A DNA stretch of 63,447 nt from positions 1-63,447 of the forward strand of contig JAHBNG010000083.1 of NCBI GenBank assembly GCA_019217005.1, given 5' to 3'. Shown here in pieces: positions 1 to 63,447 of the stretch. This DNA comes from Chloroflexi bacterium TSY. Lineage in GTDB: Bacteria; Chloroflexota; Anaerolineae; Caldilineales; Caldilineaceae. A model generated the notes under the pieces. The model searched no databases. It was not told the origin of the DNA and was given only the letters and a program-made list of their open reading frames with translations. Each line of letters begins with the position of its first letter. Positions within the stretch are counted from its first letter, which is position 1. Both the position numbers and the translations under genes were made by a program.

Positions 1-228
1 TCGCCGTCGTGTTCTGGATGATGCAACTTGTCAACCTATTTCGTTCAGCTTATCTGAACCATCTCGATTTCCGCTCGGAAAAACGGTTTCGAACTCGCGG
101 ATAGACACTTGCCGCACAACGAATCGCTCAATTCGTACTACGCACTACGCGACACGTACAACAACCAAAACACTCAATGTGCCGGAAAAATTTTTTAAAC
201 AGCGTGACCAACAGGAGAATGCCCCACA
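1..228. other. Left edge of window; possible 3' end of an upstream gene
   Basis: An open + strand frame from base 3 to a TAG at 102-104 could be the last ~33 codons of a gene that starts outside the window, but nothing identifies it. Bases 28-42 match 15 bp of the left end of the 1,633-bp IS found at 10263, read in reverse complement, with TGAACCA a little further on, so this may instead be a degraded transposon end. The rest (105-210) has no convincing gene. AGGAG at 213-217 is the likely ribosome binding site of the next gene. Confidence 0.25.
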
Positions 229-1854
229 ATGCAGGGTTTGATGATGGACTATGCGTTGACGCTAGACCGTATTTTGGAACATGCAAAACGCATTTATAGT
301 ACAAAAAAAATCTATACGAGACTGCCCGATGGCTCAACCCACAGCTATACATATGCCGATCTCTATCGTCGTTCTAAGTTACTTGCAAGCGCGTTGAGCA
401 AACGCGGGATCAGACTAGGTAATCGACTTGGAACCTTTGGCTGGAACAACTATCAGCACTTAGAGCAATATTATGGCATTCCTGGCTGTGGGGCAATCTG
501 TCATACTCTCAACATTCGCCTTTTCCCTAATCAGGTTGCGTACATCATCGAACATGCAGAAGATCGCCTTGTCTTTGTTGATGCCAGCCTATTGAAGCTT
601 TTTGAACCGATTGCGGCCAAGGTCAACTGTGTTGAATATTATGTTGTCTATGGAGCGGAAGAGGGGTTAAAGACCTCGTTGCCAAATGTGCTGCAATACG
701 AAGAGCTTTTGGCAGAGGGAAGCGAAGAGTATGAGTGGGCCGTGACAGACGAGAATACAGCCTTTGGTCTCTGTTACACGAGCGGCACAACCGGTGATCC
801 CAAAGGGTCGCTCTATAGCCATCGCTCCATGTTTCTGCATACGCTTGGCATGTTGCAAGCCAATGCATCGGCCATCACAAGCAATGATACGATCCTGCCC
901 GTTGTCCCCCAATTTCACGTGATGTCTTGGGGCGTTCCCTATGCGGCGGCGATGTCGGGTGCCGAAGTCATTATGCCAGGACCATTTTTGCAACCGGCCG
1001 CTCTGGCCGAAATGGTCGAAACTTACGGTGTCACAGTTGTCACGGGGGTGCCCACAATTTGGAACGGTGTTTATCAAGACGTGAAGGTAAATCCTCGCGA
1101 TTTGTCGACGATTCGAGCACTCATTGTTGGTGGTTCTGCCATGCCGAGGAGCTTGATCGAGATCTATGAGGATGAGTTAGGCGTCGATGTCGTTCACGCA
1201 TGGGGGATGACAGAGATGTCGCCGTTGGGCACCATGTGTCGGCTGAGTAACGAGCACAAAAAACTGAGTCGGCCAGAACAATGGGACATCAAAGCCAAAC
1301 AAGGAGTACCCATTGGTGGAGTAGAAATTCGAATTGTGGATGGGATGAATCAAGAGTTGCCTTGGGACGGTAAGACAATGGGTGAATTACAGGTTCGGGG
1401 ACCTTGGATCATCAAACAATATTTTAAGCGTGAGCGAACAGACGAGCATTTCACTCAAGATGGTTGGTTCCGGACAGGAGATGTTTCGACCATTAGCCCA
1501 GATGAATATATGCAGATCACCGATCGAACCAAAGACCTGATTAAAAGTGGTGGCGAATGGATTTCGAGCGTCGAGCTGGAGAATGCACTGATGGCTCATG
1601 ATCAGGTACTTGAGGCAAGTGTCATTGCCGTTCCGGATGAGAAATGGAGCGAGCGACCACTTGCGGCGATTGTCCCCGTACCAAATGGCAATGCGCCGAC
1701 GCCTGATGAACTACGTGCCTACCTGGAGAAATCATTTGCCAAGTGGTGGCTGCCCGACAAGATCATCTTTATTGAAGAGGTGCCTAAGACGAGCACAGGA
1801 AAATTTGATAAGAAAGTGTTGCGACAGCAATACGCAGAAGGGAAATTAGTATAA
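229..1854 (+). CDS. Acyl-CoA synthetase / fatty acid-CoA ligase (AMP-binding)
   Basis: ATP-dependent activation of a carboxylic acid, probably a medium- or long-chain fatty acid, to its acyl-CoA through an acyl-adenylate, in the cytoplasm. The 541-residue length is normal for the ANL superfamily. Visible signatures are the P-loop '[11 protein letters not shown]' (about residues 181-191), the Trp-Gly-Met-Thr-Glu adenine site (near 325), 'GWFRTGD' (about 412) and the C-terminal catalytic lysine region '[10 protein letters not shown]' (about 520). The first ATG lies 11 nt after AGGAG; ATGs at 241 and 244 are alternatives. It is followed by two sugar-type genes on the same strand with short gaps, so it may be co-transcribed with them. 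The exact chain-length preference cannot be read from the sequence; an AlkK-like ligase is the closest impression. Confidence 0.93.
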
Positions 1855-1910
1855 TTTACGATGTAAATCGTAAATCATCAATCGTAAATTATCTATGAGG
1901 AGGAATTCGT

Positions 1911-2957
1911 ATGGGACGACCAGTTACATTATTTACCGGCCAATGGGCCGACCTGCCGTTTGAGACAATTTGTGCCAAAGCCAAGTCTTTTGGCTATGAT
2001 GGTCTCGAGTTGGCATGTTGGGGTGATCATTTTGAGGTAGACAAAGCGCTAGAGGATGACAGCTATATTCAAGGGCGGTGGGACACGCTGAATAGTCACG
2101 GTCTTCAATGCTTTGCCATCAGCAATCATTTGGTTGGTCAGGCAGTCTGTGACCGCATCGATGAACGACACGAGAGTATTTTGCCGCCTCGCCTTTGGGG
2201 AGACGGGTCAGAGGACGGTGTGCGTGAGCGCGCAGCCGAAGAGATGAAAAACACGGCTCGGGCTGCGAAGAAGATGGGGCTGGGCGTGGTACCTGGTTTT
2301 ACAGGTTCACCCATCTGGCACATGGTCTACTCATTCCCACCCAATCCGCCCGATTTTTATGAGAAAGGGCTTGCTTTCTTTGCCGAAATGTGGAAACCGA
2401 TCTTGGACGTTTTCCAAGAAAATGATGTGAAATTTGGGCTGGAAGTACATCCAACTGAAATCGCCTTTGATACCTGTAGTTCTGAAAAGGCAATTGAAGC
2501 ACTAGACGGTCACCCCTGTTTTGGCTTCAACTATGATCCGAGTCACTTTGGCTATCAAGGGGTCGATTACGTTGGGTTCATCCGCAAATTTGCCGCTCGG
2601 ATTTTCCACGTCCACATGAAGGACGTAGGCTGGAAGTCTGCACCTTCCGAGGCAGGTGTTTTTGGTGGTCATACGGAGTTTGGCGACCATCGTCGTTTTT
2701 GGGATTTCCGCTCTGTCGGTCGAGGATCCATCGATTTCGAATCGGTCATTCGTGCACTAAACGACATTGGCTATGATGGACCTCTTTCCATCGAGTGGGA
2801 GGAGCCTGGCATGGATCGCGAGCATGGTGCAACTGAATCTTGTGCCTTTACACGCAAACTCGATTTTGCACCATCCGATCTGGCATTCGACGCAGCCTTC
2901 GCTTCAGATGAATCTGATCTGGGCATTACGCCTCAAGAATATGTAGAACGCCGATAA
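1911..2957 (+). CDS. Sugar phosphate isomerase/epimerase-like TIM-barrel protein
   Basis: A member of the xylose isomerase-like / AP-endonuclease 2 TIM-barrel superfamily (COG1082), which isomerises or epimerises sugars and related compounds at a divalent metal site. The likely metal ligands are visible in order: Glu in 'EVHPTE' (about residue 180), Asp/His in 'NYDPSH' (about 207), His in 'HVHMKD' (about 233) and Glu in 'SIEWEE' (about 295). The 348-residue length fits the family. AGGAGG lies about 9 nt before the ATG. The next gene is a Gfo/Idh/MocA dehydrogenase, a very common partner of these isomerases in sugar or inositol-type catabolic operons. The substrate is unknown. Confidence 0.9.
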
Positions 2958-3043
2958 GGCCGCGGATTGAAGACGGATGAAGCGGATTTGAGCGATTCCA
3001 AAAAATTTAAGATCCTCGGATCAGTACAAAGGAGAAACCTCAT

Positions 3044-4240
3044 ATGAGTGACGGTTCTGGATTTACTTCAATGGCCGCAGCCACATCAGAAGGCGAAGCG
3101 CCAGAAATCGGCGTGGGCATGTTGGGCTATGCTTTCATGGGCAAAGCACATAGCAACGCCATGCTCAAAATCCCCCACATGATGTATCCCCCACCGGCAG
3201 TGCCAACGTTACAAGGCATTGCGGGGCGTAATGAAGCGGCTGTGGCTGAGGCCGCCAAGCGCTTTGGCTATGCCAACTACTACACTAACTGGCGCGATAT
3301 GTTGGCGAATGATGCCATTCAGCTATTTGACAATGGAGGGCCAAACGATGCTCATGCTGAACCGTGCATTGCGGCGGCGGAGGCAGGCAAACATATTCTG
3401 TGTGAAAAGCCGCTGGCTCGCACTGCAGAAGAGTCCAAGACGATGCTAGATGCTGTGCAAAAAGCCGGTGTCAAACATATGGTTGCTTTTAACTACCGTT
3501 TTGTCCCAGCCATTCGTCAGATCCGCAAGCTGGTCGATAGTGGTGCACTTGGCCAAGTTTATCATTTCCGGGCAGTTTATCTACAAGAGTGGATTATGCC
3601 CCACTACGACATGCCCATGATCTGGCGTTTGCAGAAAGATGTTGCGGGGAGTGGTGCGCTAGGCGATCTCGGTGCACATATTATCGATCTAGGTCGTTAC
3701 CTGGTTGGTGAAATTAGCAGCGTCAGTGCAATGACCAAAACCTTTATCCCTGAACGCAAGTGGGAAGATGGCAGTACCGGTACAGTTGATGTCGATGATG
3801 CATTTGCCGCCGTGGTTGAATTTGAAAATGGAGCACTGGGGACAGTTGAAGCGACCCGTTTCGCCGGCGGTCGCAAAAATGGTCAATCCATTGAAATCAA
3901 CGCCGAGAAAGGCAGCATTCGTTTTAATCTGGAGCGACTGAATGAGCTAGAGGTCTACTGGGTTGACGATGCGGGGCCAAAAGAGACACAGGGTTTCACC
4001 AATGTCCTCGTCTCCGAGCCATTCCATCCCTGGTGGGAAAATTGGTGGCCCCAGGGACACATGATCGGTTGGGAGCACACATTCGTTCATGAAATCACCC
4101 ATTTGCTTGACTGCATCGTGAATGATAAAGAGGTGGCTCCAATCGGAGCAGACTTCGAGGATGGCTATCGAACTGCTGTGGTTTGCGATGCGATTCTAGA
4201 CTCAGCCAACAGCAAGCGACAAGTGGATTGTCAGTATTAG
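3044..4240 (+). CDS. Gfo/Idh/MocA family oxidoreductase
   Basis: An NAD(P)-dependent dehydrogenase of the glucose-fructose oxidoreductase/inositol dehydrogenase/MocA family. It has an N-terminal Rossmann motif ('GVGMLGYAFMGKAH', about residues 24-37), the diagnostic 'CEKPLA' loop (about 118-123, catalytic Lys) and a C-terminal alpha/beta substrate domain with the Asp..His pair in 'GDLGAHIIDLGRY'. The 398 residues are slightly longer than usual because of a roughly 20-residue N-terminal extension. AAGGAG stands 11 nt before the ATG. It pairs with the preceding isomerase/epimerase, and the two probably act on the same polyol or sugar. A hairpin-plus-T terminator follows at about 4334. Confidence 0.93.
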   Translation: MSDGSGFTSMAAATSEGEAPEIGVGMLGYAFMGKAHSNAMLKIPHMMYPPPAVPTLQGIAGRNEAAVAEAAKRFGYANYYTNWRDMLANDAIQLFDNGGPNDAHAEPCIAAAEAGKHILCEKPLARTAEESKTMLDAVQKAGVKHMVAFNYRFVPAIRQIRKLVDSGALGQVYHFRAVYLQEWIMPHYDMPMIWRLQKDVAGSGALGDLGAHIIDLGRYLVGEISSVSAMTKTFIPERKWEDGSTGTVDVDDAFAAVVEFENGALGTVEATRFAGGRKNGQSIEINAEKGSIRFNLERLNELEVYWVDDAGPKETQGFTNVLVSEPFHPWWENWWPQGHMIGWEHTFVHEITHLLDCIVNDKEVAPIGADFEDGYRTAVVCDAILDSANSKRQVDCQY

Positions 4241-4333
4241 TCTGGAATATGACTGGAATGGGCAGCAATTTTGACCAACATCTGCCTGTTGAGGTAATAT
4301 TCCAACGCACTTTCACGCGAACGAAAATTTTAA

Positions 4334-4389
4334 AAATTGGAGGTTGGATTCAATTTTATCTGAGTCTGGCCTCCAATTTCTCTTTTATT
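4334..4389 (+). terminator. Rho-independent terminator after the Gfo/Idh/MocA gene
   Basis: A perfect 10-bp inverted repeat, AAATTGGAGG (4334-4343) and CCTCCAATTT (4370-4379), is followed by CTCTTTTATT. It lies 94 nt past the stop codon and ends the 229-4240 gene group. Confidence 0.6.
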
Positions 4390-4403
4390 GCTCAAAATAA
4401 AGG

Positions 4404-4481
4404 GAGTGTGTCCCAAAGTGTGTAAATGCAGCGGTTCTCCGACTGAGCAGTGTTCATTTACACACGTTGTGGTACATGCTC
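4404..4481. repeat. 78-bp palindromic repeat, family P1 (copy 1)
   Basis: Imperfect inverted repeat starting GAGTGTGTCCCAAAGTGTG and ending with its near complement (..ACACGTTGTGGTACATGCTC). The same 78-80-bp unit recurs at 13950-14027 and 37638-37717, with a solo end at 18005-18031. Flanks resemble a target duplication (AAAATAAAG on the left, GAAATAAAT on the right). No protein is encoded; it behaves like a MITE or REP-type element. Confidence 0.75.
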
Positions 4482-4498
4482 GAAATAAATAATCGTAA

Positions 4499-4573
4499 CT
4501 CGTCTATCCAAATGTGTAGAGCGCTGCGTTCTCCAGAAAATGCTGTTGTCTTCTACACAGTTTGTAAGATGAG
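4499..4573. repeat. ~75-bp palindromic repeat, family P2 (copy 1)
   Basis: Inverted repeat of the form CTCRTCTA..CCAAATGTGTA ... TACACA.TTTG.AAGATGAG. Related copies are at 15290-15366 and 18102-18170. The ends are conserved between copies while the centre differs. Confidence 0.65.
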
Positions 4574-4606
4574 CATCAGTCGATTCAAAATGTGTCTTTA
4601 ACCGCG

Positions 4607-4641
4607 GAGAGAACGCCTTTCCTTTGGAAAGGCGTTCTCTC
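4607..4641. other. Perfect 16-bp hairpin
   Basis: GAGAGAACGCCTTTCC (4607-4622) is followed after TTT by its exact reverse complement (4626-4641). There is no T-run on either side, so a terminator role is doubtful. It sits in a gap made almost wholly of palindromic elements. Confidence 0.6.
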
Positions 4642-4676
4642 ATTTGGCTGTACCCGATTAGAATTGGCGTTAGAGA

Positions 4677-4809
4677 TTACACGCAGTAGGATTTCTCAGA
4701 GGTAGAGCGTTCAAATGGCGAAAAAAGACGCAGTAGAGAATCTCGGACCATTTGGCCCGCTCGAGTCTGTTTTGACTGAGAAGTGCAGGATTATGTCTAC
4801 TGCGTGTAA
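4677..4809. repeat. 133-bp MITE-like element with 6-bp flanking duplication
   Basis: The 13-bp terminal inverted repeats TTACACGCAGTAG (4677-4689) and CTACTGCGTGTAA (4797-4809) are perfect. TAGAGA precedes the element (4671-4676) and follows it (4810-4815), as expected for a target-site duplication. No coding potential was seen, and no second copy was noticed in this window. Confidence 0.65.
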
Positions 4810-4842
4810 TAGAGAACGCTGCGCCATGTATGGCGACTTAGT

Positions 4843-4924
4843 GCTTATCCGAAAAGTTCTGTGACGAAGTATTCTCACTCGACAAGCTGATCGGACTCAC
4901 AACCACTTTTCGGATAGGTTCTTA
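4843..4924. repeat. ~80-bp palindromic repeat, family P3 (copy 1)
   Basis: Starts CTTATCCGAAAAGT and ends ACTTTTCGGATAGGTTCTTA, giving a 12-bp inverted repeat. A diverged copy lies at 46361-46440, sharing GGACTCACAACCAC and the ends. It ends 27 nt before the threonine synthase start and so lies in its leader region. Confidence 0.6.
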
Positions 4925-4951
4925 GCAGGAATTTGGATCGACTGAGTATAG

Positions 4952-6145
4952 ATGAAAGATAAACAAACTATGTCAACGAAGTCCACCCTGACTGGTCTTG
5001 AATGCAGTATGACGGGACAAATCTATGATGCCAATCAATTGATAAATCTTTCTCCAGCCAGCGACCGTCCCTTGCTAGCTCGTTATGATTTGGCTAAGGC
5101 AGCAGAGACCATGACCAAGGAGGCACTGCGTCAACGATCCCCTAGTCTGTGGCGCTATGAGGAAGTGTTGCCCGTCCAAGATCGCACCAAGATGTTGAGT
5201 CTGGGTGAAGGTTGGACACCCTTGCTTTGCGCACCGCGGCTTGGAGAAGCGATTGGTTGTACCAATACCTTTGTCAAGGATGAATCGCTCAACGCAACAG
5301 GCAGTTTCAAAGCGCGTGGATTGGCATTAGCGGTCAGCAGAGCGTATGAATTGGGGGCAAAAGAGTTGTCGATTCCCAGTGCAGGCAATGCGGCTGGTGC
5401 AATGAGTGCCTATGCAGCAGCAGCCGGTCTGGAAGGACACGTGTTTATGCCCAGAGACGTTCCGGCCATGTTTCAGGTAGAATGTAAGAACTTAGGTGCT
5501 CATGTGACATTGGTTGATGGTCTCATAAATGATTGTGGAGCCAAGGCCAAGGAGGGGGTGGAAAAATATGGCTGGTTTGATGTCAGTACGCTCAAGGAAC
5601 CATATCGCCTGGAAGGCAAGAAGACCATGGGATATGAGATCGCGGAACAGTTGGGTTGGACGCTGCCTGATGTCATTCTCTACCCCACAGGAGGAGGGAC
5701 AGGCTTGGTCGGCATGTGGAAAGCATTTGCGGAAATGGAAGAGATGGGATTGATTGGTGCCCAACGTCCTCGTATGGTTAGCGTACAAAGTACCGGTTGT
5801 GCACCGATTGTGCGTGCCTTTGAGCAGGATGAAGAATTTGCTACTCTATGGGAGGGTGCCAAAACAGTCGCTGACGGGTTGCGTGTGCCAGTGGCTGTGG
5901 GCGACTTTTTGATTCTCAATGCACTGCGAGACAGTGGCGGCACAGCTGTGGCTGTCACCGACGAGGAAATGCTAGACTATGCCGGCATTATGGGCAAGTA
6001 TACGGGCATTTTCCCCGCACCAGAGGGCGCAGCTTGTCTGGCTGCACAGGTACGCCTGCTCAAAGATGGTTGGATTCGGCCAGATGAATCGGTTGTGCTC
6101 TTTAACACGGGGAGTGGGTTGAAGTATGCACATCTGTGGACGTGA
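4952..6145 (+). CDS. thrC: Threonine synthase (PLP-dependent)
   Basis: Converts O-phospho-L-homoserine to L-threonine and phosphate, the last step of threonine biosynthesis. The PLP lysine is in 'GSFKARG' (about residue 117), a serine/glycine phosphate-binding loop 'PSAGNAAGAMSAY' follows, and 'PTGGGTG' (about 246-252) is the glycine-rich cofactor-phosphate loop. The 397 residues match the shorter bacterial threonine synthase class. The start could be the ATG at 4952 or the one at 4970; no strong ribosome binding site distinguishes them. A second, Zn-ribbon-type threonine synthase lies at 26270-27634, so this strain carries two divergent paralogues. No homoserine dehydrogenase or kinase gene is nearby. 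Confidence 0.9.
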   Translation: MKDKQTMSTKSTLTGLECSMTGQIYDANQLINLSPASDRPLLARYDLAKAAETMTKEALRQRSPSLWRYEEVLPVQDRTKMLSLGEGWTPLLCAPRLGEAIGCTNTFVKDESLNATGSFKARGLALAVSRAYELGAKELSIPSAGNAAGAMSAYAAAAGLEGHVFMPRDVPAMFQVECKNLGAHVTLVDGLINDCGAKAKEGVEKYGWFDVSTLKEPYRLEGKKTMGYEIAEQLGWTLPDVILYPTGGGTGLVGMWKAFAEMEEMGLIGAQRPRMVSVQSTGCAPIVRAFEQDEEFATLWEGAKTVADGLRVPVAVGDFLILNALRDSGGTAVAVTDEEMLDYAGIMGKYTGIFPAPEGAACLAAQVRLLKDGWIRPDESVVLFNTGSGLKYAHLWT

Positions 6146-6223
6146 GGAGCGTGTTGCATATCCTTTTGAATTGGGGATTTTATATTTTGGAAAAGCCTTA
6201 CATTCATTTTCCTGGAGTTGAGC

Positions 6224-7189
6224 ATGTATGCCGGACAATCGTCTGTTCAGGCATGGCATCGGCAGATTATCTTGCTTGTCGTTGCCATGTCTATTCTCTT
6301 TGTTATCCCGATTTTTCTGGATTCAGCGCGTCATGGCGCTTTAACGATTTATGGATCAACCACCGATTCGAATCTCCCCAGTCAAATTGATTATAGGCTG
6401 AACGAGCGCACCTCTTCCTGTACCCCAATCCGCTACGGCCAATCGCTCAATGGCTCAATCGATTCCCCTGAACAGGAGGATTGTTATACGTTCACGGGCA
6501 GTGCTTCCCATCGCGTCACTGTCTATCTGTGGAAAGGGCTTTGCTGCAACGATTTTTCGCTTAAATTGACGCGACCTGATGGGTACGCTTGGTTTTGTGA
6601 CTTCCATTTTGCAGACTGTGAAATCGATAACGTGAAACTGCCTGAAGATGGTGTCTATACGATTACGGTTGATGGGAAAGAGGATGAAGGGGGGGCCTAT
6701 CGACTGATTCTCAATCGGCTGGATGGAGATCTGGGGGGGATCTTATATGATGAGTCGGTCCAGGAAAGAATTTCGCCGGCAGGCGATCAGGACAGCTTCG
6801 TCTTTGCCGGCGAAACCAACCGTCGCGTGACGGTAGACCTTCATGCTGGCCCTTGTTGCGCACGGTTTTCGCTTACAGTTCTCAAACCGGATGGTTCAGC
6901 ATGGTTTTGTGGCTTTTCGGCTGATGGATGTACCGTGGAGAATGTCACCCTTCCACAAACGGGCAATTACATCATTACTGTGGATGCACAGGGACGGGGC
7001 GAGTATTCCTACACACTGTCATTGACTTGTCTTTCGTCTTGTCCACCAGAGCCAATTGGCACTCGCACAGCAACCCCAACGGCAACAGTCATCCTGTTGC
7101 CACCCGATGCGACGAGGACGCCAACACCGACGGCCACAGTCCCACTTCATCCAACCAACTGGATCTATATACCAATGATTCAACGGTAA
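6224..7189 (+). CDS. Secreted protein with two pre-peptidase C-terminal (PPC)-like domains
   Basis: Exported protein of about 321 residues. GGAG at 6214-6217 favours the ATG at 6224 over an upstream TTG. The N terminus has one strong hydrophobic segment ('IILLVVAMSILFVIPIF', about 14-30) acting as signal peptide or anchor. Two homologous ~95-residue repeats follow, each with '(D)xYTF/SFVFxG', 'CCxxFSL', 'PDGxAWFC' and 'YxITVD'. These resemble PPC domains, but each carries an unusual Cys-Cys pair and two more cysteines. The C terminus is a Thr/Pro-rich linker ('TRTPTPTATVPL') ending in 'WIYIPMIQR', the tail type typical of Chloroflexota surface proteins. No enzymatic domain is present, so a binding or structural surface role is inferred. 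Confidence 0.75.
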   Translation: MYAGQSSVQAWHRQIILLVVAMSILFVIPIFLDSARHGALTIYGSTTDSNLPSQIDYRLNERTSSCTPIRYGQSLNGSIDSPEQEDCYTFTGSASHRVTVYLWKGLCCNDFSLKLTRPDGYAWFCDFHFADCEIDNVKLPEDGVYTITVDGKEDEGGAYRLILNRLDGDLGGILYDESVQERISPAGDQDSFVFAGETNRRVTVDLHAGPCCARFSLTVLKPDGSAWFCGFSADGCTVENVTLPQTGNYIITVDAQGRGEYSYTLSLTCLSSCPPEPIGTRTATPTATVILLPPDATRTPTPTATVPLHPTNWIYIPMIQR

Positions 7190-7596
7190 AGGACGCCGCT
7201 ATAGACCGCGCTGGATTATTGCCTGTACGATGCATAGTCGATTGTGGGTTCACGATTGACGAAGAGCATTTGTATGTAGGCAGAAATTTAGGGGACTTAC
7301 CCGAAAGTCCACTGCAAAAAGGTAAAACTACCATGAAGATACTGAAGGCATTGAAGGTTTAGTCAGAGAATCTTCAATCCCTTCATGGTGAAAATTGGCT
7401 TTTTGCAGGAGAGTCACCCAAATAAACAAACAACGCGTGTAGGGCCGCTCACCTACATTCACTCATCTTTGTGGCATGATTCTAGTCAGAACAACAGTGT
7501 ACGTTTCTTTCTCCTTTTTGGGTGTGGGGCAAAGGGCCTGGTCTCGACTAGATCAGGTCCTTTGTGATTGGTGAATTTTGACATCCCTTTGAAAAT
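7190..7596. other. Intergenic region with hairpins
   Basis: Holds no convincing gene. A hairpin formed by CAAAGGGCCTG and CAGGTCCTTTG (7530-7564, 11 bp with one G-U) sits between the convergent genes and may help to end transcription, though it lacks a T-run. ACCATGAAG (about 7330) and CTTCATGGT (about 7380) form another, weaker inverted pair. Confidence 0.4.
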
Positions 7597-7680
7597 TATA
7601 CTGCGGTTGTGATGAAAACCGTAGTTTTCGAAAGCTCTACTAGAGAGATCAAACTACGGCTTTCATACAGAGCAAAGTAT
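7597..7680. repeat. 84-bp palindromic repeat, family P4 (copy 1)
   Basis: The ends TATACTGCGGTTGTGATGAA and (reverse complement of the right end) CATACTTTGCTCTGTATGAA converge to a shared ATGAAA.CCGTAGTTT inverted repeat. The same element, inverted and split by a 177-bp insertion, is at 15487-15749. It lies just past the 3' end of the kelch gene. Confidence 0.65.
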
Positions 7681-7720
7681 GGGGATTGACATAAGCAAGG
7701 GAAGTTGCATCATCTTCGAC

Positions 7721-9139
7721 TCAATTTGTTTGAATCAACGGTAGCAGCAGGCGACGGATCGAGCTGTTGTAACGCAGATGTTCGTTTAAGTAATCACCAC
7801 TCCAACCACCAATCAGATGGAGACTCCCTTCATGGCCGACCGCTGCCATGTTGCGCCATTCGCGTGGCAGTGGCGATTGGAAATTGCTCCAGAGTTGAGT
7901 TGCTGGATCAAACCTTTCGTGTGTATCAACTGCTTGATTCCATCCTCCGCCCAAGGCAAAGATAGCCAAATCGTCGGAGACTAAAGACAAGCCACCACGA
8001 GGAGTCGTCAGTGGCGCTAGTTCCTCCCATTGATCGGTGTCTAGCTGATAGGCATGGGCCGTGGCACGTTCACTTTGTCCGTCATAGCCACCAACCACAT
8101 AGATACGATTTTTCAAAACCGCAGCGCCAAAAAAAGCTCGTGCTTCTGGAAGCTGACTAACCAATTTCCAATTGGGAAAATTTTCATTGCTCTGAGAGGA
8201 TGGTGCAATGCTCCTCATTTCGTCGCGCATGATTTCGCCATCCCAACCGCCCATCAGATAGAGTTCTTCGTTGTATGCAACGAGCGAAGAGCCAGCGAGC
8301 GGATGAGGAAGAGTCCCTAGCTTCTGCCATTGATCAAGTTGTGGATCATAGATCCAAACTTCATCAGAAATAAGCACTTTGTTACGCGATGCTGAGGTCT
8401 CACCAGTTGACGAGCCACCGACCAAATAAATTCGTCCTTTCAGCGACACAGCTGCTCCATTGGCCAGCGGGACAGGAAGCGGTGCACGGGGTTGCCACTC
8501 ATTAAATTCAAGATTGTATACATCGACGGTAGGAACGGTGATTCCTTCCAAGGTCTCACCACCAATTATATAGAGTTCGACGCCAAGTTTTGCGGCGGCA
8601 AGCCTGCTCCGTGGTTCGCTCAGTGGCGTTCGCGCCTCCCATCGTGGATCGGGTTCAATGACAGGCTTTCCGACTATTTCTCTGTCACCATCGGACAAGA
8701 AGGTATCCTGTGGCTGCGCACGGGTGAACAGACGCGGCCCCACGAGTAGTCCAAATCCAATACTTAGGGTAAGGATCAGATAGACTCGTTGCCATAGCGC
8801 TGGGCGAGCGATTCGGTCAGCTAGTGGAAGCGGTTCTGGTATGGGTTCTGCAATGGATGTTTCGGTGGGCTGAGGCGGTGGCTCAGATTCAAACCCGGGT
8901 ACGGTCAACCAGCCTCGCTGGACCAGAAGCATGGATGCTTCGGTTCTTGTATTCACCTGGAGCTTTTCAAACATGTTGCGCAGATGAACTTTGACCGTAT
9001 GAGGGCTAATCGTTAATTCGCGCGCGATTTCAGCATTGCTGGCCCCCGTTGCCACGAGACGCGCAACATCCATTTCCCGCTGGCTTAGCGGGTTTTCGAG
9101 CAACTCTTGCTTTTCAAGGATAGTGCCATTTACCGTCAT
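7721..9139 (-). CDS. LuxR-type HTH / transmembrane / kelch-repeat fusion protein
   Basis: A 472-residue protein with an unusual order of domains. Residues about 15-75 form a LuxR/GerE helix-turn-helix ('LSQREMDVARLVATGASNAEIA', 'ISPHTVKVHLRNMF'). A Pro-rich linker and one transmembrane segment follow ('VYLILTLSIGFGLLVGP', about 122-138). From about 170 to the end there are roughly six kelch blades (recurring 'LYIIGG', 'IYLVGG', 'LYLMGG', 'IYVVGG', 'LHLIGG'). The C terminus reads 'RRLLLPLIQTN', like Chloroflexota surface tails. The inferred topology is a cytoplasmic DNA-binding head with an extracytoplasmic beta-propeller sensor, analogous in logic to ToxR/CadC one-component regulators. It starts 14 nt after the end of rsmA and is probably co-transcribed with it. 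Confidence 0.85.
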   Translation of the reverse strand: MTVNGTILEKQELLENPLSQREMDVARLVATGASNAEIARELTISPHTVKVHLRNMFEKLQVNTRTEASMLLVQRGWLTVPGFESEPPPQPTETSIAEPIPEPLPLADRIARPALWQRVYLILTLSIGFGLLVGPRLFTRAQPQDTFLSDGDREIVGKPVIEPDPRWEARTPLSEPRSRLAAAKLGVELYIIGGETLEGITVPTVDVYNLEFNEWQPRAPLPVPLANGAAVSLKGRIYLVGGSSTGETSASRNKVLISDEVWIYDPQLDQWQKLGTLPHPLAGSSLVAYNEELYLMGGWDGEIMRDEMRSIAPSSQSNENFPNWKLVSQLPEARAFFGAAVLKNRIYVVGGYDGQSERATAHAYQLDTDQWEELAPLTTPRGGLSLVSDDLAIFALGGGWNQAVDTHERFDPATQLWSNFQSPLPREWRNMAAVGHEGSLHLIGGWSGDYLNEHLRYNSSIRRLLLPLIQTN

Positions 9140-9153
9140 TGCTAGATCTATAC

Positions 9154-10308
9154 CTAGAACTGACTTTCTAATGCTCTATAGAGAGTGCCCCATTCAACCA
9201 ATGAAAGTGTCTGCGCCCGTCGCTTAACATCAATTCCAGCATGGTTCAATGCAACTGCAATCTGATCTTTGGAGAGATGCAACCCGCCATTCAAACTGTT
9301 GAGTAGTTGCTTGCGTTTCTGGCTGAATCCAGCTCGCACAATGCGAAAAAACTGAGTCGGATCTATATCCGGGATAGCAGGATTGTCGAGCAAGTCCAAA
9401 CGAAGAATGGCGCTATCAACCTTTGGGCGGGGATAAAAAGCTTGGGCTGGAACATAGTCGACAATTTGTGGGTGGCTATAGAGTTGTAAACTGACTGCAA
9501 GAAGCGACATGTTGCCGGGCGAGGCGCAGATCCGCTGTGCAACTTCCTTTTGCACCATCACAACAGCCCGTTGTGGTGGGTTGGGCGACTCAAATAAATA
9601 ACGGAGAACGGCATTTGTAATGTAATATGGCAAGTTGGCAACAACTTTGTAAGACACTTGACTATCGTGAGACACTGCAAAACCGTGCTCTGGGTGAGAA
9701 CGTGGTTGTGCTTGATCTGGCAGAGCTGTCGAAAAAACCATATCCTCATCACAATCGCAGCGAAAAGCAGATTTGTCTGGTTTCCTTGTTCCGAGAGCTG
9801 CTACAGGACTGTTTTGGGAGACAACCGGATAATCAAGCAGAGAATCTAGCGAGGTTTTGAGGATATCTCCATGAACAATTGAAACATGCGGTTCCGTTTC
9901 GAAACGTTTGTTTAAGATACTGACCAGGCGGTCATCAAGCTCGACAGCCACAATTCGCCCAGCCAATGTCGCTAGATAGTTGGTAAGTCCTCCTAGTCCT
10001 GGACCGATTTCAAGTACGGTGTCTTGCTTTGTGAGCTTTGCCGCCGCAATTGCTGTTTCCAGATAGGATTCGTCAATGACGAAATTCTGGCCGAGTGATT
10101 TTTTCGGTTTTAGGTCAGCGCTTCGGACATAGTCAAAAACATAGGATTTCTTATCGTGATCAATATTTCCAGTCGCTCGACTCGTTTGTCTATCAATTCC
10201 TGAGACCAAAAGCTGACGGAGCTCCCGGCCACCTTTGCTGCTTTTTTCCGTCTCTTTTTTTGGGGCTGGTTCAGAAATAGGTTGACAAAGAAGAGAGTAC
10301 GTTAACAA
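9154..10308 (-). CDS. rsmA: 16S rRNA adenine dimethyltransferase RsmA/KsgA with an insertion and an IS-altered 5' end
   Basis: Dimethylates two adjacent adenines in the 3' terminal hairpin of 16S rRNA, using S-adenosylmethionine. Diagnostic motifs are 'KKSLGQNFV', the SAM loop 'VLEIGPGLGGLT' and the catalytic 'NLPYYIT', with a usual C-terminal domain ('FYPRPKVDSAILRL'). About 60 extra residues (Ser/Asp/His-rich, encoded near 9640-9830) interrupt the fold just before 'YKVVANLPYY'; family members normally lack them. The first ~17 codons of the open frame come from the end of the 1,633-bp IS, whose target duplication ends at 10262. The native start was either lost or is a downstream codon such as TTG at 10209. 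It precedes the LuxR-kelch gene; lepA lay directly upstream before the IS insertion. Confidence 0.9.
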   Translation of the reverse strand: MLTYSLLCQPISEPAPKKETEKSSKGGRELRQLLVSGIDRQTSRATGNIDHDKKSYVFDYVRSADLKPKKSLGQNFVIDESYLETAIAAAKLTKQDTVLEIGPGLGGLTNYLATLAGRIVAVELDDRLVSILNKRFETEPHVSIVHGDILKTSLDSLLDYPVVSQNSPVAALGTRKPDKSAFRCDCDEDMVFSTALPDQAQPRSHPEHGFAVSHDSQVSYKVVANLPYYITNAVLRYLFESPNPPQRAVVMVQKEVAQRICASPGNMSLLAVSLQLYSHPQIVDYVPAQAFYPRPKVDSAILRLDLLDNPAIPDIDPTQFFRIVRAGFSQKRKQLLNSLNGGLHLSKDQIAVALNHAGIDVKRRAQTLSLVEWGTLYRALESQF

Positions 10309-10388
10309 GAGAATAGGTTAGAGAAAGAGGCTCCTGTTCAGGCAAAATAAGGGTGTTCAGACCAAAATAGCCAAAAAGGAGCCTCTAA

Positions 10389-10544
10389 ATGTCAGAGTAT
10401 CGAACAGACCCCCTATCATTGTCAACCCGAATCGATCTTGCGTTGGAAATGCTCAACCCGAATCGAGAGTGGGGGAGAGTGAGCGAACTGTCAACGGCGT
10501 ACAATGTGTCTCGAACGTGGCTCTATAAGTTGAGAGAGCGGTGA
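10389..10544 (+). CDS. IS ORF1: short helix-turn-helix protein (5' part of transposase)
   Basis: A 51-codon ORF beginning MSEYRTDPLS and ending in 'SRTWLYKLRER' before TGA. The last half reads as a helix-turn-helix ('SELSTAYNVSRTWLYKL'). The stop codon directly overlaps the +1 frame that continues into the transposase body: CGG-T-GAA. A +1 shift at this stop would give a fused protein of about 478 residues. The arrangement is the same in both IS copies. Confidence 0.6.
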   Translation: MSEYRTDPLSLSTRIDLALEMLNPNREWGRVSELSTAYNVSRTWLYKLRER

Positions 10545-10563
10545 AGCGGCGCTGAAAGCGATC

Positions 10564-11826
10564 TTGTCGCCAGTGAGTCCAGGACCGCAGCCGAAAAGCC
10601 ATGTGATCGAAGTGGATGAGACGTTCATCCGACGAACCATAACGGTGTTGCCGATGCTGCGAGGAAGCGTACGAGATATCCAAAGGGGGTTGGGGTTGCT
10701 GCTAGGTGTGGAGCGGTCGGTGGGATTCATCCAAGGGACGCTGGCGGAAGTTGGAGAACTGGCATCGGCGTACAATGAGAGCATGGTGCCGACGCTGCCG
10801 GTGTTGGGGGAAGCGGATGAAATTTTCTGTGGCGACCAACCGTGCCTGACGGTGGTGGACGGAGCATCGTTTGCGCTGTTGAATATCTCAGCAGCCGATG
10901 CCCGAGATGAAACAACATGGGGGTTGAAGTTTCTCGAATTGCTCGAGCGAGGCATCACCTTTGATGACTTGGTGACCGATGGGGCTTTGGGCATTCAGGC
11001 AGGAGCCAAGGCAGCGGGGATGAATGCGCCACACTCCTATGACCTCTTTCACCAAATGCAGAATGGCACCAAAATCACCCAACGTCTGGAGAGAGAAATG
11101 GACCAGGCCATGACCGACCGTGACGTAGCTTGGCAAGTGTTGGACGAGCAGACTGCTCCTGCACGTCGCCCTGGGCGACCACGCAAATGCACAGTGACTC
11201 TCGAGGTTGCCGACCAAACGGTGCTGACAGCAGTTGACTTGCACGAGAACTGGACATGGCTTCTCCGAACGGTCCGTCAGGCACTGGAGCCGATTTCACC
11301 GACCGGGCAGCTTGTCAACACAGATGCCGCGCAACAAACCATTCTGGCTGCCACCCAACTTATGATGGAGATGAACCGCGATGAAATTGCACACTTTGCC
11401 ACCCAACTGCAGCAGAATCTACCTACATTGCTGGCTCCCCTCCGCCAGAACCTCTCACCTGAGTACGAAGCCTTCATCACACACCTCTGGACTTATCGCC
11501 ATGACCATCAACTTCCCATTGAACAGCTTTTCCCTCCCTCATTGCAGCCTATGGCTCTTGCCTTCTGGCATGCACTGGATCGCTTCCATCGGGCTTCTTC
11601 TCTAGCTGAATCCTTTCATGCTTGGCTCAGGCCCTTTCTTGCAATCCATCGCTCTTTGCCCGATTGGTTGGCCGCTCTTTTACAGCTCTTTTGGAATCAT
11701 CGCACCTTCTCACGTGGCAAACGCTCCGGTCACTCACCCTTAGAACTGGCTACCGATTCCTATGTCCCTTCTTTGGCTGACGCCCTTGATGCCATTCTTC
11801 AGCCTCAACAGCAACTGGCTCTTTAA
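10564..11826 (+). CDS. IS ORF2: DDE-type transposase
   Basis: A 420-residue reading from the TTG at 10564; the frame is open from 10525. It shows a plausible acidic triad: Asp in 'GEADEIFCGDQPC' or 'VVDGASF', Asp in 'LVTDGALGIQ' and Glu in 'LAESFHAWLRPF'. A basic linker 'ARRPGRPRKC' lies mid-protein. The absence of a normal start and the upstream HTH ORF in the other frame suggest it is made as a frameshift fusion. The transposase family is not recognised with certainty; a distant ISKra4/ISNCY type is possible. Confidence 0.75.
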   Translation: MSPVSPGPQPKSHVIEVDETFIRRTITVLPMLRGSVRDIQRGLGLLLGVERSVGFIQGTLAEVGELASAYNESMVPTLPVLGEADEIFCGDQPCLTVVDGASFALLNISAADARDETTWGLKFLELLERGITFDDLVTDGALGIQAGAKAAGMNAPHSYDLFHQMQNGTKITQRLEREMDQAMTDRDVAWQVLDEQTAPARRPGRPRKCTVTLEVADQTVLTAVDLHENWTWLLRTVRQALEPISPTGQLVNTDAAQQTILAATQLMMEMNRDEIAHFATQLQQNLPTLLAPLRQNLSPEYEAFITHLWTYRHDHQLPIEQLFPPSLQPMALAFWHALDRFHRASSLAESFHAWLRPFLAIHRSLPDWLAALLQLFWNHRTFSRGKRSGHSPLELATDSYVPSLADALDAILQPQQQLAL

Positions 11827-11935
11827 CCTATTCTCTTTTTAACGTGCCCATTTCAATTTTGTAAACCTAACTCATCCCTTGTTCTGAACCTGCCCTTTTT
11901 TTGCTCGTTTTTTTGAACGAGTACGAGAATTGCTT

Positions 11936-13753
11936 CTACTCATCTTCTAGTGAGAGAACCGACATAAATGCTTCTTGTGGGATTTCGACAGCGCCCACCA
12001 TTTTCATGCGCTTTTTACCCGCCTTCTGTTTTTCCAAGAGTTTGCGCTTACGCGTGACGTCTCCTCCATAACACTTAGAGAGAACATCCTTGCGCAATGC
12101 CTGCACATTTGCGCGGCTGATGACTTTATTCCCAATTGCGGCCTGAATTGGAACCGTAAACATCTGTCGCGGAATGATGCCCTTCATCTTGCTCACCAGT
12201 CTTTGACCTTTCGGGTAAGCATCATCGCGATGGACAATAATACTAAGCGCGTCAACTGGCTGTTGATTCACAAGGATATCCAGCTTGACCATATCAGACG
12301 CACGATACTCATCTAACGAGTAGTCCATGCTGGCATACCCTCGTGTACGTGCTTTGAGATCGTTATAAAAATCAACAATAATCTCGGAAAGAGGAATCAT
12401 ACACGAGATCTCGACGCGCTTACTGTCCAACCAGGTCTGATTCTTAAACTCACCGCGCCGCTTGGTGATCAGTTCCATAATCGGACCGATAAACTCAGCA
12501 GGTGTAAAGATGCGCAACTCGCACCAAGGTTCTTCGACCTGTTCAATTTCATTTGGTTCAGGCAGATCCGCTGGACTATCAATTGTCAGCATAGAGCCGT
12601 CGCTGGTCAACACGCGGTATTCAACGGAGGGTGCCGTAAAGATGATATCGAGATCATATTCGCGCTCCAACCTCTCTTGAATGATCTCCATATGAAACAA
12701 TCCCAAAAAGCCGAGCCGATAGCCAAATCCCAACGCCTGGCTCGTTTCGGCTTCAAAGACCAGTGCAGCATCGTTCAATTTTAACTTATCTAATGCGTCG
12801 CGAAGATCGTTATAATCATCGGGATCCGAAGGATAGAGCCCGGCAAAGACCATCGGCTTCATGGGCTGGTAACCTGCCAATTGCTCGGCAGCCGGTTCAT
12901 CTGCCAATGTAATTGTGTCGCCTACATCAATATCACGGACACTCTTGAGCCCCGTGGCAACATAGCCAACCTCTCCCGCATGAAGTTGATTGATTGATAA
13001 CATTGACGGTGTCAGAACGCCGATTTCTAATGGCTCAATCTCCTTTTGAGATGACATGGCGTAAAGTCGGGGCGTACCGGAGATTTTGCCATCAAAGACC
13101 CGTACATGGGCGATCACGCCTTTATATGCATCGTAATGACAATCAAAGACCAGCGCGCGCAATGGGCCAGTCATATTGCCTTCTGGTGGTGGAACTTCTT
13201 CGACGATTTTTTGCAGAACAGTCGCGATATTTAGACCATCTTTAGCACTAATATGGGGAATATCTTCAGCTGGGACACCGAGTAGGTCCTCGATCTCTTC
13301 CGCTACCGTATCTGGATCGGCTGCCGGAAGATCAATCTTATTCAATACGGGAATGATAGTCAAATCTTGTTCAAGTGCAACAAAGAGATGTGCCATTGTC
13401 TGGGCTTGAATTCCTTGCGAAGCATCGACAACCAGAATGGCCCCTTCACACGCTTGCAGTGCGCGACTGACTTCATAACTAAAATCAACATGCCCTGGTG
13501 TATCAATTAGGTTGATCTCATATTCTTCACCAGAACCATTGGCTCCTGCCCGGTGAATCATGCGGACTGCGCTGGCTTTGATGGTGACGCCCTTTTCGCG
13601 TTCTAGATCCATTGAATCCAGCAACTGCTCTTTCATTTCGCGAGCAGTCACCGTTCCTGTTACTTGTAACAAACGATCGGCGAGCGTACTCTTGCCATGA
13701 TCGATATGTGCGATAATTGAGATATTGCGAATATTTTGTAAATCCATAGGCAA
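11936..13753 (-). CDS. lepA: Elongation factor 4 (LepA), ribosome back-translocase GTPase
   Basis: Ribosome-associated GTPase that back-translocates or remodels stalled ribosomes. All GTPase motifs are present: 'AHIDHGKST' (G1, about residues 15-23), 'DTPGHVDF' (G3) and 'NKID' (G4). The LepA-specific C-terminal domain ends with 'AKKR/GKKRMK..GAVEIPQEAF'. The 605-residue length is standard. The start is taken as the first ATG; the ATG two codons later (MDLQNIRN) is the family-typical start and equally possible. It lies upstream of rsmA on the same strand; the 1,633-bp IS now separates the two and is likely to reduce any read-through. Confidence 0.97.
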   Translation of the reverse strand: MPMDLQNIRNISIIAHIDHGKSTLADRLLQVTGTVTAREMKEQLLDSMDLEREKGVTIKASAVRMIHRAGANGSGEEYEINLIDTPGHVDFSYEVSRALQACEGAILVVDASQGIQAQTMAHLFVALEQDLTIIPVLNKIDLPAADPDTVAEEIEDLLGVPAEDIPHISAKDGLNIATVLQKIVEEVPPPEGNMTGPLRALVFDCHYDAYKGVIAHVRVFDGKISGTPRLYAMSSQKEIEPLEIGVLTPSMLSINQLHAGEVGYVATGLKSVRDIDVGDTITLADEPAAEQLAGYQPMKPMVFAGLYPSDPDDYNDLRDALDKLKLNDAALVFEAETSQALGFGYRLGFLGLFHMEIIQERLEREYDLDIIFTAPSVEYRVLTSDGSMLTIDSPADLPEPNEIEQVEEPWCELRIFTPAEFIGPIMELITKRRGEFKNQTWLDSKRVEISCMIPLSEIIVDFYNDLKARTRGYASMDYSLDEYRASDMVKLDILVNQQPVDALSIIVHRDDAYPKGQRLVSKMKGIIPRQMFTVPIQAAIGNKVISRANVQALRKDVLSKCYGGDVTRKRKLLEKQKAGKKRMKMVGAVEIPQEAFMSVLSLEDE

Positions 13754-13949
13754 TATTATAGCCTAGTCTAGGGCAAGGGATGAAATGGTTTGTATTGCGT
13801 ATTGCGTGTTGCGTTCCGTTGTCGCTAGGCAGAGCGAACCCAATCGCCAACGGGCGACACCATTTCATGAACGGCGGGTTCAAGGCAAGGCTCCAGTTGA
13901 AAGATTGCTCGGGGTGCTAGAGACACCACTTAAACTTTGGAAACAATCG

Positions 13950-14027
13950 GAGTGTTTCCAAAAGTGTGTGAATGCAGCGATTCTCTGACTGAACAGTGTT
14001 CATTTACACACTTTGTGGTACACACTC
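13950..14027. repeat. 78-bp palindromic repeat, family P1 (copy 2)
   Basis: Starts GAGTGTTTCCAAAAGTGTGTG and ends with the complement ..ACACACTTTGTGGTACACACTC; the same length as copy 1 at 4404. It lies between lepA and the SDR gene at 14108. The remainder of the gap (13754-13949) holds short tandem-like TTGCGTATTGCGTGTTGCG sequence and no gene. Confidence 0.75.
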
Positions 14028-14107
14028 GACAATTTTGGACAGTTTTCTGTTGAGACACAATTGTCCGACGTTTAAATGATGTAACTATAGGGTGGGTGAA
14101 ATGATCT

Positions 14108-15046
14108 CTACCGAACCCCCAACTGCTCGGCAAACCAAGCGATTGTTTCTTCCATGCCTTGATCCAGCGAGACTTTGGGTTCCCAGTCAAGAATCCGGCG
14201 CGCCTTGGCAATATTGGGTTGACGCTGTTGTGGATCGTCTATGGGCAGTGGATTGAATTTAATCCCTCCGGGGTTGCCTGTAATTTGATTGATCTTTTCC
14301 GCAAATTGTAAAATCGTCATCTCCGTCGGATTTCCAATATTTACTGGTTCTATTTCGTCACTCAATAGCAGACGATAGATGCCATCTACAAGATCACTGA
14401 CGTAGCAAAAGCTGCGGGTTTGATCTCCTTCACCATAGACAGTGAGAGGTTCACTGCGCAAGGCCTGTTTAATAAAGTTTGGCACAACTCGACCATCGTT
14501 CAGACGCATACGAGGACCATAGGTATTGAAAATGCGTACAATGCGAGTTTCTACACCATGTGCGCGATGATAGGCCATCACCATTGCTTCAGCAAAGCGT
14601 TTGGCTTCATCATATACACCACGTGGCCCGATTGGATTGACGTGTCCCCAATACTCTTCCGATTGAGGATGGACTTGTGGGTCTCCATAGACTTCGCTGG
14701 TGCTAGCCAGCAATAATCGTGCACCTTTTGCTAGAGCTAAACCGAGTGCATTGTGTGTTCCTAAACTGCCGACTTTGAGGGTCTGAATTGGTAGCTCTAG
14801 ATAATCAACTGGACTAGCAGGACTGGCAAAGTGTAAAATAGCGTCCAGATCGCCTTGGAGGTAGATATGATTGCTAACATTGTGGCGAATGAAGCTAAAG
14901 TTTTCATTACCGATCAGATGGGCAATGTTATCCGTATTTCCTGTAACCAGGTTGTCCATTGCGACGACTTCATGTCCCTCTGAAAGAAGCCTGTCGCTTA
15001 AATGGCTGCCTAGAAAGCCTGCGCCACCTGTAATCAAAACGCGCAT
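14108..15046 (-). CDS. UDP-glucuronate decarboxylase-like NAD-dependent epimerase/dehydratase
   Basis: Extended short-chain dehydrogenase that probably decarboxylates UDP-glucuronate to UDP-xylose or acts as a related nucleotide-sugar epimerase, feeding cell-surface polysaccharide synthesis. The Rossmann motif 'GGAGFLGSH' is at residues 7-15, catalytic Ser/Thr in '[11 protein letters not shown]', Tyr-x3-Lys in 'YDEAKR', and 'FNTYGPRM' is typical of UXS enzymes. AAAGGAA just before the ATG at 15046 fixes the start, giving 312 residues; upstream codons are leader. No other polysaccharide genes are beside it. Confidence 0.88.
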
Positions 15047-15152
15047 GATAATTCCTTTCAATGTTCCCGTAGGCTCATCTATCACAGATATGTCCGCCAT
15101 TGTGTTTGACAGATTTCGACAGAAAATAGAATGATCTTTCTGCATCCATTCA

Positions 15153-15297
15153 GAGATGAGCGATATTCACAGATTAGGCTTTTCCAGAAATTAAACTGTC
15201 CAATTCGATTGGAAAAGCCAAAGCCATTCCAGGGAGAACGATCTGTTCTGATGGATGATTATTTTTCTGGAATGGCCTTAAACTTCACGCTCATCTC
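15153..15297. repeat. Cluster of three nested/adjacent hairpins
   Basis: GAGATGAGCG (15153-15162) pairs with CGCTCATCTC (15288-15297). Inside, GGCTTTTCC (15177-15185) pairs with GGAAAAGCC (15211-15219), and GCCATTCCAG (15223-15232) pairs with CTGGAATGGC (15267-15276). No gene lies between 15047 and 15767; this stretch is palindromic elements placed back to back. Confidence 0.6.
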
Positions 15298-15366
15298 CCA
15301 AATGTGTACAAATCATTCATTGATGGTCAGAGAAAGCGTCGATCGTGCACATTTATGGCAGATGAG
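15290..15366. repeat. ~77-bp palindromic repeat, family P2 (copy 2)
   Basis: Begins CTCATCTCCCAAATGTGTAC and ends GTGCACATTTATGGCAGATGAG (last 20 bases complementary). It overlaps the outer arm of the preceding hairpin cluster and matches the copies at 4499 and 18102. Confidence 0.65.
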
Positions 15367-15486
15367 CTAAACGTCAATGCATTACACTTGTAAGACATCT
15401 TGGTGTGTCGTGTGGAGTATAACAGCTGTCGATAACACAAAACCTTTCAGTTGGCTTTCGATACAGGCTATTTTAGCTTCGCTTAT

Positions 15487-15749
15487 TATACTTTGCTCTG
15501 TATGAAAACCGTAATAGTGACATTTGTCACCCTAATTGACAATTTCAAGGGTTTGTAGAGGGTTCGCACCTCAAATTTGTCATGTTGTAACCTTTTTGAC
15601 GCTAACAGACCCTCAGAGGTGTTCTAAGGACTCGCTTGTATAGGGTTTGAACACCCAAAATCAGGGACCAAGGTGACAAATGTCACCATACGTAGTTTTC
15701 GAGAACTCTACCAGAGAGAAAACTATGGTTTTCATCACGACCGCAATAT
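15487..15749. repeat. Palindromic repeat family P4 (copy 2), split by an insertion
   Basis: Inverted copy of the element at 7597-7680. The left part 15487-15513 (TATACTTTGCTCTGTATGAA..CCGTA) and right part 15691-15749 (CGTAGTTTTCGAGA..GGTTTTCATCACGACC) are separated by a 177-bp insertion. Its end lies 19 nt before the start of the Lgt-like gene. Confidence 0.65.
15514..15690. repeat. 177-bp MITE-like element nested inside a P4 repeat
   Basis: Ends ATAGTGACATTTGTCACC and GGTGACAAATGTCACCATA form an inverted repeat. CGTA occurs immediately before (15510-15513) and after (15691-15694), consistent with a 4-bp target duplication. No coding content. The element at 37089-37169 has similar GGTGACA.TCAC arms and may be related. 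Confidence 0.6.
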
Positions 15750-15767
15750 CAGTAAAACTAATTCCTT

Positions 15768-16487
15768 ATGTATACAACAATTGCACTTGGGCCTCTTTCA
15801 CTACCAACAGGCCCCATCCTCATGATTCTTGCGGCTGTTCTAGGTTTAGAGGTGATGGCGCGTTATGGTCAACGCAACGGAATGAGTCAGGATGAGTTGT
15901 GGAATGTCGGACTAATTGCCCTGACAGGTGGGCTCATTGTAGCTCGATTGTGGAATGTGGTCCAGTTTTGGATGGTTTATCAAGCGGAGCCATTATTGAT
16001 TCTGAGCATCCGTCCCAGTGGCTTTGCTCTTTGGCCAGGCATCAGCGCTGGGGTGCTCTTTGGCTATGGTTATATGATCTACAAAGCGCATTCTCCGGAA
16101 TTGGTTCTATCTGCCGCCGGAATTGGATTGATCGCTGCCGGAATTGTGATGAGCGTTGCCGCGTATCTTACCGGGCAGGTTATTGGGACAGAGAGTACGC
16201 AGCCATGGGCCATGACTTACTATGGTGAATTGTTGCATCCCGTAGCACTTTATCGTGCACTTGGGTATTTACTATTACTCGGCTTGCTTTGGTTCTCTAC
16301 CCGTCAGTTGAGTGCAACCAGCGTCATTTTGGTCACGCTGGTTGGTTACAGCCTTGTTCGTCTAATAAGCGATGCATTCGTTGCAGATGCACCGTCTATC
16401 TCTGGAATTCGCACCAGCCAGATTATTATGTTGGTTATTGCTCTACTCGCTTGCGGCATTCTGGCAAGGCGATTCTCGACAGTGTAA
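15768..16487 (+). CDS. Lgt-like integral membrane protein (prolipoprotein diacylglyceryl transferase family)
   Basis: A 239-residue polytopic membrane protein with about seven hydrophobic segments. The order 'LPTGPILM..', 'GGLIVARLWNV', 'HPVALYRALGYL' and a C-terminal 'RTSQIIMLVIALL' follows Lgt, which transfers diacylglyceryl from phosphatidylglycerol to the lipobox cysteine of prolipoproteins. 'HPVALYRA' corresponds to the Lgt 'HPxQLYE' block. The protein is shorter than typical Lgt (about 260-290) and lacks an obvious strict 'GGRxG' signature, so it may be a divergent paralogue rather than the main enzyme. The ATG at 15768 has no clear ribosome binding site; the leader is the end of a palindromic element. 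Confidence 0.65.
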   Translation: MYTTIALGPLSLPTGPILMILAAVLGLEVMARYGQRNGMSQDELWNVGLIALTGGLIVARLWNVVQFWMVYQAEPLLILSIRPSGFALWPGISAGVLFGYGYMIYKAHSPELVLSAAGIGLIAAGIVMSVAAYLTGQVIGTESTQPWAMTYYGELLHPVALYRALGYLLLLGLLWFSTRQLSATSVILVTLVGYSLVRLISDAFVADAPSISGIRTSQIIMLVIALLACGILARRFSTV

Positions 16488-16628
16488 TATGAGTATCTAC
16501 AACGCAATTAAAGTTATGGCAGATTAAAGGCTTTCAAAGATCCACACAATTTCAAAATACTTTTAGGTCGATCCAATTTTTAAAGGATTCACAATTTAAC
16601 GGACTTGCCTGAATTTGCTCTATTTTAG

Positions 16629-16783
16629 GGGGTGGTTCATTTTAGCTGGATAGATAGGTTTACACTTTTAGAAACAGAAAGAACGTTTATATTCTCTGAT
16701 TTCGCCGGTTCTCAGAGAGAAAACGGTCTCATATAGATTTTTGTCTATATATCAAAAGTGTAAACCTAATTTTGAACCACCCC
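16629..16783 (+). repeat. 155-bp GGGGTGGTTCA MITE, copy 1 (duplication TATTTTAG)
   Basis: Perfect 11-bp ends GGGGTGGTTCA / TGAACCACCCC with a longer imperfect inverted repeat containing AGGTTTACAC. The 8-bp duplication TATTTTAG is at 16621-16628 and 16784-16791. It lies between convergent genes. Copies at 19841 and 62040 look identical, and the copy at 50424 is diverged. The ends resemble those of the 1,633-bp IS. Confidence 0.93.
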
Positions 16784-16840
16784 TATTTTAGTCCTGTAAA
16801 TCCTGTTCATCTGTGGATAACTTATTTTTCGGGAATCGCC

Positions 16841-17827
16841 TTATGGTTCAAGAATCACTTTAACTAAATCCAGATCTCCCGAAGCGAGATCATGCATAAT
16901 CTGTGGACAGTCTTCCAGCGATGCAACGCGTTCGATTAGCGGCTCTACGTTGATACGGCCGCTTCCAATTGCTTCAATTGCGGCATTGAACTCGCTGGCA
17001 AAGCCATAGGTTCCGCGCACGTTCAACTCGCGAGTGACAACTTCCTGCATGTCGACTTCGATCATTTTGGCACTATTGCCGATCCAGGTAATGTCACCAC
17101 CAACCCGCGTCATCGTGTGTGCTTGCTGAACAGCAGGCGTGATGCCCACTGCTTCGATGGCACAATTGACACCAACATTGTCTGTAAACTCTAAGACGGT
17201 TGCCACCGGATCCTGCTCCTTGATATTGATTGTGAGATCGGCACCAAGCTCCTCCGCCATTTCCAATCGATGGGAACTCATATCGCTGATAATGATTTTG
17301 CCTGCTCCTGCTAATCGAGCTGACATGAGAGTGAGCAAGCCAATAGTTCCAGCTCCAATAATGGCAACGGTTCCCATCAAAGGAATGGGTGTGAGCGAAA
17401 CAGCATGCATGGCAATCGCCAGCGGTTCACACATGGCGGCCATTCGATAGGTCATATCGGCGGGTTTGGGAACAAGCATAGATTCATGGACAATAACGTG
17501 TTCTGCATAGGCCCCGGGTGTATCCATCACGCCAAGGACGCGACGTGCTCCTTGTCCACTATAGGGAAAGAGGGGTGAGACAACGACTGCGTCACCAATC
17601 TGCGCCGACGATACGCCTTCTCCTAGACCGGCCACCATACCGCCGAACTCATGTCCCATCACCATTGGTGGGGTGCGACGCCCTGTCGATCCGGTGTAAC
17701 CGTGTACATCCGATCCACAGATGCCAACGGCTTTTACATCGATCAGAACCTCACCTGGGCCAGGATCTGGTTTGGGGAGATTTTGGAAACTCATTGACCA
17801 TGGTGCATCATAAACAACTGCTTTCAT
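16841..17827 (-). CDS. Zinc-type alcohol/polyol dehydrogenase (MDR family)
   Basis: Medium-chain dehydrogenase of about 328 residues, probably oxidising an alcohol or polyol with NAD(P). The catalytic zinc ligands are Cys in 'GICGSD' and His-Glu in 'GHEFGG', and the nucleotide loop is 'IIGAGTIGLLTL'. The structural-zinc loop is degenerate: where family members have four cysteines this protein has 'SPLFPYSGQGARRVLG' and none, which is unusual though known in some sorbitol-dehydrogenase relatives. AAAGGAATCC before the ATG at 17827 sets the start. It stands alone between repeats. Confidence 0.85.
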   Translation of the reverse strand: MKAVVYDAPWSMSFQNLPKPDPGPGEVLIDVKAVGICGSDVHGYTGSTGRRTPPMVMGHEFGGMVAGLGEGVSSAQIGDAVVVSPLFPYSGQGARRVLGVMDTPGAYAEHVIVHESMLVPKPADMTYRMAAMCEPLAIAMHAVSLTPIPLMGTVAIIGAGTIGLLTLMSARLAGAGKIIISDMSSHRLEMAEELGADLTINIKEQDPVATVLEFTDNVGVNCAIEAVGITPAVQQAHTMTRVGGDITWIGNSAKMIEVDMQEVVTRELNVRGTYGFASEFNAAIEAIGSGRINVEPLIERVASLEDCPQIMHDLASGDLDLVKVILEP

Positions 17828-18004
17828 TTGGATTCCTTTGCTAGTATGAACGCGATCTTGTGCATAAATTTGATCATGGACCAAAAAATTTTTCCTTAAC
17901 ATATACCGCACGAACTGACAAACTTAAAACAAATGGCTCAACAGGATCATAGGGGGTAGACCCGCATTGGTTTCGATATGCCTTCGGCTACTCAACCGGT
18001 CTTC

Positions 18005-18031
18005 ATTTTCACACTTTGGGACACACAGTCG
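18005..18031. repeat. Solo end of a family P1 palindrome
   Basis: CATTTTCACACTTTGGGACA plus CACAGTC is the reverse complement of the left arm of the P1 repeat at 4404, without the second arm, so this is a half element. The rest of 17828-18101 holds no gene. Confidence 0.5.
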
Positions 18032-18101
18032 TATATTCTAGCCTATGCGCTCGTTTTTGGCGAAAGCTTCGATATATCCTTCTTGGGCAAAGAAATTAGG
18101 G

Positions 18102-18170
18102 CCCATCTATCACAAATGTGTGCAAAGATTTCCCTCTGAGAGAAATCTTTGCACACATTTGGAAGATGAG
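18102..18170. repeat. 69-bp palindromic repeat, family P2 (copy 3)
   Basis: The arms CACAAATGTGTGCAAAGATT and its near-perfect complement ending GCACACATTTGGAAGATGAG form a long hairpin. It matches the copies at 4499 and 15290 at the ends. Confidence 0.65.
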
Positions 18171-18261
18171 TGAATTAGAACTTATCGTAAGGTTTACTTT
18201 CTTTACATTCGAAAGATTGTTGTGTACTATTGCGCAAAAACCTGAACTGTATCCTTTATTG

Positions 18262-19813
18262 ACTCGATAGTTGTATTTTGAGCAGGTGCCGGATTTGACA
18301 AAGTCAAAATTAAGCAGAGCAGGCCTGCTGTTTGGCGAAAAGGGTAGCGAAGACCTCTGCAATCTCCTGTCCGTCATTCAAGGCATGATGTGCAGTCAAG
18401 ATGAGATCTTGAATTAGTGACTGAGCTTGCTGCCGAGTAGCCTCACCAAGGGATTTGCTGGGCGAGAATTGAGTTTTAGCCAATGATGGTCCCAAACAAT
18501 CAAGGTGCAAGAGAGAATAAGCCACGAAGACCAGAGACCAATGTTTTGAAAGGCGTGGCAGTTCGCATGCAATATTCATCAAGGCCAAGCAGTTGTTTAC
18601 CATCCTGATAAACCGTCTCGATAGGCCAACGAAGCAGGTAAATCGAGAGAATGCGTTTGGCATTACAATCAGTGCGATTGGTCACTAAAACGGCCTAATT
18701 GCCTTGCAATTCAGGATTATCAAAACTAATCACGATGCGTACCTTGCCGATAGAAGGGATACGCACAGTCATGGTAAAGGTATAGTAAGTACGACCATCA
18801 ATGGTGACAGGTTTGTAGGCATTCTGGGGGATGTAGGGGACCAACTCTTTGACTTTAATATGTGGCCCCTCGAAAGTTATCGGCTGACCGTCTTCATCTC
18901 GCAAACGAAAGCTATTTGTCTCCAGATTGCGATTGCACTTCAAGATGCTGATCCAATCTTTATTCAGACGATCGAGTACAGCTAGAAGATCTGGAGCGAG
19001 ATACCAACCATCGAAGAGAGCCCAACCAAAGATAAGGGTTCGTTCAACAGCTTTTTCAACCAGTTCACTGGCAATGGTTATCTTGGTCTTAAACGCTTCG
19101 TCTAGCCCTCGAAAGGCGGGGTCAGTTAATAGGTGGCTATCCACTCGTTTATGAAAAGCGGTTCGTTCTTTCTTTTTCTTGGGAATCTCAGTCACTGGAA
19201 ATGGTTTTCCACAAATGCTTCCCAGTCGGTAAACTCTTCGTACCGTCGGTAGATACTTGCATCGACCGGAAAACGAACAGCGCCACTGACATAGTGACTT
19301 GTGACTAAGTTATGAGCCAGTGGATGCTGACCATTGCTATGATTGTAGTGTGTATCGATATACTCGAACAGACTTCCCACGTGTTCACATAGTGTATCGT
19401 CAATCGCTAATACCGATTCTGACTCTGAACGTTGGTATTGTGCTGTCTCTGACTTCATGTAACCTATACGCTCATCATTGAGTTTTTCGGCTCGCCAAGG
19501 AGCTTCACTCAAATACCGTGATATATTCGTCTTATCTGCACTATCTAGAATGCAGCGGGCAATATTTGCCATGCTTTTGTTGTCCAAGACCATCAGACCC
19601 GTCAGATAGTTTTCAAAGTGGCGAAACTGTTTACGATTGGCAAATACTGAACGAAAGGTTTCGCTATGCTCCCTGACCAGTGGCGCTACATTCACTATCG
19701 GCAATTGCATCTTGATGGCTCCTTTTTCGCACTTTTTTCTTGATGCAATCTATTGAGATGACTTTTGTCTCTTTTGTCAAATTTGGAAAATATTCATTTC
19801 ACAACTATCGAGT
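18262..19813 (-). mobile_element. Decayed IS701/IS4-like insertion sequence (about 1.55 kb)
   Basis: Terminal inverted repeats ACTCGATAGTTGT (left, 18262) and the same sequence in reverse at the right end (ACAACTATCGAGT, ending 19813). A subterminal TTTGACAAA block is conserved in both arms. It encloses one transposase gene broken in several places. A clear target duplication was not found. Confidence 0.75.
18302..19710 (-). pseudogene. IS701/IS4-type DDE transposase, broken by frameshifts and a stop
   Basis: The coding order runs from 19710: 172 codons ending '..EAFVENHFQ' at 19192, a shift of frame to 'MTEIPKKKKERTAFH..' (GTG overlap at 19195), and an in-frame TAG near 18693 ('NPELQGN-stop-AVLVTNRTD'). 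'IYLLRWPIETVYQDGKQLLG' follows, then another frame change before 'HWSLVFVAYSLLHLDCLG' and an end '..AKQQACSA'. Family landmarks are 'IDDTLCEHVG' (first catalytic Asp), 'FDGWYLA' (second Asp) and 'RWPIETVYQDGKQ' (Glu). With at least two frameshifts plus one nonsense codon it cannot make an active transposase. Confidence 0.85.
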
Positions 19814-19840
19814 TATTTATACATTTCTAGACTTATTTTT

Positions 19841-19995
19841 GGGGTGGTTCATTTTAGCTGGATAGATAGGTTTACACTTTTAGAAACAGAAAGAACGTTT
19901 ATATTCTCTGATTTCGCCGGTTCTCAGAGAGAAAACGGTCTCATATAGATTTTTGTCTATATATCAAAAGTGTAAACCTAATTTTGAACCACCCC
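19841..19995 (+). repeat. 155-bp GGGGTGGTTCA MITE, copy 2 (duplication TTATTTTT)
   Basis: Same sequence as the element at 16629 as far as I can see by eye. TTATTTTT occurs at 19833-19840 and 19996-20003. It lies 27 bp beyond the end of the decayed IS and about 110 bp upstream of the ArsR-type regulator, in that gene's likely promoter region. Confidence 0.93.
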
Positions 19996-20105
19996 TTATT
20001 TTTTTCTTTAAACTAGTAAATCCCGACAGAAACGGCTAGACAGTTGTTTTATGAATACACCTGAATGGAGCGAACGAGGATGGTCTGTTGTGGCATTTAC
20101 ACCAA

Positions 20106-21086
20106 ATGTGGTACTGTTATGCCCAACCAACTCATTCTCATACATCCGGTCCTATCTCTGTTCCCTATATCCTATCTGTTGATACAAGCGATCCGGATGC
20201 AATTAAGGTCCTAAAAGCCCTGGCTTCAAAAGTCCGTTTGCGTATATTGGACCTGCTAGGTGACCAACTTTGCAACGTGAGCGAAATTTCTAAAGCGTTG
20301 GATATTCCTCTCTCAACGGCAACACTCCATATTGGCGTGCTCGAAGAAGCTGGACTGATCAAAACGGAATTGCAACCGGCAGAACGTGGATTACAAAAAC
20401 TGTGTGCTCGCCCCTATAACGTTGTCAATGTCAATTTACCACGTACGGATAAACCCCAACAACAAACAGTAGAGCTTTCCATGCCGGTTGGTAACTTTGT
20501 CAACTGTCAAGTTACACCATCCTGCGGATTGGCAACTGAAAAAGGGATTATCGGTCTATTTGATGATCCAACGTCATTTTATGAGCCAGAACGCATGGAT
20601 GCGCATTTGGTCTGGTTTCATACAGGATTTCTTGAATATCGATTCCCCAACCGACTTCCACCAAAATCTACTGTGCAAGCGCTGCAAATTAGCATGGAAA
20701 TCTGTTCCGAGGCGCCGCTGCACCATGACGACTGGCCGTCGGATATTACGCTTTGGATCAACGATCAAGAAGTATGCACGTGGACAAGTCCAGCAGATTT
20801 TGGTGCTCAACGTGGTTTGCTGACCCCTGAGTGGTGGGTCGATCACAATACCCAATATGGATTGCTCAAAGTTTGGCAAGTTCGCCGTGACGGCAGCTAT
20901 GTTGACGGAATGAAATTGTCTGCGGTTACCGTTGATGATCTCTGCATCACCGAACATGATTTTATCTCGGTCCGAATTGGAGTCAAAGATGATGCGCGTC
21001 ACATAGGAGGGATCAATATTTTTGGGTCGAGATTTGGTAATTATCCCCAAGATCTTATCATGCGATTAGATTATGAGTATTTATAG
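20106..21086 (+). CDS. ArsR-type HTH regulator with a large C-terminal ligand-like domain
   Basis: Transcriptional regulator. A winged helix-turn-helix occupies about residues 32-90 ('LKALASKVRLRILDLL', 'SEISKALDIPLSTATLHIGVLEEAGLI'). A C-terminal domain of about 200 residues follows, without a recognised catalytic motif, rich in Trp and beta-strand-like sequence ('FLEYRFPNRLPP', 'EVCTWTSPADFG', 'SVRIGVKDDARHIGG'). Such ArsR-plus-sensor proteins often control sugar genes. The start is taken at the ATG at 20106; the frame is open from TTG 20088. An SDR dehydrogenase starts 14 nt downstream and is its likely co-transcribed partner or target. Confidence 0.75.
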   Translation: MWYCYAQPTHSHTSGPISVPYILSVDTSDPDAIKVLKALASKVRLRILDLLGDQLCNVSEISKALDIPLSTATLHIGVLEEAGLIKTELQPAERGLQKLCARPYNVVNVNLPRTDKPQQQTVELSMPVGNFVNCQVTPSCGLATEKGIIGLFDDPTSFYEPERMDAHLVWFHTGFLEYRFPNRLPPKSTVQALQISMEICSEAPLHHDDWPSDITLWINDQEVCTWTSPADFGAQRGLLTPEWWVDHNTQYGLLKVWQVRRDGSYVDGMKLSAVTVDDLCITEHDFISVRIGVKDDARHIGGINIFGSRFGNYPQDLIMRLDYEYL

Positions 21087-21100
21087 AGTATAGAACGATA

Positions 21101-21874
21101 ATGAGACTTCACAACAAAGTAGCCCTCATTACAGGCGCAGGCGGTGGAATCGGACGTGAAACAGCTTTACGCTTTGCACAAGAAGGGGCCAAAATTGTGG
21201 CGGTTGATATTAATATAGATACTGCACAAGAGACCGTCGATCTCGTTCACAAATCTGGCGGCACAGCAACCCCTTTCAAGGCAGATGTCTCACAAGCCCG
21301 TGATTGTCAAGATATGATTCAACATGCAGAAGAAAACTTTGGTCAACTCAATGTGCTCTTTAATAATGCAGGCATCATGCATAATCAAGATGATGATGCA
21401 ATGAACACAGAAGAAGAGATCTGGGATTTGACCATGGCAATTAATCTCAAAGGTGTATTTTTGGGATGCAAGTATGGCATTCCAGCATTGCGACGGGCAG
21501 GCGGCGGGTCCGTTATCAATACTGCATCATTTGTTGCGTTGTTGGGAGCAGCTACGCCACAGATTGCCTATACGGCTAGCAAAGGTGACGTCTTGGCGAT
21601 GACGCGCGAATTGTCAGTAATCCATGCGCGAGAAAACATTCGTGTCAATTCCCTTTGTCCTGGACCCCTACGCACCGAGATGTTAATGAAATTTCTGAAT
21701 ACAGAAGAAAAGCGCCAGCGCCGTCTTGTGCATATTCCCATGGGGCGTTTTGGGGAAGCCAAAGAGATGGCTCAAGCCGCTCTTTGGCTTGCATCAGATG
21801 AGTCCTCCTTTACCACGGGTGCCGAATTTGTTGTCGATGGCGGTATTACTTCAGCCTATGTAACACCAGAGTAG
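21101..21874 (+). CDS. Short-chain dehydrogenase/reductase (SDR)
   Basis: Classical SDR of 257 residues, NAD(P)-dependent. Visible motifs are 'TGAGGGIGRE' (residues 11-20), 'NNAGIM' and the catalytic 'YTASKGD' with Ser in 'NTASFVA'. The C-terminal 'TGAEFVVDGGIT' is typical of 3-oxoacyl-ACP-reductase/glucose-dehydrogenase-like members. It is closely spaced after the ArsR regulator and 4 nt before the next gene, suggesting an operon. The substrate is unknown. Confidence 0.9.
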   Translation: MRLHNKVALITGAGGGIGRETALRFAQEGAKIVAVDINIDTAQETVDLVHKSGGTATPFKADVSQARDCQDMIQHAEENFGQLNVLFNNAGIMHNQDDDAMNTEEEIWDLTMAINLKGVFLGCKYGIPALRRAGGGSVINTASFVALLGAATPQIAYTASKGDVLAMTRELSVIHARENIRVNSLCPGPLRTEMLMKFLNTEEKRQRRLVHIPMGRFGEAKEMAQAALWLASDESSFTTGAEFVVDGGITSAYVTPE

Positions 21875-21878
21875 ACAA

Positions 21879-22622
21879 GTGCTTCGGATTATTATTTGGC
21901 GGCTTAGCTTTGACTTTTGGAATCTGATTGCCGCTTTATTGAGTCGTGATTTTTTTCTTCTCTTGTTTCCATTCCTACGTTCGCCGCTCGATCGCTTGTT
22001 ACATCCCGTGAACTACTTTGCATTTGGTGCAAACCTCGATCCAACTGTGCTGTTTGAGCGTCGACGTATGCGACCGTTGGCACAAGAAGAATTTATCCTC
22101 AAGAACCATACAATTCGGTTCAATCAGCAGGGTCCATTTGAGGGGATGGGATTCGCTTCGGTTCATGCGCAGGATGGTGAGATGGTCTATGGGCATCTCA
22201 TCACACTCACTTGGCTCGATGCTCTGCGGATGGATTTCAGCGAGTTAACCTCGATTTTGGATCGCCACCGGCGCGTCTATGTCACACAGGATGGCAAACG
22301 ATTCTATTTTTATCAAGCCACCGACCCGCGCGCCGGTTTGCTCCCCAGCGAAGAGTATCTGCAAAAAATACTCCAGGCAGCAGAACAATCGACATTGATC
22401 CCTCAATCTGTTCTAGAAAAACTCCGTTCAACACCAACTCTCACACAACTGGAGCCGGCCAGAAACATCAACTTTTTCTTCCGAGATTATTCGGCTACGC
22501 CACGTTTCTTAGAAGGGGCGCGTAGATGGTATGATCGAATTTGTATCAAGCTTTTGCGGAATCTGATCTATGTATCTTGGTCGACAAAGCTGATCAAGAT
22601 TGAAGGAAAACAACAGGCTTAA
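21879..22622 (+). CDS. Gamma-glutamylcyclotransferase-like (GGCT/AIG2) protein
   Basis: A 247-residue protein from a GTG start 4 nt after the SDR stop. After a hydrophobic N-terminal stretch ('WNLIAALLSRDFFLLLFPFL', possible membrane anchor, about 14-33) comes 'NYFAFGANLDP', the 'YFAYGSNL' signature of GGCT-fold proteins, followed by 'GMGFASVHAQDGEMVYGHLI', which matches the next strands. GGCT enzymes cyclise gamma-glutamyl groups. The catalytic Glu expected mid-protein could be in the 'LDALRMDFSEL' region but is not certain. The membrane anchor and the roughly 60-residue C-terminal extension are unusual. Confidence 0.7.
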   Translation: MLRIIIWRLSFDFWNLIAALLSRDFFLLLFPFLRSPLDRLLHPVNYFAFGANLDPTVLFERRRMRPLAQEEFILKNHTIRFNQQGPFEGMGFASVHAQDGEMVYGHLITLTWLDALRMDFSELTSILDRHRRVYVTQDGKRFYFYQATDPRAGLLPSEEYLQKILQAAEQSTLIPQSVLEKLRSTPTLTQLEPARNINFFFRDYSATPRFLEGARRWYDRICIKLLRNLIYVSWSTKLIKIEGKQQA

Positions 22623-22628
22623 TACGAA

Positions 22629-24239
22629 ATGATCATTCCCAACGAACATAAGATAGTTAGCGTCGAAGAAATGGTGCGCATCGAACATGATGCTGACGCA
22701 GCCGGACATTCATATGACACAATGATGGAACTGGCTGGCAATGCTGTTGCGCAAGCTGTGCTCGAGCAAGCAAAAACCGAGACACCATCTGTATTGATCC
22801 TTGTGGGACCTGGGAACAATGGGGGGGATGGACTCGTCTGTGCACGTGCGTTGTTTGAAGCCGGTGCAACACTTTGTGTTTACATTTGGAAGCGGCATCG
22901 CATAACTGACACGGTGAATCCAATCGCTGACAAACATCTTCACCATCTCCATCATCTTAAGATATCGTTGATTTATGCAGATGATGATCCAGCCTTGCTC
23001 CAACTCGAACAATGGTTGCAAAAAGCTGATATTGTGGTAGATGCATTATTGGGGACGGGCTCAAATCGACCAATTACGGGGCAATTAGCTGATATCCTGG
23101 TTGTTGTTCGTCAATATCAGATGAACCACAATCCATCCTCTGACCAGCCCAAGGGATCTAAAACGACTTATCTAAGCGTCGATTGTCCAAGCGGTCTTCA
23201 TTGTGACAGAGGGACAGTCGATCCACATCTTGTCTCTGCAGATCGAACGATCACCTTTGGGTATGCCAAACAAGGACATTATCGCTTTCCTGGGGCAGAG
23301 ACAGTCGGACGGCTGGAGGTCGCCGACATTGGTATCTCGCCCCAAATAGCGGATGATATCCGGCAATTTTGCCTTTCTGCTGATTGGGTGCGGACCTCGC
23401 TACCCAAACGCAGCAATGATAGTCACAAAGGAACGTTTGGAAAGGTCATGGCAGCAGTTGGTTCAGTCAATTATCCAGGTGCTGCCTACTTGGCATGTGC
23501 CGCGGCTGCACGCATCGGAGCTGGACTTGTCACAGGTGCCATTCCAGAGCCAATCTGGACGCCTGTAGCGATCAAGCTAACTGAAGCGACGTGGCTACCT
23601 CTCCCGACAGAATCTGGCTTCATTGCGCAAAAAGCAGCCGAGACCATGAAGCAATTTGTTGCTGCCTACAGTGCACTCTTGGTTGGTTGTGGGCTTGGAC
23701 AAGCAGAGGGCATCCAGGGCTTTTTGCTCGACCTTCTTCAAAATGAGCAACTACCCTCGCTCGTTCTCGATGCAGATGGATTGAACAATTTGGCCCAAGT
23801 CTCTAGATGGTGGGAGTATCTGCCACCACAGACGATTCTAACACCTCATCCAGCGGAGATGGCTCGCCTTTGTCAGCAACCGCTAGAAACAGTTCGAAGC
23901 AATCGTTGGGAGTTGGCCCGCGAAAAAGCAGAGGAATGGAATGTCATCCTACTTCTTAAAGGACCATATACTGTTATTGCACATCCAGACGGAACGCTCG
24001 CCATTCTTCCGATTGCTACTCCAGCCCTAGCAAGTGCCGGCACAGGTGATGTATTGGCAGGAACAATTGCGGGGCTTTTGGCCCAAGGTGTCTCCCCGTT
24101 TGAAGCTGCATGTCTCGGTGCGTGGCTACATGGTCAAGCAGGTTTACAATGTGCCAAAGAAATTGGACAAGCGGGTGTCCTCGCCTCAGACGTTCTTGCC
24201 AGATTACCCACTGCGATAGAACGGTTGCATACAGCATAA
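22629..24239 (+). CDS. nnr: Bifunctional NAD(P)HX epimerase / ADP-dependent NAD(P)HX dehydratase
   Basis: Repairs hydrated NAD(P)H. The N-terminal YjeF domain (residues 1 to about 225) epimerises NAD(P)HX and carries 'GPGNNGGDGLVCAR' (about 59-72). The C-terminal ribokinase-like domain (about 240-536) dehydrates S-NAD(P)HX and shows 'GTFGKVMAAVGS', 'LDADGLNNLA', 'LTPHPAEMARL', 'LLKGPYTVI' and 'GTGDVLAGTIAGLLAQG'. The total of 536 residues is normal. It begins 6 nt after the previous stop, so it probably belongs to the 20106-24239 operon. Confidence 0.95.
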   Translation: MIIPNEHKIVSVEEMVRIEHDADAAGHSYDTMMELAGNAVAQAVLEQAKTETPSVLILVGPGNNGGDGLVCARALFEAGATLCVYIWKRHRITDTVNPIADKHLHHLHHLKISLIYADDDPALLQLEQWLQKADIVVDALLGTGSNRPITGQLADILVVVRQYQMNHNPSSDQPKGSKTTYLSVDCPSGLHCDRGTVDPHLVSADRTITFGYAKQGHYRFPGAETVGRLEVADIGISPQIADDIRQFCLSADWVRTSLPKRSNDSHKGTFGKVMAAVGSVNYPGAAYLACAAAARIGAGLVTGAIPEPIWTPVAIKLTEATWLPLPTESGFIAQKAAETMKQFVAAYSALLVGCGLGQAEGIQGFLLDLLQNEQLPSLVLDADGLNNLAQVSRWWEYLPPQTILTPHPAEMARLCQQPLETVRSNRWELAREKAEEWNVILLLKGPYTVIAHPDGTLAILPIATPALASAGTGDVLAGTIAGLLAQGVSPFEAACLGAWLHGQAGLQCAKEIGQAGVLASDVLARLPTAIERLHTA

Positions 24240-24450
24240 CTCGTATAATCTCCGCATCGAGTTCGCAGTAGAATTAGGCGACACGATCTGTTCTCTTCTA
24301 TTTTGCACATCAAGCATTGACTCATAGATTCATTCTCAATATTTCGTCTTTCCACATCCTCCGTACTCCGCAACTTCCCTCATAGGTGGGTGTTGTAGTA
24401 AGATGCATAGTACCAAGTACTAAGTATCGAGTAAGGAACATATAAACACG

Positions 24451-25476
24451 ATGAATATTGCTCTTGATGTCATGGGAGGAGACCACGCGCCAGAGGAGAT
24501 TGTTGCGGGTGCAGTGTTGGCAGGACGTCAATTTGGCACGACCATCTCGTTGGTTGGACAACCAGACATCATCCGCAGCGAATTATCCAAGCATGAAACC
24601 CGTGGATTGGACTTGCCCATTGTACCGGCAACCCAAGTGATTACCATGGAAGACAAGCCCATGCAGGCTGCCCGCGAGAAAAAGGATAGTTCAATGGCGG
24701 TTGCGTGTCAGCTTGTCAAGGAAGGTCGCGCCCAAGCATTTGTGACTGCCGGTAGTACAGGAGGAGCACTGGCGACCGGAATCCTGCATATTGGACGGAT
24801 TAAAGGGATATTGCGACCGGCGTTAATTGCACCTTTTCCAACACGGAGCGGTGTCTGTGCTATATTGGATGTCGGTGCCAATGCCGATACACGTCCCGAA
24901 CACCTGCAGCAATTTGCTGTGATGGGACGCATCTATGGCGAGCAAGTCATGAAGCGATTTAATCCAGTTGTCCGATTGTTGAGCAATGGTGAAGAGGAAG
25001 GCAAAGGCAACCAGCTTGTTGTGACGGCTTATGAGTTGCTAAAAGAAACCTCTAATATCAATTTTCAGGGGAATATTGAGAGCAAAGAGGTTGTTTCTGG
25101 ATTGGCAGATATTATTGTCACAGATGGTTTTACGGGGAATATTTTCTTAAAGACTGCTGAGGCGACAGCCGGTTTGGTTTTACGAGTTGTGTTTGAAGAA
25201 ATGACGGCCGGCCCCATTAATCGCGTTGGTACATTCTTGGCCAGAACTGGATTGCGTCAAGCCAAATCCAGACTTGATGATAGCGAGTATGGTGGGGCTG
25301 TTTTGCTTGGACTCACTGGAATTGTCGTAGTTGCTCATGGACGCAGCCACGCCAACGCGATTCGGCACTCAATTCGTAGTGCGAAGCAAGGCGTCGAGCA
25401 TGATATTCCAGGCAAGATCTCCCAAGGTGTTGCCGCCTTGATCGATCCCCAAATCAAATCCACGGTTATTAGTTAG
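24451..25476 (+). CDS. plsX: Phosphate acyltransferase PlsX
   Basis: Makes acyl-phosphate from acyl-ACP, the first step of PlsX/PlsY phospholipid synthesis. The N terminus '[18 protein letters not shown]' is diagnostic, as are '[12 protein letters not shown]', 'LDVGANAD' and '[15 protein letters not shown]'. The 341-residue length is standard. The 24240-24450 gap before it carries short direct repeats (AGTACCAAGTACTAAGTA) and AAGGA before the ATG. It is followed after 6 nt by a membrane protein gene and then threonine synthase 2; the usual neighbours fabD/fabG are not here. Confidence 0.97.
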
Positions 25477-25482
25477 CACGCA

Positions 25483-26292
25483 ATGAAAATATATCGAAAC
25501 CTGAATGAGATTCAGCGTAAGGAACAGCTTGGCCGCCGTTTTAGCACGATCGGACTTCTTGTTCTGTTTGCTGGCCTCATGTCGAGCTTTGTTCCATCCT
25601 GTTATCCTCCCGATCAGCCAGCTACGACCCCTTTTGGTCAGCTCGTGCAAGCAAATTGGGTCTATGTGAGTTTTGTCGCTTTGCCTTTGGGTTTTATCTG
25701 TGCAAGCATGGGAAGCTATTTCATCAATCGTTTTGCTCGTCGACGTTGGCCGGGTACAAAACAAATCGCGCGGCCCGATGAGCTTGTGACACGGAGCCTC
25801 AAGGGATTGGACAATAAATATTCCCTTTTTCTTTGGAGCCTACCAGCCAATTATGTCTTAGTTGGACCATGCGGTGTTTTGCTCTTTTCTCCACGTGGAG
25901 ACAAAGGGCGGGTTCGTATTCAAGGCGATACATGGCGCGAGCCATTTAGCATTGGACGTTTCTTTTCGATCTTTGCGCGTGAAGGAGTCGGCAATCCCCC
26001 GCGCGAAATAACGGACCAGGTGCAAAGCCTTCGCAAATTGTTGCATGAAGTTGATCAGGAAGACACAGAAGAAAATGAACCCTTGGCCAACGTTGCGATG
26101 GACGGCGCGGCCATCTTCCTCAACCAGCAGATGGAAATTGAAGCGGAAGCCCCGTCGATTCCCGCTTTACGCCTGGATCAGGTCAAGCCATACGTGCGTC
26201 GCAAAACGCAAGAAGTCAAGCTTCGTACAAGTGTATTACGTCGGTTGACACGTGTATTGGAAGAGAATAGTGAGTATACAGAAGAAGAGTAG
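25483..26292 (+). CDS. Membrane protein of unknown function, two transmembrane segments
   Basis: 269 residues that I do not recognise. Two hydrophobic segments ('[18 protein letters not shown]', about 20-37, and '[19 protein letters not shown]', about 56-74) precede a soluble region of about 190 residues. That region contains '[20 protein letters not shown]', a strand pattern reminiscent of NERD-type nuclease-related domains but without a clear active site. The end is acidic and charged. It sits between plsX (6-nt gap) and threonine synthase 2, whose start overlaps its 3' end, so it is probably translated in that operon. Confidence 0.75.
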
Positions 26293-27634
26293 AGTCGATA
26301 AAACCACCTATTTCCGCTGCTTTCGGGGATGCTTTGGGTACTATTCAATCTATGATGTCATTTACACTTGTCCGACCTGTGGCGGATTGCTTGAAGTTTA
26401 CCACGATTTGGATTCATTGAAAGTGCGTTCAAGCTCAGACTGGAAAAGGCTCTTTGATAGCCGTAGCGGAACAGTTAAGTGGCCTTATGGTAGTGGTGTT
26501 TGGTCTATGCGTGAATGGGTTGTTCCCGATCTGCGTGATGAGAATGTTGTTAGCATGTATGAAGGCAATACCAACCTCTTCTGGGCGCAACATCTCGGTG
26601 AACAGCTGGGGGTTTCTGATCTTTGGATCAAGCTTTGTGGTAACAGTCATACCGGCAGCTTCAAAGATCTTGGCATGACGGTGCTTGTCAGTGTGGTCAA
26701 ACAGATGATGGCCGATGGGGTGCCCGTTCAGGCGGTTGCTTGTGCAAGTACGGGCGATACAAGTGCAGCACTGTCTGCTTATGCTGCTTATGCTGGCATC
26801 CCATCGGTGATTTTTTTGCCTGCTGGGAAGGTCAGCACAGCCCAACTTGTACAACCACTGGCAAATGGTGCACATGTGCTGGCCTTGGATACTGATTTTG
26901 ACGGCTGCATGCGGATCGTCAAAGAGGTGACGCAGAATAAGAGTCTCTATCTGGCTAACTCTATGAATAGTCTGCGCATCGAAGGCCAGAAGACGGTCGG
27001 TATTGAGATCGTGCGTCAGTTCAACTGGGAAGTACCCGATTGGATTATCATCCCGGTCGGCAACCTGGGAAACATCAGTGCTCTCTATAAAGGGCTGAAA
27101 CTTCTCATGGATCTGGGAATTACGAACAAGATGCCACGGTTGGTTGCGGCCCAGGCGGCTTATGCCAACCCCTTTTATCAAAGCTACCTGAACGATTTTC
27201 AAGACAGGATACGAGTGATTGCCCAAGATACCTTGGCGACTGCAATCCGTATTGGCGATCCAGTCAGTTATGAGAAGGCTGTTCAGGCTGTTCAGGAAAC
27301 GAATGGAATCGTCGAGCAGGTGACCGAGCACGAATTGGCGAATGCGACTGGATGGGCGGACCGCACCGGTCTTTATTGCTGTCCGCATACTGGCGTGGCA
27401 TTAGCGGTCCTCTCCAAGCTAATTGATCGTGGTGCCATTCACGCTGATGATCGGACCATTGTGATCAGTACAGCGCATGGACTCAAATTTACCAATTTTA
27501 AAATAGGTTATCATGAAGAAGAGCTGCCCGAAGTAGAAAGTGAGTTTGCCAATCCACCACTCTATCTTGCTGCGGATGCAAGTGCTGTCATAGAGGCGAT
27601 TGCTGAGCGGTTTAGAAATAGAAATCTGTTTTGA
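26270..27634 (+). CDS. thrC: Threonine synthase paralogue with N-terminal zinc ribbon
   Basis: PLP-dependent threonine synthase. The N terminus has a four-cysteine ribbon ('[17 protein letters not shown]'), then 'SMYEGNTNL', the PLP lysine in 'GSFKDLG' (about residue 137), '[14 protein letters not shown]' and 'PVGNLGN'. The GTG at 26270, preceded by GGAAGAG, is chosen as start; it overlaps the membrane-protein gene by 23 nt. A second threonine synthase without the ribbon is at 4952; the two are clearly different subfamilies. Either may act on another phospho-amino acid, but the motifs fit threonine synthase best. Confidence 0.88.
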
Positions 27635-27679
27635 TGAGTAGATTTTGGTCGGGCTTGTTGGATCTTTGAGTGCTGGTCA

Positions 27680-27707
27680 CTGTGGTTAGACGAAAGGATA
27701 ACCACAG
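27680..27707. terminator. Hairpin between convergent genes
   Basis: CTGTGGTTA (27680-27688) and TAACCACAG (27699-27707) make a perfect 9-bp stem between the threonine synthase stop and the end of the convergent kinase gene. No long T-run follows, so termination is plausible rather than certain. Confidence 0.45.
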
Positions 27708-27720
27708 CTGAAAATGGCCA

Positions 27721-28836
27721 CTATTCTGCTGGTAACGTGAAGTAAAAAGTACTCCCTTGCCCCAATTCGCTCTCAACCCCAGCTTCACCACCAAGCTTAT
27801 TCACAATGCGCTTGACAATGGAAAGCCCTAATCCATACCCTTTCGCTCTCGATTGATCCAAGCGCATGAATTCTGTAAAAAGTCGCTCTTGAGCCTCTGG
27901 CGAAATGCCTGGACCGTTATCTCTAACCCAAAAACGTATCATTTGGTCACTTTGGGGCGTAGCTCCCAACTCCAGACGTGGTGGTTTGCCACCATATTTG
28001 ATCCCGTTGCTGAGATAGTTGGACCACACTTCTGAGAGCCAAGAGGCATAACCCACTGCCGAAGGCCATTCTGTTGGTCCTATCAATTCGACACGAGAAG
28101 ACTCGATCATGTGCGCCAAACGAATCCTCACATCTTCAAGCACATCTGTCATCATGACAGGCACCGTTGCCACATCCTCTTTACGTATCTGGGCCATGAG
28201 CAGTAATTCGTTGATGATATTTGTTACCTGCATACCGGATTTCTTGATCCGATTAATTCGATCTTGGCTTTGCTCATCAAGCACCTCACGCTCAGTCAGA
28301 TTTAATTGTAGCAGATCCAAACCCAAGACGACATTGGATATAGGATTGGCTATATCATGAGCAACTGTGTGGGCAAATGCGTCCAATTCTCCGATCAGCT
28401 TATCGCGTTCCTCAATCTCATACTGCAAGCTACGCTGTAGATCGCGAATAGTCATATGGGTTTTGATGCGCGCCAGGACCTCTTCCATACGTATCGGTTT
28501 GGTGACATAATCAACTGCTCCCACTTGTAACCCCTTCACAACGTCATAGACATCATCTAGGGCGCTGACAAAGATCACGGGAATCTCGCGCGTCACCTCT
28601 TCGTTTTTCAGTTGCTTGCAGACTTCGTAGCCATCTATTTCAGGCATACGAATATCGAGTAGGATCAGATCAGGCGGTTTGGCATTGGCTAACATCAATG
28701 CCGTCTGACCATTCGGGGCGGCTCGCACCTTGTAGCTATGCTCAGAGAGCATATCACGCAAGACCTGAAGATTGTTCAGATTGTCATCTACGATTAAGAT
28801 ATCTCCTCGGGTTTGATCGGGTTGATTGCGAATCAT
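27721..28836 (-). CDS. Response regulator-histidine kinase hybrid (REC-HisKA-HATPase)
   Basis: Cytoplasmic two-component hybrid of 371 residues. An N-terminal receiver (about 10-130) has Asp-Asp in 'LIVDDN', phospho-Asp in 'LILLDIRMPEIDG' and Lys in 'YVTKPIR'. A short coiled coil leads to the HisKA box 'FAHTVAHDIANPISN' (about 160) and an ATPase with 'NYLSNGIKYG' (N box), 'VRDNGPGIS' (G1) and 'GYGLGLSIV' (G2). There is no membrane segment or sensor domain, so it is likely to be fed by a partner kinase. The neighbouring, now broken, giant kinase gene (28984-34029, same strand, 147 nt upstream) is the obvious candidate. Confidence 0.93.
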   Translation of the reverse strand: MIRNQPDQTRGDILIVDDNLNNLQVLRDMLSEHSYKVRAAPNGQTALMLANAKPPDLILLDIRMPEIDGYEVCKQLKNEEVTREIPVIFVSALDDVYDVVKGLQVGAVDYVTKPIRMEEVLARIKTHMTIRDLQRSLQYEIEERDKLIGELDAFAHTVAHDIANPISNVVLGLDLLQLNLTEREVLDEQSQDRINRIKKSGMQVTNIINELLLMAQIRKEDVATVPVMMTDVLEDVRIRLAHMIESSRVELIGPTEWPSAVGYASWLSEVWSNYLSNGIKYGGKPPRLELGATPQSDQMIRFWVRDNGPGISPEAQERLFTEFMRLDQSRAKGYGLGLSIVKRIVNKLGGEAGVESELGQGSTFYFTLPAE

Positions 28837-31199
28837 AGTTCCTCATTTCCAATACGCACCACACTTGAACCAAATCGGCCAACTTAATACCTAAGCAAAT
28901 CACTTTTTGTACATTGGACAAGTAGTCGCTGAACGTGACAAGATGAAAGGATGAATCAACATTCATCTCAATCATCCTATCCTTTAAGTTTGGTCGTCGG
29001 AATGATTTTGAGTTAAGGCGACCAACTTATCAAATCGGAACTGTTGAACCAATTTGGTGAGTGGTGGCGCCAGCTGTGAATGTTTATCCTCAATTTGATC
29101 GATCAAAAGCAGAAGCTGCTCCATTTCGCCTTGAATAGCAGCATTATGTAGGTCGGTTAGCCAGGTTGATGGTAAGCAAGCCAAAGCTTCGGGTGTCAGC
29201 GCCATTAGTTCAGAGGAGCGCTTGTTCGGCTTGGCCAGGGTCGTTTCTTCATAGATATAGCGCACGCCGAGATGTTTCTCCATCTTCTCGAAGATCTCAT
29301 CCGCTCGAAATGGTTTGCGCACAAAATCATCGCATCCATTGGAGAGGATCATAGTCCGATCTTCCTCAAAGACACTGGCAGTTAATGCGATTACGGTTGT
29401 GGCTTGCCCCCGAGCAGTGGCTTTGATCTGCTGAGTCGCTTCGTACCCATTCAGTATGGGCATACGCATATCCATCCAAATCAAATGGGGGTGCCAACGC
29501 TCATATAGGTCAACTGCTTGCTGTCCGTTTTCTGCTTCGAAGATGGTCAAGCCCACGCTCTCCAACAATTTGCTCAACAATACGCGACTCTCAACATTGT
29601 CGTCAACAATCAAGATACGGTAATCTGGCTGCCCAGGTGCAATTCCAATGACTTGACGTGTGGGGTGGGGAAGCTGGATGTCGGCGACATCGACCCGTTT
29701 AATCTGAATGTTAAACATAAAGATTGAGCCGCTTCCAAGTTGGCTATGTACACTGATATCGCCCCCCATCAACTGGACAAATTGGCGGCTGATGGGCAGC
29801 CCCAGACCGGTCCCTTCCTGTGCCCGTTGACCGCTTTTTGTTTGCGTAAATGCTTCAAAGAGTATCTCCTGTTCAGATGATGTCATGCCGATGCCACTAT
29901 CCTGTATTTCAAAGTGCAATGAGAGACGATCATCTGCACTAGAAGAGCTGGTCTCTTGTGGCTGGCAGCGACAACGTAAGGTAATTCCACCCTGTTCTGT
30001 AAATTTGACGGCATTGGTGAGTAAGTTGATCAGGATTTGGCGTAGCTTCCGTTGATCGGTCTCAATGAACTGAGGAACATTATCTGCCCGCTCACAGATA
30101 AGTTGTAGCCCTTTGTGTTCAGTGCGCAAACGCATCATCTCTTCTAACTCGTCCAGAGTACGATGCAGATCAAAGCGTGTCGGAACAAGATTTGTCTGCC
30201 CGGCCTCGATCTTGGAAAATTCGAGTACATCATTGATCAGTTCAAGCAGATGCGTACCACTACGACCGATAACGGCTAGATTGTCTCGTTGATGTTCCGG
30301 TAGTGCTCCATCTCGCTGCATCAACTGAGCAAACCCAAGAATCGCATTCAGAGGTGTGCGTAACTCGTGGCTCATATTGGTTAGAAATGCGTTTTGGCCT
30401 GATTGGCAACCTCTGCTGCATCTTTGGCTTGCTCAAGCTCTTGCGTCCGTTGTTCGACCAATCCTTCTAAGGATTCCTCCACTTTTTTGCGTTCGGCTAC
30501 TTCTTGTTGAACTGTATGATATAAGACCGCATTCTCTAAAGAGATGGCGGCTTGTGTGCAAAGAAGTTTCAAGACCTCAACTCGATGTTCTGGAAAAGCA
30601 TCTGTGGTCTGATTATTTTCTAGATAGAGAAGACCGACCAAATGGTTCTGTTTCGTAAAAGGCAAACAAAGGACAGACTGTATGTGATGATCATTTAAGT
30701 ACGATTCGCTGCCAAAGCGGCTGTCTTGCTGTGCATTCCCCAAAATGACAGGTTCCTGCGTACGCGATACGTAATTGACAATGGCCTGCGAGATGTCGGG
30801 ATATTCGCTCACGGGTCGCCCCTGTTCGACCTGGATCTGCGTAGAATCCACCGTGTGTTCCGCCCCGACGACGAGCTGTCCATCGCGATGCAGAAGCAGC
30901 ACGCCTGATTCTGCCCCAGCATTTTCGATCAGAAGTTGCATCAACTGCGTTAATAATTTCTCCAACTCGATCTCGCTCGATATGGCTTGGGTGGCTTTGA
31001 TGACTGCGGCCAGATCGAGCGTTGCATTGGATGATAGAGTTGTTGTTGCGCGCAAGAGCGTATTTGTGCTCAAATGTGTCTGGCTAGGAACACCAAAAAA
31101 CTGGGGAAAAGCTTCTTCCAAATTCTGTACCTTTGTTACAGCTTTCCATTGTCGATAGCCGTCATAGGCTTCACGCAGATAAACCTGGGCAACTTTAGG

Positions 31200-32701
31200 A
31201 CTTTACTTTCTGGTAAAGGCTTGAGTGACAAAGGGCAAACCGAAAGGGGCGGAAAAAAGAATCCACCCTGAAAAAACGGGATAAAATGTAAAAATAGTGC
31301 TCGGCTAGTTTAAGCAGCGGCATTGAGGCGGCGATGAGCGAGAACGCCTTTAGGGAAATGGTGTGAAACCGAGGCCTTTTTCCGAAAGTCAGGGTCGAGT
31401 TGGTCAGGAGTTGGAAAAAGAGCACTCGAGAGAACACGGCGCAGCCTGCCGGGAGTGGATTGAGGCTCTCGAGCCCAGTAGCCAGTCGGTATGGGAGGAA
31501 GAGAAGCGGCTAAATGGGAAAGAAGATTGCCAGCCAGCAGCCCCAGTTCAGGTAAGCGGAAACAAGCCTCATCGGCATGAACAAATTGACGATGTAAGCC
31601 AATCATCTGCTTGGAAGCCAAGGGGGGGGGGAGGTTCAACAGGCCAGCGTTCCAGGTAGACAAGATAAATGGTTTCAGGCTGCAAAGTCATAACGGTCGC
31701 CAAAACCAAAGGTGTGTTGTAGGCCGGATCCTGAATGACGTAAATCGAGTAGGTACGGTTGGCTGTATCCACCTTGGTTGTTCTGGGGACGAGATTGTGC
31801 CATGCTTGATAGCAAATCAGGCGACCACTATAGAGAAAGCGACCAGACGAGTCCGGAGTTGTAGCCTCGAGTCGCTTTCCCTTATAGCTGCGAGAGAGAG
31901 CGGACGCACAATATCACCATATTCAGGTGGTCTGCCTTTTTCTTTGCGTTTGGGGAACTCATTGCGGCGCACTGTGCAGTTAATGGCTTCCCGCAGGACA
32001 AATCGGTCTATGCCGCTTTCTAGCATTTCTCTGATTGTAAACCCGGCATCGACCACCGCCACTTCGTCTGACTCCAGTGATTTCTTCGTCTCTTTCAGCA
32101 GCTTTTTCCGAAACTCACTTTCCTTTGTTCCAACCGTGCATCTCATGATTGCCTTGAGCAGTGGCACTCGCTTCCCGCCTATCTCCCCCGAGCTTATCAT
32201 CACTCCAAAGATGAGCGCGCAATGCCCGACGAGCCGTTGAGTTATAGAGTCGGTTCACTTTCCCTTGCAGCTTCGGTCGCCAGAACCCTGTGATATCTAT
32301 GCTTTTCACTCGGTACCCTTCTAACTTTTTTGCCTCCCATTCCCTTTCCACTTCTTCTTGCCACGACCCCAGCAGACTTGTGATATCCCATGATCCATAT
32401 CGAGCTCCACCAGCTTCGCCGGAGCTCCTCATCTTCAAACCCGCTTTCTTTCAATGCGCTATGGATTGCTCCTCGACTTTTCAGAAACGACCCATTCAGC
32501 ATTGCCCACATCAGACGCATTACATTTACGTTTGTTCCCATCGGCGTTACTTGCAATACATTCATCAGTACTGCTATAGTTATTTCTGGCGCGGTTAGCA
32601 TTCCTTCCTCCTTTTTGGGTTCTCTACCTTTAGGATGAACTGCTAACCGCTTTTTGTCACATTTCTCACCTCATCTCTTTTCTTTTACCAGAAAGTAAAG
32701 T
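31200..32701 (-). mobile_element. 1,502-bp insertion sequence inside the giant kinase gene
   Basis: The perfect 18-bp terminal inverted repeats ACTTTACTTTCTGGTAAA (31200-31217) and the reverse complement ending at 32701 enclose a decayed transposase on the - strand. No target duplication is seen, in keeping with an adjacent deletion of the host gene. A run of nine G (31622-31630) falls within the transposase. Family not recognised. Confidence 0.8.
31310..32601 (-). pseudogene. Decayed DDE-type transposase of the 1,502-bp IS
   Basis: AAGGAGGAAGGA precedes ATG at 32601 ('MLTAPEITIAVLMN'). The product can be followed through at least three frames: 'GYHKSAG'/'YGSWDITSLLGSWQEEVE', 'KSIDITGFWRPKL', 'VAVVDAGFTIREMLESGIDRF', 'YVIQDPAYNTPLVLATVM', 'ERWPVE' and the end 'AHRRLNAAA' at 31310. 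'SIDITGFWRP', 'VVDAGF' and 'YLERWPVE' look like the three DDE blocks. The nine-base G tract marks one of the frameshifts. It cannot produce a complete transposase. Confidence 0.7.
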
Positions 32702-34029
32702 ATAAAGCTTAATAGGAGCAAGTTGAAACGATTGCGGGTCTCCTCAGTCTCAAGTTCAGGTGGCACAGGCTGGGGACCAATGATCAGCTCTAGTTCTGGA
32801 ATCACATCGATAAGGACTTTCCCATTTGCGCCAAGCATATCGAGCAACTGGCTGCGCCACTGTTGAATTGCGGCATCGCTCTCGGTGAGGATATGATGGA
32901 TCAACTCCCGAAAGGCCTGATAGAAAGGCATATATGGTGTATGGCGCTGAAACTGCTCGAACTTACCAGATACAAAATAGCCTCCCTGCTCAGTTAAGGG
33001 TTTGTATAGCTCTTGAACCAGGACTGACTTCCCGATGCCTGCATGGCCCGCCACCAATATCATTTCACAGGTTCCCTGGCGTACCCTTTCAAAGCCTTCC
33101 AACAACATTTCGGTCTCATCTTGACGGCCACAAAGCTTCTGAGGAATTGAAAATCGATCCGATGAATCTGCTTGCGCGATAGCGGATAACGTGATCTGTC
33201 TGTACTGACCCCACTGCTCTCGACATAAGCTCAGATCGGCTTTAAGTCCACGGGCAGATTGGTAACGAGCATCAGGGCTTTTCGCCATCAACTTGAGGAT
33301 GATCTCGGATAGAATTGGGGGAATCTCAGGTCGCAAAAGGTGAACGGCCGCTGCGGGTTTTGCCAGATGCGCATGGACAACTTCTAATGGATCTGTATTA
33401 TCAAATGGTGGGCAACCAGTTAAGAGTTCGTAGAACGTCACACCCAAGCTGTAGAGGTCGGTACGATAATCGACAGAGCGGTTCATACGTCCCGTCTGCT
33501 CGGGCGACATATAGAGCAAAGTGCCTTCCAATACATCGGGATTGCGAAAAGCTGGATTTTCACGCGGCAGCACAGTAGAGATGCCAAAGTCAATCAGTTT
33601 CAGTTGACCTGTATTAGGATTGAGAACAATATTAGCAGGGTTGATATCCTTATGGGTCACCTGTCGTTGATGAACTTGCTCCAAAATATCGGTGAGTTCA
33701 ACGGCCATATCAAAAAAATTGTCCAGATCGATCTGCCCTGCCACTCCCAATTGAGTGAGTGAGTCTCCACCAAAATCTTCCACAATCATGACCCACTGAG
33801 ACAGGTCTGATTTCAGTGCATAGACATCGACCACACCCGTCAAATCCAGGCTGTCCGTGATCTCATATTCTCGCCTAAACTGGGCGATGGTCTCGAGCGA
33901 CGGATGGGCTTCTTGCAGAACTTTTAGGATGACAGGACGATCGTCGGTTAAATGGACTGCCCGATAGACAGCCGTGCGCGTACTCACATAGATCTGAACG
34001 CCAATGTCATATCCTGTTATATCTAACAT

Positions 34030-34795
34030 ATCTGTATTTCAATTCTGTCAGACCGTATGGAGGAATTTTGTTATAGTTTGGGTATAACAAACGTGCTCAG
34101 GTGGAGACCCGTTCGGCTCGCTCTGGGACTAGCTCAGATCAGGATTTGTCAGCACGATTGGTCGAAGCCAGTACTCTTATGCGCAAGCAGTACCTGCTGG
34201 GTCTCGCATTGGGTGCATTTTACGTTGGGGACAAGTGTTGCCAAGGGGACGATTAGACCCATTCGACTTCGCTCGGGGCAGACTTTGTCAGGATCGGGTT
34301 AAAGCGTTGGCTAACTAGCAGACCTGCACCTTCTCTACCTGTAAGTACCGAATCTGATAGGTCTCACCGACGCGATGGACATCGTCAAACCACTTTCACT
34401 GCTTTGACCCCAAAATGCAAGACACCCTCTCTTGTATATTTACTTCAAATGAGCCTTCTATTTGTGTCTCCAACAAAATCGTATCATGTGACCCCATTGA
34501 TTGTATATAGGACTAAAGTACTGTTTGAGGGATCGCTCTCCAATCCAAAAACCTTGATTCCAACTCTCGTTTTATATAAGTTTGTTTTCACCCTCTGCGC
34601 AAAGGCATTATTGATAAGTTATTAAATATTCCAAATCTGCCCTCCGCGAGTATAATTGAATAGAACCGAACAGAATGCCCGGTTCCACCTAACCTTGCGC
34701 TCACCATGATCATATCTTTTCTGTGAACATCTGTAGATAATGCGGATTGTATTTGTGTACTGCGTGAGTTGCTCATTCTCAACGGGCTCAAGATC
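34030..34795. other. Intergenic region upstream of divergent genes
   Basis: No convincing gene. Two degenerate copies of a sequence like TTCGRCTCGCTCTGGGACTA ..TCAGGAT occur at about 34107-34146 and 34259-34295. The region should hold the promoters of the kinase (leftward) and of the rhamnogalacturonan-lyase-like gene (rightward). Confidence 0.4.
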
Positions 34796-37051
34796 ATGAA
34801 CACCCTCTACTTTGAAAAACTCTCTCAATTTGGCAGGCTGGCCGAACCAGTCACTGTTAGCATTCCATTTGCGCAAGGCAGATTGCGTGATCCACACCAT
34901 CTCAATATCAAGGAGGGAGATCGGAGCCTGCCAATCCAGACGCATCCACTGGCGAAATGGAGCGATGGCAGCATCAAGTGGTTATTGGTACACCTCCAGC
35001 CCGATCTGCCTGGAAATCTGTCCAAAACTCTTCAAGTCGATATTAACGAAACCCCAAGATCTTACAGACCGGATGTCCCGGCCTCAGTCGTGACAGTCCA
35101 AGAAAATGCTGAGGGAATCCAGGTCGCCACGGGAAGCCTATCTTTCTTCGTGCCGCGGTCTGGTTTTCTTCCCATCATGAATGTTGCCTTATACGGACGG
35201 GCTCTTTGGGACGAATCACCGTTTCAAGGCTTTTTGCTCAAGGTAGACGACCAATTGCTCACTTCATCGACAGCTCCAGTGTCACTTAAGATTGAAGAGA
35301 GTGGACCATTGCGCGCCGTCATATTAGTGACGGGCAAACATCGTTCCCTGGACGGCCAGGAATATATCGATCTGTATGGACGCATTGAGGCTTATGCCGG
35401 GAAATCCTATATTCATATCGAGCATCAATTTATTCACACAGAAGAGGCGGCTGAACTGACATTACAGGGCCTTGCATTGAACTTTCAACCAGAGAATACA
35501 AGGTCATCTAAGCTTGCGCTTGGTCAAGGCTGGTATCGTACCCAGATCGAAGAGAGTGATTCAGCGGTCGAGATGGCCCTCACCACCGAAACCATGCTCT
35601 ACCAGTCCAACGAACACTTCATCGACTCCTACTATGGAGATTTCTGGGTCGATTGGTGCGATGATCAGGGAGGGCTTACGCTCTCGATTCACCAAGCGCA
35701 TCAGAACTTCCCCAAGACATTGCGAGTTGACGCCTCTGGCATTACTTGCTCACTCTATCCTGAAGATGCACCGCCGGCACCCGTACTCCAGGGGATGGGC
35801 AAAACCCATAGGATTCAATTGCACTTTCATGAAGCCGATACACCATTGAGCGAATGCAGTACACGCAGCCTTCAATTTCAATTACCTGATCGTCCGTCAT
35901 TAGATCGTGATTGGTTTCGCGCGAACAATCCTTGGCGCGAAAGTTTCTTCCCTGATCAATTACCTGGCCGCCTCATGACCTATTTGAATCAGCTACACGA
36001 TGGACGACCCAAAGCATTGGGCATGTTCCACTTTGGCGATGCTCCGGATTCTGGCTACACGGACCAGGGGCGGGGGCAGGGTGAGAACGTTTGGGTGAAC
36101 AACGAGTATGACCGGCCCCATTGTTGTACCCTGTTTTATGGTCTCACGGGTCAACGACGCACCCTCGATTCTGCACTGGTCTGTGCTCGACATTGGCTCG
36201 ATGTTGACTTTTGTCACTATAGTCCAGATCCATTGGTGCATGGCGGGCTCAAGATTCATACTCGCTACCATGTCACTGGCGGCGTGATCCCATCCCATGA
36301 GTGGACGGAAGGATTTCTCGACTACTATTTTCTAACTGGACGTCGTGAGGGGTTAGAAGCGGCTAAATCGGTGGCTGAAAACATACTGCGTCACATGGCT
36401 CTGCCGGTGATGAGCCAACCGGGTGAAGCAGCCGTCCGTGAAGGTGGGTGGACGTTGCGTGCACTGGTAGGGATGTATTTGGGGACCGGCGAGGAACGTT
36501 GGCGAACGGAGGCAACACGTATCGTTGAGATGTTTTTGGAGTGGTTTGAAGAGTATGGTGCGCTGCTAGCGCCTTATACCAGTCACACCATGCCTCGCGT
36601 GCCCTTTATGATTTCGCTAACGGTCAATTCATTCGTTCGTTATCTACTGATCAACTCTGATGATGCGCTTAAAGCTCGCGTGGAAAAACTGATTGTGGCC
36701 ACAATGGATGATCTGATCGAACATTGCATTGGCCCCGATGGCATCTTTTACTATAAGGAGTTACCTTCTCTACAACGGACGGCACCTACACCCCACGTAT
36801 TGGACGCGCTAACGTATGCTTATCGCATCACGGATGACGAGGAGTATCTCAAAGTGGCGACACGACAATTTGCTGCGTTGGTTGCCCAGCCCATTGGCTC
36901 AGGAGACGGAGCCAAATATGCTGACCCGAGTGGCGCTGTCATTGCGGGACGAGGCGGCGGGCGGATCTTTGCGGATAAGTACACGTCGTTGGTTCTTTTC
37001 GCTGGTGCAGCAGCTCCGTTGGGACTGTTGGATTGGTTTGATTATCCGTAG
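34796..37051 (+). CDS. Exo-rhamnogalacturonan lyase-like protein (PcRGLX/YetA family)
   Basis: A 751-residue protein resembling YetA/PcRGLX proteins (polysaccharide lyase family 26), which degrade the rhamnogalacturonan I backbone of pectin. An N-terminal RIFT-type beta-barrel ('VSIPFAQGRLRDPHHL', 'LPIQTHPLAKWSDGSIKWLLV', about 15-75) is followed by a beta-rich middle. A C-terminal alpha/alpha-barrel-like part has 'HYSPDPLVHGGLKIHTRYH' and 'HEWTEGFLDYYFLTG'. The ATG at 34796 is preferred to TTG 34769. No signal peptide is seen, so it would act inside the cell on imported oligomers. A KduD-like dehydrogenase at 42623 could belong to the same pathway. Catalytic residues were not assigned. Confidence 0.8.
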   Translation: MNTLYFEKLSQFGRLAEPVTVSIPFAQGRLRDPHHLNIKEGDRSLPIQTHPLAKWSDGSIKWLLVHLQPDLPGNLSKTLQVDINETPRSYRPDVPASVVTVQENAEGIQVATGSLSFFVPRSGFLPIMNVALYGRALWDESPFQGFLLKVDDQLLTSSTAPVSLKIEESGPLRAVILVTGKHRSLDGQEYIDLYGRIEAYAGKSYIHIEHQFIHTEEAAELTLQGLALNFQPENTRSSKLALGQGWYRTQIEESDSAVEMALTTETMLYQSNEHFIDSYYGDFWVDWCDDQGGLTLSIHQAHQNFPKTLRVDASGITCSLYPEDAPPAPVLQGMGKTHRIQLHFHEADTPLSECSTRSLQFQLPDRPSLDRDWFRANNPWRESFFPDQLPGRLMTYLNQLHDGRPKALGMFHFGDAPDSGYTDQGRGQGENVWVNNEYDRPHCCTLFYGLTGQRRTLDSALVCARHWLDVDFCHYSPDPLVHGGLKIHTRYHVTGGVIPSHEWTEGFLDYYFLTGRREGLEAAKSVAENILRHMALPVMSQPGEAAVREGGWTLRALVGMYLGTGEERWRTEATRIVEMFLEWFEEYGALLAPYTSHTMPRVPFMISLTVNSFVRYLLINSDDALKARVEKLIVATMDDLIEHCIGPDGIFYYKELPSLQRTAPTPHVLDALTYAYRITDDEEYLKVATRQFAALVAQPIGSGDGAKYADPSGAVIAGRGGGRIFADKYTSLVLFAGAAAPLGLLDWFDYP

Positions 37052-37088
37052 AGTGTAAAAGGAGCATAACTATTCAGGTTGTCCCCGA

Positions 37089-37169
37089 AGGTGACAGTCA
37101 CTAGTATCATAGGAAAGGGCAGGTTAGGAACAATTCTGGCTCGCTTTGTGTGAAAAGTGACTGTCACCT
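37089..37169. repeat. 81-bp palindromic element with 14-bp perfect arms
   Basis: AGGTGACAGTCACT (37089-37102) and AGTGACTGTCACCT (37156-37169). The arms are themselves nearly palindromic (GTGACAGTCAC), as in the nested element at 15514-15690. It lies just upstream of the DUF3052 gene. Confidence 0.6.
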
Positions 37170-37211
37170 CCTCGTTCGGTGTAGCAAGGTGAACTGTTAC
37201 AAAGGAGCAGT

Positions 37212-37619
37212 ATGGCTGGATATTCTGGAACACCATTATTCAAAAAGCTGGGCATTAAAAATGGCTTCAAGATATATGTAAAGAATGCTCCGCAGAATTA
37301 TGAAGCGTTGATTGCGCCCATACCCGATCAAGTGAAAATATTGAACCGCCTATCAAAAGATATCGACCTCATCCACTTCTTTACCACAAGTAAGAACGAA
37401 TTGTGTTCAAATATTGACACGATGATGTCTAGAATCAAACTAGACGGAATGATTTGGGTCTCTTGGCCCAAGAAATCATCCAAGGTCCCAACAGATATGA
37501 CAGAAGATGTGATTCGGGAAGTAATCCTGCCCCTAGGATTGGTTGACACAAAAGTATGTGCTGTAGATGATATTTGGTCGGGGTTAAAGTTGGTCATCCG
37601 GAAAGAGAACAGGGCATAA
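37212..37619 (+). CDS. DUF3052 family protein
   Basis: Small soluble protein (135 residues) matching the DUF3052 pattern: 'MAGYSGTPLFKKLGIK' at the N terminus, 'DLIHFFTTSKNEL', 'GMIWVSWPKK', 'DMTEDVIREVILPLGLVDTKVCAVDDIWSGLKLV' across the C-terminal half (quoted in parts, about residues 95-130). AAAGGAG precedes the ATG by 6 nt. The function of the family is unknown; it is widespread as a stand-alone gene. Confidence 0.9.
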   Translation: MAGYSGTPLFKKLGIKNGFKIYVKNAPQNYEALIAPIPDQVKILNRLSKDIDLIHFFTTSKNELCSNIDTMMSRIKLDGMIWVSWPKKSSKVPTDMTEDVIREVILPLGLVDTKVCAVDDIWSGLKLVIRKENRA

Positions 37620-37637
37620 TTGAGCTCGAATATGAAG

Positions 37638-37717
37638 GCAGTGTGTTCCAAAGTGTGCAAATGAAGACCGCCTAGTCAGAGAGCCCGCTCCATTTACACA
37701 CTTTGCGGTTCACACTC
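37638..37717. repeat. 80-bp palindromic repeat, family P1 (copy 3), flanked by a direct repeat
   Basis: Arms GCAGTGTGTTCCAAAGTGTG and the complement ending CTTTGCGGTTCACACTC. GAATATGAA occurs immediately before the element (37628-37636) and immediately after it (37718-37726), the best target duplication in this family. It lies in the leader of the quinone oxidoreductase gene. Confidence 0.8.
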
Positions 37718-37741
37718 GAATATGAACCGAGAGAGGTCACC

Positions 37742-38717
37742 ATGAAAGCAGTCCTTTGCAAAGAATTAGGACCACCAGAAAAGTTGGTCATTAAAGAAAT
37801 CTCCTCACTTACTCCTGCTGCCAATGAAGTTCGCGTTGCTGTTCATGCTTGTGGGCTGAATTTTGCTGATATCCTAATCATCGAGGGGAAATACCAGGAG
37901 CGGCCAGATTTACCCTTCACTCCTGGCTCCGAGTTTAGTGGCGAGATCTTGGAAGTGGGTGCTGGTGTTACTGGTATCAAACCTGGGGATCGGGTGATGG
38001 CTCGCGGGCGTGGTGGCTATGCGGAAGAGGCCATTGCCCCAGCAAATAGCGTCATCAAAATCTCGGATGCTATGAGCTATGAGGAGGCGGCAGGCTTTGC
38101 CGTGGCCTACGGCACGTCCCATATGGGGCTCGATCGACGTGCCAATCTGAAAGTGGGCGAAACGTTGCTGGTGCATGGTGCATCGGGTGGTGTTGGATTG
38201 GCTGCTGTGGAGATAGGCAAAGCGATGGGTGCCACGGTCATCGCCACTGCAAGCACAGCCCAGAAGTTGGCCGTTGCGCAAGAGCATGGGGCCGATCATT
38301 TGATCAACTACACCGAAGGGGAATTCCGCCAGAAAGTAAAAGATCTAACTGATGGCAAAGGGGCAGACGTCATCTATGATCCAGTTGGCGGTGATATCTT
38401 TGATCAATCGTTACGCTGTATCAATTGGGAAGGACGTATCATAGTGGTTGGATTTGCAGCGGGACGAATTCCGCAAGCGCCCATGAACATTGTGCTCGTC
38501 AAAAAATATCAGTTTGATTGGTCTCTTTTGGGGAAACTATGGCCGCTTCGATCCAGCAAGAATGCGACGATCGCTCGATACACTTGTGGAATGGTATGAC
38601 CAAGGCAAGCTCAAACCGCACATTTCGACCGTCTATCCGCTAGAACAAGTGGCGGCCGCCCTAAATGAGTTTCACCAGCGCAGCGTCGTGGGTAAAATCA
38701 TCTTGAAAACACGTTAA
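37742..38717 (+). pseudogene. NADPH:quinone oxidoreductase-like MDR protein, frameshifted in an A-run
   Basis: Zinc-free medium-chain reductase. The start ATG 37742 follows GAGAGAGG. Motifs are 'GLNFADILIIEG', 'PFTPGSEFSGEI', 'VHGASGGVGLAAVEIGKAMGA' (nucleotide site) and 'VIYDPVGGDIF'. At 38501-38506 a run of six A takes the reading from 'NIVLVK' into a short wrong frame ending at 38599. With five A the protein would continue 'VKNISLIGLFWGNYGRFDP' to '..VVGKIILKTR' at 38717, the normal family ending (about 325 residues). Either a real loss of function or a homopolymer sequencing error. Confidence 0.85.
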
Positions 38718-38749
38718 CTGGTTGCTGGTTATTGGTTGCTGGTTGCTCT

Positions 38750-38830
38750 GTAGACCGCAATCGTGTCATTCCGCTCACGTAGTGGGCGCGAAGCACCAAC
38801 GAAGTGAAGAATCTAACGATTGCGGTCTAC
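38750..38830. repeat. 81-bp palindromic repeat, family P5 (copy 1)
   Basis: GTAGACCGCAATCGTGTCATT and the complementary end AATCTAACGATTGCGGTCTAC form long arms. The centre contains GTGAAGAATC/CGGAATGACA-type sequence seen in widespread bacterial intergenic repeats. A shorter copy in the opposite orientation is at 61213-61272. The rest of 38718-39141 holds TTGCTGGTTATTGGTTGCTGG-like short repeats and no gene. Confidence 0.65.
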
Positions 38831-39141
38831 TGTTACCATTCGATTTTTTGACGGGACTTGCAGATAGTGCGGCGCGACCAAATTGCCATCATCCATTTAC
38901 CTGTGGGATTGCACGTTTGCAATATGATCACTAATTTTTCTAATGGACAGATCTCCACATATGTCATTCTGTAGCGGGTGTTCGTCTAAGATATCACCCA
39001 TGGAATTGGATTCTATGCAAAATTAGTATTCCTCCGCCACAAAGATCAGCGAAGAATCCCACGTTCGACAGAAGTGCCCAGTCGTGAATTACTAATTACC
39101 AGTTGCTAGTCACCAACTACGAAAACAGAAAGCATTTAGAA

Positions 39142-40431
39142 ATGGCACAATATCTGAAGGAAGGCATGACAAAGGCCGAATCCAAGGCCGCCGACGCCAA
39201 AGTACGTGAAGTGGTCGAATCGATCTTAGTCGACATTGATGACTGCGGCGACGATGCGGTTCGTGAATTGTCAGAACGCTTCGACAACTGGAGTCCAGAG
39301 GAGTTTCGCCTGTCAACGGAACAGATCGCTGACTTGATGGAAAGCCTATCCGAACAGACAATCGAAGATATCAAATTTGCCCAAGCGCAGGTACGCAATT
39401 TTGCTCAAGCGCAGCGGGCGGCGCTGCAAGATGTGGAAGTGGAGACATTACCTGGCGTTACCTTAGGGCATAAGAACATACCAGTCAACAGCGTAGGCTG
39501 TTATGTGCCTGGCGGTCGTTATCCCATGGTGGCATCGGCGCATATGAGCGTCATCACAGCCAAAGTCGCTGGCGTCAAGCGTGTGATTGCTTGCACCCCA
39601 CCCATCGATGGCGAACTGCCTGCTGCCACGGTAACAGCCATGCACCTAGGCGGTGCCGATGAGATTTACATTCTCGGCGGCGTACAGGCTGTCGCCGCGA
39701 TGGCTCTCGGCACAGCAACCATCGATCCTGTCGATATGCTTGTCGGACCAGGCAATGCATATGTGGCTGAAGCCAAACGTCAATTATTTGGTCGGGTTGG
39801 GATTGACCTATTGGCCGACCCCACCGAAATTTTAGTAATCGCCGATGAGACAGCCGATGCCGAGATGGTGGCTACAGACCTGCTGGGACAAGCCGAACAT
39901 GGTCCCACATCACCAGCAATTCTGCTCACCACGAGCGAGCGTCTCGCTCGTGAAACCGAGGTAGAAATTGGTCGTCAACTTGAGGTGCTTGCAACAGCCG
40001 ATGTGGCAGGGGTTGCCTGGCAAGATTGCGGACAGATCATTCTCGCCGAAAGCGATGCGGAGATGGTCGATGTGGCCGATCAAATTGCGTGCGAGCATGT
40101 TGAGGTGTTGACAAGCAACCCTCGCTACTTCCTCGACAATATGACGAACTATGGCGCGCTCTTCTTGGGACCAGAAACCAATGTCGCGTATGGGGACAAA
40201 GTAATTGGAACGAACCACACGCTGCCGACAAAAACGGCTGCCCGATACACGGGTGGCTTATGGGTTGGCAAATTCTTAAAGACAGTGACTTACCAAGAGG
40301 TAAAACCAGAAGCGAGCGCACTGATCGGCGAATATTGCTCCCGCCTCTGTGCCATCGAAAACTTCTGGGGACACAAGGAGCAAGCTGATTTAAGAGTGCG
40401 AAGATATGGGGAGGTGAGACCTGATTCGTGA
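39142..40431 (+). CDS. HisD-family zinc dehydrogenase (histidinol- or sulfopropanediol-dehydrogenase-like)
   Basis: NAD-dependent alcohol-to-acid dehydrogenase of about 429 residues, start ATG 39142 (MAQYLKEG). HisD-fold motifs: '[14 protein letters not shown]', '[12 protein letters not shown]', zinc ligands in 'GQAEHGP', Asp in 'AYGDK', catalytic Glu-His in 'CEHVEVL', C-terminal His in '[10 protein letters not shown]'. The end '[13 protein letters not shown]' and '[14 protein letters not shown]' look more like catabolic HisD relatives such as (R)-sulfopropanediol dehydrogenase HpsN than biosynthetic HisD ('RFSSGLSV'). No his gene is nearby; instead an SDR and a zinc alcohol dehydrogenase follow. 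The fold is certain, the substrate is not. Confidence 0.85.
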
Positions 40432-40485
40432 GATGATGAAGCCGTGAGAAATTTGCGATTTGAAATTATTGTATAACTGAACATC

Positions 40486-41271
40486 ATGGAAACGACGCAA
40501 GAAAGTGTGGTATCAATGAACGCAACGTTAGAAATGCGTGAACAAGTTGCTCTCGTCACAGGTGGTGGTGGTGGAATCGGCTCAGCCATTTGTCGGCGGC
40601 TAGCAGCTGCAGGGGCAAAAGTTGTTGTGAACTACAATCGCAATGCAGAAAAAGCACAAGCAACGCTCGATTCATTGGCAGGAGAAGGCCACATGATGGC
40701 TCAAGCCTCAGTTACGGATAGCGTGGCGTTGGCAGAGCTGACAACACAAGTAACCGAGCAATACGGACGGCTCGATCTATTGGTAAACAATGCCGGCATC
40801 ACACGCCCCGTAGCCCATGACGATTTAGATGGTCTGGATGATGTCCTAATTGACCAGATTTTCTCGACCAATTGGCGGGGCGCATTTGCCTGTATCCGCG
40901 CCTTCAAGAAGCTCTTGTTGGCTGGCGATGGTGGGACAGTCATTAACATTTCATCGATTGCCGCCCGCACAGGCGTCGGGAGCAACGTTGCCTATTGTGC
41001 TTCAAAGGCGGCCATGGATTCAATGACACGTTCATTGGCACGAGTCTTTGCACCGAAACTACGGGTTGTCTCCGTTGCGCCCGGTTGGGTTTGGGGTGAA
41101 TATGCCGCCCGCATGGATGAAGCCTACATCCAAGAACAGATCGACAAGACTCCTCTCAATCGCATTGCCCAACCAGAAGATGTGGCCGATGCAGTCTTTG
41201 CCGTGGCGACACAATTGACTTTTTCGACCGGCTGCATCATTCCTGTGGATGGTGGTCGGCCATTGAGCTAG
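40486..41271 (+). CDS. Short-chain dehydrogenase/reductase
   Basis: Classical NAD(P)-dependent SDR, 261 residues from ATG 40486; the ATG at 40516 is an alternative. It has 'TGGGGGIGSAICRR', 'NNAGITRP', Ser in 'NISSIAARTG', 'YCASKAAMDS' (catalytic Tyr/Lys) and the end 'TGCIIPVDGGRPLS'. It lies 54 nt after the HisD-like gene and before a zinc alcohol dehydrogenase, and is presumably part of the same catabolic pathway. Substrate unknown. Confidence 0.9.
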   Translation: METTQESVVSMNATLEMREQVALVTGGGGGIGSAICRRLAAAGAKVVVNYNRNAEKAQATLDSLAGEGHMMAQASVTDSVALAELTTQVTEQYGRLDLLVNNAGITRPVAHDDLDGLDDVLIDQIFSTNWRGAFACIRAFKKLLLAGDGGTVINISSIAARTGVGSNVAYCASKAAMDSMTRSLARVFAPKLRVVSVAPGWVWGEYAARMDEAYIQEQIDKTPLNRIAQPEDVADAVFAVATQLTFSTGCIIPVDGGRPLS

Positions 41272-41410
41272 GGATCACGTGTTGCGTGTTGCGTGGTACC
41301 AGTTGAGGGTCCCGGTTATGCGACAAGCATCAAGTGGAATCAGACGCATTTCCTTTTCATAGAACAGCTATTGTGCAAAAAATCCACTCAATGATAAAAG
41401 GAGAGATCAC

Positions 41411-42490
41411 ATGAAAGCCGCTGTTTGTTATGAATTTGGTCAACCATTGACAGTAGAGGAGGTCACCATCGATCCACCTCAAGCTGGTGAAGTGAAGGTG
41501 AAGATGGCGGCAACAGCCATCTGCCATAGCGATGTACACGAGATTTGGGGTGAATGGGGTGGCGAGACGCCCGTTGTTTCCGGTCATGAAGCGGCTGGCA
41601 TCATTGATGAGATCGGTCCAGGCGTGACGCGGGTGAAACCGGGCGATCACGTCGTCGTTTCGCTCTTGCGACAATGCGGTGAATGCCTGTTGTGTACGAC
41701 AGGTCGTCCATATAATTGTGAAAAAGTCTTTCCGCTAGACACCGAGAGCCGTCTGCGCAACCAAGATGGCGTTGCACTGCACCACGGAATTCGAACTGCC
41801 GCGTTTGCTGAGTATGCAATTGTGGAGCAAAGCCAAGTCGTTCCCGTACCAGATGAGATTCCACTGGAGTGTGCGGCGCTCTTGGCTTGTGGTGTGATCA
41901 CTGGCTTGGGTGCTGTGACCAATACTGCCCAGGTTGAAACGGGTAGCCGGGTTGCTGTGATTGGATGTGGTGGTGTTGGGCTTAATTCGATCCAGGGCGC
42001 TGTGTTGTCGGGCGCATCACAGATCATCGCCATTGATCTGCTCGATAGCAAATTGGAAGCCGCGCGCAGCTTTGGTGCGACCGATACGATCAACGTCGGG
42101 GAGAAGGACGCTGTGGATACCGTGCGTGAGATGACGGAGGGACGTGGTGCCGACTATGCGTTTGCCACTGTGGGAAGTTCAACAGCCATCGAGCAAGCCG
42201 TGAACATGATTCGCTCAGGAGGAACCGCTGTGATTGTGGGTCTTCCCGCCCATGATCAGGCGCTCTTTTCAGTCAGTGCCCCGCACATTGTTGGTGGTCG
42301 CAGCATCATGGGCAGCTCTATGGGGTCAACGCGCCTCTTTGTTGATGTGCCGCGGTTGGTCGATTTGTATCGCAATGGCCACTTGAAGCTTGATGAGCTG
42401 ATTACCAAACGGTATCCCATCGAAGAGATTAACGAAGCGATTGAGTCGATGGAGCGGGGCGAAGCGTTGCGCAATGTAATTGTATTTTAG
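41411..42490 (+). CDS. Zinc-dependent alcohol dehydrogenase (MDR)
   Basis: Class-III-like zinc alcohol dehydrogenase of 359 residues. Catalytic zinc ligands are Cys in 'AICHSD', His in 'GHEAAG' and a later Cys in 'ALLACGVITG'. The structural zinc site 'CGECLLCTTGRPYNC' is complete, and the cofactor loop is 'VIGCGGVGLNSIQ'. AAAAGGAG before the ATG gives a clear start. The gene follows the HisD-like and SDR genes on the same strand and precedes KduD. Confidence 0.92.
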   Translation: MKAAVCYEFGQPLTVEEVTIDPPQAGEVKVKMAATAICHSDVHEIWGEWGGETPVVSGHEAAGIIDEIGPGVTRVKPGDHVVVSLLRQCGECLLCTTGRPYNCEKVFPLDTESRLRNQDGVALHHGIRTAAFAEYAIVEQSQVVPVPDEIPLECAALLACGVITGLGAVTNTAQVETGSRVAVIGCGGVGLNSIQGAVLSGASQIIAIDLLDSKLEAARSFGATDTINVGEKDAVDTVREMTEGRGADYAFATVGSSTAIEQAVNMIRSGGTAVIVGLPAHDQALFSVSAPHIVGGRSIMGSSMGSTRLFVDVPRLVDLYRNGHLKLDELITKRYPIEEINEAIESMERGEALRNVIVF

Positions 42491-42622
42491 CGGGTGCGTA
42501 AATCTACTGATGATAACAAAACGCACCGATTACGACAGTCCTTGGAAGAATTTGAATGAATTGCTGACGAAACCATCGAAAACTGGAATTGACAGAAGTT
42601 CGGGCATAAACCCACATCATTT

Positions 42623-43393
42623 ATGAATACATTGGAATTATTTGACTTACGTGGCAAAGTCGCACTCGTCACAGGGTGTAAACGCGGCATCGGCAAGGCA
42701 ATGGCCCTTGGTTTGGCTGAAGCCGGAGCAGATATCGTCGGTGTGAGTGCATCATTGGAGCCATCAGGCAGCACTATAGAACAAGATGTGCTTGCGCTTG
42801 GCCGCTACTTTCGCGGATATGCTTGTGACTTAGGAAATCGTGATGCTCTCTATGGCTTCATTAACCAGGTCAAAGTTGACTTCCCAACGATTGACATCTT
42901 AGTGAATAATGCGGGCACAATTCTGCGTAAACCAGCACTTGAACATCCAGATGAGTATTGGGACAAAATCATTGACGTCAATCTAAATGCGCAGTTTGTC
43001 TTGAGCCGCGAAGTAGGCAAGGAGATGGTTAGACGAGGTCAAGGGAAGATCATTTTTATCGCCTCGTTATTGACTTTTCAGGGCGGGATCACTGTACCCG
43101 GCTATGCAGCGAGCAAAGGCGGCATTGGGCAATTGACCAAAGCTCTCGCCAACGAATGGGCGGCACATGGTGTACAAGTGAATGCCATTGCACCAGGGTA
43201 TGTCAAAACCGACAATACCCAAGCACTCCAAGATGATCCCGAACGGTACAATGCAATTTTAGAGCGCATTCCAGCCGGGCGTTGGGGAAACCCAGAGGAT
43301 TTCAAAGGACCGGTTGTCTTCTTGGCTTCCGCGGCATCAGATTTTGTGTGTGGTGAGATTCTAACTGTAGATGGTGGTTGGATGGGACGATAA
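42623..43393 (+). CDS. kduD: KduD-like 2-dehydro-3-deoxy-D-gluconate 5-dehydrogenase (SDR)
   Basis: SDR of 256 residues closely matching KduD, which reduces 3-deoxy-D-glycero-2,5-hexodiulosonate to 2-keto-3-deoxygluconate in uronate/pectin catabolism. Typical are the N terminus 'LELFDLRGKVALVTGCKRGIG' (in part), 'NNAGTILR', 'GYAASKGGIGQLTKALA', 'IAPGYVKTDNTQALQ' and 'RIPAGRWG'. The exo-rhamnogalacturonan lyase-like gene is 5.6 kb upstream, and a PfkB sugar kinase 2 kb downstream on the other strand could phosphorylate the product. KduI, KdgA and a transporter are not in the window. Confidence 0.82.
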   Translation: MNTLELFDLRGKVALVTGCKRGIGKAMALGLAEAGADIVGVSASLEPSGSTIEQDVLALGRYFRGYACDLGNRDALYGFINQVKVDFPTIDILVNNAGTILRKPALEHPDEYWDKIIDVNLNAQFVLSREVGKEMVRRGQGKIIFIASLLTFQGGITVPGYAASKGGIGQLTKALANEWAAHGVQVNAIAPGYVKTDNTQALQDDPERYNAILERIPAGRWGNPEDFKGPVVFLASAASDFVCGEILTVDGGWMGR

Positions 43394-43684
43394 TGGGTCA
43401 TATTATTTTGTCTTATTGTTTATGTGTCGACAAAAACTGAGATTTTAGATCAATTTCATGCCTCTGCCCAGAGAAGAATATTTTTGTTCGCAGTCGGTTG
43501 TATGCTATCCTGACACCAGATTCAAAATCTGCTCTAAAGCCCCGGGTAATTCGCGATTCTCGCTCTGTGATTGAAATGATGAATCGTTTTCGATAAAGTT
43601 AGAGGTTTAAAGGAGGGAGTTTCAGTCAGGCAGTGTAAAGAAGAGCGGCTGAAATTGCTGGAAACCTACAGGAACAAAGGAAAA

Positions 43685-44785
43685 ATGTCACAATCACAAA
43701 TACAAGATCTACGTCAACGAATCGATGGACTTAATCTCGAAATTCTCAAATTACTCAGCCAACGAGGCAAAATCGCCTCAGAGATCGGTCATACCCAAAC
43801 CAGCACTGGACTCTCGCAGTACGATCCCAAACGCGAGCTTGAGATGTTGCAGGCTTTGACTCATGCCAATGATGGCCCATTTGATGACGCGACAATCAAG
43901 AGTCTCTTCAAAAACATTTTTCAAGCCAGCATGGTTACCAGCCAAGCGGCCGAAAAACCCAAATTCCTCCATAGTCGCGAAGGGCGAGAAGATACAGTTG
44001 TGATGATTGGTGACATACCAATTGGTCGTGGTCATCCGCCAGCTTTGATTGCTGGGCCGTGTGCCATCGAATCGCAAGAGCAGGTTGAGGTGACGGCTGA
44101 TCATGTTGCCAGCCATGGTATTAAGCTTTTCCGAGGTGGTGCCTTCAAACCTCGTTCGAATCCCTATAGCTTTCAGGGATTGGGTGAACCCGCGTTGCAG
44201 TGGGGACGGGCGGCGTGCGATAAACATGGAATGAGCTTTGTGGCTGAAATCATGGATGCGCGTGATCTTGAACTCTGCCTTGATTATGTCGATGTTCTCC
44301 AGATTGGTGCCCGTAATAGCCAAAACTTTACTCTCCTCAAAGCGGTTGGTCGCACAGATCGCCCAATCTTTCTCAAGCGCGCCCTTTCAGGTACGATCGA
44401 AGAATGGATCATGAGTGCTGAGTATATTATGAGTGAAGGAAATACAAACGTTGTTCTTTGTGAACGCGGCATTCGTACCTATGAACAGTATACCCGCAAC
44501 ACGCTTGATGTCAGTGCCGTTGCGTTGGCTAAGCTAGAGACTCACCTCCCCGTCTTTGTTGATGCCACCCATTCTGGTGGGCGGCGCGATCTTTTGGTGC
44601 CACTGACAAAAGCAGGGCTGGCAGCCGGCGCAGATGGCGTCATGGTCGAAGTTCATCCCAATCCTGCCGTTGCGCTTTCAGACCAGAAGCAACAGATGGA
44701 CTTCGATTTCTTTGACAACTATCTGGAAGCAGTTGGCTATGACAAACAGCTGAGTGCCGCTCGGCATGAGGTCTATGGGTTCTAG
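43685..44785 (+). CDS. Chorismate mutase / 3-deoxy-7-phosphoheptulonate synthase bifunctional enzyme
   Basis: Couples the first step of the shikimate pathway (phosphoenolpyruvate plus erythrose-4-phosphate to DAHP) with a regulatory chorismate mutase. The N-terminal AroQ-type mutase (residues 4-85: 'LRQRIDGLNLEILKLLSQRGK') precedes a DAHP synthase of the KDOPS-like class: 'IAGPCAIES', 'RGGAFKPRSNPYSFQGLG', 'IGARNSQN', 'LKRALSGTIEEW', 'CERGIRTYE' and 'DATHSGGRRD'. Family size is about 360-370 residues, as here from ATG 43685 with AAAGGAAAA before it. The upstream leader has a possible hairpin (TTTCAG..CTGAAA at 43620-43655). Confidence 0.94.
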   Translation: MSQSQIQDLRQRIDGLNLEILKLLSQRGKIASEIGHTQTSTGLSQYDPKRELEMLQALTHANDGPFDDATIKSLFKNIFQASMVTSQAAEKPKFLHSREGREDTVVMIGDIPIGRGHPPALIAGPCAIESQEQVEVTADHVASHGIKLFRGGAFKPRSNPYSFQGLGEPALQWGRAACDKHGMSFVAEIMDARDLELCLDYVDVLQIGARNSQNFTLLKAVGRTDRPIFLKRALSGTIEEWIMSAEYIMSEGNTNVVLCERGIRTYEQYTRNTLDVSAVALAKLETHLPVFVDATHSGGRRDLLVPLTKAGLAAGADGVMVEVHPNPAVALSDQKQQMDFDFFDNYLEAVGYDKQLSAARHEVYGF

Positions 44786-44787
44786 AG

Positions 44788-45201
44788 GTGGACTACGCAA
44801 CCTTGGGGCGTACTGATCTGAGCGTTGGCGTGATGGGATTAGGCGTTGGTGGCTCCAGCCGGCTTGGTAAACGTGCCGATCAGTCAGAAGCCGAGTCGGT
44901 CGCTCTTGTGTAACAAGCCTTAGATGCTGGAGTCAACTTTATCGACACGACGGAGGCATATGGAACAGAGCACATTGTCGACCAAGCCTGAATGGCCGTG
45001 ACGATAGTCAAATCGTTATCTCTACCAAGAAGAGCTATCGAAACGAGATTAGCCCCAGCTTGTTTGTTCGGGTCTAGAAACAAGCCTGGAACGCCTGAGA
45101 ACTGACTACATAGATATCTCAATCTGCACGGAATTGGTCCAGCAGATTACCTCATCTTGCGGGATGAGGGAAAATACGCTTCCGACATACAAATGCCGTG
45201 A
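44788..45201 (+). pseudogene. Aldo/keto reductase remnant
   Basis: Starting at GTG 44788 directly after the DAHP synthase, the reading 'MDYATLGRTDLSVGVMGLGVGG' is a clear aldo/keto reductase N terminus. TAA follows after 'SVALV', then the same frame continues 'QALDAGVNFIDTTEAYG', the family active-site Asp/Tyr block. Other frames then give 'SLERLRTDYIDI' and 'NLHGIGPADYLILRDEGKYA' up to TGA at 45201. Several stops and frameshifts and a missing C-terminal two-thirds make this a decayed gene. Confidence 0.8.
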
Positions 45202-45297
45202 CAGGTCAATTGTCATTTCCCATGGACAGATAGGTACACGGAGAAATCCAGAGATCTTTCCGTGTTTTTTCGAACCGCGGAGAATAGCTTTTTCTGA

Positions 45298-46242
45298 TTA
45301 TGCCAACAGTTGCTTTACATCTTCTAATCGAGGCAATGCACTCATAGCCCCGATCTGGGTAGCCGCTAGCCCTCCACATGCATTGGCAAAAACTGCAACA
45401 TATTTTAAAGTCGCAAGATCCATTCCTTGCGGAGCTTGATCGAGGGTACATAATTGATACACCAACCCTGCCACAAATGCATCACCACTACCAGTCGTAT
45501 CGTGCACCTCCAGAGAAAAAGCGGGAATATAACCAGTAACAGACCCATTGTTGAAATATGCACCCTTCGCACCAAGCGAAACACAACATAATTGGACGCC
45601 ACGCTCAATGAGATGCTGACTGCCTGACGCGGGGTCGGTCGCTCCCGTGACAAATTCCAGTTCCGTCTCATTTAGCTTGATAACAGTAGCTGTCGCGATC
45701 GCTTGAGCAATCCAGTAGCGAGCGTTTTCCAGATTATCCCAGACCAATGGACGCAGATTGACATCAAAGATCACCTGTCGTCCAGCACCCCTGGCCCACT
45801 CTGCTGCCTCCAGTGCAGCTTGGCGACTTTCTGAAGCCAAGGTGATTGAACTGTAGATGTAGAAAGCTGCATCTGTGACGTAGCTTTTGGGAATCTCATC
45901 AGCCGTCAACAACGTATTGGCACCGTTATGGATAATAAAATGTTGTTCGGTGGAGCTGGGCAAAGCAACAATCGCCACCATCGTTGGTTTTCTTGGATCA
46001 GTCACAAAATAGGTTGTGTCCACCCCCTCGCTTGCAAGCAGATCAATCAGGAATTCGCCATAATCATCGACGCCAACCTTGCCAATAAAGCCAACATCAG
46101 CGCCCAATCGGGCCAACGCAACTGCAACATTGGCAGGTGCCCCGCCAGGAGATGGGTGCAAAGTGCGGGCATCACGTAGAGCAACTCCCTTTTCCGCAAA
46201 AATATCAATTAAGGCTTCACCTAAAACAACAATCTTAGGCAT
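45298..46242 (-). CDS. PfkB-family carbohydrate kinase (fructokinase-like)
   Basis: ATP-dependent sugar kinase of 314 residues: N-terminal 'VLGEALIDIFAEKG', 'PSPGGAPANVAVALARLGA', 'GKVGVDDYGEFL', 'NETELEFVTG' and the ATP/anion-hole motif 'DTTGSGDAFVAGL' (catalytic Asp). It resembles fructokinases; 2-keto-3-deoxygluconate kinase is also a PfkB protein and would fit the nearby kduD, so both remain possible. ATG at 46242. It is convergent with the aldo/keto reductase remnant. Confidence 0.9.
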   Translation of the reverse strand: MPKIVVLGEALIDIFAEKGVALRDARTLHPSPGGAPANVAVALARLGADVGFIGKVGVDDYGEFLIDLLASEGVDTTYFVTDPRKPTMVAIVALPSSTEQHFIIHNGANTLLTADEIPKSYVTDAAFYIYSSITLASESRQAALEAAEWARGAGRQVIFDVNLRPLVWDNLENARYWIAQAIATATVIKLNETELEFVTGATDPASGSQHLIERGVQLCCVSLGAKGAYFNNGSVTGYIPAFSLEVHDTTGSGDAFVAGLVYQLCTLDQAPQGMDLATLKYVAVFANACGGLAATQIGAMSALPRLEDVKQLLA

Positions 46243-46360
46243 AGTTGAACTCGATTTAAAAGTAATGCTTCGACAAAGGTAGAAGCGTGTAGAGCCACTA
46301 TTTTTCGGTTGGTATCACACAACCCGTTGTGATGCAAGACGGAGGTCACACCCCTTCGTG

Positions 46361-46440
46361 CTTATCCAGAAAGCTCTGCGACAACGCATTCGTACCAGAG
46401 AAGCCGGTTGGACTCACAACCACATTTCGGATGGGTTCTT
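46361..46440. repeat. ~80-bp palindromic repeat, family P3 (copy 2)
   Basis: CTTATCCAGAAAGCTCTGCG ... GGACTCACAACCACATTTCGG..GGTTCTT matches the element at 4843-4924 at both ends and in part of the centre. It abuts the end of the ThDP enzyme gene, overlapping its stop codon region. Confidence 0.6.
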
Positions 46441-48013
46441 AATATACACGCTCCATCATCCCAACCGGCACTTCGATCAATGTGGGCTGGTCGAGTACAA
46501 TCGCTGAGCGCAATGCTTCTTCTAACTGGCTTGCCCCAGCTGCCCGTATGCCATGCACACCATACGCCTCGGCCAACTGCATAAAATCGGGATTGTATAG
46601 CTCTGTTCCAATTACGCGTTCATCGAATTCTTCTATTTGCGCCCGCAATACGTTTCCATAGGCATTGTCGTTGAAGACGATCGTGATAACATTGATGCCC
46701 TGCTGCACGGCTGTAGCTAATTCTTGGGAATTATAGAGAAAGCCACCGTCGCCTGAAAGTGCCACCACCGCACGCTTTGGTTGCGCAATCTTAGCACCCA
46801 TCGCCACCGGCAACGCACAGCCCAATGTGGCATGAGATGAAGATGTTAGATAGCTTCGAGGCGCAAACACAGGATAATAATTGCGGCTATAATATCCCAT
46901 CTGGTTCATACCTTGAATCAGAATGGCATCATCCGGTATAGCAGATCGGATTGCCATCATCAGATCCCACTGTGGTTGTAATTGTCCAGTGGGTGCAAAT
47001 CGTTGTCGATTTAGAGCCTGCACTTCGGCTTGAACGGCGGATTCGGTAACAGCATTTGGTACTCGCTCCTGAATGGCATCCAGAAGCAACTCCAGCGCCA
47101 CTTTAGCATCCGCCTCAATGGCGTAAACAGCCTCTTGATGACCCTCAAGCTCAGTGGGATCGATATCGATTCGGATGATCTGCTGTGGAAACGAGGCTAG
47201 ACTTCCACTTGTTCCAATTGCCAGAATCAGATCTCGCTCTGTGAGCCAGTCGCGCAAAGGAGTAAAGCGCAATTCAGCCATCCCCAACGAGAGCGGGTGA
47301 TTGTCGGGCAGAACGCCCTTGCCCTGACGGCTTGTGACAACCGGAATTTGGAGATGTTCAACAAGTGATTGTAACGCATCCCAGGCTGCTGCGCGCTGGA
47401 TGCCACCGCCAGCCCAAATGAGTGGTCGCTGAGCAGAGACTAAGAGATCGGCAGCCTGAGCTATCTGATTTTCTTCGGGTTCCTTTGGCTCTACCTTCTC
47501 CCGATCGAGCAACAACACATCTTCAACTGCAGCAAAGACCTGCGGTGGAATATCGAGCGCCACCGGACGTGACCGACCTGTACGTAACTGTCGCACGGCT
47601 TCATGTACGAGACTTGGAATCTGAGCCGGAGTGTCGGCCCGTGCCGCCCATTTGGTCAAACCGCGCATCGCGATCATCTCAGGGCTACCCTCTGGTCCTT
47701 GATCGCGCGATCCCGTAATAACCAGTATTGGTGATGAAGCTGCATATGCCGTGATCATCCCCGCTGTTGCATTAAAGAAACCTGGCCCCGGCACAAGAAG
47801 AGCTGCTGCAATTTCTCCACTGGCACGTGCATACCCGTCGGCCATATAGGTACTGGCCTGCTCGTGACGCAAACTGATATAACGGACATCCGACTCCAGA
47901 TAGAGCGCATCAATCGCTTCATATTGACCGGCACCAGGAACGCCAAAGACCGTTCTTATTCCCTCGCGCCGAAGTTGCTGAATAAGTGCTTGACCACCTG
48001 TTAAATTTGGCAT
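46439..48013 (-). CDS. Thiamine diphosphate-binding enzyme (acetolactate synthase-like)
   Basis: ThDP-dependent decarboxylase/synthase of 524 residues. The catalytic Glu is in 'YISLRHEQAST' (about 51), the middle domain has 'WAGGGIQRAAAW', and the cofactor motif is 'LSGDGGFLYNSQELATAV..NDNAYGN' (GDG to NDN). It resembles the acetolactate synthase large subunit, but the length (524 rather than 560-600) and the absence of a small subunit suggest a catabolic member such as a benzoylformate- or sulfopyruvate-type enzyme. The adjacent gene, on the same strand and downstream, is the PfkB kinase 196 nt away. Substrate unassigned. Confidence 0.85.
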   Translation of the reverse strand: MPNLTGGQALIQQLRREGIRTVFGVPGAGQYEAIDALYLESDVRYISLRHEQASTYMADGYARASGEIAAALLVPGPGFFNATAGMITAYAASSPILVITGSRDQGPEGSPEMIAMRGLTKWAARADTPAQIPSLVHEAVRQLRTGRSRPVALDIPPQVFAAVEDVLLLDREKVEPKEPEENQIAQAADLLVSAQRPLIWAGGGIQRAAAWDALQSLVEHLQIPVVTSRQGKGVLPDNHPLSLGMAELRFTPLRDWLTERDLILAIGTSGSLASFPQQIIRIDIDPTELEGHQEAVYAIEADAKVALELLLDAIQERVPNAVTESAVQAEVQALNRQRFAPTGQLQPQWDLMMAIRSAIPDDAILIQGMNQMGYYSRNYYPVFAPRSYLTSSSHATLGCALPVAMGAKIAQPKRAVVALSGDGGFLYNSQELATAVQQGINVITIVFNDNAYGNVLRAQIEEFDERVIGTELYNPDFMQLAEAYGVHGIRAAGASQLEEALRSAIVLDQPTLIEVPVGMMERVY

Positions 48014-48483
48014 GGTACCTTTGCTAACTTTTGTATTGTCTGCTGAGCACTGTCATAAATTTGACCATTCTTATAGATGTTCAGATAATGTTTTCCCACG
48101 CGAAAGAGAAGCTTGTCAGCATCTCAGCCGGTCAGCCAGAGAGCTGAGTAGCTGACTGGTTGAAATGCCATCAACGACAGGAAAATCTGGCTCTTTGGGA
48201 ATTCATGTGGTTGACAAAGGCCGGGAAGATTAGCGCCGGTTGAGTGACGAAGTCGTATCGAAACCAAGCGAGTCTACCACATGAGATCCTGTTGAGCCGA
48301 AAATCTTTTTCCGAAAGGCTATAGTAGAGTAGAATCGACGAATTTACTTTAAATTTATGAGCAAGTGCGGTATCAATGGAAAGAGTATTTTCACTAACGT
48401 TCTGCTTGGCAAAACAAGCATAGTATGTTATTCTATGGCAGGAAAGGCGAACATACAAAATATGCCATACCCTCTTTCAATGC
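48014..48483. other. Intergenic region before tRNA-Lys
   Basis: No convincing gene. An imperfect palindrome TCAGCCGGTCAGC..GCTGACTGGTTGA lies at about 48124-48165. The promoters of the ThDP gene (leftward) and the tRNA (rightward) must be here. Confidence 0.4.
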
Positions 48484-48557
48484 GGGTCCCTAGCTCAATT
48501 CGGCAGAGCAACGGCCTTTTAAGCCGTGGGTTCTGGGTTCGAGTCCCAGGGGGCTCA
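48484..48557 (+). tRNA. tRNA-Lys (anticodon UUU)
   Basis: Cloverleaf folds by eye: acceptor GGGTCCC (48484-48490) with GGGGCTC (48550-48556, two G-U pairs), D arm GCTC/GAGC, anticodon stem ACGGC/GCCGT around loop CTTTTAA (anticodon TTT), and T arm CTGGG-TTCGAGT-CCCAG. The discriminator is A48557. CCA is not encoded. Confidence 0.95.
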
Positions 48558-48940
48558 TTTCAAAATTTCTATCGAGTGGAGAAATGAGTTTAAGCAAGAG
48601 TTTGGTTCGAGTTGAGAGGATTTTATTTTTGCTTAAGGTGAAGTAACGACCACAATTATTACATGTTTGGTATGTGAATATCCAGACTTCACTGTCTAGT
48701 TTTCAAATTACCTTAGATATAATTGACTATATGGTGTTAGGGCACCGGTCAATATTTTTAAGGTGCTTTGTGGAAGCCGCAGTAGAGAGCGGTTTGCTTT
48801 TGCAAACTATACTACGTTTGAGAAGTATCTTCAAATTCGATCAAATCTAAACAAGAGCAGATCAGCAGATTAGAGAAGTACTTTTTCGTCGGATTGATTT
48901 TCATGCTCTGTCTGATGTTCAGTGCATACTTTATAATTGC

Positions 48941-49114
48941 GTGACAGCAACACCACGGAAACGAGAAGCGCTATTGGGATTTACATGGAACAGCCGAGAA
49001 TGGGAATTTGCGACAACTCTTCATCGTGAATTGGGGGTATTGGATGAATTTCCGAGCGACCAACAAGAGGATTTGATCGCAGCATTACGAATGATTCAAA
49101 GACACATTCGTTGA
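48941..49114 (+). CDS. Small ORF of unknown function, followed by a strong terminator
   Basis: From GTG 48941 a 57-codon ORF reads 'VTATPRKREALLGFTWNSRE..' to TGA at 49112-49114; the frame stays open upstream to 48851 without an ATG ('QQIREVLFRRIDFHALSDV'). A textbook terminator at 49200-49234 shows that something here is transcribed rightward. No family recognised; it may be the tail of a decayed gene. The sequence 48558-48850 shows no gene. Confidence 0.35.
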   Translation: MTATPRKREALLGFTWNSREWEFATTLHRELGVLDEFPSDQQEDLIAALRMIQRHIR

Positions 49115-49199
49115 ATCAGATGTCTCAACTGTGATCAATTGGATGAGTCATTTGTTCATTTGACACTCTAGAACAAACGAGCTATACTTTTGGGTGAAA

Positions 49200-49234
49200 G
49201 GGATTCCCGCAGCTGCGGGAATCCCTCTTTTTTT
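49200..49234 (+). terminator. Strong Rho-independent terminator
   Basis: GGGATTCCCGCAG and CTGCGGGAATCCC form a perfect 13-bp stem (49200-49225), followed by TCTTTTTTT on the + strand. Confidence 0.9.
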
Positions 49235-49341
49235 GCCTCAAACCAGTAAGATTTAGTGATTCTGGGCACTAAATTACTGTTTACAGTTGTGTTGACGTGC
49301 ATGTAAACAATTGCCAGCATCTTTGAAAGGAGGATCGCTTC

Positions 49342-49584
49342 ATGGAAGTCAATCTCAAGTCTCTTGCTTATCCTGTGTTAATGATTGGACTCGGTCTAAT
49401 TCTGGTTATCGGAATCGGCGCTGTGGTCACCGATATTGAGTTAGCTGCCAGCGATGAAAAGTCAACATCAACCGACCTACCTCAACCACTCATCAAGACC
49501 AACGCCTTTCCAACTGAACCACCTGTGGGGCGACCAACCGTACCATCCAAGACACCCTCAAAACAATCGCTCTCTATGAGCTGA
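49342..49584 (+). CDS. Small membrane protein, 5' part (likely one gene with 49602-49916)
   Basis: An AAAGGAGG ribosome binding site lies 11 nt before ATG 49342. The 80 residues start with one transmembrane helix ('LAYPVLMIGLGLILVIGIGAVV', in part; about 8-29) and continue with a polar linker. From 'PPVGRPT' the frame looks non-coding, whereas the +1 frame continues sensibly ('ATNRTIQDTLKTIALYELNG') into the next ORF. A 1-nt insertion in the GGGG at 49527-49530 would explain this, giving one ~190-residue three- to four-helix membrane protein. Family unknown. Confidence 0.6.
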   Translation: MEVNLKSLAYPVLMIGLGLILVIGIGAVVTDIELAASDEKSTSTDLPQPLIKTNAFPTEPPVGRPTVPSKTPSKQSLSMS

Positions 49585-49601
49585 ATGGGCTGTTTGCACT
49601 G

Positions 49602-49916
49602 ATGTATACAGCATGGGGACATGGGGCAGCACTGGTCGCGGTGAGTGGATGCGGCTATCTTCTCTGGCAGGCTCCAGAGACCCAACGCCTCTGGATTGCG
49701 GGTGTCAGTGGGTTGGTTACGCTGGCCGCCTTCATTACCCCGGCCCCACTACCGATTCTACTTGCCGGAATGACGCTGGCAGGTATCGGCGCAGTCGCAC
49801 TGGATCGCTTCAATCCCGATGCCTTGCGTTGGCGGTCGGCTGGTGGCCTGGCACTCTATGCTGCCGCGGCGCTTGCCTATGGTCGCTACCTGGCAGGCAT
49901 TGACGCATTTGAATGA
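49602..49916 (+). CDS. Small membrane protein, 3' part
   Basis: 104 residues from ATG 49602 with about three hydrophobic segments ('GAALVAVSGCGYLLW', 'WIAGVSGLVTLAAFI', 'LPILLAGMTLAGIGAVAL'). The frame is open upstream to 49518 and probably belongs to the gene that starts at 49342, split by a frameshift. No known domain. Confidence 0.55.
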   Translation: MYTAWGHGAALVAVSGCGYLLWQAPETQRLWIAGVSGLVTLAAFITPAPLPILLAGMTLAGIGAVALDRFNPDALRWRSAGGLALYAAAALAYGRYLAGIDAFE

Positions 49917-49980
49917 GTACAATTGTATATAGGACGAACGAGTGTATATAGGACGAACGAGTGCGGAAGGGAACTGCAAA

Positions 49981-50633
49981 TTAAGGCCAACTTTCGCTGT
50001 CTGTCTTACTAAGAACCTCTGCGATCAACTTATCATCCAATCGGAAATCGACTGCGCGTAATTGGTGAAGGACTTGTGCAGCAGATAGAATGAGCTCTCG
50101 TTGACGCGCTAGAATGATAATCCCATGCGTACCTTTGACGGAAACGCCAAAACTGCGTGCACATTGGCGTGCTGCTCCGTCATCGATAATGGCAGTCCAA
50201 TCTGGATGTGTAAGTGCATAGGAAATGACGGCGGTCTCGCCTGCACCTAAATCCCATGCAAGTAACTCCGGCGATGGTGTGGGTGTAACGACTGTTGGCC
50301 ACTTTACAATCTCGTTTCGGCCACGATCCTCTATGGGGCCAGCCGCAATTTCATCAACGACGGCGGAAGGAACGAGAACGTCATCAGCTAAGGCAGAGAG
50401 CAATGATTCTAAATGAATCTTGGGGGGTGGTTCATTTTAGGCGGACAATTAGGTTTACATTTTTGCAAAGAGAAAAGATGTTTATATTTTCTACTTTGAG
50501 CCATGCTCAGGCAGAAAATGACCTCAATATAGATTTTTATCTATGTATCAAAAGTGTAAACCTAATTCTGAACCACCCCAATCTTGGCTAGTACAATGAA
50601 GGGGGAGGCATTGACCACCCATCGTTCAGCCAT
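49981..50633 (-). pseudogene. DUF3368 PIN-like toxin gene interrupted by a MITE
   Basis: The toxin partner of a UPF0175/DUF3368 toxin-antitoxin pair. The start ATG (50633) overlaps the antitoxin stop (GATGGCTGA). It reads 'MAERWVVNASPFIVLAKI' to 50580, is then broken by the 156-bp MITE, and resumes at 50415 with 'HLESLLSALADDVLVPSAVVDEIAAGP' (in part) to 'DSESWP' at 49981. Removing the MITE plus one 8-bp duplication restores an exact 162-residue frame. PIN-type acidic residues are visible ('AVVDEI', 'LGAGETAVI', 'AIIDDGAAR'). The present gene cannot make the full protein. Confidence 0.9.
50424..50579 (+). repeat. 156-bp GGGGTGGTTCA MITE, diverged copy 4 (duplication AATCTTGG)
   Basis: Same ends and architecture as the 155-bp copies but clearly diverged in the interior. 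AATCTTGG flanks it at 50416-50423 and 50580-50587. It is inserted within codon 18 of the DUF3368 toxin gene. Confidence 0.93.
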
Positions 50634-50886
50634 CGGTTACTTCCTGCACCAACTCATCTGCATCTTCGTATTGAAAAGGGGTTACGCCAAATCGATGCAA
50701 TTCGGCTAAAAATTCAGCGCGAGAGAGTCCTGCGACTTCCGCCGCTTTGGCTTGGGAAATCTGCTTCAATTCGTACCATTTGATGGCAGCTGCTAACCGC
50801 ATCTCTTGGACAAACTGGGTTGGTTCCTGCCGTAACACTGACAGGAGATGTCGCGGAACTTCGATGGAAACCTGAACCATTTCCAT
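50626..50886 (-). CDS. UPF0175 family antitoxin
   Basis: An 86-residue UPF0175 protein, the usual antitoxin partner of DUF3368/PIN toxins. It has 'VSIEVPRHLLSVL', 'LAAAIKWYELKQISQAKAAEVAGLSRAEFLAEL' (quoted region about residues 31-63, helix-turn-helix-like) and 'FGVTPFQYEDADEL'. It starts at ATG 50886 and overlaps the toxin start by 8 nt. The antitoxin remains intact while its toxin is disrupted. Confidence 0.9.
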   Translation of the reverse strand: MEMVQVSIEVPRHLLSVLRQEPTQFVQEMRLAAAIKWYELKQISQAKAAEVAGLSRAEFLAELHRFGVTPFQYEDADELVQEVTDG

Positions 50887-50977
50887 GAGATGTATTTGCT
50901 CCTTGCTACACTCAACATCGGCAATCGGTCATCTGTTCCCGTCATTATACTCTTATACTCTCTTGTATCAAAGCACC

Positions 50978-51628
50978 ATGTTCAACCATCTGACGACTCA
51001 AATCGATCAGGCATGCGAATTCACCATCGAAGAGTCAGGACTCTCCTTTGGCGATGGCAACCTCTCACACGCCTGGTTCCGCCTTTGCGATACACGCGGG
51101 TGCAGCCGCTATCGCTCGGTTTCGCTGATGGAACTGACCTACCTACCCATCGAAACACGCGATGACCCAGATGTACTGGGCAAGCAGTGGGCGGCGCTGC
51201 GCGGCTTGTACAATGCTGACGTCGATTTCTTATACACTGCCGTTGGTGTCTATGCACCGCAACATCTAGGTGTTGTGCACTTCTATGGCGCAGCGGCAGA
51301 GGCAACCAGTCAACAAGCCGCGGCCGATGAGGCACAGCGGCGCATGGCGGCGGTGCAAGCAACGCTCGCCAACTACCCTATGTCGCGCCTACAACAGCCA
51401 GATGTGGCACGGGTGCAGATGCTGGTCAGCCGGATGGAGCGACTGCCCAAGGTACTGGCTGTGCTGGGGCATCCGGACCCGCGTGATGCCCGGCGAGGCC
51501 TGGGACGCGACGGCGCGCTGGGTTGGGAGGATGATGAACTAGCATCGCAACAAGGAGAGATTCTGCTGCGCGGCTTGAGCAAGTTGATTAGATCATCGAC
51601 CACGATCACTGTTCTTTCTTCACCATAG
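50978..51628 (+). CDS. Truncated protein of plasmid/ICE type (unknown)
   Basis: From ATG 50978 about 216 residues: 'MFNHLTTQIDQACEFTIEESG', an Arg/Tyr-rich middle, and an Ala/Arg-rich helix ('QQAAADEAQRRMAAVQATLANY'). The last ~17 residues (after 'LLRGLSKL') are antisense to the FtsK-like gene on the other strand, so the true 3' end is missing. The text resembles the N-terminal part of large conjugation-type ATPases seen in Chloroflexota, but I cannot name the family. GC and codon use are higher than in the flanking repeats. Confidence 0.5.
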   Translation: MFNHLTTQIDQACEFTIEESGLSFGDGNLSHAWFRLCDTRGCSRYRSVSLMELTYLPIETRDDPDVLGKQWAALRGLYNADVDFLYTAVGVYAPQHLGVVHFYGAAAEATSQQAAADEAQRRMAAVQATLANYPMSRLQQPDVARVQMLVSRMERLPKVLAVLGHPDPRDARRGLGRDGALGWEDDELASQQGEILLRGLSKLIRSSTTITVLSSP

Positions 51629-52416
51629 CTGTCATTCATCTGCGCAATAATCCAGTCAAATGCAACTTGAACCTCATCTGGTCTGCGGACGATGCCCAAA
51701 CATCCAACGACATTCTCAAACGCTTGCCAGTCCTTGAACTTGGGTGCGAAGATGACAAACTGAATATATTCGGCGTTCGCGCGTACCAAGCTGTATAGAG
51801 TCGATTTCATCGATTGTGTCTTGCCGCGACGACTGGGGCCAACCCAGAACAATGCACCATGATCTTCTAGGCTCACCGATACTGGTTTCCCAAAGGTGTC
51901 AGCATCGACAGCTACGTTCAGGTCTTTACAGTATCTGGCCAAAGCAATTCCATTTGGAGTGACGGGCTTCTGCGATGGGATCTCGATTGTGATGCCCTGC
52001 GCAGTATCAAAGACTCGTACAGATTCAACACGAAGCATTTGTGCAAGCGATGGTCCTAAGTTGAGTACTTTTTTCAAGTTACGTGAGGTGGGATTCTTTA
52101 GCCGCAATAGGAAGGTATTCACGATGGGGCCACGCTGCGTGCTGACAAGGTTACAAAGTACTTCCTCTTGTTGAAGTAGTCGATTCAGGCTCATTTGGCA
52201 CTGTAGAAAATATCTGTTCATATCTGGTTTCTCACCTCGATTCTTCGCAATAGTCGCTCGATTTTGTCCACGACCAATCATTGAGCAGCCTATGATGATT
52301 GCGTCTGCACCGAGCATCAGTACTGCCTTTTCTGCAATTGTCAGGTGGCACATGTGCAGCACCATCCATCCGGCGATCAAGGCAATAAGTGTGCTAACAA
52401 GTACTCTTAACTCCAT
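51590..52416 (-). CDS. FtsK/SpoIIIE-type DNA translocase fragment, 3' end lost
   Basis: Two hydrophobic segments ('LVSTLIALIAGWMVLHM', 'AVLMLGADAIIIGCSMIG') are followed by an FtsK-like ATPase with Walker A 'GPSRRGKTQS' and Walker B 'VIVVDDLINL'. After that point the frame runs on to 51373 only as antisense of the neighbouring gene ('KPRSRISPCC..'), so the C-terminal part is missing. Such ATPases serve DNA transfer in conjugative elements. It lies 6 nt after an HNH nuclease gene on the same strand. Confidence 0.75.
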
Positions 52417-52422
52417 CTCTAA

Positions 52423-52764
52423 CTATTCCGTAGAATCCTCTAATCCTAATGCTTCTGCTTTCGTCTTCATGTGTGGATGCCGATCTTTGTGGCAATCCAC
52501 GCAGACCGTTTTCAAGTTGGTGGGGTGATTCGTTCCACCTTTACCCAGTTCGTAAACATGGTGGATATGGCACTCGCGAAGCTCAACGGACTTCTCACAA
52601 TAGCGACATCGGCCTTCGTCTCGTTCATAGATGAACTGGCGCATGATCCGCCACTTTTCGATTGGCATTCTTGAATACCACGGGAATATCTCGTTCCGAT
52701 ACTCAAACGTCAGCACTATGTCCTTACCTTTCCATTCCGCTGAAACCGTGCAACGACAGACCAT
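52423..52764 (-). CDS. HNH endonuclease
   Basis: A 113-residue HNH nuclease: 'FIYERDEGRCRYCEK', 'CHIHHVYELGKGGTNHPTNL' and 'VCVDCHKDRHPH' give the His-Asn-His core and two zinc Cys pairs (CxxC...CxxC). A short N-terminal beta part precedes it. The ATG at 52764 has GAGGT just before it. Small HNH proteins of this type are common in phages, plasmids and ICEs. It is directly upstream of the FtsK-like fragment. Confidence 0.88.
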   Translation of the reverse strand: MVCRCTVSAEWKGKDIVLTFEYRNEIFPWYSRMPIEKWRIMRQFIYERDEGRCRYCEKSVELRECHIHHVYELGKGGTNHPTNLKTVCVDCHKDRHPHMKTKAEALGLEDSTE

Positions 52765-52899
52765 ACCTCACCTCACCAGACCAAATCATGACACACCAGA
52801 GGTGACTAGACCAAGCAGAACCTCGCTATGGCACTTCTCATCCGTCCTGACCACCGCCTTGCCTCAAATTTAACTTCTAATCCATTTCATCCTCATCCA

Positions 52900-53478
52900 C
52901 TACTCGGAAACGTCGAACCGAACCACTTGAAAACGACCGAATCTCGGACGATGGTCGCCGATACCCACAGTTTTGCCAGCAGTTACAGGTACATCCTGAA
53001 CCATACTAGCCGGTATCTGTTCGTCGATGACTTCGATCTTGAATTCCAGTTCCCAGCCTGAAGAAAAGGCAGGTCGTAGACGAACGACACGAGCGCGATT
53101 AACGATGACAGGTCTCATATCGATGTAGAGACGCTCGTCAGCGTCCAAAGTCAAGGACTCAGGCCGTTTGATGCCATGCAGAATGTATTCGGGGATAACG
53201 AATACTGAAGACGAAAACAAATTCTTGTATGTCTTCCCTCGCTTCCCCTGAATCTTGAAGTTCACCGCCGCTCGTATCATTGTCTGCTCAAAGTGAACTG
53301 CTGGCTGGTAGATTTCATCATCCTTGGTGACATACAGATATTCCTTCCATTCCTGAGTGTAGTCGATAGCTCCACTCTGCTTGCGTCCGCCTTCACCAAG
53401 CGTATCGAAATCAGGCAGAGGGAAGCGGTGTTGGAGTAGAGGTGCGTTGCCTTTGACCTTTACATCTACTGTATACAT
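52900..53478 (-). CDS. Phage/plasmid-type protein of unknown function
   Basis: A 192-residue soluble protein starting 'MYTVDVKVKGNAPLLQHRFP' with GAAAGGAAG before the ATG at 53478. It has 'VHFEQTMIRAAVNFKIQGKRGKTYKNL', beta-rich 'LYIDMRPVIVNRARVVRLRP' and an end 'GRFQVVRFDVSE'. The overall style (beta strands, basic loop) recalls RAMP-like or phage accessory proteins, but no family is claimed. It is on the same strand as the HNH and FtsK genes and probably belongs to the same integrated element. Confidence 0.65.
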   Translation of the reverse strand: MYTVDVKVKGNAPLLQHRFPLPDFDTLGEGGRKQSGAIDYTQEWKEYLYVTKDDEIYQPAVHFEQTMIRAAVNFKIQGKRGKTYKNLFSSSVFVIPEYILHGIKRPESLTLDADERLYIDMRPVIVNRARVVRLRPAFSSGWELEFKIEVIDEQIPASMVQDVPVTAGKTVGIGDHRPRFGRFQVVRFDVSE

Positions 53479-53489
53479 GATGCTTCCTT

Positions 53490-53612
53490 TCACAGTGGTT
53501 GCTGATGTTGAGCAGGACGTATCCAGCTTGTTACGCGCCTTAGCAAGATGCGCCGGATAAGCCAGAGATGAAACCGAACCTCTTCAAAGGTGATGGCAAT
53601 GTTGCTACTCAT
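53490..53612 (-). CDS. Small basic protein of the mobile-element gene group
   Basis: 40 codons, 'MSSNIAITFEEVRFHLWLIR..', starting at ATG 53612 with GAGAGG upstream and ending 11 nt before the next start. A further open frame (about 53605-53770, '..ELSELRQTDTIIDNEAADLLLVEELG..') precedes it and overlaps its ATG by GATGAGTAG; that frame has no start and is probably a truncated gene. Confidence 0.5.
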   Translation of the reverse strand: MSSNIAITFEEVRFHLWLIRRILLRRVTSWIRPAQHQQPL

Positions 53613-53759
53613 CGGACACCTCTCGCATACATTCACCTGTTGTCAAGTTCACCACAAAGCCGAGCTCTTCTACCAACAGCAGATCAGCAGCCTCATTGTC
53701 GATGATTGTGTCAGTCTGCCTAAGTTCAGATAGCTCGTTGCCAACTTGCCGAAATCTAT

Positions 53760-54097
53760 TAGCTAATCGGCGACTATACGAGATGTTACCTCATGAGTTA
53801 AGGTTGGATTATCAGTCACTATTCTTTAGTGATTCTGGTGACAACGAACATTGGAATCTTGTTGAAGCCGCTGACAAGATTTCTGCGTATATTAAATGTA
53901 TAGAAGAGCTGAATGCTGGAAACAGCGAATTCAAACAGGCAGCAGAAGCGCTAAAGAAGGTGATTACAGATCTAAATTTTGCTGAGATGAATTATTTTAT
54001 GGAGACATATATTCCTAGCTTTTCGCTCTCACTAGATGAGCTGGAATTCAGAGCTACTCCGAACGAGTCGGTCGCTCCAGAAAAGTCCGTGGAGTAA
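53760..54097 (+). pseudogene. 5'-deoxynucleotidase YfbR / HD-domain hydrolase, C-terminal fragment
   Basis: From about base 53770 the + strand encodes 'LYEMLPHELRLDYQSLFF', 'LVEAADKISAYIKCIEELNAGN', 'MNYFMETYIPSFSLSLDELE': the C-terminal half of YfbR-like HD phosphohydrolases (5'-deoxyribonucleotidases), including the Asp of 'AADK'. The N-terminal HD half is absent and the upstream sequence is antisense of the mobile-element ORF, so the gene was cut at about 53770 by a rearrangement or insertion. Confidence 0.7.
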
Positions 54098-54407
54098 AAT
54101 ATCCCATTTGGGGTATGCGCCTATTGTGGTCAAAGCCCTGACTGTCTTAATTGTATGTCAATCCTGAAAAAGCACTACATACAGGTATAGCCTATCTGTA
54201 TATAGTAGGTTTCACAGAGTTACATACCAATAAGACACTCAGGGGGTCAAAGATTCCGAAAGCACAATATACAGGTCAGGCCACTTGGAGATTTTGCCAA
54301 ACTCCAACAACTGAACCCTCAAATGACCTACTCCACGCAGAATTGTGGAGCGACCAGCAACTGAGGCCCTTTTATTTTCAATTCAAAAATGACAACTCAG
54401 GAAACAG

Positions 54408-54515
54408 CTACTTCAGAAGGAGTAGAATACCGGCTATGATGAATAGCCACGTGAAACTCGGTGCAGGACGTTCGCCTTTTGCGTAGTAGTGATGTATTGG
54501 TTGTTGTATGCGCAT
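54408..54515 (-). CDS. Possible 35-residue single-span membrane peptide
   Basis: ATG 54515 with GGAG 9 nt upstream; 'MRIQQPIHHYYAKGERPAPS' followed by one hydrophobic helix 'FTWLFIIAGILLLLK'. Short, so confidence is modest. The region 54098-54407 holds nothing else convincing. Confidence 0.4.
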   Translation of the reverse strand: MRIQQPIHHYYAKGERPAPSFTWLFIIAGILLLLK

Positions 54516-55294
54516 GGTGTTGGTCTCCAAATGCGCAGGAATTGAAATAGGAGTATAATATCCAGTTAATATCGTATCAAAATTTGTACGGCGCTTCTCT
54601 GGCTGAATCGTTTTGCTTGATACAGTTGCTAGCACAAATGAACGCAATGCATATTGCAGGTCAAAAATAGTACCACAGACCTATGGACATTCGGTCGCTC
54701 AAGCACTATAATTCAAACACTGGCAGATTTATATCTTGTACTCCCCTCGTGCGTAAAGTGTCCAGTTGATTTTAGACCAACGGTATGATAACTAGTAGTC
54801 CAACAAAATCAATAGTCGGGACGTTCAATATTTCTCTATAGTTGATTGTCGTTTTAGACCCTGTCTGTGTGCTGACTATCACACCGTTCCCCTCTCACAA
54901 TTGCCTTTTGTCTTCAAACTGCTCCAACTGTTCAACCGGCTCGCGTTCCGATGGAGTCCAATTGAATGACACATGTAACACCAGCTCCAAGGCTGCTATG
55001 TCACTATATTTATGAATCCGCCTCGTGGCAATCCGTAGCGTTGCGTTCTGGTGCAGCACGATGCCGCGCGCGGTATGCCTTCTGCTAACTCAGATAGATT
55101 AACCAATAGGACATGGTCCCGAATCAGTATAGGAAGGGTACCAACAGCACCAAGCACACAAGGCAAGACAAAGGTACTCTAAATTTATTCGATAGAAGAT
55201 CGATGATCGCAATTGCGAAGTATGGCAAAACCTAAAGTACCGCCCTCAATCGTTGATGAACCTTTAGGTACAGGCACCGAATTTGGTGCAAAGA
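54516..55294. other. Long gap with no gene recognised
   Basis: I see no ORF of credible composition, no RNA gene and no clear repeat here. Low coding signal on both strands suggests decayed sequence beside the mobile-element cluster. Confidence 0.4.
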
Positions 55295-55477
55295 ATGGAC
55301 ACGATAATTATGAAGGTAGTACTGCTTCTTATCCTAGGGTTCGCTCTCATCTTGATGCTTGGTAACTATATGCCACAGATCAAGTGTGGTCGGCCACCAA
55401 CACCAACAGAATGGACTCAAATGACCGAGCAGTCAAAGCAGTTTTACACCAGTTGTTTGGATTCAGCTCGCAAGTAA
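55295..55477 (+). CDS. Small single-span membrane protein
   Basis: 60 residues from ATG 55295 (ATG 55310 also possible): a hydrophobic helix 'VVLLLILGFALILMLGNY', then a short exterior or periplasmic tail 'PPTPTEWTQMTEQSKQFY' with two cysteines. No family; no neighbour suggests a role. Confidence 0.45.
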   Translation: MDTIIMKVVLLLILGFALILMLGNYMPQIKCGRPPTPTEWTQMTEQSKQFYTSCLDSARK

Positions 55478-55785
55478 CCCTACCCAAAAAACTCTAACCA
55501 ACCTCCGATAGCCTGCACTTCGTGACAGGCGGATCGACACAGAAAACAAAAAGGCCACGGTCCCTATTAGCAACCGCGCCCCTTTTGCATTCTTGCGTTC
55601 AACTACTATCAACCCAGCTCAAAAAGAGAATACCACGCATATCATACGATCAAAGGCGCATGAAATGCGAGTGCGTCACACACCCATGTGTTTAGATGGT
55701 ACAGAAAAAGCGCCTGCTCGGGGGAAACCACGCGCTCTTAATGATGTACACTCATTCTCAAAGATCGTTCGAGTATAGAACGCTA
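55478..55785. other. Gap before the IS630 element
   Basis: No gene recognised. AACCGCGCCCC/GGCCACGG-rich and AT-rich patches only. Confidence 0.35.
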
Positions 55786-56569
55786 GTACAAAGCGGCGTA
55801 AATAGTTACGCAGATAGAGCCTTGCCTTTGTAGGTCCACTGGAAAGGCTTAGCCATAGTTTGGTTGTAGTAGTCAATGAAAGCAAAGACTCTGTTGCGTA
55901 AGTCATCAAGAGAAAGAAAAGAACCTTTGCGCAATAGCTTGCGAACCAAAATGCTAATCCAGATTTCAATCTGATTCATCCAGGAAGCATGTTTAGGCGT
56001 ATAGTAGAAAACAATGCGATGTTCTGGGTTGGACAAGAACTCGGCTCGAGTCTGCATGGATGCCAAGATGCCAGATTTGCCTTTGACACCCAGATCACAG
56101 GTAATGTCCGACTCAGCGGCAACGTAGCGAACAGGAGATTCGGAGCAATGGATGTTGAGATTATCAACCACGATATGCCAGCGTTTGATGTGAGGGTGTG
56201 CCTCAACCATCTGGCGAATATGTTCAACGTAATCGTGCTCGGTGCGGGTGGGTTCAGCAGTGACCCAGAGAATGCCACCCAAGGCAACATTGAATGTCAG
56301 AATAAAGGCTAAGGTGCCATGACGGATATACTCATGCTCAATGAGACGGTCTTTGCCAGGGGCAGTTGGACGATCGGGATATTTCCTTTCGAGGGCTTGA
56401 ACCCCTGTCTTTTCATCGTTGGAAACAACGAGTTCACCCTTCTGCGCCAGTTCAGAAGCGCGTGCATAGAGCTCATTGATGGTTTGGCTCTTTACCTCAA
56501 AGAGTTCATCCTTGGGCGTATTTTGCCAGTAGCGACTCATATGGGGCCGAATTGATGCATCTTTTTAAA

Positions 56570-56673
56570 CAGTAGCAGCAAAAGTCGGGTACAAATTTTT
56601 CATGCAAACAGAGGGCTGCTCTAGGATTTCACCCCTTATGGTCATTTTTTGTACCCGACTTTTGCCGTAGCTG
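56570..56673. repeat. 104-bp MITE inside the IS630 transposase (7-bp duplication TTTTAAA)
   Basis: The arms CAGTAGCAGCAAAAGTCGGG and its near complement (..CCCGACTTTTGCCGTAGCTG) share AAAAGTCGGGTACAAA exactly. TTTTAAA flanks both sides (56563-56569, 56674-56680). Confidence 0.8.
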
Positions 56674-56852
56674 TTTTAAAAGCCTCGCCGCATGTCTGGG
56701 TGAGATACTTTCTACTATTGTTTTTGACAAAAAGAAAGCGGTTCTCCCGCATTTCTAGATGTTGTTGGCGAACCTCTTGGCTAGAGATCGAAGGGAGTTT
56801 CTGATACGATAAGAGGAAAAAGACAAAAGATGCAGTGAAAGGAGCCTCCCTC

Positions 56853-58495
56853 ATGAGCTTACAGATAGAGCCGCTTCAGCCAGTGCCCGAACTAACAGAG
56901 AGTGTCGCCAGAGCCGCGTTTCCGCAAGGCAATCCGTATCTTGACCTACGTGATGAACTGGGAACTATTTACGAAGATACCCTCTTCACTGAACTATACT
57001 CGCATGAGGGCCAGCCAGCTGTAAGTCCGTGGCGATTGGCACTGGTCACCGTACTACAATTTGCAGAGAACTTGCCGGATCGGCAAGCGGCTGATGCTGT
57101 TCGCAGTCGTATCGATTGGAAATGTGCGTTGGGACTGGACTTAACGGATCCCGGATTTAACTATTCAGTTCTCTGTGAGTTCCGCCAACGGTTGATCGAA
57201 GGCGAAGCGAGTGAGATATTACTCGACCGCTTGCTACAGTTACTGAAGGAACAAGGCGTTTTGAAGGGTCGAGGTCGTCAGCGTACCGATTCGACCCACG
57301 TCCTAGCCGCCATCCGTGAACTCAGTCGTCTGGAACTCGTGGGCACCACCGTTCACCACGCCCTCACCACGCTGGCAACTGTCGTACCCGAGTGGTTAAG
57401 AAGCGTTGTCCCGCCCGAATGGTCACAACGCTACGATAGACGTTGGGAGGACTATCGGTTGCCCAAGACAGAAGCCGAGCGTCTGGCCTTGGGCGAAGAA
57501 GTGGGCAGGGATGGGATGTTTCTGCTTACCGCTCTCTATGGACCCGATGTGCCGTCGTGGCTGCGGAACATACCGGCTGTCGAACTCCTACGCTGCGTTT
57601 GGGTGCAGAATTTCTACCAGGACGATGGTCTGCTCCGATGGCGCCGCGCCCAAAATATTCCCCCCGCAGCCAAGGCGATCTGTTCTCCGTTTGATGCTGA
57701 GGCGCGTTACAGGATCAAACGGCAGACAGAATGGACGGGATATAAGGTTCATCTCACTGAAACGTGCGACCCCGATGCGCCGTTCCTTATCACCCACGTC
57801 ACCACGAGTCCAGCGACCGAACAAGACAATGAAATCGTACCGCTCTCCATGAAACCCTTGCTGCCAAGGGGCTGCTGCCTCGGGAACATCTCCTTGATCA
57901 GGGATACAGTGATAGCCATCTCTTGATTGAGGCACACGATGAGTACAAGATGGAAATGCTCATGCCTATGCGTAGCGATAAGAGTTGGCAGACCCAGGCC
58001 GCTAACGGCTATGATCTGAGCTATTTCCAGATTGACTGGGAGGCACAACAAGTGACCTGCCCTCAGGGCAAAGCGAGTGGTTCGTGGGCGCTCAGGCAGG
58101 ACAAACAGGGATATCCACGCTACGAAGTCATGTTCAACGCAGCCGATTGTGGTCCATGTCCGGCCTGGGACTTGTGTACCAAATCCAAACGCCAGCGGCG
58201 CAAACTCACCTTTCGTCCTCAACACGAACACGAACTTATACAAGCAACTCGAACCTATCAGCAGTCTGATGAATTTCAGGCACGATCTCGCACGCAGGCT
58301 GGTATCGAAGGCACGATCTCGCAAGCCGCCGCCTTAGACATGCCCCGTACGCGCTATTGCGGGACCGCCAAGACTCATTTGCAGCACGTTGCCACAGCAA
58401 CCGCCATTAATATCAAACGACTCGTCAATTGGTGGAATCGCCTGCCTATCGCCCAAGCAAAGCCTTCTCGCTTCGCTGCACTCATGGCTGCTTGA
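56853..58495 (+). pseudogene. IS1182-family transposase with one frameshift
   Basis: AAGGAG lies 8 nt before ATG 56853. 'MSLQIEPLQPVPELTESVAR', 'VSPWRLALVTVLQFAENLPDRQA' (in part), 'LCEFRQRL', 'RQRTDSTHVLAAIREL' (first Asp), 'TGYKVHLTETCD' (second Asp region). At about 57839 one base is missing: the frame after 'NEIVP' should continue 'ALHETLAAKGLLPREHLLDQGYSD' (in part, next Asp), and reads on in the +2 frame through 'TQAGIEGTISQAA' (Glu) to 'FAALMAA' at 58495. Restored length is about 547 residues. As sequenced it is inactive. Confidence 0.85.
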
Positions 58496-58634
58496 GTTCG
58501 CCAACAACGGGCTGGTTCAGAAATAGGTTGACAAAGAAGAGAGTACGTTAACAAGAGAATAGGTTAGAGAAAGAGGCTCCTGTTCAGGCAAAATAAGGGT
58601 GTTCAGACCAAAATAGCCAAAAAGGAGCCTCTAA

Positions 58635-58790
58635 ATGTCAGAGTATCGAACAGACCCCCTATCATTGTCAACCCGAATCGATCTTGCGTTGGAAATGCTC
58701 AACCCGAATCGAGAGTGGGGGAGAGTGAGCGAACTGTCAACGGCGTACAATGTGTCTCGAACGTGGCTCTATAAGTTGAGAGAGCGGTGA
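58635..58790 (+). CDS. IS copy 2 ORF1: helix-turn-helix protein
   Basis: Same 51-codon ORF as at 10389-10544, ending in TGA that overlaps the +1 transposase frame (CGG-T-GAA). Confidence 0.6.
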   Translation: MSEYRTDPLSLSTRIDLALEMLNPNREWGRVSELSTAYNVSRTWLYKLRER

Positions 58791-58809
58791 AGCGGCGCTG
58801 AAAGCGATC

Positions 58810-60072
58810 TTGTCGCCAGTGAGTCCAGGACCGCAGCCGAAAAGCCATGTGATCGAAGTGGATGAGACGTTCATCCGACGAACCATAACGGTGTTGCCGA
58901 TGCTGCGAGGAAGCGTACGAGATATCCAAAGGGGGTTGGGGTTGCTGCTAGGTGTGGAGCGGTCGGTGGGATTCATCCAAGGGACGCTGGCGGAAGTTGG
59001 AGAACTGGCATCGGCGTACAATGAGAGCATGGTGCCGACGCTGCCGGTGTTGGGGGAAGCGGATGAAATTTTCTGTGGCGACCAACCGTGCCTGACGGTG
59101 GTGGACGGAGCATCGTTTGCGCTGTTGAATATCTCAGCAGCCGATGCCCGAGATGAAACAACATGGGGGTTGAAGTTTCTCGAATTGCTCGAGCGAGGCA
59201 TCACCTTTGATGACTTGGTGACCGATGGGGCTTTGGGCATTCAGGCAGGAGCCAAGGCAGCGGGGATGAATGCGCCACACTCCTATGACCTCTTTCACCA
59301 AATGCAGAATGGCACCAAAATCACCCAACGTCTGGAGAGAGAAATGGACCAGGCCATGACCGACCGTGACGTAGCTTGGCAAGAGTTGGACGAGCAGACT
59401 GCTCCTGCACGTCGCCCTGGGCGACCACGCAAATGCACAGTGACTCTCGAGGTTGCCGACCAAACGGTGCTGACAGCAGTTGACTTGCACGAGAACTGGA
59501 CATGGCTTCTCCGAACGGTCCGTCAGGCACTGGAGCCGATTTCACCGACCGGGCAGCTTGTCAACACAGATGCCGCGCAACAAACCATTCTGGCTGCCAC
59601 CCAACTTATGATGGAGATGAACCGCGATGAAATTGCACACTTTGCCACCCAACTGCAGCAGAATCTACCTACATTGCTGGCTCCCCTCCGCCAGAACCTC
59701 TCACCTGAGTACGAAGCCTTCATCACACACCTCTGGACTTATCGCCATGACCATCAACTTCCCATTGAACAGCTTTTCCCTCCCTCATTGCAGCCTATGG
59801 CTCTTGCCTTCTGGCATGCACTGGATCGCTTCCATCGGGCTTCTTCTCTAGCTGAATCCTTTCATGCTTGGCTCAGGCCCTTTCTTGCAATCCATCGCTC
59901 TTTGCCCGATTGGTTGGCCGCTCTTTTACAGCTCTTTTGGAATCATCGCACCTTCTCACGTGGCAAACGCTCCGGTCACTCACCCTTAGAACTGGCTACC
60001 GATTCCTATGTCCCTTCTTTGGCTGACGCCCTTGATGCCATTCTTCAGCCTCAACAGCAACTGGCTCTTTAA
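58810..60072 (+). CDS. IS copy 2 ORF2: DDE-type transposase
   Basis: 420 residues, identical to the product at 10564-11826 except for one Val-to-Glu change ('AWQELDEQ' instead of 'AWQVLDEQ'). The preserved frame in both copies argues that the two-ORF layout is functional and not a random mutation. Confidence 0.75.
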   Translation: MSPVSPGPQPKSHVIEVDETFIRRTITVLPMLRGSVRDIQRGLGLLLGVERSVGFIQGTLAEVGELASAYNESMVPTLPVLGEADEIFCGDQPCLTVVDGASFALLNISAADARDETTWGLKFLELLERGITFDDLVTDGALGIQAGAKAAGMNAPHSYDLFHQMQNGTKITQRLEREMDQAMTDRDVAWQELDEQTAPARRPGRPRKCTVTLEVADQTVLTAVDLHENWTWLLRTVRQALEPISPTGQLVNTDAAQQTILAATQLMMEMNRDEIAHFATQLQQNLPTLLAPLRQNLSPEYEAFITHLWTYRHDHQLPIEQLFPPSLQPMALAFWHALDRFHRASSLAESFHAWLRPFLAIHRSLPDWLAALLQLFWNHRTFSRGKRSGHSPLELATDSYVPSLADALDAILQPQQQLAL

Positions 60073-60430
60073 CCTATTCTCTTTTTAACGTGCCCATTTC
60101 AATTTTGTAAACCTAACTCATCCCTTGTTCTGAACCTGCCCCCAACAACATCTATAAATACGGGAGAACCCCTTTTCGTTTGAGCAGTTCGTCGGCGATT
60201 TCTCGTCCTGTCCATTCGCTGTTGGGACGTCCGCACTTCTCTGGTGACTCACAGGCCAAGGCTTCCAGTTGGCATCTTTGGTCTGCCGTGATTACAGACG
60301 GTGCCCCAGGACGGGGCAGGTCTTCCAACCGCTCTTTCGCTGTGAGTTCTTCCAGCGGTATCGCTTCTAGAGCGAGCCATCTCTTTTTCCAGTTGAAGAC
60401 CGTTTTGCGAGACACGTCGACTTCTAGGCT

Positions 60431-60645
60431 CAGTAGATCCAAATTTGGCGTTTTTGGCTATTTTCAGTCGAGATTGCAGGGATTTTGGAGTCATTTATTC
60501 AGATTTCGGTTACAGGAAACAACCTATTTCATATCTGAAAATCGCCCAAATCTAACGCAAAAACTAGATATCGACCAGCAAATTTGTATTTATGTCAACT
60601 GTTTAGCCAGAATTCTCTCTCAAAACCTGAAATTTGGATCTACTG
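60431..60645. repeat. 215-bp MITE inside the IS630 transposase (5-bp duplication AGGCT)
   Basis: Ends CAGTAGATCCAAATTT and AAATTTGGATCTACTG are a perfect 16-bp inverted repeat. AGGCT occurs at 60426-60430 and 60646-60650. Removing it rejoins 'GTIS' to 'LEVDVSRKTV' in frame. Confidence 0.88.
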
Positions 60646-60893
60646 AGGCTAATTGTCCCAGAATCTTTCCCCGCAGCTGCGCTCACAATTATCTGCGCTC
60701 GCTTGACCATCTGTTGGCCCGTTGTGTGGCCCTTTACTAACTGCTCTAGACCTTCTTTCGCTTTTGGGCTTAGTTCGATTTTTTCAGCTTGTGGACCTGG
60801 CATCTCTTTTTCTCCTTCTTTGGGAGATTATCGATGCCTCCAGTTTACATAACTCCTGTAATTATCTATGTAATCATTTGTGCCTTTCTGTAC

Positions 60894-61342
60894 TAGACCA
60901 TGTGCGGGTTCTATGGAAGTCGTGCATGGTGATGGATCAAATTGCACTGTCGCCTATAGTCTAGATGCAATCTGCACTGTACAGCCCCACGCGAACTAAC
61001 TACCTGTCATGTATGTTAGCATACGGTTGGATAGACAGGCACCACCATCTGGATTATCTCGAAACTAGTCAAATCGGTAGTGTCAAATTCCTTTCTTACT
61101 TGTCGAATGGTGGACATCGGATCTGGCATCCACCATTCAGCATGCTACACTGGACTCCCTTCTTGCCTTGTAAACGCTATCTGCCTCTTTGATCTGGCTC
61201 GCATTCAGATTCAGTAGACCGCAATCGTTAGATTCTTCACTCCGTTCGAGAATGACACGATTGCGGTCTACTAAGATTCGTTTTCCCTGAGTCTGTCATA
61301 GAATCCCTGTACGAAAGTCCGAACTCAACTTCGACGTAAATC
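60894..61342. other. Gap right of the IS630 nest
   Basis: Apart from the P5 palindrome at 61213-61272 no gene, RNA or element is recognised. Confidence 0.4.
61213..61272. repeat. 60-bp palindromic repeat, family P5 (copy 2)
   Basis: AGTAGACCGCAATCGTTAGA..CTTCACT and the other arm AATGACACGATTGCGGTCTACT. It is the reverse-orientation relative of 38750-38830 with a 21-bp shorter centre. Confidence 0.65.
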
Positions 61343-61580
61343 CTAATTCGCTTCAGACTTGGTAAAAACAGGCAGGTACAAGGTACTGCTAGGTTCTTCT
61401 TCGCCAACTCTTACTTTGAATGTTCTTTCCACTGAGACTCCTTCCGGATTCGTGACAGTCACTCCTACACAGTACGATCCTTTGCTTGTGTAGGTATGCT
61501 ATTGATCTGGATTATGTCCAGGTTGCTGCATTACCAAACCTTGAGCTGAACCATCATTCCAATCTATCAGGATATGTCAG
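61343..61580 (-). pseudogene. Remnant of a secreted PKD-domain protein
   Basis: On the - strand the sequence reads 'LIDWNDGSAQGLVMQQPGHN', a stop, then 'HTYTSKGSYCVGVTVTNPEG', 'VERTFKVRVGEEEPSS' and 'TLYLPVFTKSEAN' to TAG at 61343. 'WNDGS...HTYTSKGSYCVGVTVTN' is the core of a PKD domain, and the 'LYLPVF' ending is a Chloroflexota-type C-terminal tail. The internal stop and the loss of the upstream frame show that only the 3' end of a larger surface-protein gene survives. Confidence 0.7.
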
Positions 61581-61623
61581 TTATCATTCCTTTGGACCGT
61601 CAAATCAGGCGACTATCACACGT

Positions 61624-62040
61624 TTACAGTTCACGAAGAATACTTCTTTGAAGCTCGTCAGGCCAGGTGGTTGCCACCAAGCTACTATCGTTGAGTTTTG
61701 GAGTCGTCTTCCAGGGTAGCCGTCCGCTAATGCCCATTTCCAGCGTTATGCTTAGAAAGGCGCGGATGACAACGATGATCCCCAACACCATGACGCTCTC
61801 AATCGTGTGGGATACAACCACAGTCCTAATGATGTCGCCAGCAATCAGAAAGTCCAACCCCAGAATAATGGCGTGGCCAAAGACACTTCGGAAGTCATTG
61901 TATGCAGTCGACGGCCCGCTGCGGCTTATCATGTAGAGGAAGCGGGCTGTTGCAACAACGCTGCCTGCGACAATAACGAACACGCCGAGAAATTCAATTG
62001 CGTAACCGAGGATTCGCACTAGTTCTTGCAAGTCGTTCAG
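61624..62040 (-). CDS. DUF1622 membrane protein whose ATG was split by a MITE
   Basis: About 138 residues with three or four transmembrane helices ('AIEFLGVFVIVAGSVVATARFL', in part; 'IILGLDFLIAGDII', 'VMVLGIIVVIRAFLSITLEME'-like), matching DUF1622. Without the MITE the gene would begin ATG AAC GAC TTG CAA GAA with the A at 62203. The MITE went in between the A and the TG, so the sequence now begins CTG AAC GAC (62040-62035); TTG at 62031 is another possible start. Expression may persist from CTG or be lost. The upstream MDR gene overlapped this gene's start. Confidence 0.85.
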   Translation of the reverse strand: MNDLQELVRILGYAIEFLGVFVIVAGSVVATARFLYMISRSGPSTAYNDFRSVFGHAIILGLDFLIAGDIIRTVVVSHTIESVMVLGIIVVIRAFLSITLEMGISGRLPWKTTPKLNDSSLVATTWPDELQRSILREL

Positions 62041-62194
62041 GGGTGGTTCATTTTAGCTGGATAGATAGGTTTACACTTTTAGAAACAGAAAGAACGTTTA
62101 TATTCTCTGATTTCGCCGGTTCTCAGAGAGAAAACGGTCTCATATAGATTTTTGTCTATATATCAAAAGTGTAAACCTAATTTTGAACCACCCC
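62040..62194 (+). repeat. 155-bp GGGGTGGTTCA MITE, copy 3 (duplication GTCGTTCA)
   Basis: Identical by eye to the copies at 16629 and 19841. GTCGTTCA is at 62032-62039 and 62195-62202. It breaks the start codon of the DUF1622 gene and changes the C terminus of the MDR dehydrogenase. Confidence 0.95.
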
Positions 62195-63212
62195 GTCGTT
62201 CATTAGAAATACTCGTTTCAAATGCTTCAGCCACTTCCCTTAATGCATCATGGCTGTCATGTGCCACAGTGATCACCACTTTCCCACGGGCGTGACCTTT
62301 CTCTAGATAGCGCAGCGCCTCCACCGTTTCGTTAAAGGGATATGTTCTGTCCATCACTGGCGCGACCTTGCCAGCGTCAATATACTCCTTCACGATCACC
62401 AGGTCGTCATGGTTCGGTGTTGCCACAAAGAGCTTACCCTGCTGCCGCATAAACTGGGACAGCACCGCGGCCTTGATCACGTACCACATACCCGCATGGC
62501 CCGTGTTTGGCTGGATAATCCCCTGGGGCGTGAGGACACGTCGGTAGGCAGCGAACGAATGGTTGCCCACGTTGTCGAGGACGACATCGTAGCGCTGATC
62601 GCCTTTGGTGAAGTCCTCTCGGGTGTAATCGATCACGTTATCGGCACCAATCGAGCGCACCATCTCCACGTTGCGCGTGCTGCATATGCCGGTCACTTCT
62701 GCGCCCAGCACCTTAGCAATCTGCACGGCGAAGGTACCCACGCCGCCGGAAGCGCCGTTGATCAAGACCTTCTGTCCAGGCTGGACGTTGACCATATCGC
62801 GTAGGGCCTTGAGCGCGGTCGAGGCTGCGGTCGGCACGGCCGCGGCTTCTGCCATGGTGAGGCTGGCTGGCTTCAGCGCGAACTTGTCTTCGCTCGCGCA
62901 AGCGTACTCGGCGCAGGCATGCTCGATGGCCCCATACACCTCGTCCCCTAGCTGGAACATGGTCACTTTGGGACCGACCGCCTCAATGGTTCCGGCCACG
63001 TCCCATCCCGGAATATGGTTGTCGGGGCCACGCAGCCCCACCACCATCCGAATCATCCAGGGGCGACCCCGCATGGTGAAGTAGTCGCCCGCGTTGAGGC
63101 CGGCAACGTATACACGTACCAGTACGTCGTACTCCCCAACGACTGGCTTCTCGACCTCCTTAAATTCAAGAAGATCGGGTGAGCTGTAGGCATTCTGAAC
63201 AATTGCATTCAT
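62163..63212 (-). CDS. NAD(P)-dependent zinc-free MDR reductase (quinone oxidoreductase-like), MITE-altered C terminus
   Basis: Medium-chain reductase, start ATG 63212 after AAGGAGAATC. It has 'AGLNAGDYFTMRGRP', 'IPGWDVAGTIEAVG', 'INGASGGVGTFAVQIAKVLGA' (cofactor loop) and 'VVLDNVGNHSF'. The natural family end is 'HARGKVVITV' (about residue 318). Here ~32 more residues follow, the last eleven encoded by the MITE ('RRGGSKLGLHF'); before insertion the frame ran into the DUF1622 gene. The catalytic core is unaffected. This end of the window is visibly more GC-rich than the rest. Confidence 0.88.
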   Translation of the reverse strand: MNAIVQNAYSSPDLLEFKEVEKPVVGEYDVLVRVYVAGLNAGDYFTMRGRPWMIRMVVGLRGPDNHIPGWDVAGTIEAVGPKVTMFQLGDEVYGAIEHACAEYACASEDKFALKPASLTMAEAAAVPTAASTALKALRDMVNVQPGQKVLINGASGGVGTFAVQIAKVLGAEVTGICSTRNVEMVRSIGADNVIDYTREDFTKGDQRYDVVLDNVGNHSFAAYRRVLTPQGIIQPNTGHAGMWYVIKAAVLSQFMRQQGKLFVATPNHDDLVIVKEYIDAGKVAPVMDRTYPFNETVEALRYLEKGHARGKVVITVAHDSHDALREVAEAFETSISNERRGGSKLGLHF

Positions 63213-63223
63213 TTTGATTCTCC

Positions 63224-63447
63224 TTAACACCACTGAATCACTCTAGGGACATCCGGCGCCGCGTCCCTTACCAATAGCTTGATATCGTCTTTCCCAAACT
63301 TCTCTTTGAACTCACCTCGCTCTTCGTTTACTAGGACCAGGTTGAGATAAAGTTCCTCATAGTCTGATCCAGCTATCTTCTCCACCGTATCGTATTCCGA
63401 TTCGACAAACAGCCTGGCGAACTTAGTACTACTGTGCAGCAATATAT
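63224..63447 (-). CDS. Partial gene: DUF4332/helix-hairpin-helix-like protein
   Basis: The frame runs off the right edge. The visible C-terminal 72-74 residues contain 'ARLFVESEYDTVEKIAGSDYEELYLNLVLVNEER' (quoted region about residues 9-42) and 'FGKDDIKLLVRDAAPDVP', the pattern of DUF4332-type HhH repeats. It ends 11 nt before the MDR start and is likely co-transcribed with it. Confidence 0.6.
   Translation of the reverse strand, partial: ILLHSSTKFARLFVESEYDTVEKIAGSDYEELYLNLVLVNEERGEFKEKFGKDDIKLLVRDAAPDVPRVIQWC

Follow-up and report, generated by a model that had tools for sequence, protein, structure and literature searches.

The stretch of DNA analysed here (the window: 63,447 nucleotides of contig JAHBNG010000083.1) comes from Chloroflexi bacterium TSY, which we take to be a sponge symbiont; a literature search for 'Chloroflexi bacterium TSY' found no paper. 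An IS630-family element at 55786-60893 hosts two short MITE-like inserts (MITE1 and MITE2) and an element of the IS1182 type, and the latter hosts a 1,633-bp insertion sequence, IS-C (Table 1). A sequence-only reading had proposed this nest of five mobile elements, with a separate target duplication for every layer; on checking, all five lie at the coordinates that it gave and the repeats that it named are present, the assignment to the IS1182-type element being the doubtful one (see below). At a fixed position, and with a per-base match chance of 0.25 in this region, an exact match has a probability of ~1e-3 for 5 bp, 6e-5 for 7 bp and 1.5e-5 for 8 bp, and the terminal repeats come on top. 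Because these chances are low and every duplication adjoins terminal inverted repeats, the layering of the nest is not a product of chance. Subtracting the inserts arithmetically leaves ~1.32 kb of IS630 and ~1.81 kb of IS1182 interval, sizes typical of the two families, as had been claimed.

Table 1. Mobile elements of the window and their parts
Feature	Position	Strand	Basis and remarks
IS630-family element	55786..60893	-	terminal inverted repeats, TA, DDE_3, NF033545, ordered pieces; split by three direct inserts
TA target copies	55784..55785 (left), 60894-60895 (right)	.	sequence
IS630 transposase C-terminal piece, 244 aa	55806..56540	-	ORF, Pfam, relative mapping
MITE1, 104 bp	56570..56673	.	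ends CAGTAGCAGC / CAGCTACGGC, strong hairpin
Left outer arm, 29 bp	56728..56756	.	outside the IS1182-homologous end; pairs with right arm
IS1182-family element by homologous ends	56757..60153	+	DUF772, DDE_Tnp_1_6, NF033551, end comparison; interrupted by IS-C
IS1182 transposase N-terminal ORF, 363 aa	56835..57926	+	ORF, Pfam, NCBIfam, relative mapping
IS1182 transposase C-terminal ORF, 190 aa	57923..58495	+	different frame; ORF, Pfam, NCBIfam, relative mapping
IS-C, 1,633 bp	58509..60141	+	exact 8-bp duplication CCAACAAC at 58501-58508, 60142-60149
IS-C upstream ORF, 51 aa	58635..58790	+	weak HTH_29, E 0.082
IS-C catalytic ORF, 420 aa	58810..60072	+	ORF, homology, alignment
Right outer arm, 25 bp	60154..60178	.	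pairing, sequence check
MITE2, 215 bp	60431..60645	.	ends CAGTAGATCCAAATTT, exact 5-bp duplication AGGCT
IS-C second copy	10263..11895	+	one mismatch in 1,633; 8-bp duplication TTTTTTTG
155-bp MITE, IS-C-type ends	16629..16783	.	exact 8-bp duplication TATTTTAG
Identical 155-bp MITE	19841..19995	.	exact 8-bp duplication TTATTTTT
Diverged 156-bp MITE, ~81% identical	50424..50579	.	exact 8-bp duplication AATCTTGG
Identical 155-bp MITE	62040..62194	.	exact 8-bp duplication GTCGTTCA

The ends of the IS630 element are imperfect inverted repeats (GTACAAAGCGGCGTAAAT / GTACAGAAAGGCACAAAT) flanked by the TA duplication, and its transposase matches DDE_3 of Pfam at 80.5 bits (cut-off 28.6). In TA target, terminal repeats and catalytic domain it is a member of the IS630 family; it differs in being split by three inserts, and each transposase piece alone falls short of the NCBIfam cut-off (NF033545 scores 95 and 38.7 bits on the two pieces, against a cut-off of 100 that applies to the whole protein). 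Pfam and NCBIfam profiles bear out both of the proposed family labels, IS630 and IS1182. Mapped without splicing out the inserts onto an intact IS630-type relative of 404 amino acids (P0218), the pieces keep their genomic order through the junctions with MITE2, the IS1182-type element and MITE1: residues 1-51 correspond to 60803-60651, 54-136 to 60424-60176, 134-153 to 56730-56671 and 152-404 to 56564-55809. P0125 (403 amino acids) confirms the order, its matches extending slightly into the inserts. By coordinate arithmetic, MITE2 and its duplicated 5 bp do not disturb the frame. MITE1 can be assigned the exact 7-bp duplication TTTTAAA, which leaves the IS630 pieces one base out, or a duplication of 8 bp in which one base is mismatched (TTTTTAAA / TTTTAAAA), which keeps them in frame; the longer version fits the reading frame better and may be the true duplication. 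Across the IS1182 interval the same arithmetic leaves the pieces two bases short, which therefore places an extra frame break at this junction or close to it. The proposal that the split transposases rejoin in order is correct for IS630, on the unspliced mapping to P0218, save for this shift of two nucleotides. The order of insertion, said to be directly readable, is so in part: IS630 preceded its three direct inserts and the IS1182-type element preceded IS-C, but the nesting sets no order among MITE1, MITE2 and the IS1182-type element.

The IS1182-type transposase is recognised by DUF772 (58.9 bits, cut-off 23.1) and DDE_Tnp_1_6 (88.2 bits, cut-off 25.1), and both of its pieces match the IS1182-family profile NF033551 (171.8 and 98.1 bits over profile positions 8-295 and 329-488, the cut-off of 270 being that for the whole protein). 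The gene also carries a separate frame break near 57.8-57.9 kb, accounted for by no insertion: residues 1-350 and 321-554 of P0242 match the two ORFs in different frames. The element had been delimited at 56728-60178, between copies of TTTGA at 56723 and 60179. A boundary comparison of 20 loci with relatives at 46-53% identity places its ends 25-29 bp farther in, at 56757 and 60153; a direct repeat of 4-6 bp adjoins ends of the type TGATACTGTTGGCGAA in 13 of these loci, the other seven having no repeat there or no row. The window element thus resembles its family in the two Pfam domains, in the NF033551 match on both pieces and in its homologous ends, and differs from it in carrying extra outer arms and in lacking a duplication: no direct repeat was found at 56757 / 60153, and TTTGA lies outside the inverted arms. 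It is for this layer that a target duplication of its own is doubtful.

The arms may be part of the element, the terminal repeats of this IS1182 lineage then being longer, or they may be a palindromic insert in their own right that the element entered. Because the relatives' ends lie inside the arms and no duplication is found there, the arms, which together make a strongly pairing GGTTCTCCCG-ATTT hairpin, may have been a hairpin target. The nest would then have six layers: TTTGA would be the duplication of the palindromic insert, and the IS1182-type element would have entered the hairpin without generating one. Consistent with this are the repeats that adjoin the inner boundary in relatives and are missing from it in the window, and behaviour of the kind is described in passages of one paper, in which inverted repeats are reported as targets of IS1272, with no duplication made, and palindromes as targets of some IS1182-family members (PMC5678879). 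However, according to the same passages IS1272 replaces its target hairpin, whereas the arms here persist; the arms and ends make up a near-continuous inverted match of 34 bases (31/34) that fits a longer terminal repeat too; and searches elsewhere in the window, in 71 loci, in viral contigs and in 395 genomes, the last of these without a positive control, turned up no further copy of the arms. We rate the six-layer account at only slightly less than even odds.

The reading that we favour, with a probability of about 0.88, is that the nest grew by successive insertions of unrelated mobile elements into already mobile DNA, in an element-rich bacterium of Chloroflexota type. IS630 would have landed at a TA, the IS1182-type element and the two MITE-like elements would have entered IS630, and IS-C would have entered the inner end of the right IS1182 terminal repeat. 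The notion that repeats were misjoined in assembly and that the nest is not one molecule has in its favour the near-identical pair of IS-C copies in the window, such repeats being a classic cause of misjoins. A misjoin between the two copies is argued against because each is flanked by its own matching 8-bp duplication, a match that a swap would destroy; the IS630 pieces on either side of the nest also match one protein in order, and an artefact is very improbable. The nest, correctly recognised as it was, is ordinary, as nested insertion sequences are; it illustrates the well-known point that new insertions can land in old mobile DNA without harm. The new content is the family of the inner element, IS-C, and its likely MITEs.

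The second copy of IS-C has a lepA-like gene on one side and an rsmA-like gene on the other. On inspection of the ORF lists, no gene for drug resistance stood out. Both copies have the same break in their reading frame: residues 1-50 of P0001 (489 amino acids) match them in one frame and residues 50-485 in another, and in the alignment they have ~10 residues fewer than P0001. Proteins of Chloroflexi bacterium TSY, placed in taxonomy as an unclassified Chloroflexota, include P0003 (100% identical over 70% of the query, in a cluster of 54 member sequences) and P0121 (95% identity over 88%), in keeping with an origin of the window in this bacterium or close kin. P0003 and the downstream IS-C ORF of the window begin at the same residue; this start and the shared break suggest that it may be the broken form that has spread. 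Since both copies share the break, their spread probably needed transposase supplied in trans, or frameshifting, unless a single break was spread by gene conversion. Programmed frameshifting, by which the broken copies would make full transposase themselves instead of being moved in trans, is compatible with the shared break and with the start of P0003, and has a parallel in ISMich2 elements, described in passages of PMC3942029 as having two ORFs joined by a -1 shift. We nonetheless consider it unlikely: 22 of the 24 rows of our family alignment (A1) pass the break in one frame, the other two being P0002, in which the first part is missing, and the window ORF; frame arithmetic calls for a shift of +1 (or -2) and not the usual -1; and the window copies are, besides, short of those ~10 residues.

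Four elements of 155-156 bp elsewhere in the window end in GGGGTGGTTCA / TGAACCACCCC and have TTAGGTTTACA in common with the right end of IS-C; three of the four are identical. Short, bounded by terminal repeats, flanked by target duplications and present in several copies, they have the attributes of MITEs. (MITE1 and MITE2 occur once each within the window, MITE2 with its first 16 bases identical at both ends.) A transposase of the IS-C family most likely mobilised the 155-bp MITEs too. The 155-156-bp pattern was found in 0 of 390 sampled genomes of the phylum; a further pattern search, 0 of 5 genomes, used a gap range that would miss the window copies too and is hence uninformative. From the interval of the nest alone, neither the second IS-C copy nor the likely MITE partners could be seen, nor that the family goes unrecognised by Pfam and NCBIfam.

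The catalytic ORF of IS-C has no match in Pfam, and the IS256 model of NCBIfam (NF033543) gives it 17.4 bits against a cut-off of 150; the family is unrecognised by these two standard libraries. The predicted fold of an IS-C relative has as its nearest neighbour the transposase of ISCth4, presumably an IS256-family element. D144, D198 and E418 (P0001 numbering) are invariant across the 24 alignment rows and, by our own assignment on predicted secondary structure, would lie in beta1, after beta4, and in or before alpha4. D219-x-x-H222, likewise invariant, follows D198 by 21 residues, and 219 residues separate D198 from E418. The 8- or 9-bp duplication of p-MULT / Mutator-like elements is seen, as 8 bp, at both window copies and at 18 of the 23 related loci that show both ends. 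That duplication, the order of the DDE residues (beta1, after beta4, helix), an apparently all-helical insert, the D-x-x-H after the second D and ISCth4 as nearest fold are likenesses to the IS256/Mutator-like elements; the differences are a score far below the NCBIfam IS256 cut-off, the 219 residues from second D to E, against helical inserts of 99-138 residues, and the D-x-x-H at 21 residues after the second D, against a C/D(2)H at 11-19 (ranges given for p-MULT / Mutator-like transposases in passages of PMC3942029). The ISMich2 group (ISKra4/p-MULT 4), in what the same passages say of it, has 8- or 9-bp duplications as IS-C does and a two-ORF transposase reminiscent of the broken window copies (PMC3942029); the IS-C family, in contrast, usually has its gene as one ORF, and it is the window copies that are broken. 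By analogy with IS256, IS-C would be a DDE transposon of the IS256/Mutator-like kind, one that makes 8-bp duplications.

Scanning genome contigs with A1 yielded 29 related loci, 16 of them from one Anaerolineales MAG (H5_CFX5) and the others mostly Chloroflexota by record title, with one titled Gemmatimonadetes and one Actinobacteria. Both conserved ends, by the motif used, are found in 23 of the 29, the other six giving no end pair; an exact 8-bp direct repeat flanks 18 of the 23 (14 of these 18 are from H5_CFX5) and is absent from five. Ten copies in H5_CFX5 are identical over 1,653 bp. A DNA search with IS-C had matches in 2 of 400 genomes of the phylum, and the A1 profile at E 1e-20 in 9 of 400, with the best three or fewer candidates per genome scored; when the IS-C ORF alone served as query in close-protein scans, neither viral contigs nor genome contigs yielded a confirmed relative. 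We tentatively propose, at odds somewhat below even, that IS-C represents an undescribed prokaryotic Mutator/IS256-like family, centred on Chloroflexota, with an unusually long helical insert, MITEs of its own and a host lineage whose frame-broken copies have gone on multiplying, either by a +1 frameshift or with transposase provided in trans; its novelty is judged against Pfam and NCBIfam. The family, for which the ends are defined, the 8-bp duplication is consistent and a MITE partner is plausible, is of more use than the nest. Where its proteins are named, they are labelled 'hypothetical protein' (P0003, for example), and elements of this type are likely overlooked in Chloroflexota genomes.

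Three matches from a PDB sequence search with A1 were all at chance level, and the sole match of an Rfam search was a tRNA. Among plasmids, four records carry distant relatives of IS-C, and 19 have short matches of 60-80% to parts of the IS630 and IS1182 elements.

The second copy of IS-C, the inner insertion sequence held by the IS1182-family element, differs from the nested copy by one mismatch, and its target duplication is TTTTTTTG. Exact 8-bp duplications likewise bound all four 155-156-bp MITEs of the window, whose terminal sequences resemble those of IS-C.

Features in the window outside the nest
Feature	Position	Strand	Remarks
IS-C, second copy	10263-11895		flanked by lepA-like and rsmA-like genes
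MITEs (4), 155-156 bp	16629-16783, 19841-19995, 50424-50579, 62040-62194		IS-C-type ends
Two neighbouring ORFs	18695-19710	-	DDE_5 matches, weak to clear
Hairpin-forming repeat, ~70-90 bp	4395-4483, 13941-14029, 37649-37717		three sites
Separate hairpin-forming repeat, 88 bp	4837-4924, 46354-46441		two sites

The rsmA-like ORF matches RrnaAD with 185.5 bits. It also carries an in-frame stretch of ~58 residues (9652-9825, - strand), immediately preceding YKVVANLPYYITN, that looked like an insert; no further copy of this stretch was found within the window.

The paired ORFs, with DDE_5 scores of 23.1 and 34.8 bits (cut-off 27), are probably a decayed transposase. The ~70-90-bp hairpin-forming repeat perhaps constitutes a further MITE family; the two occurrences of the 88-bp repeat are 80% identical.
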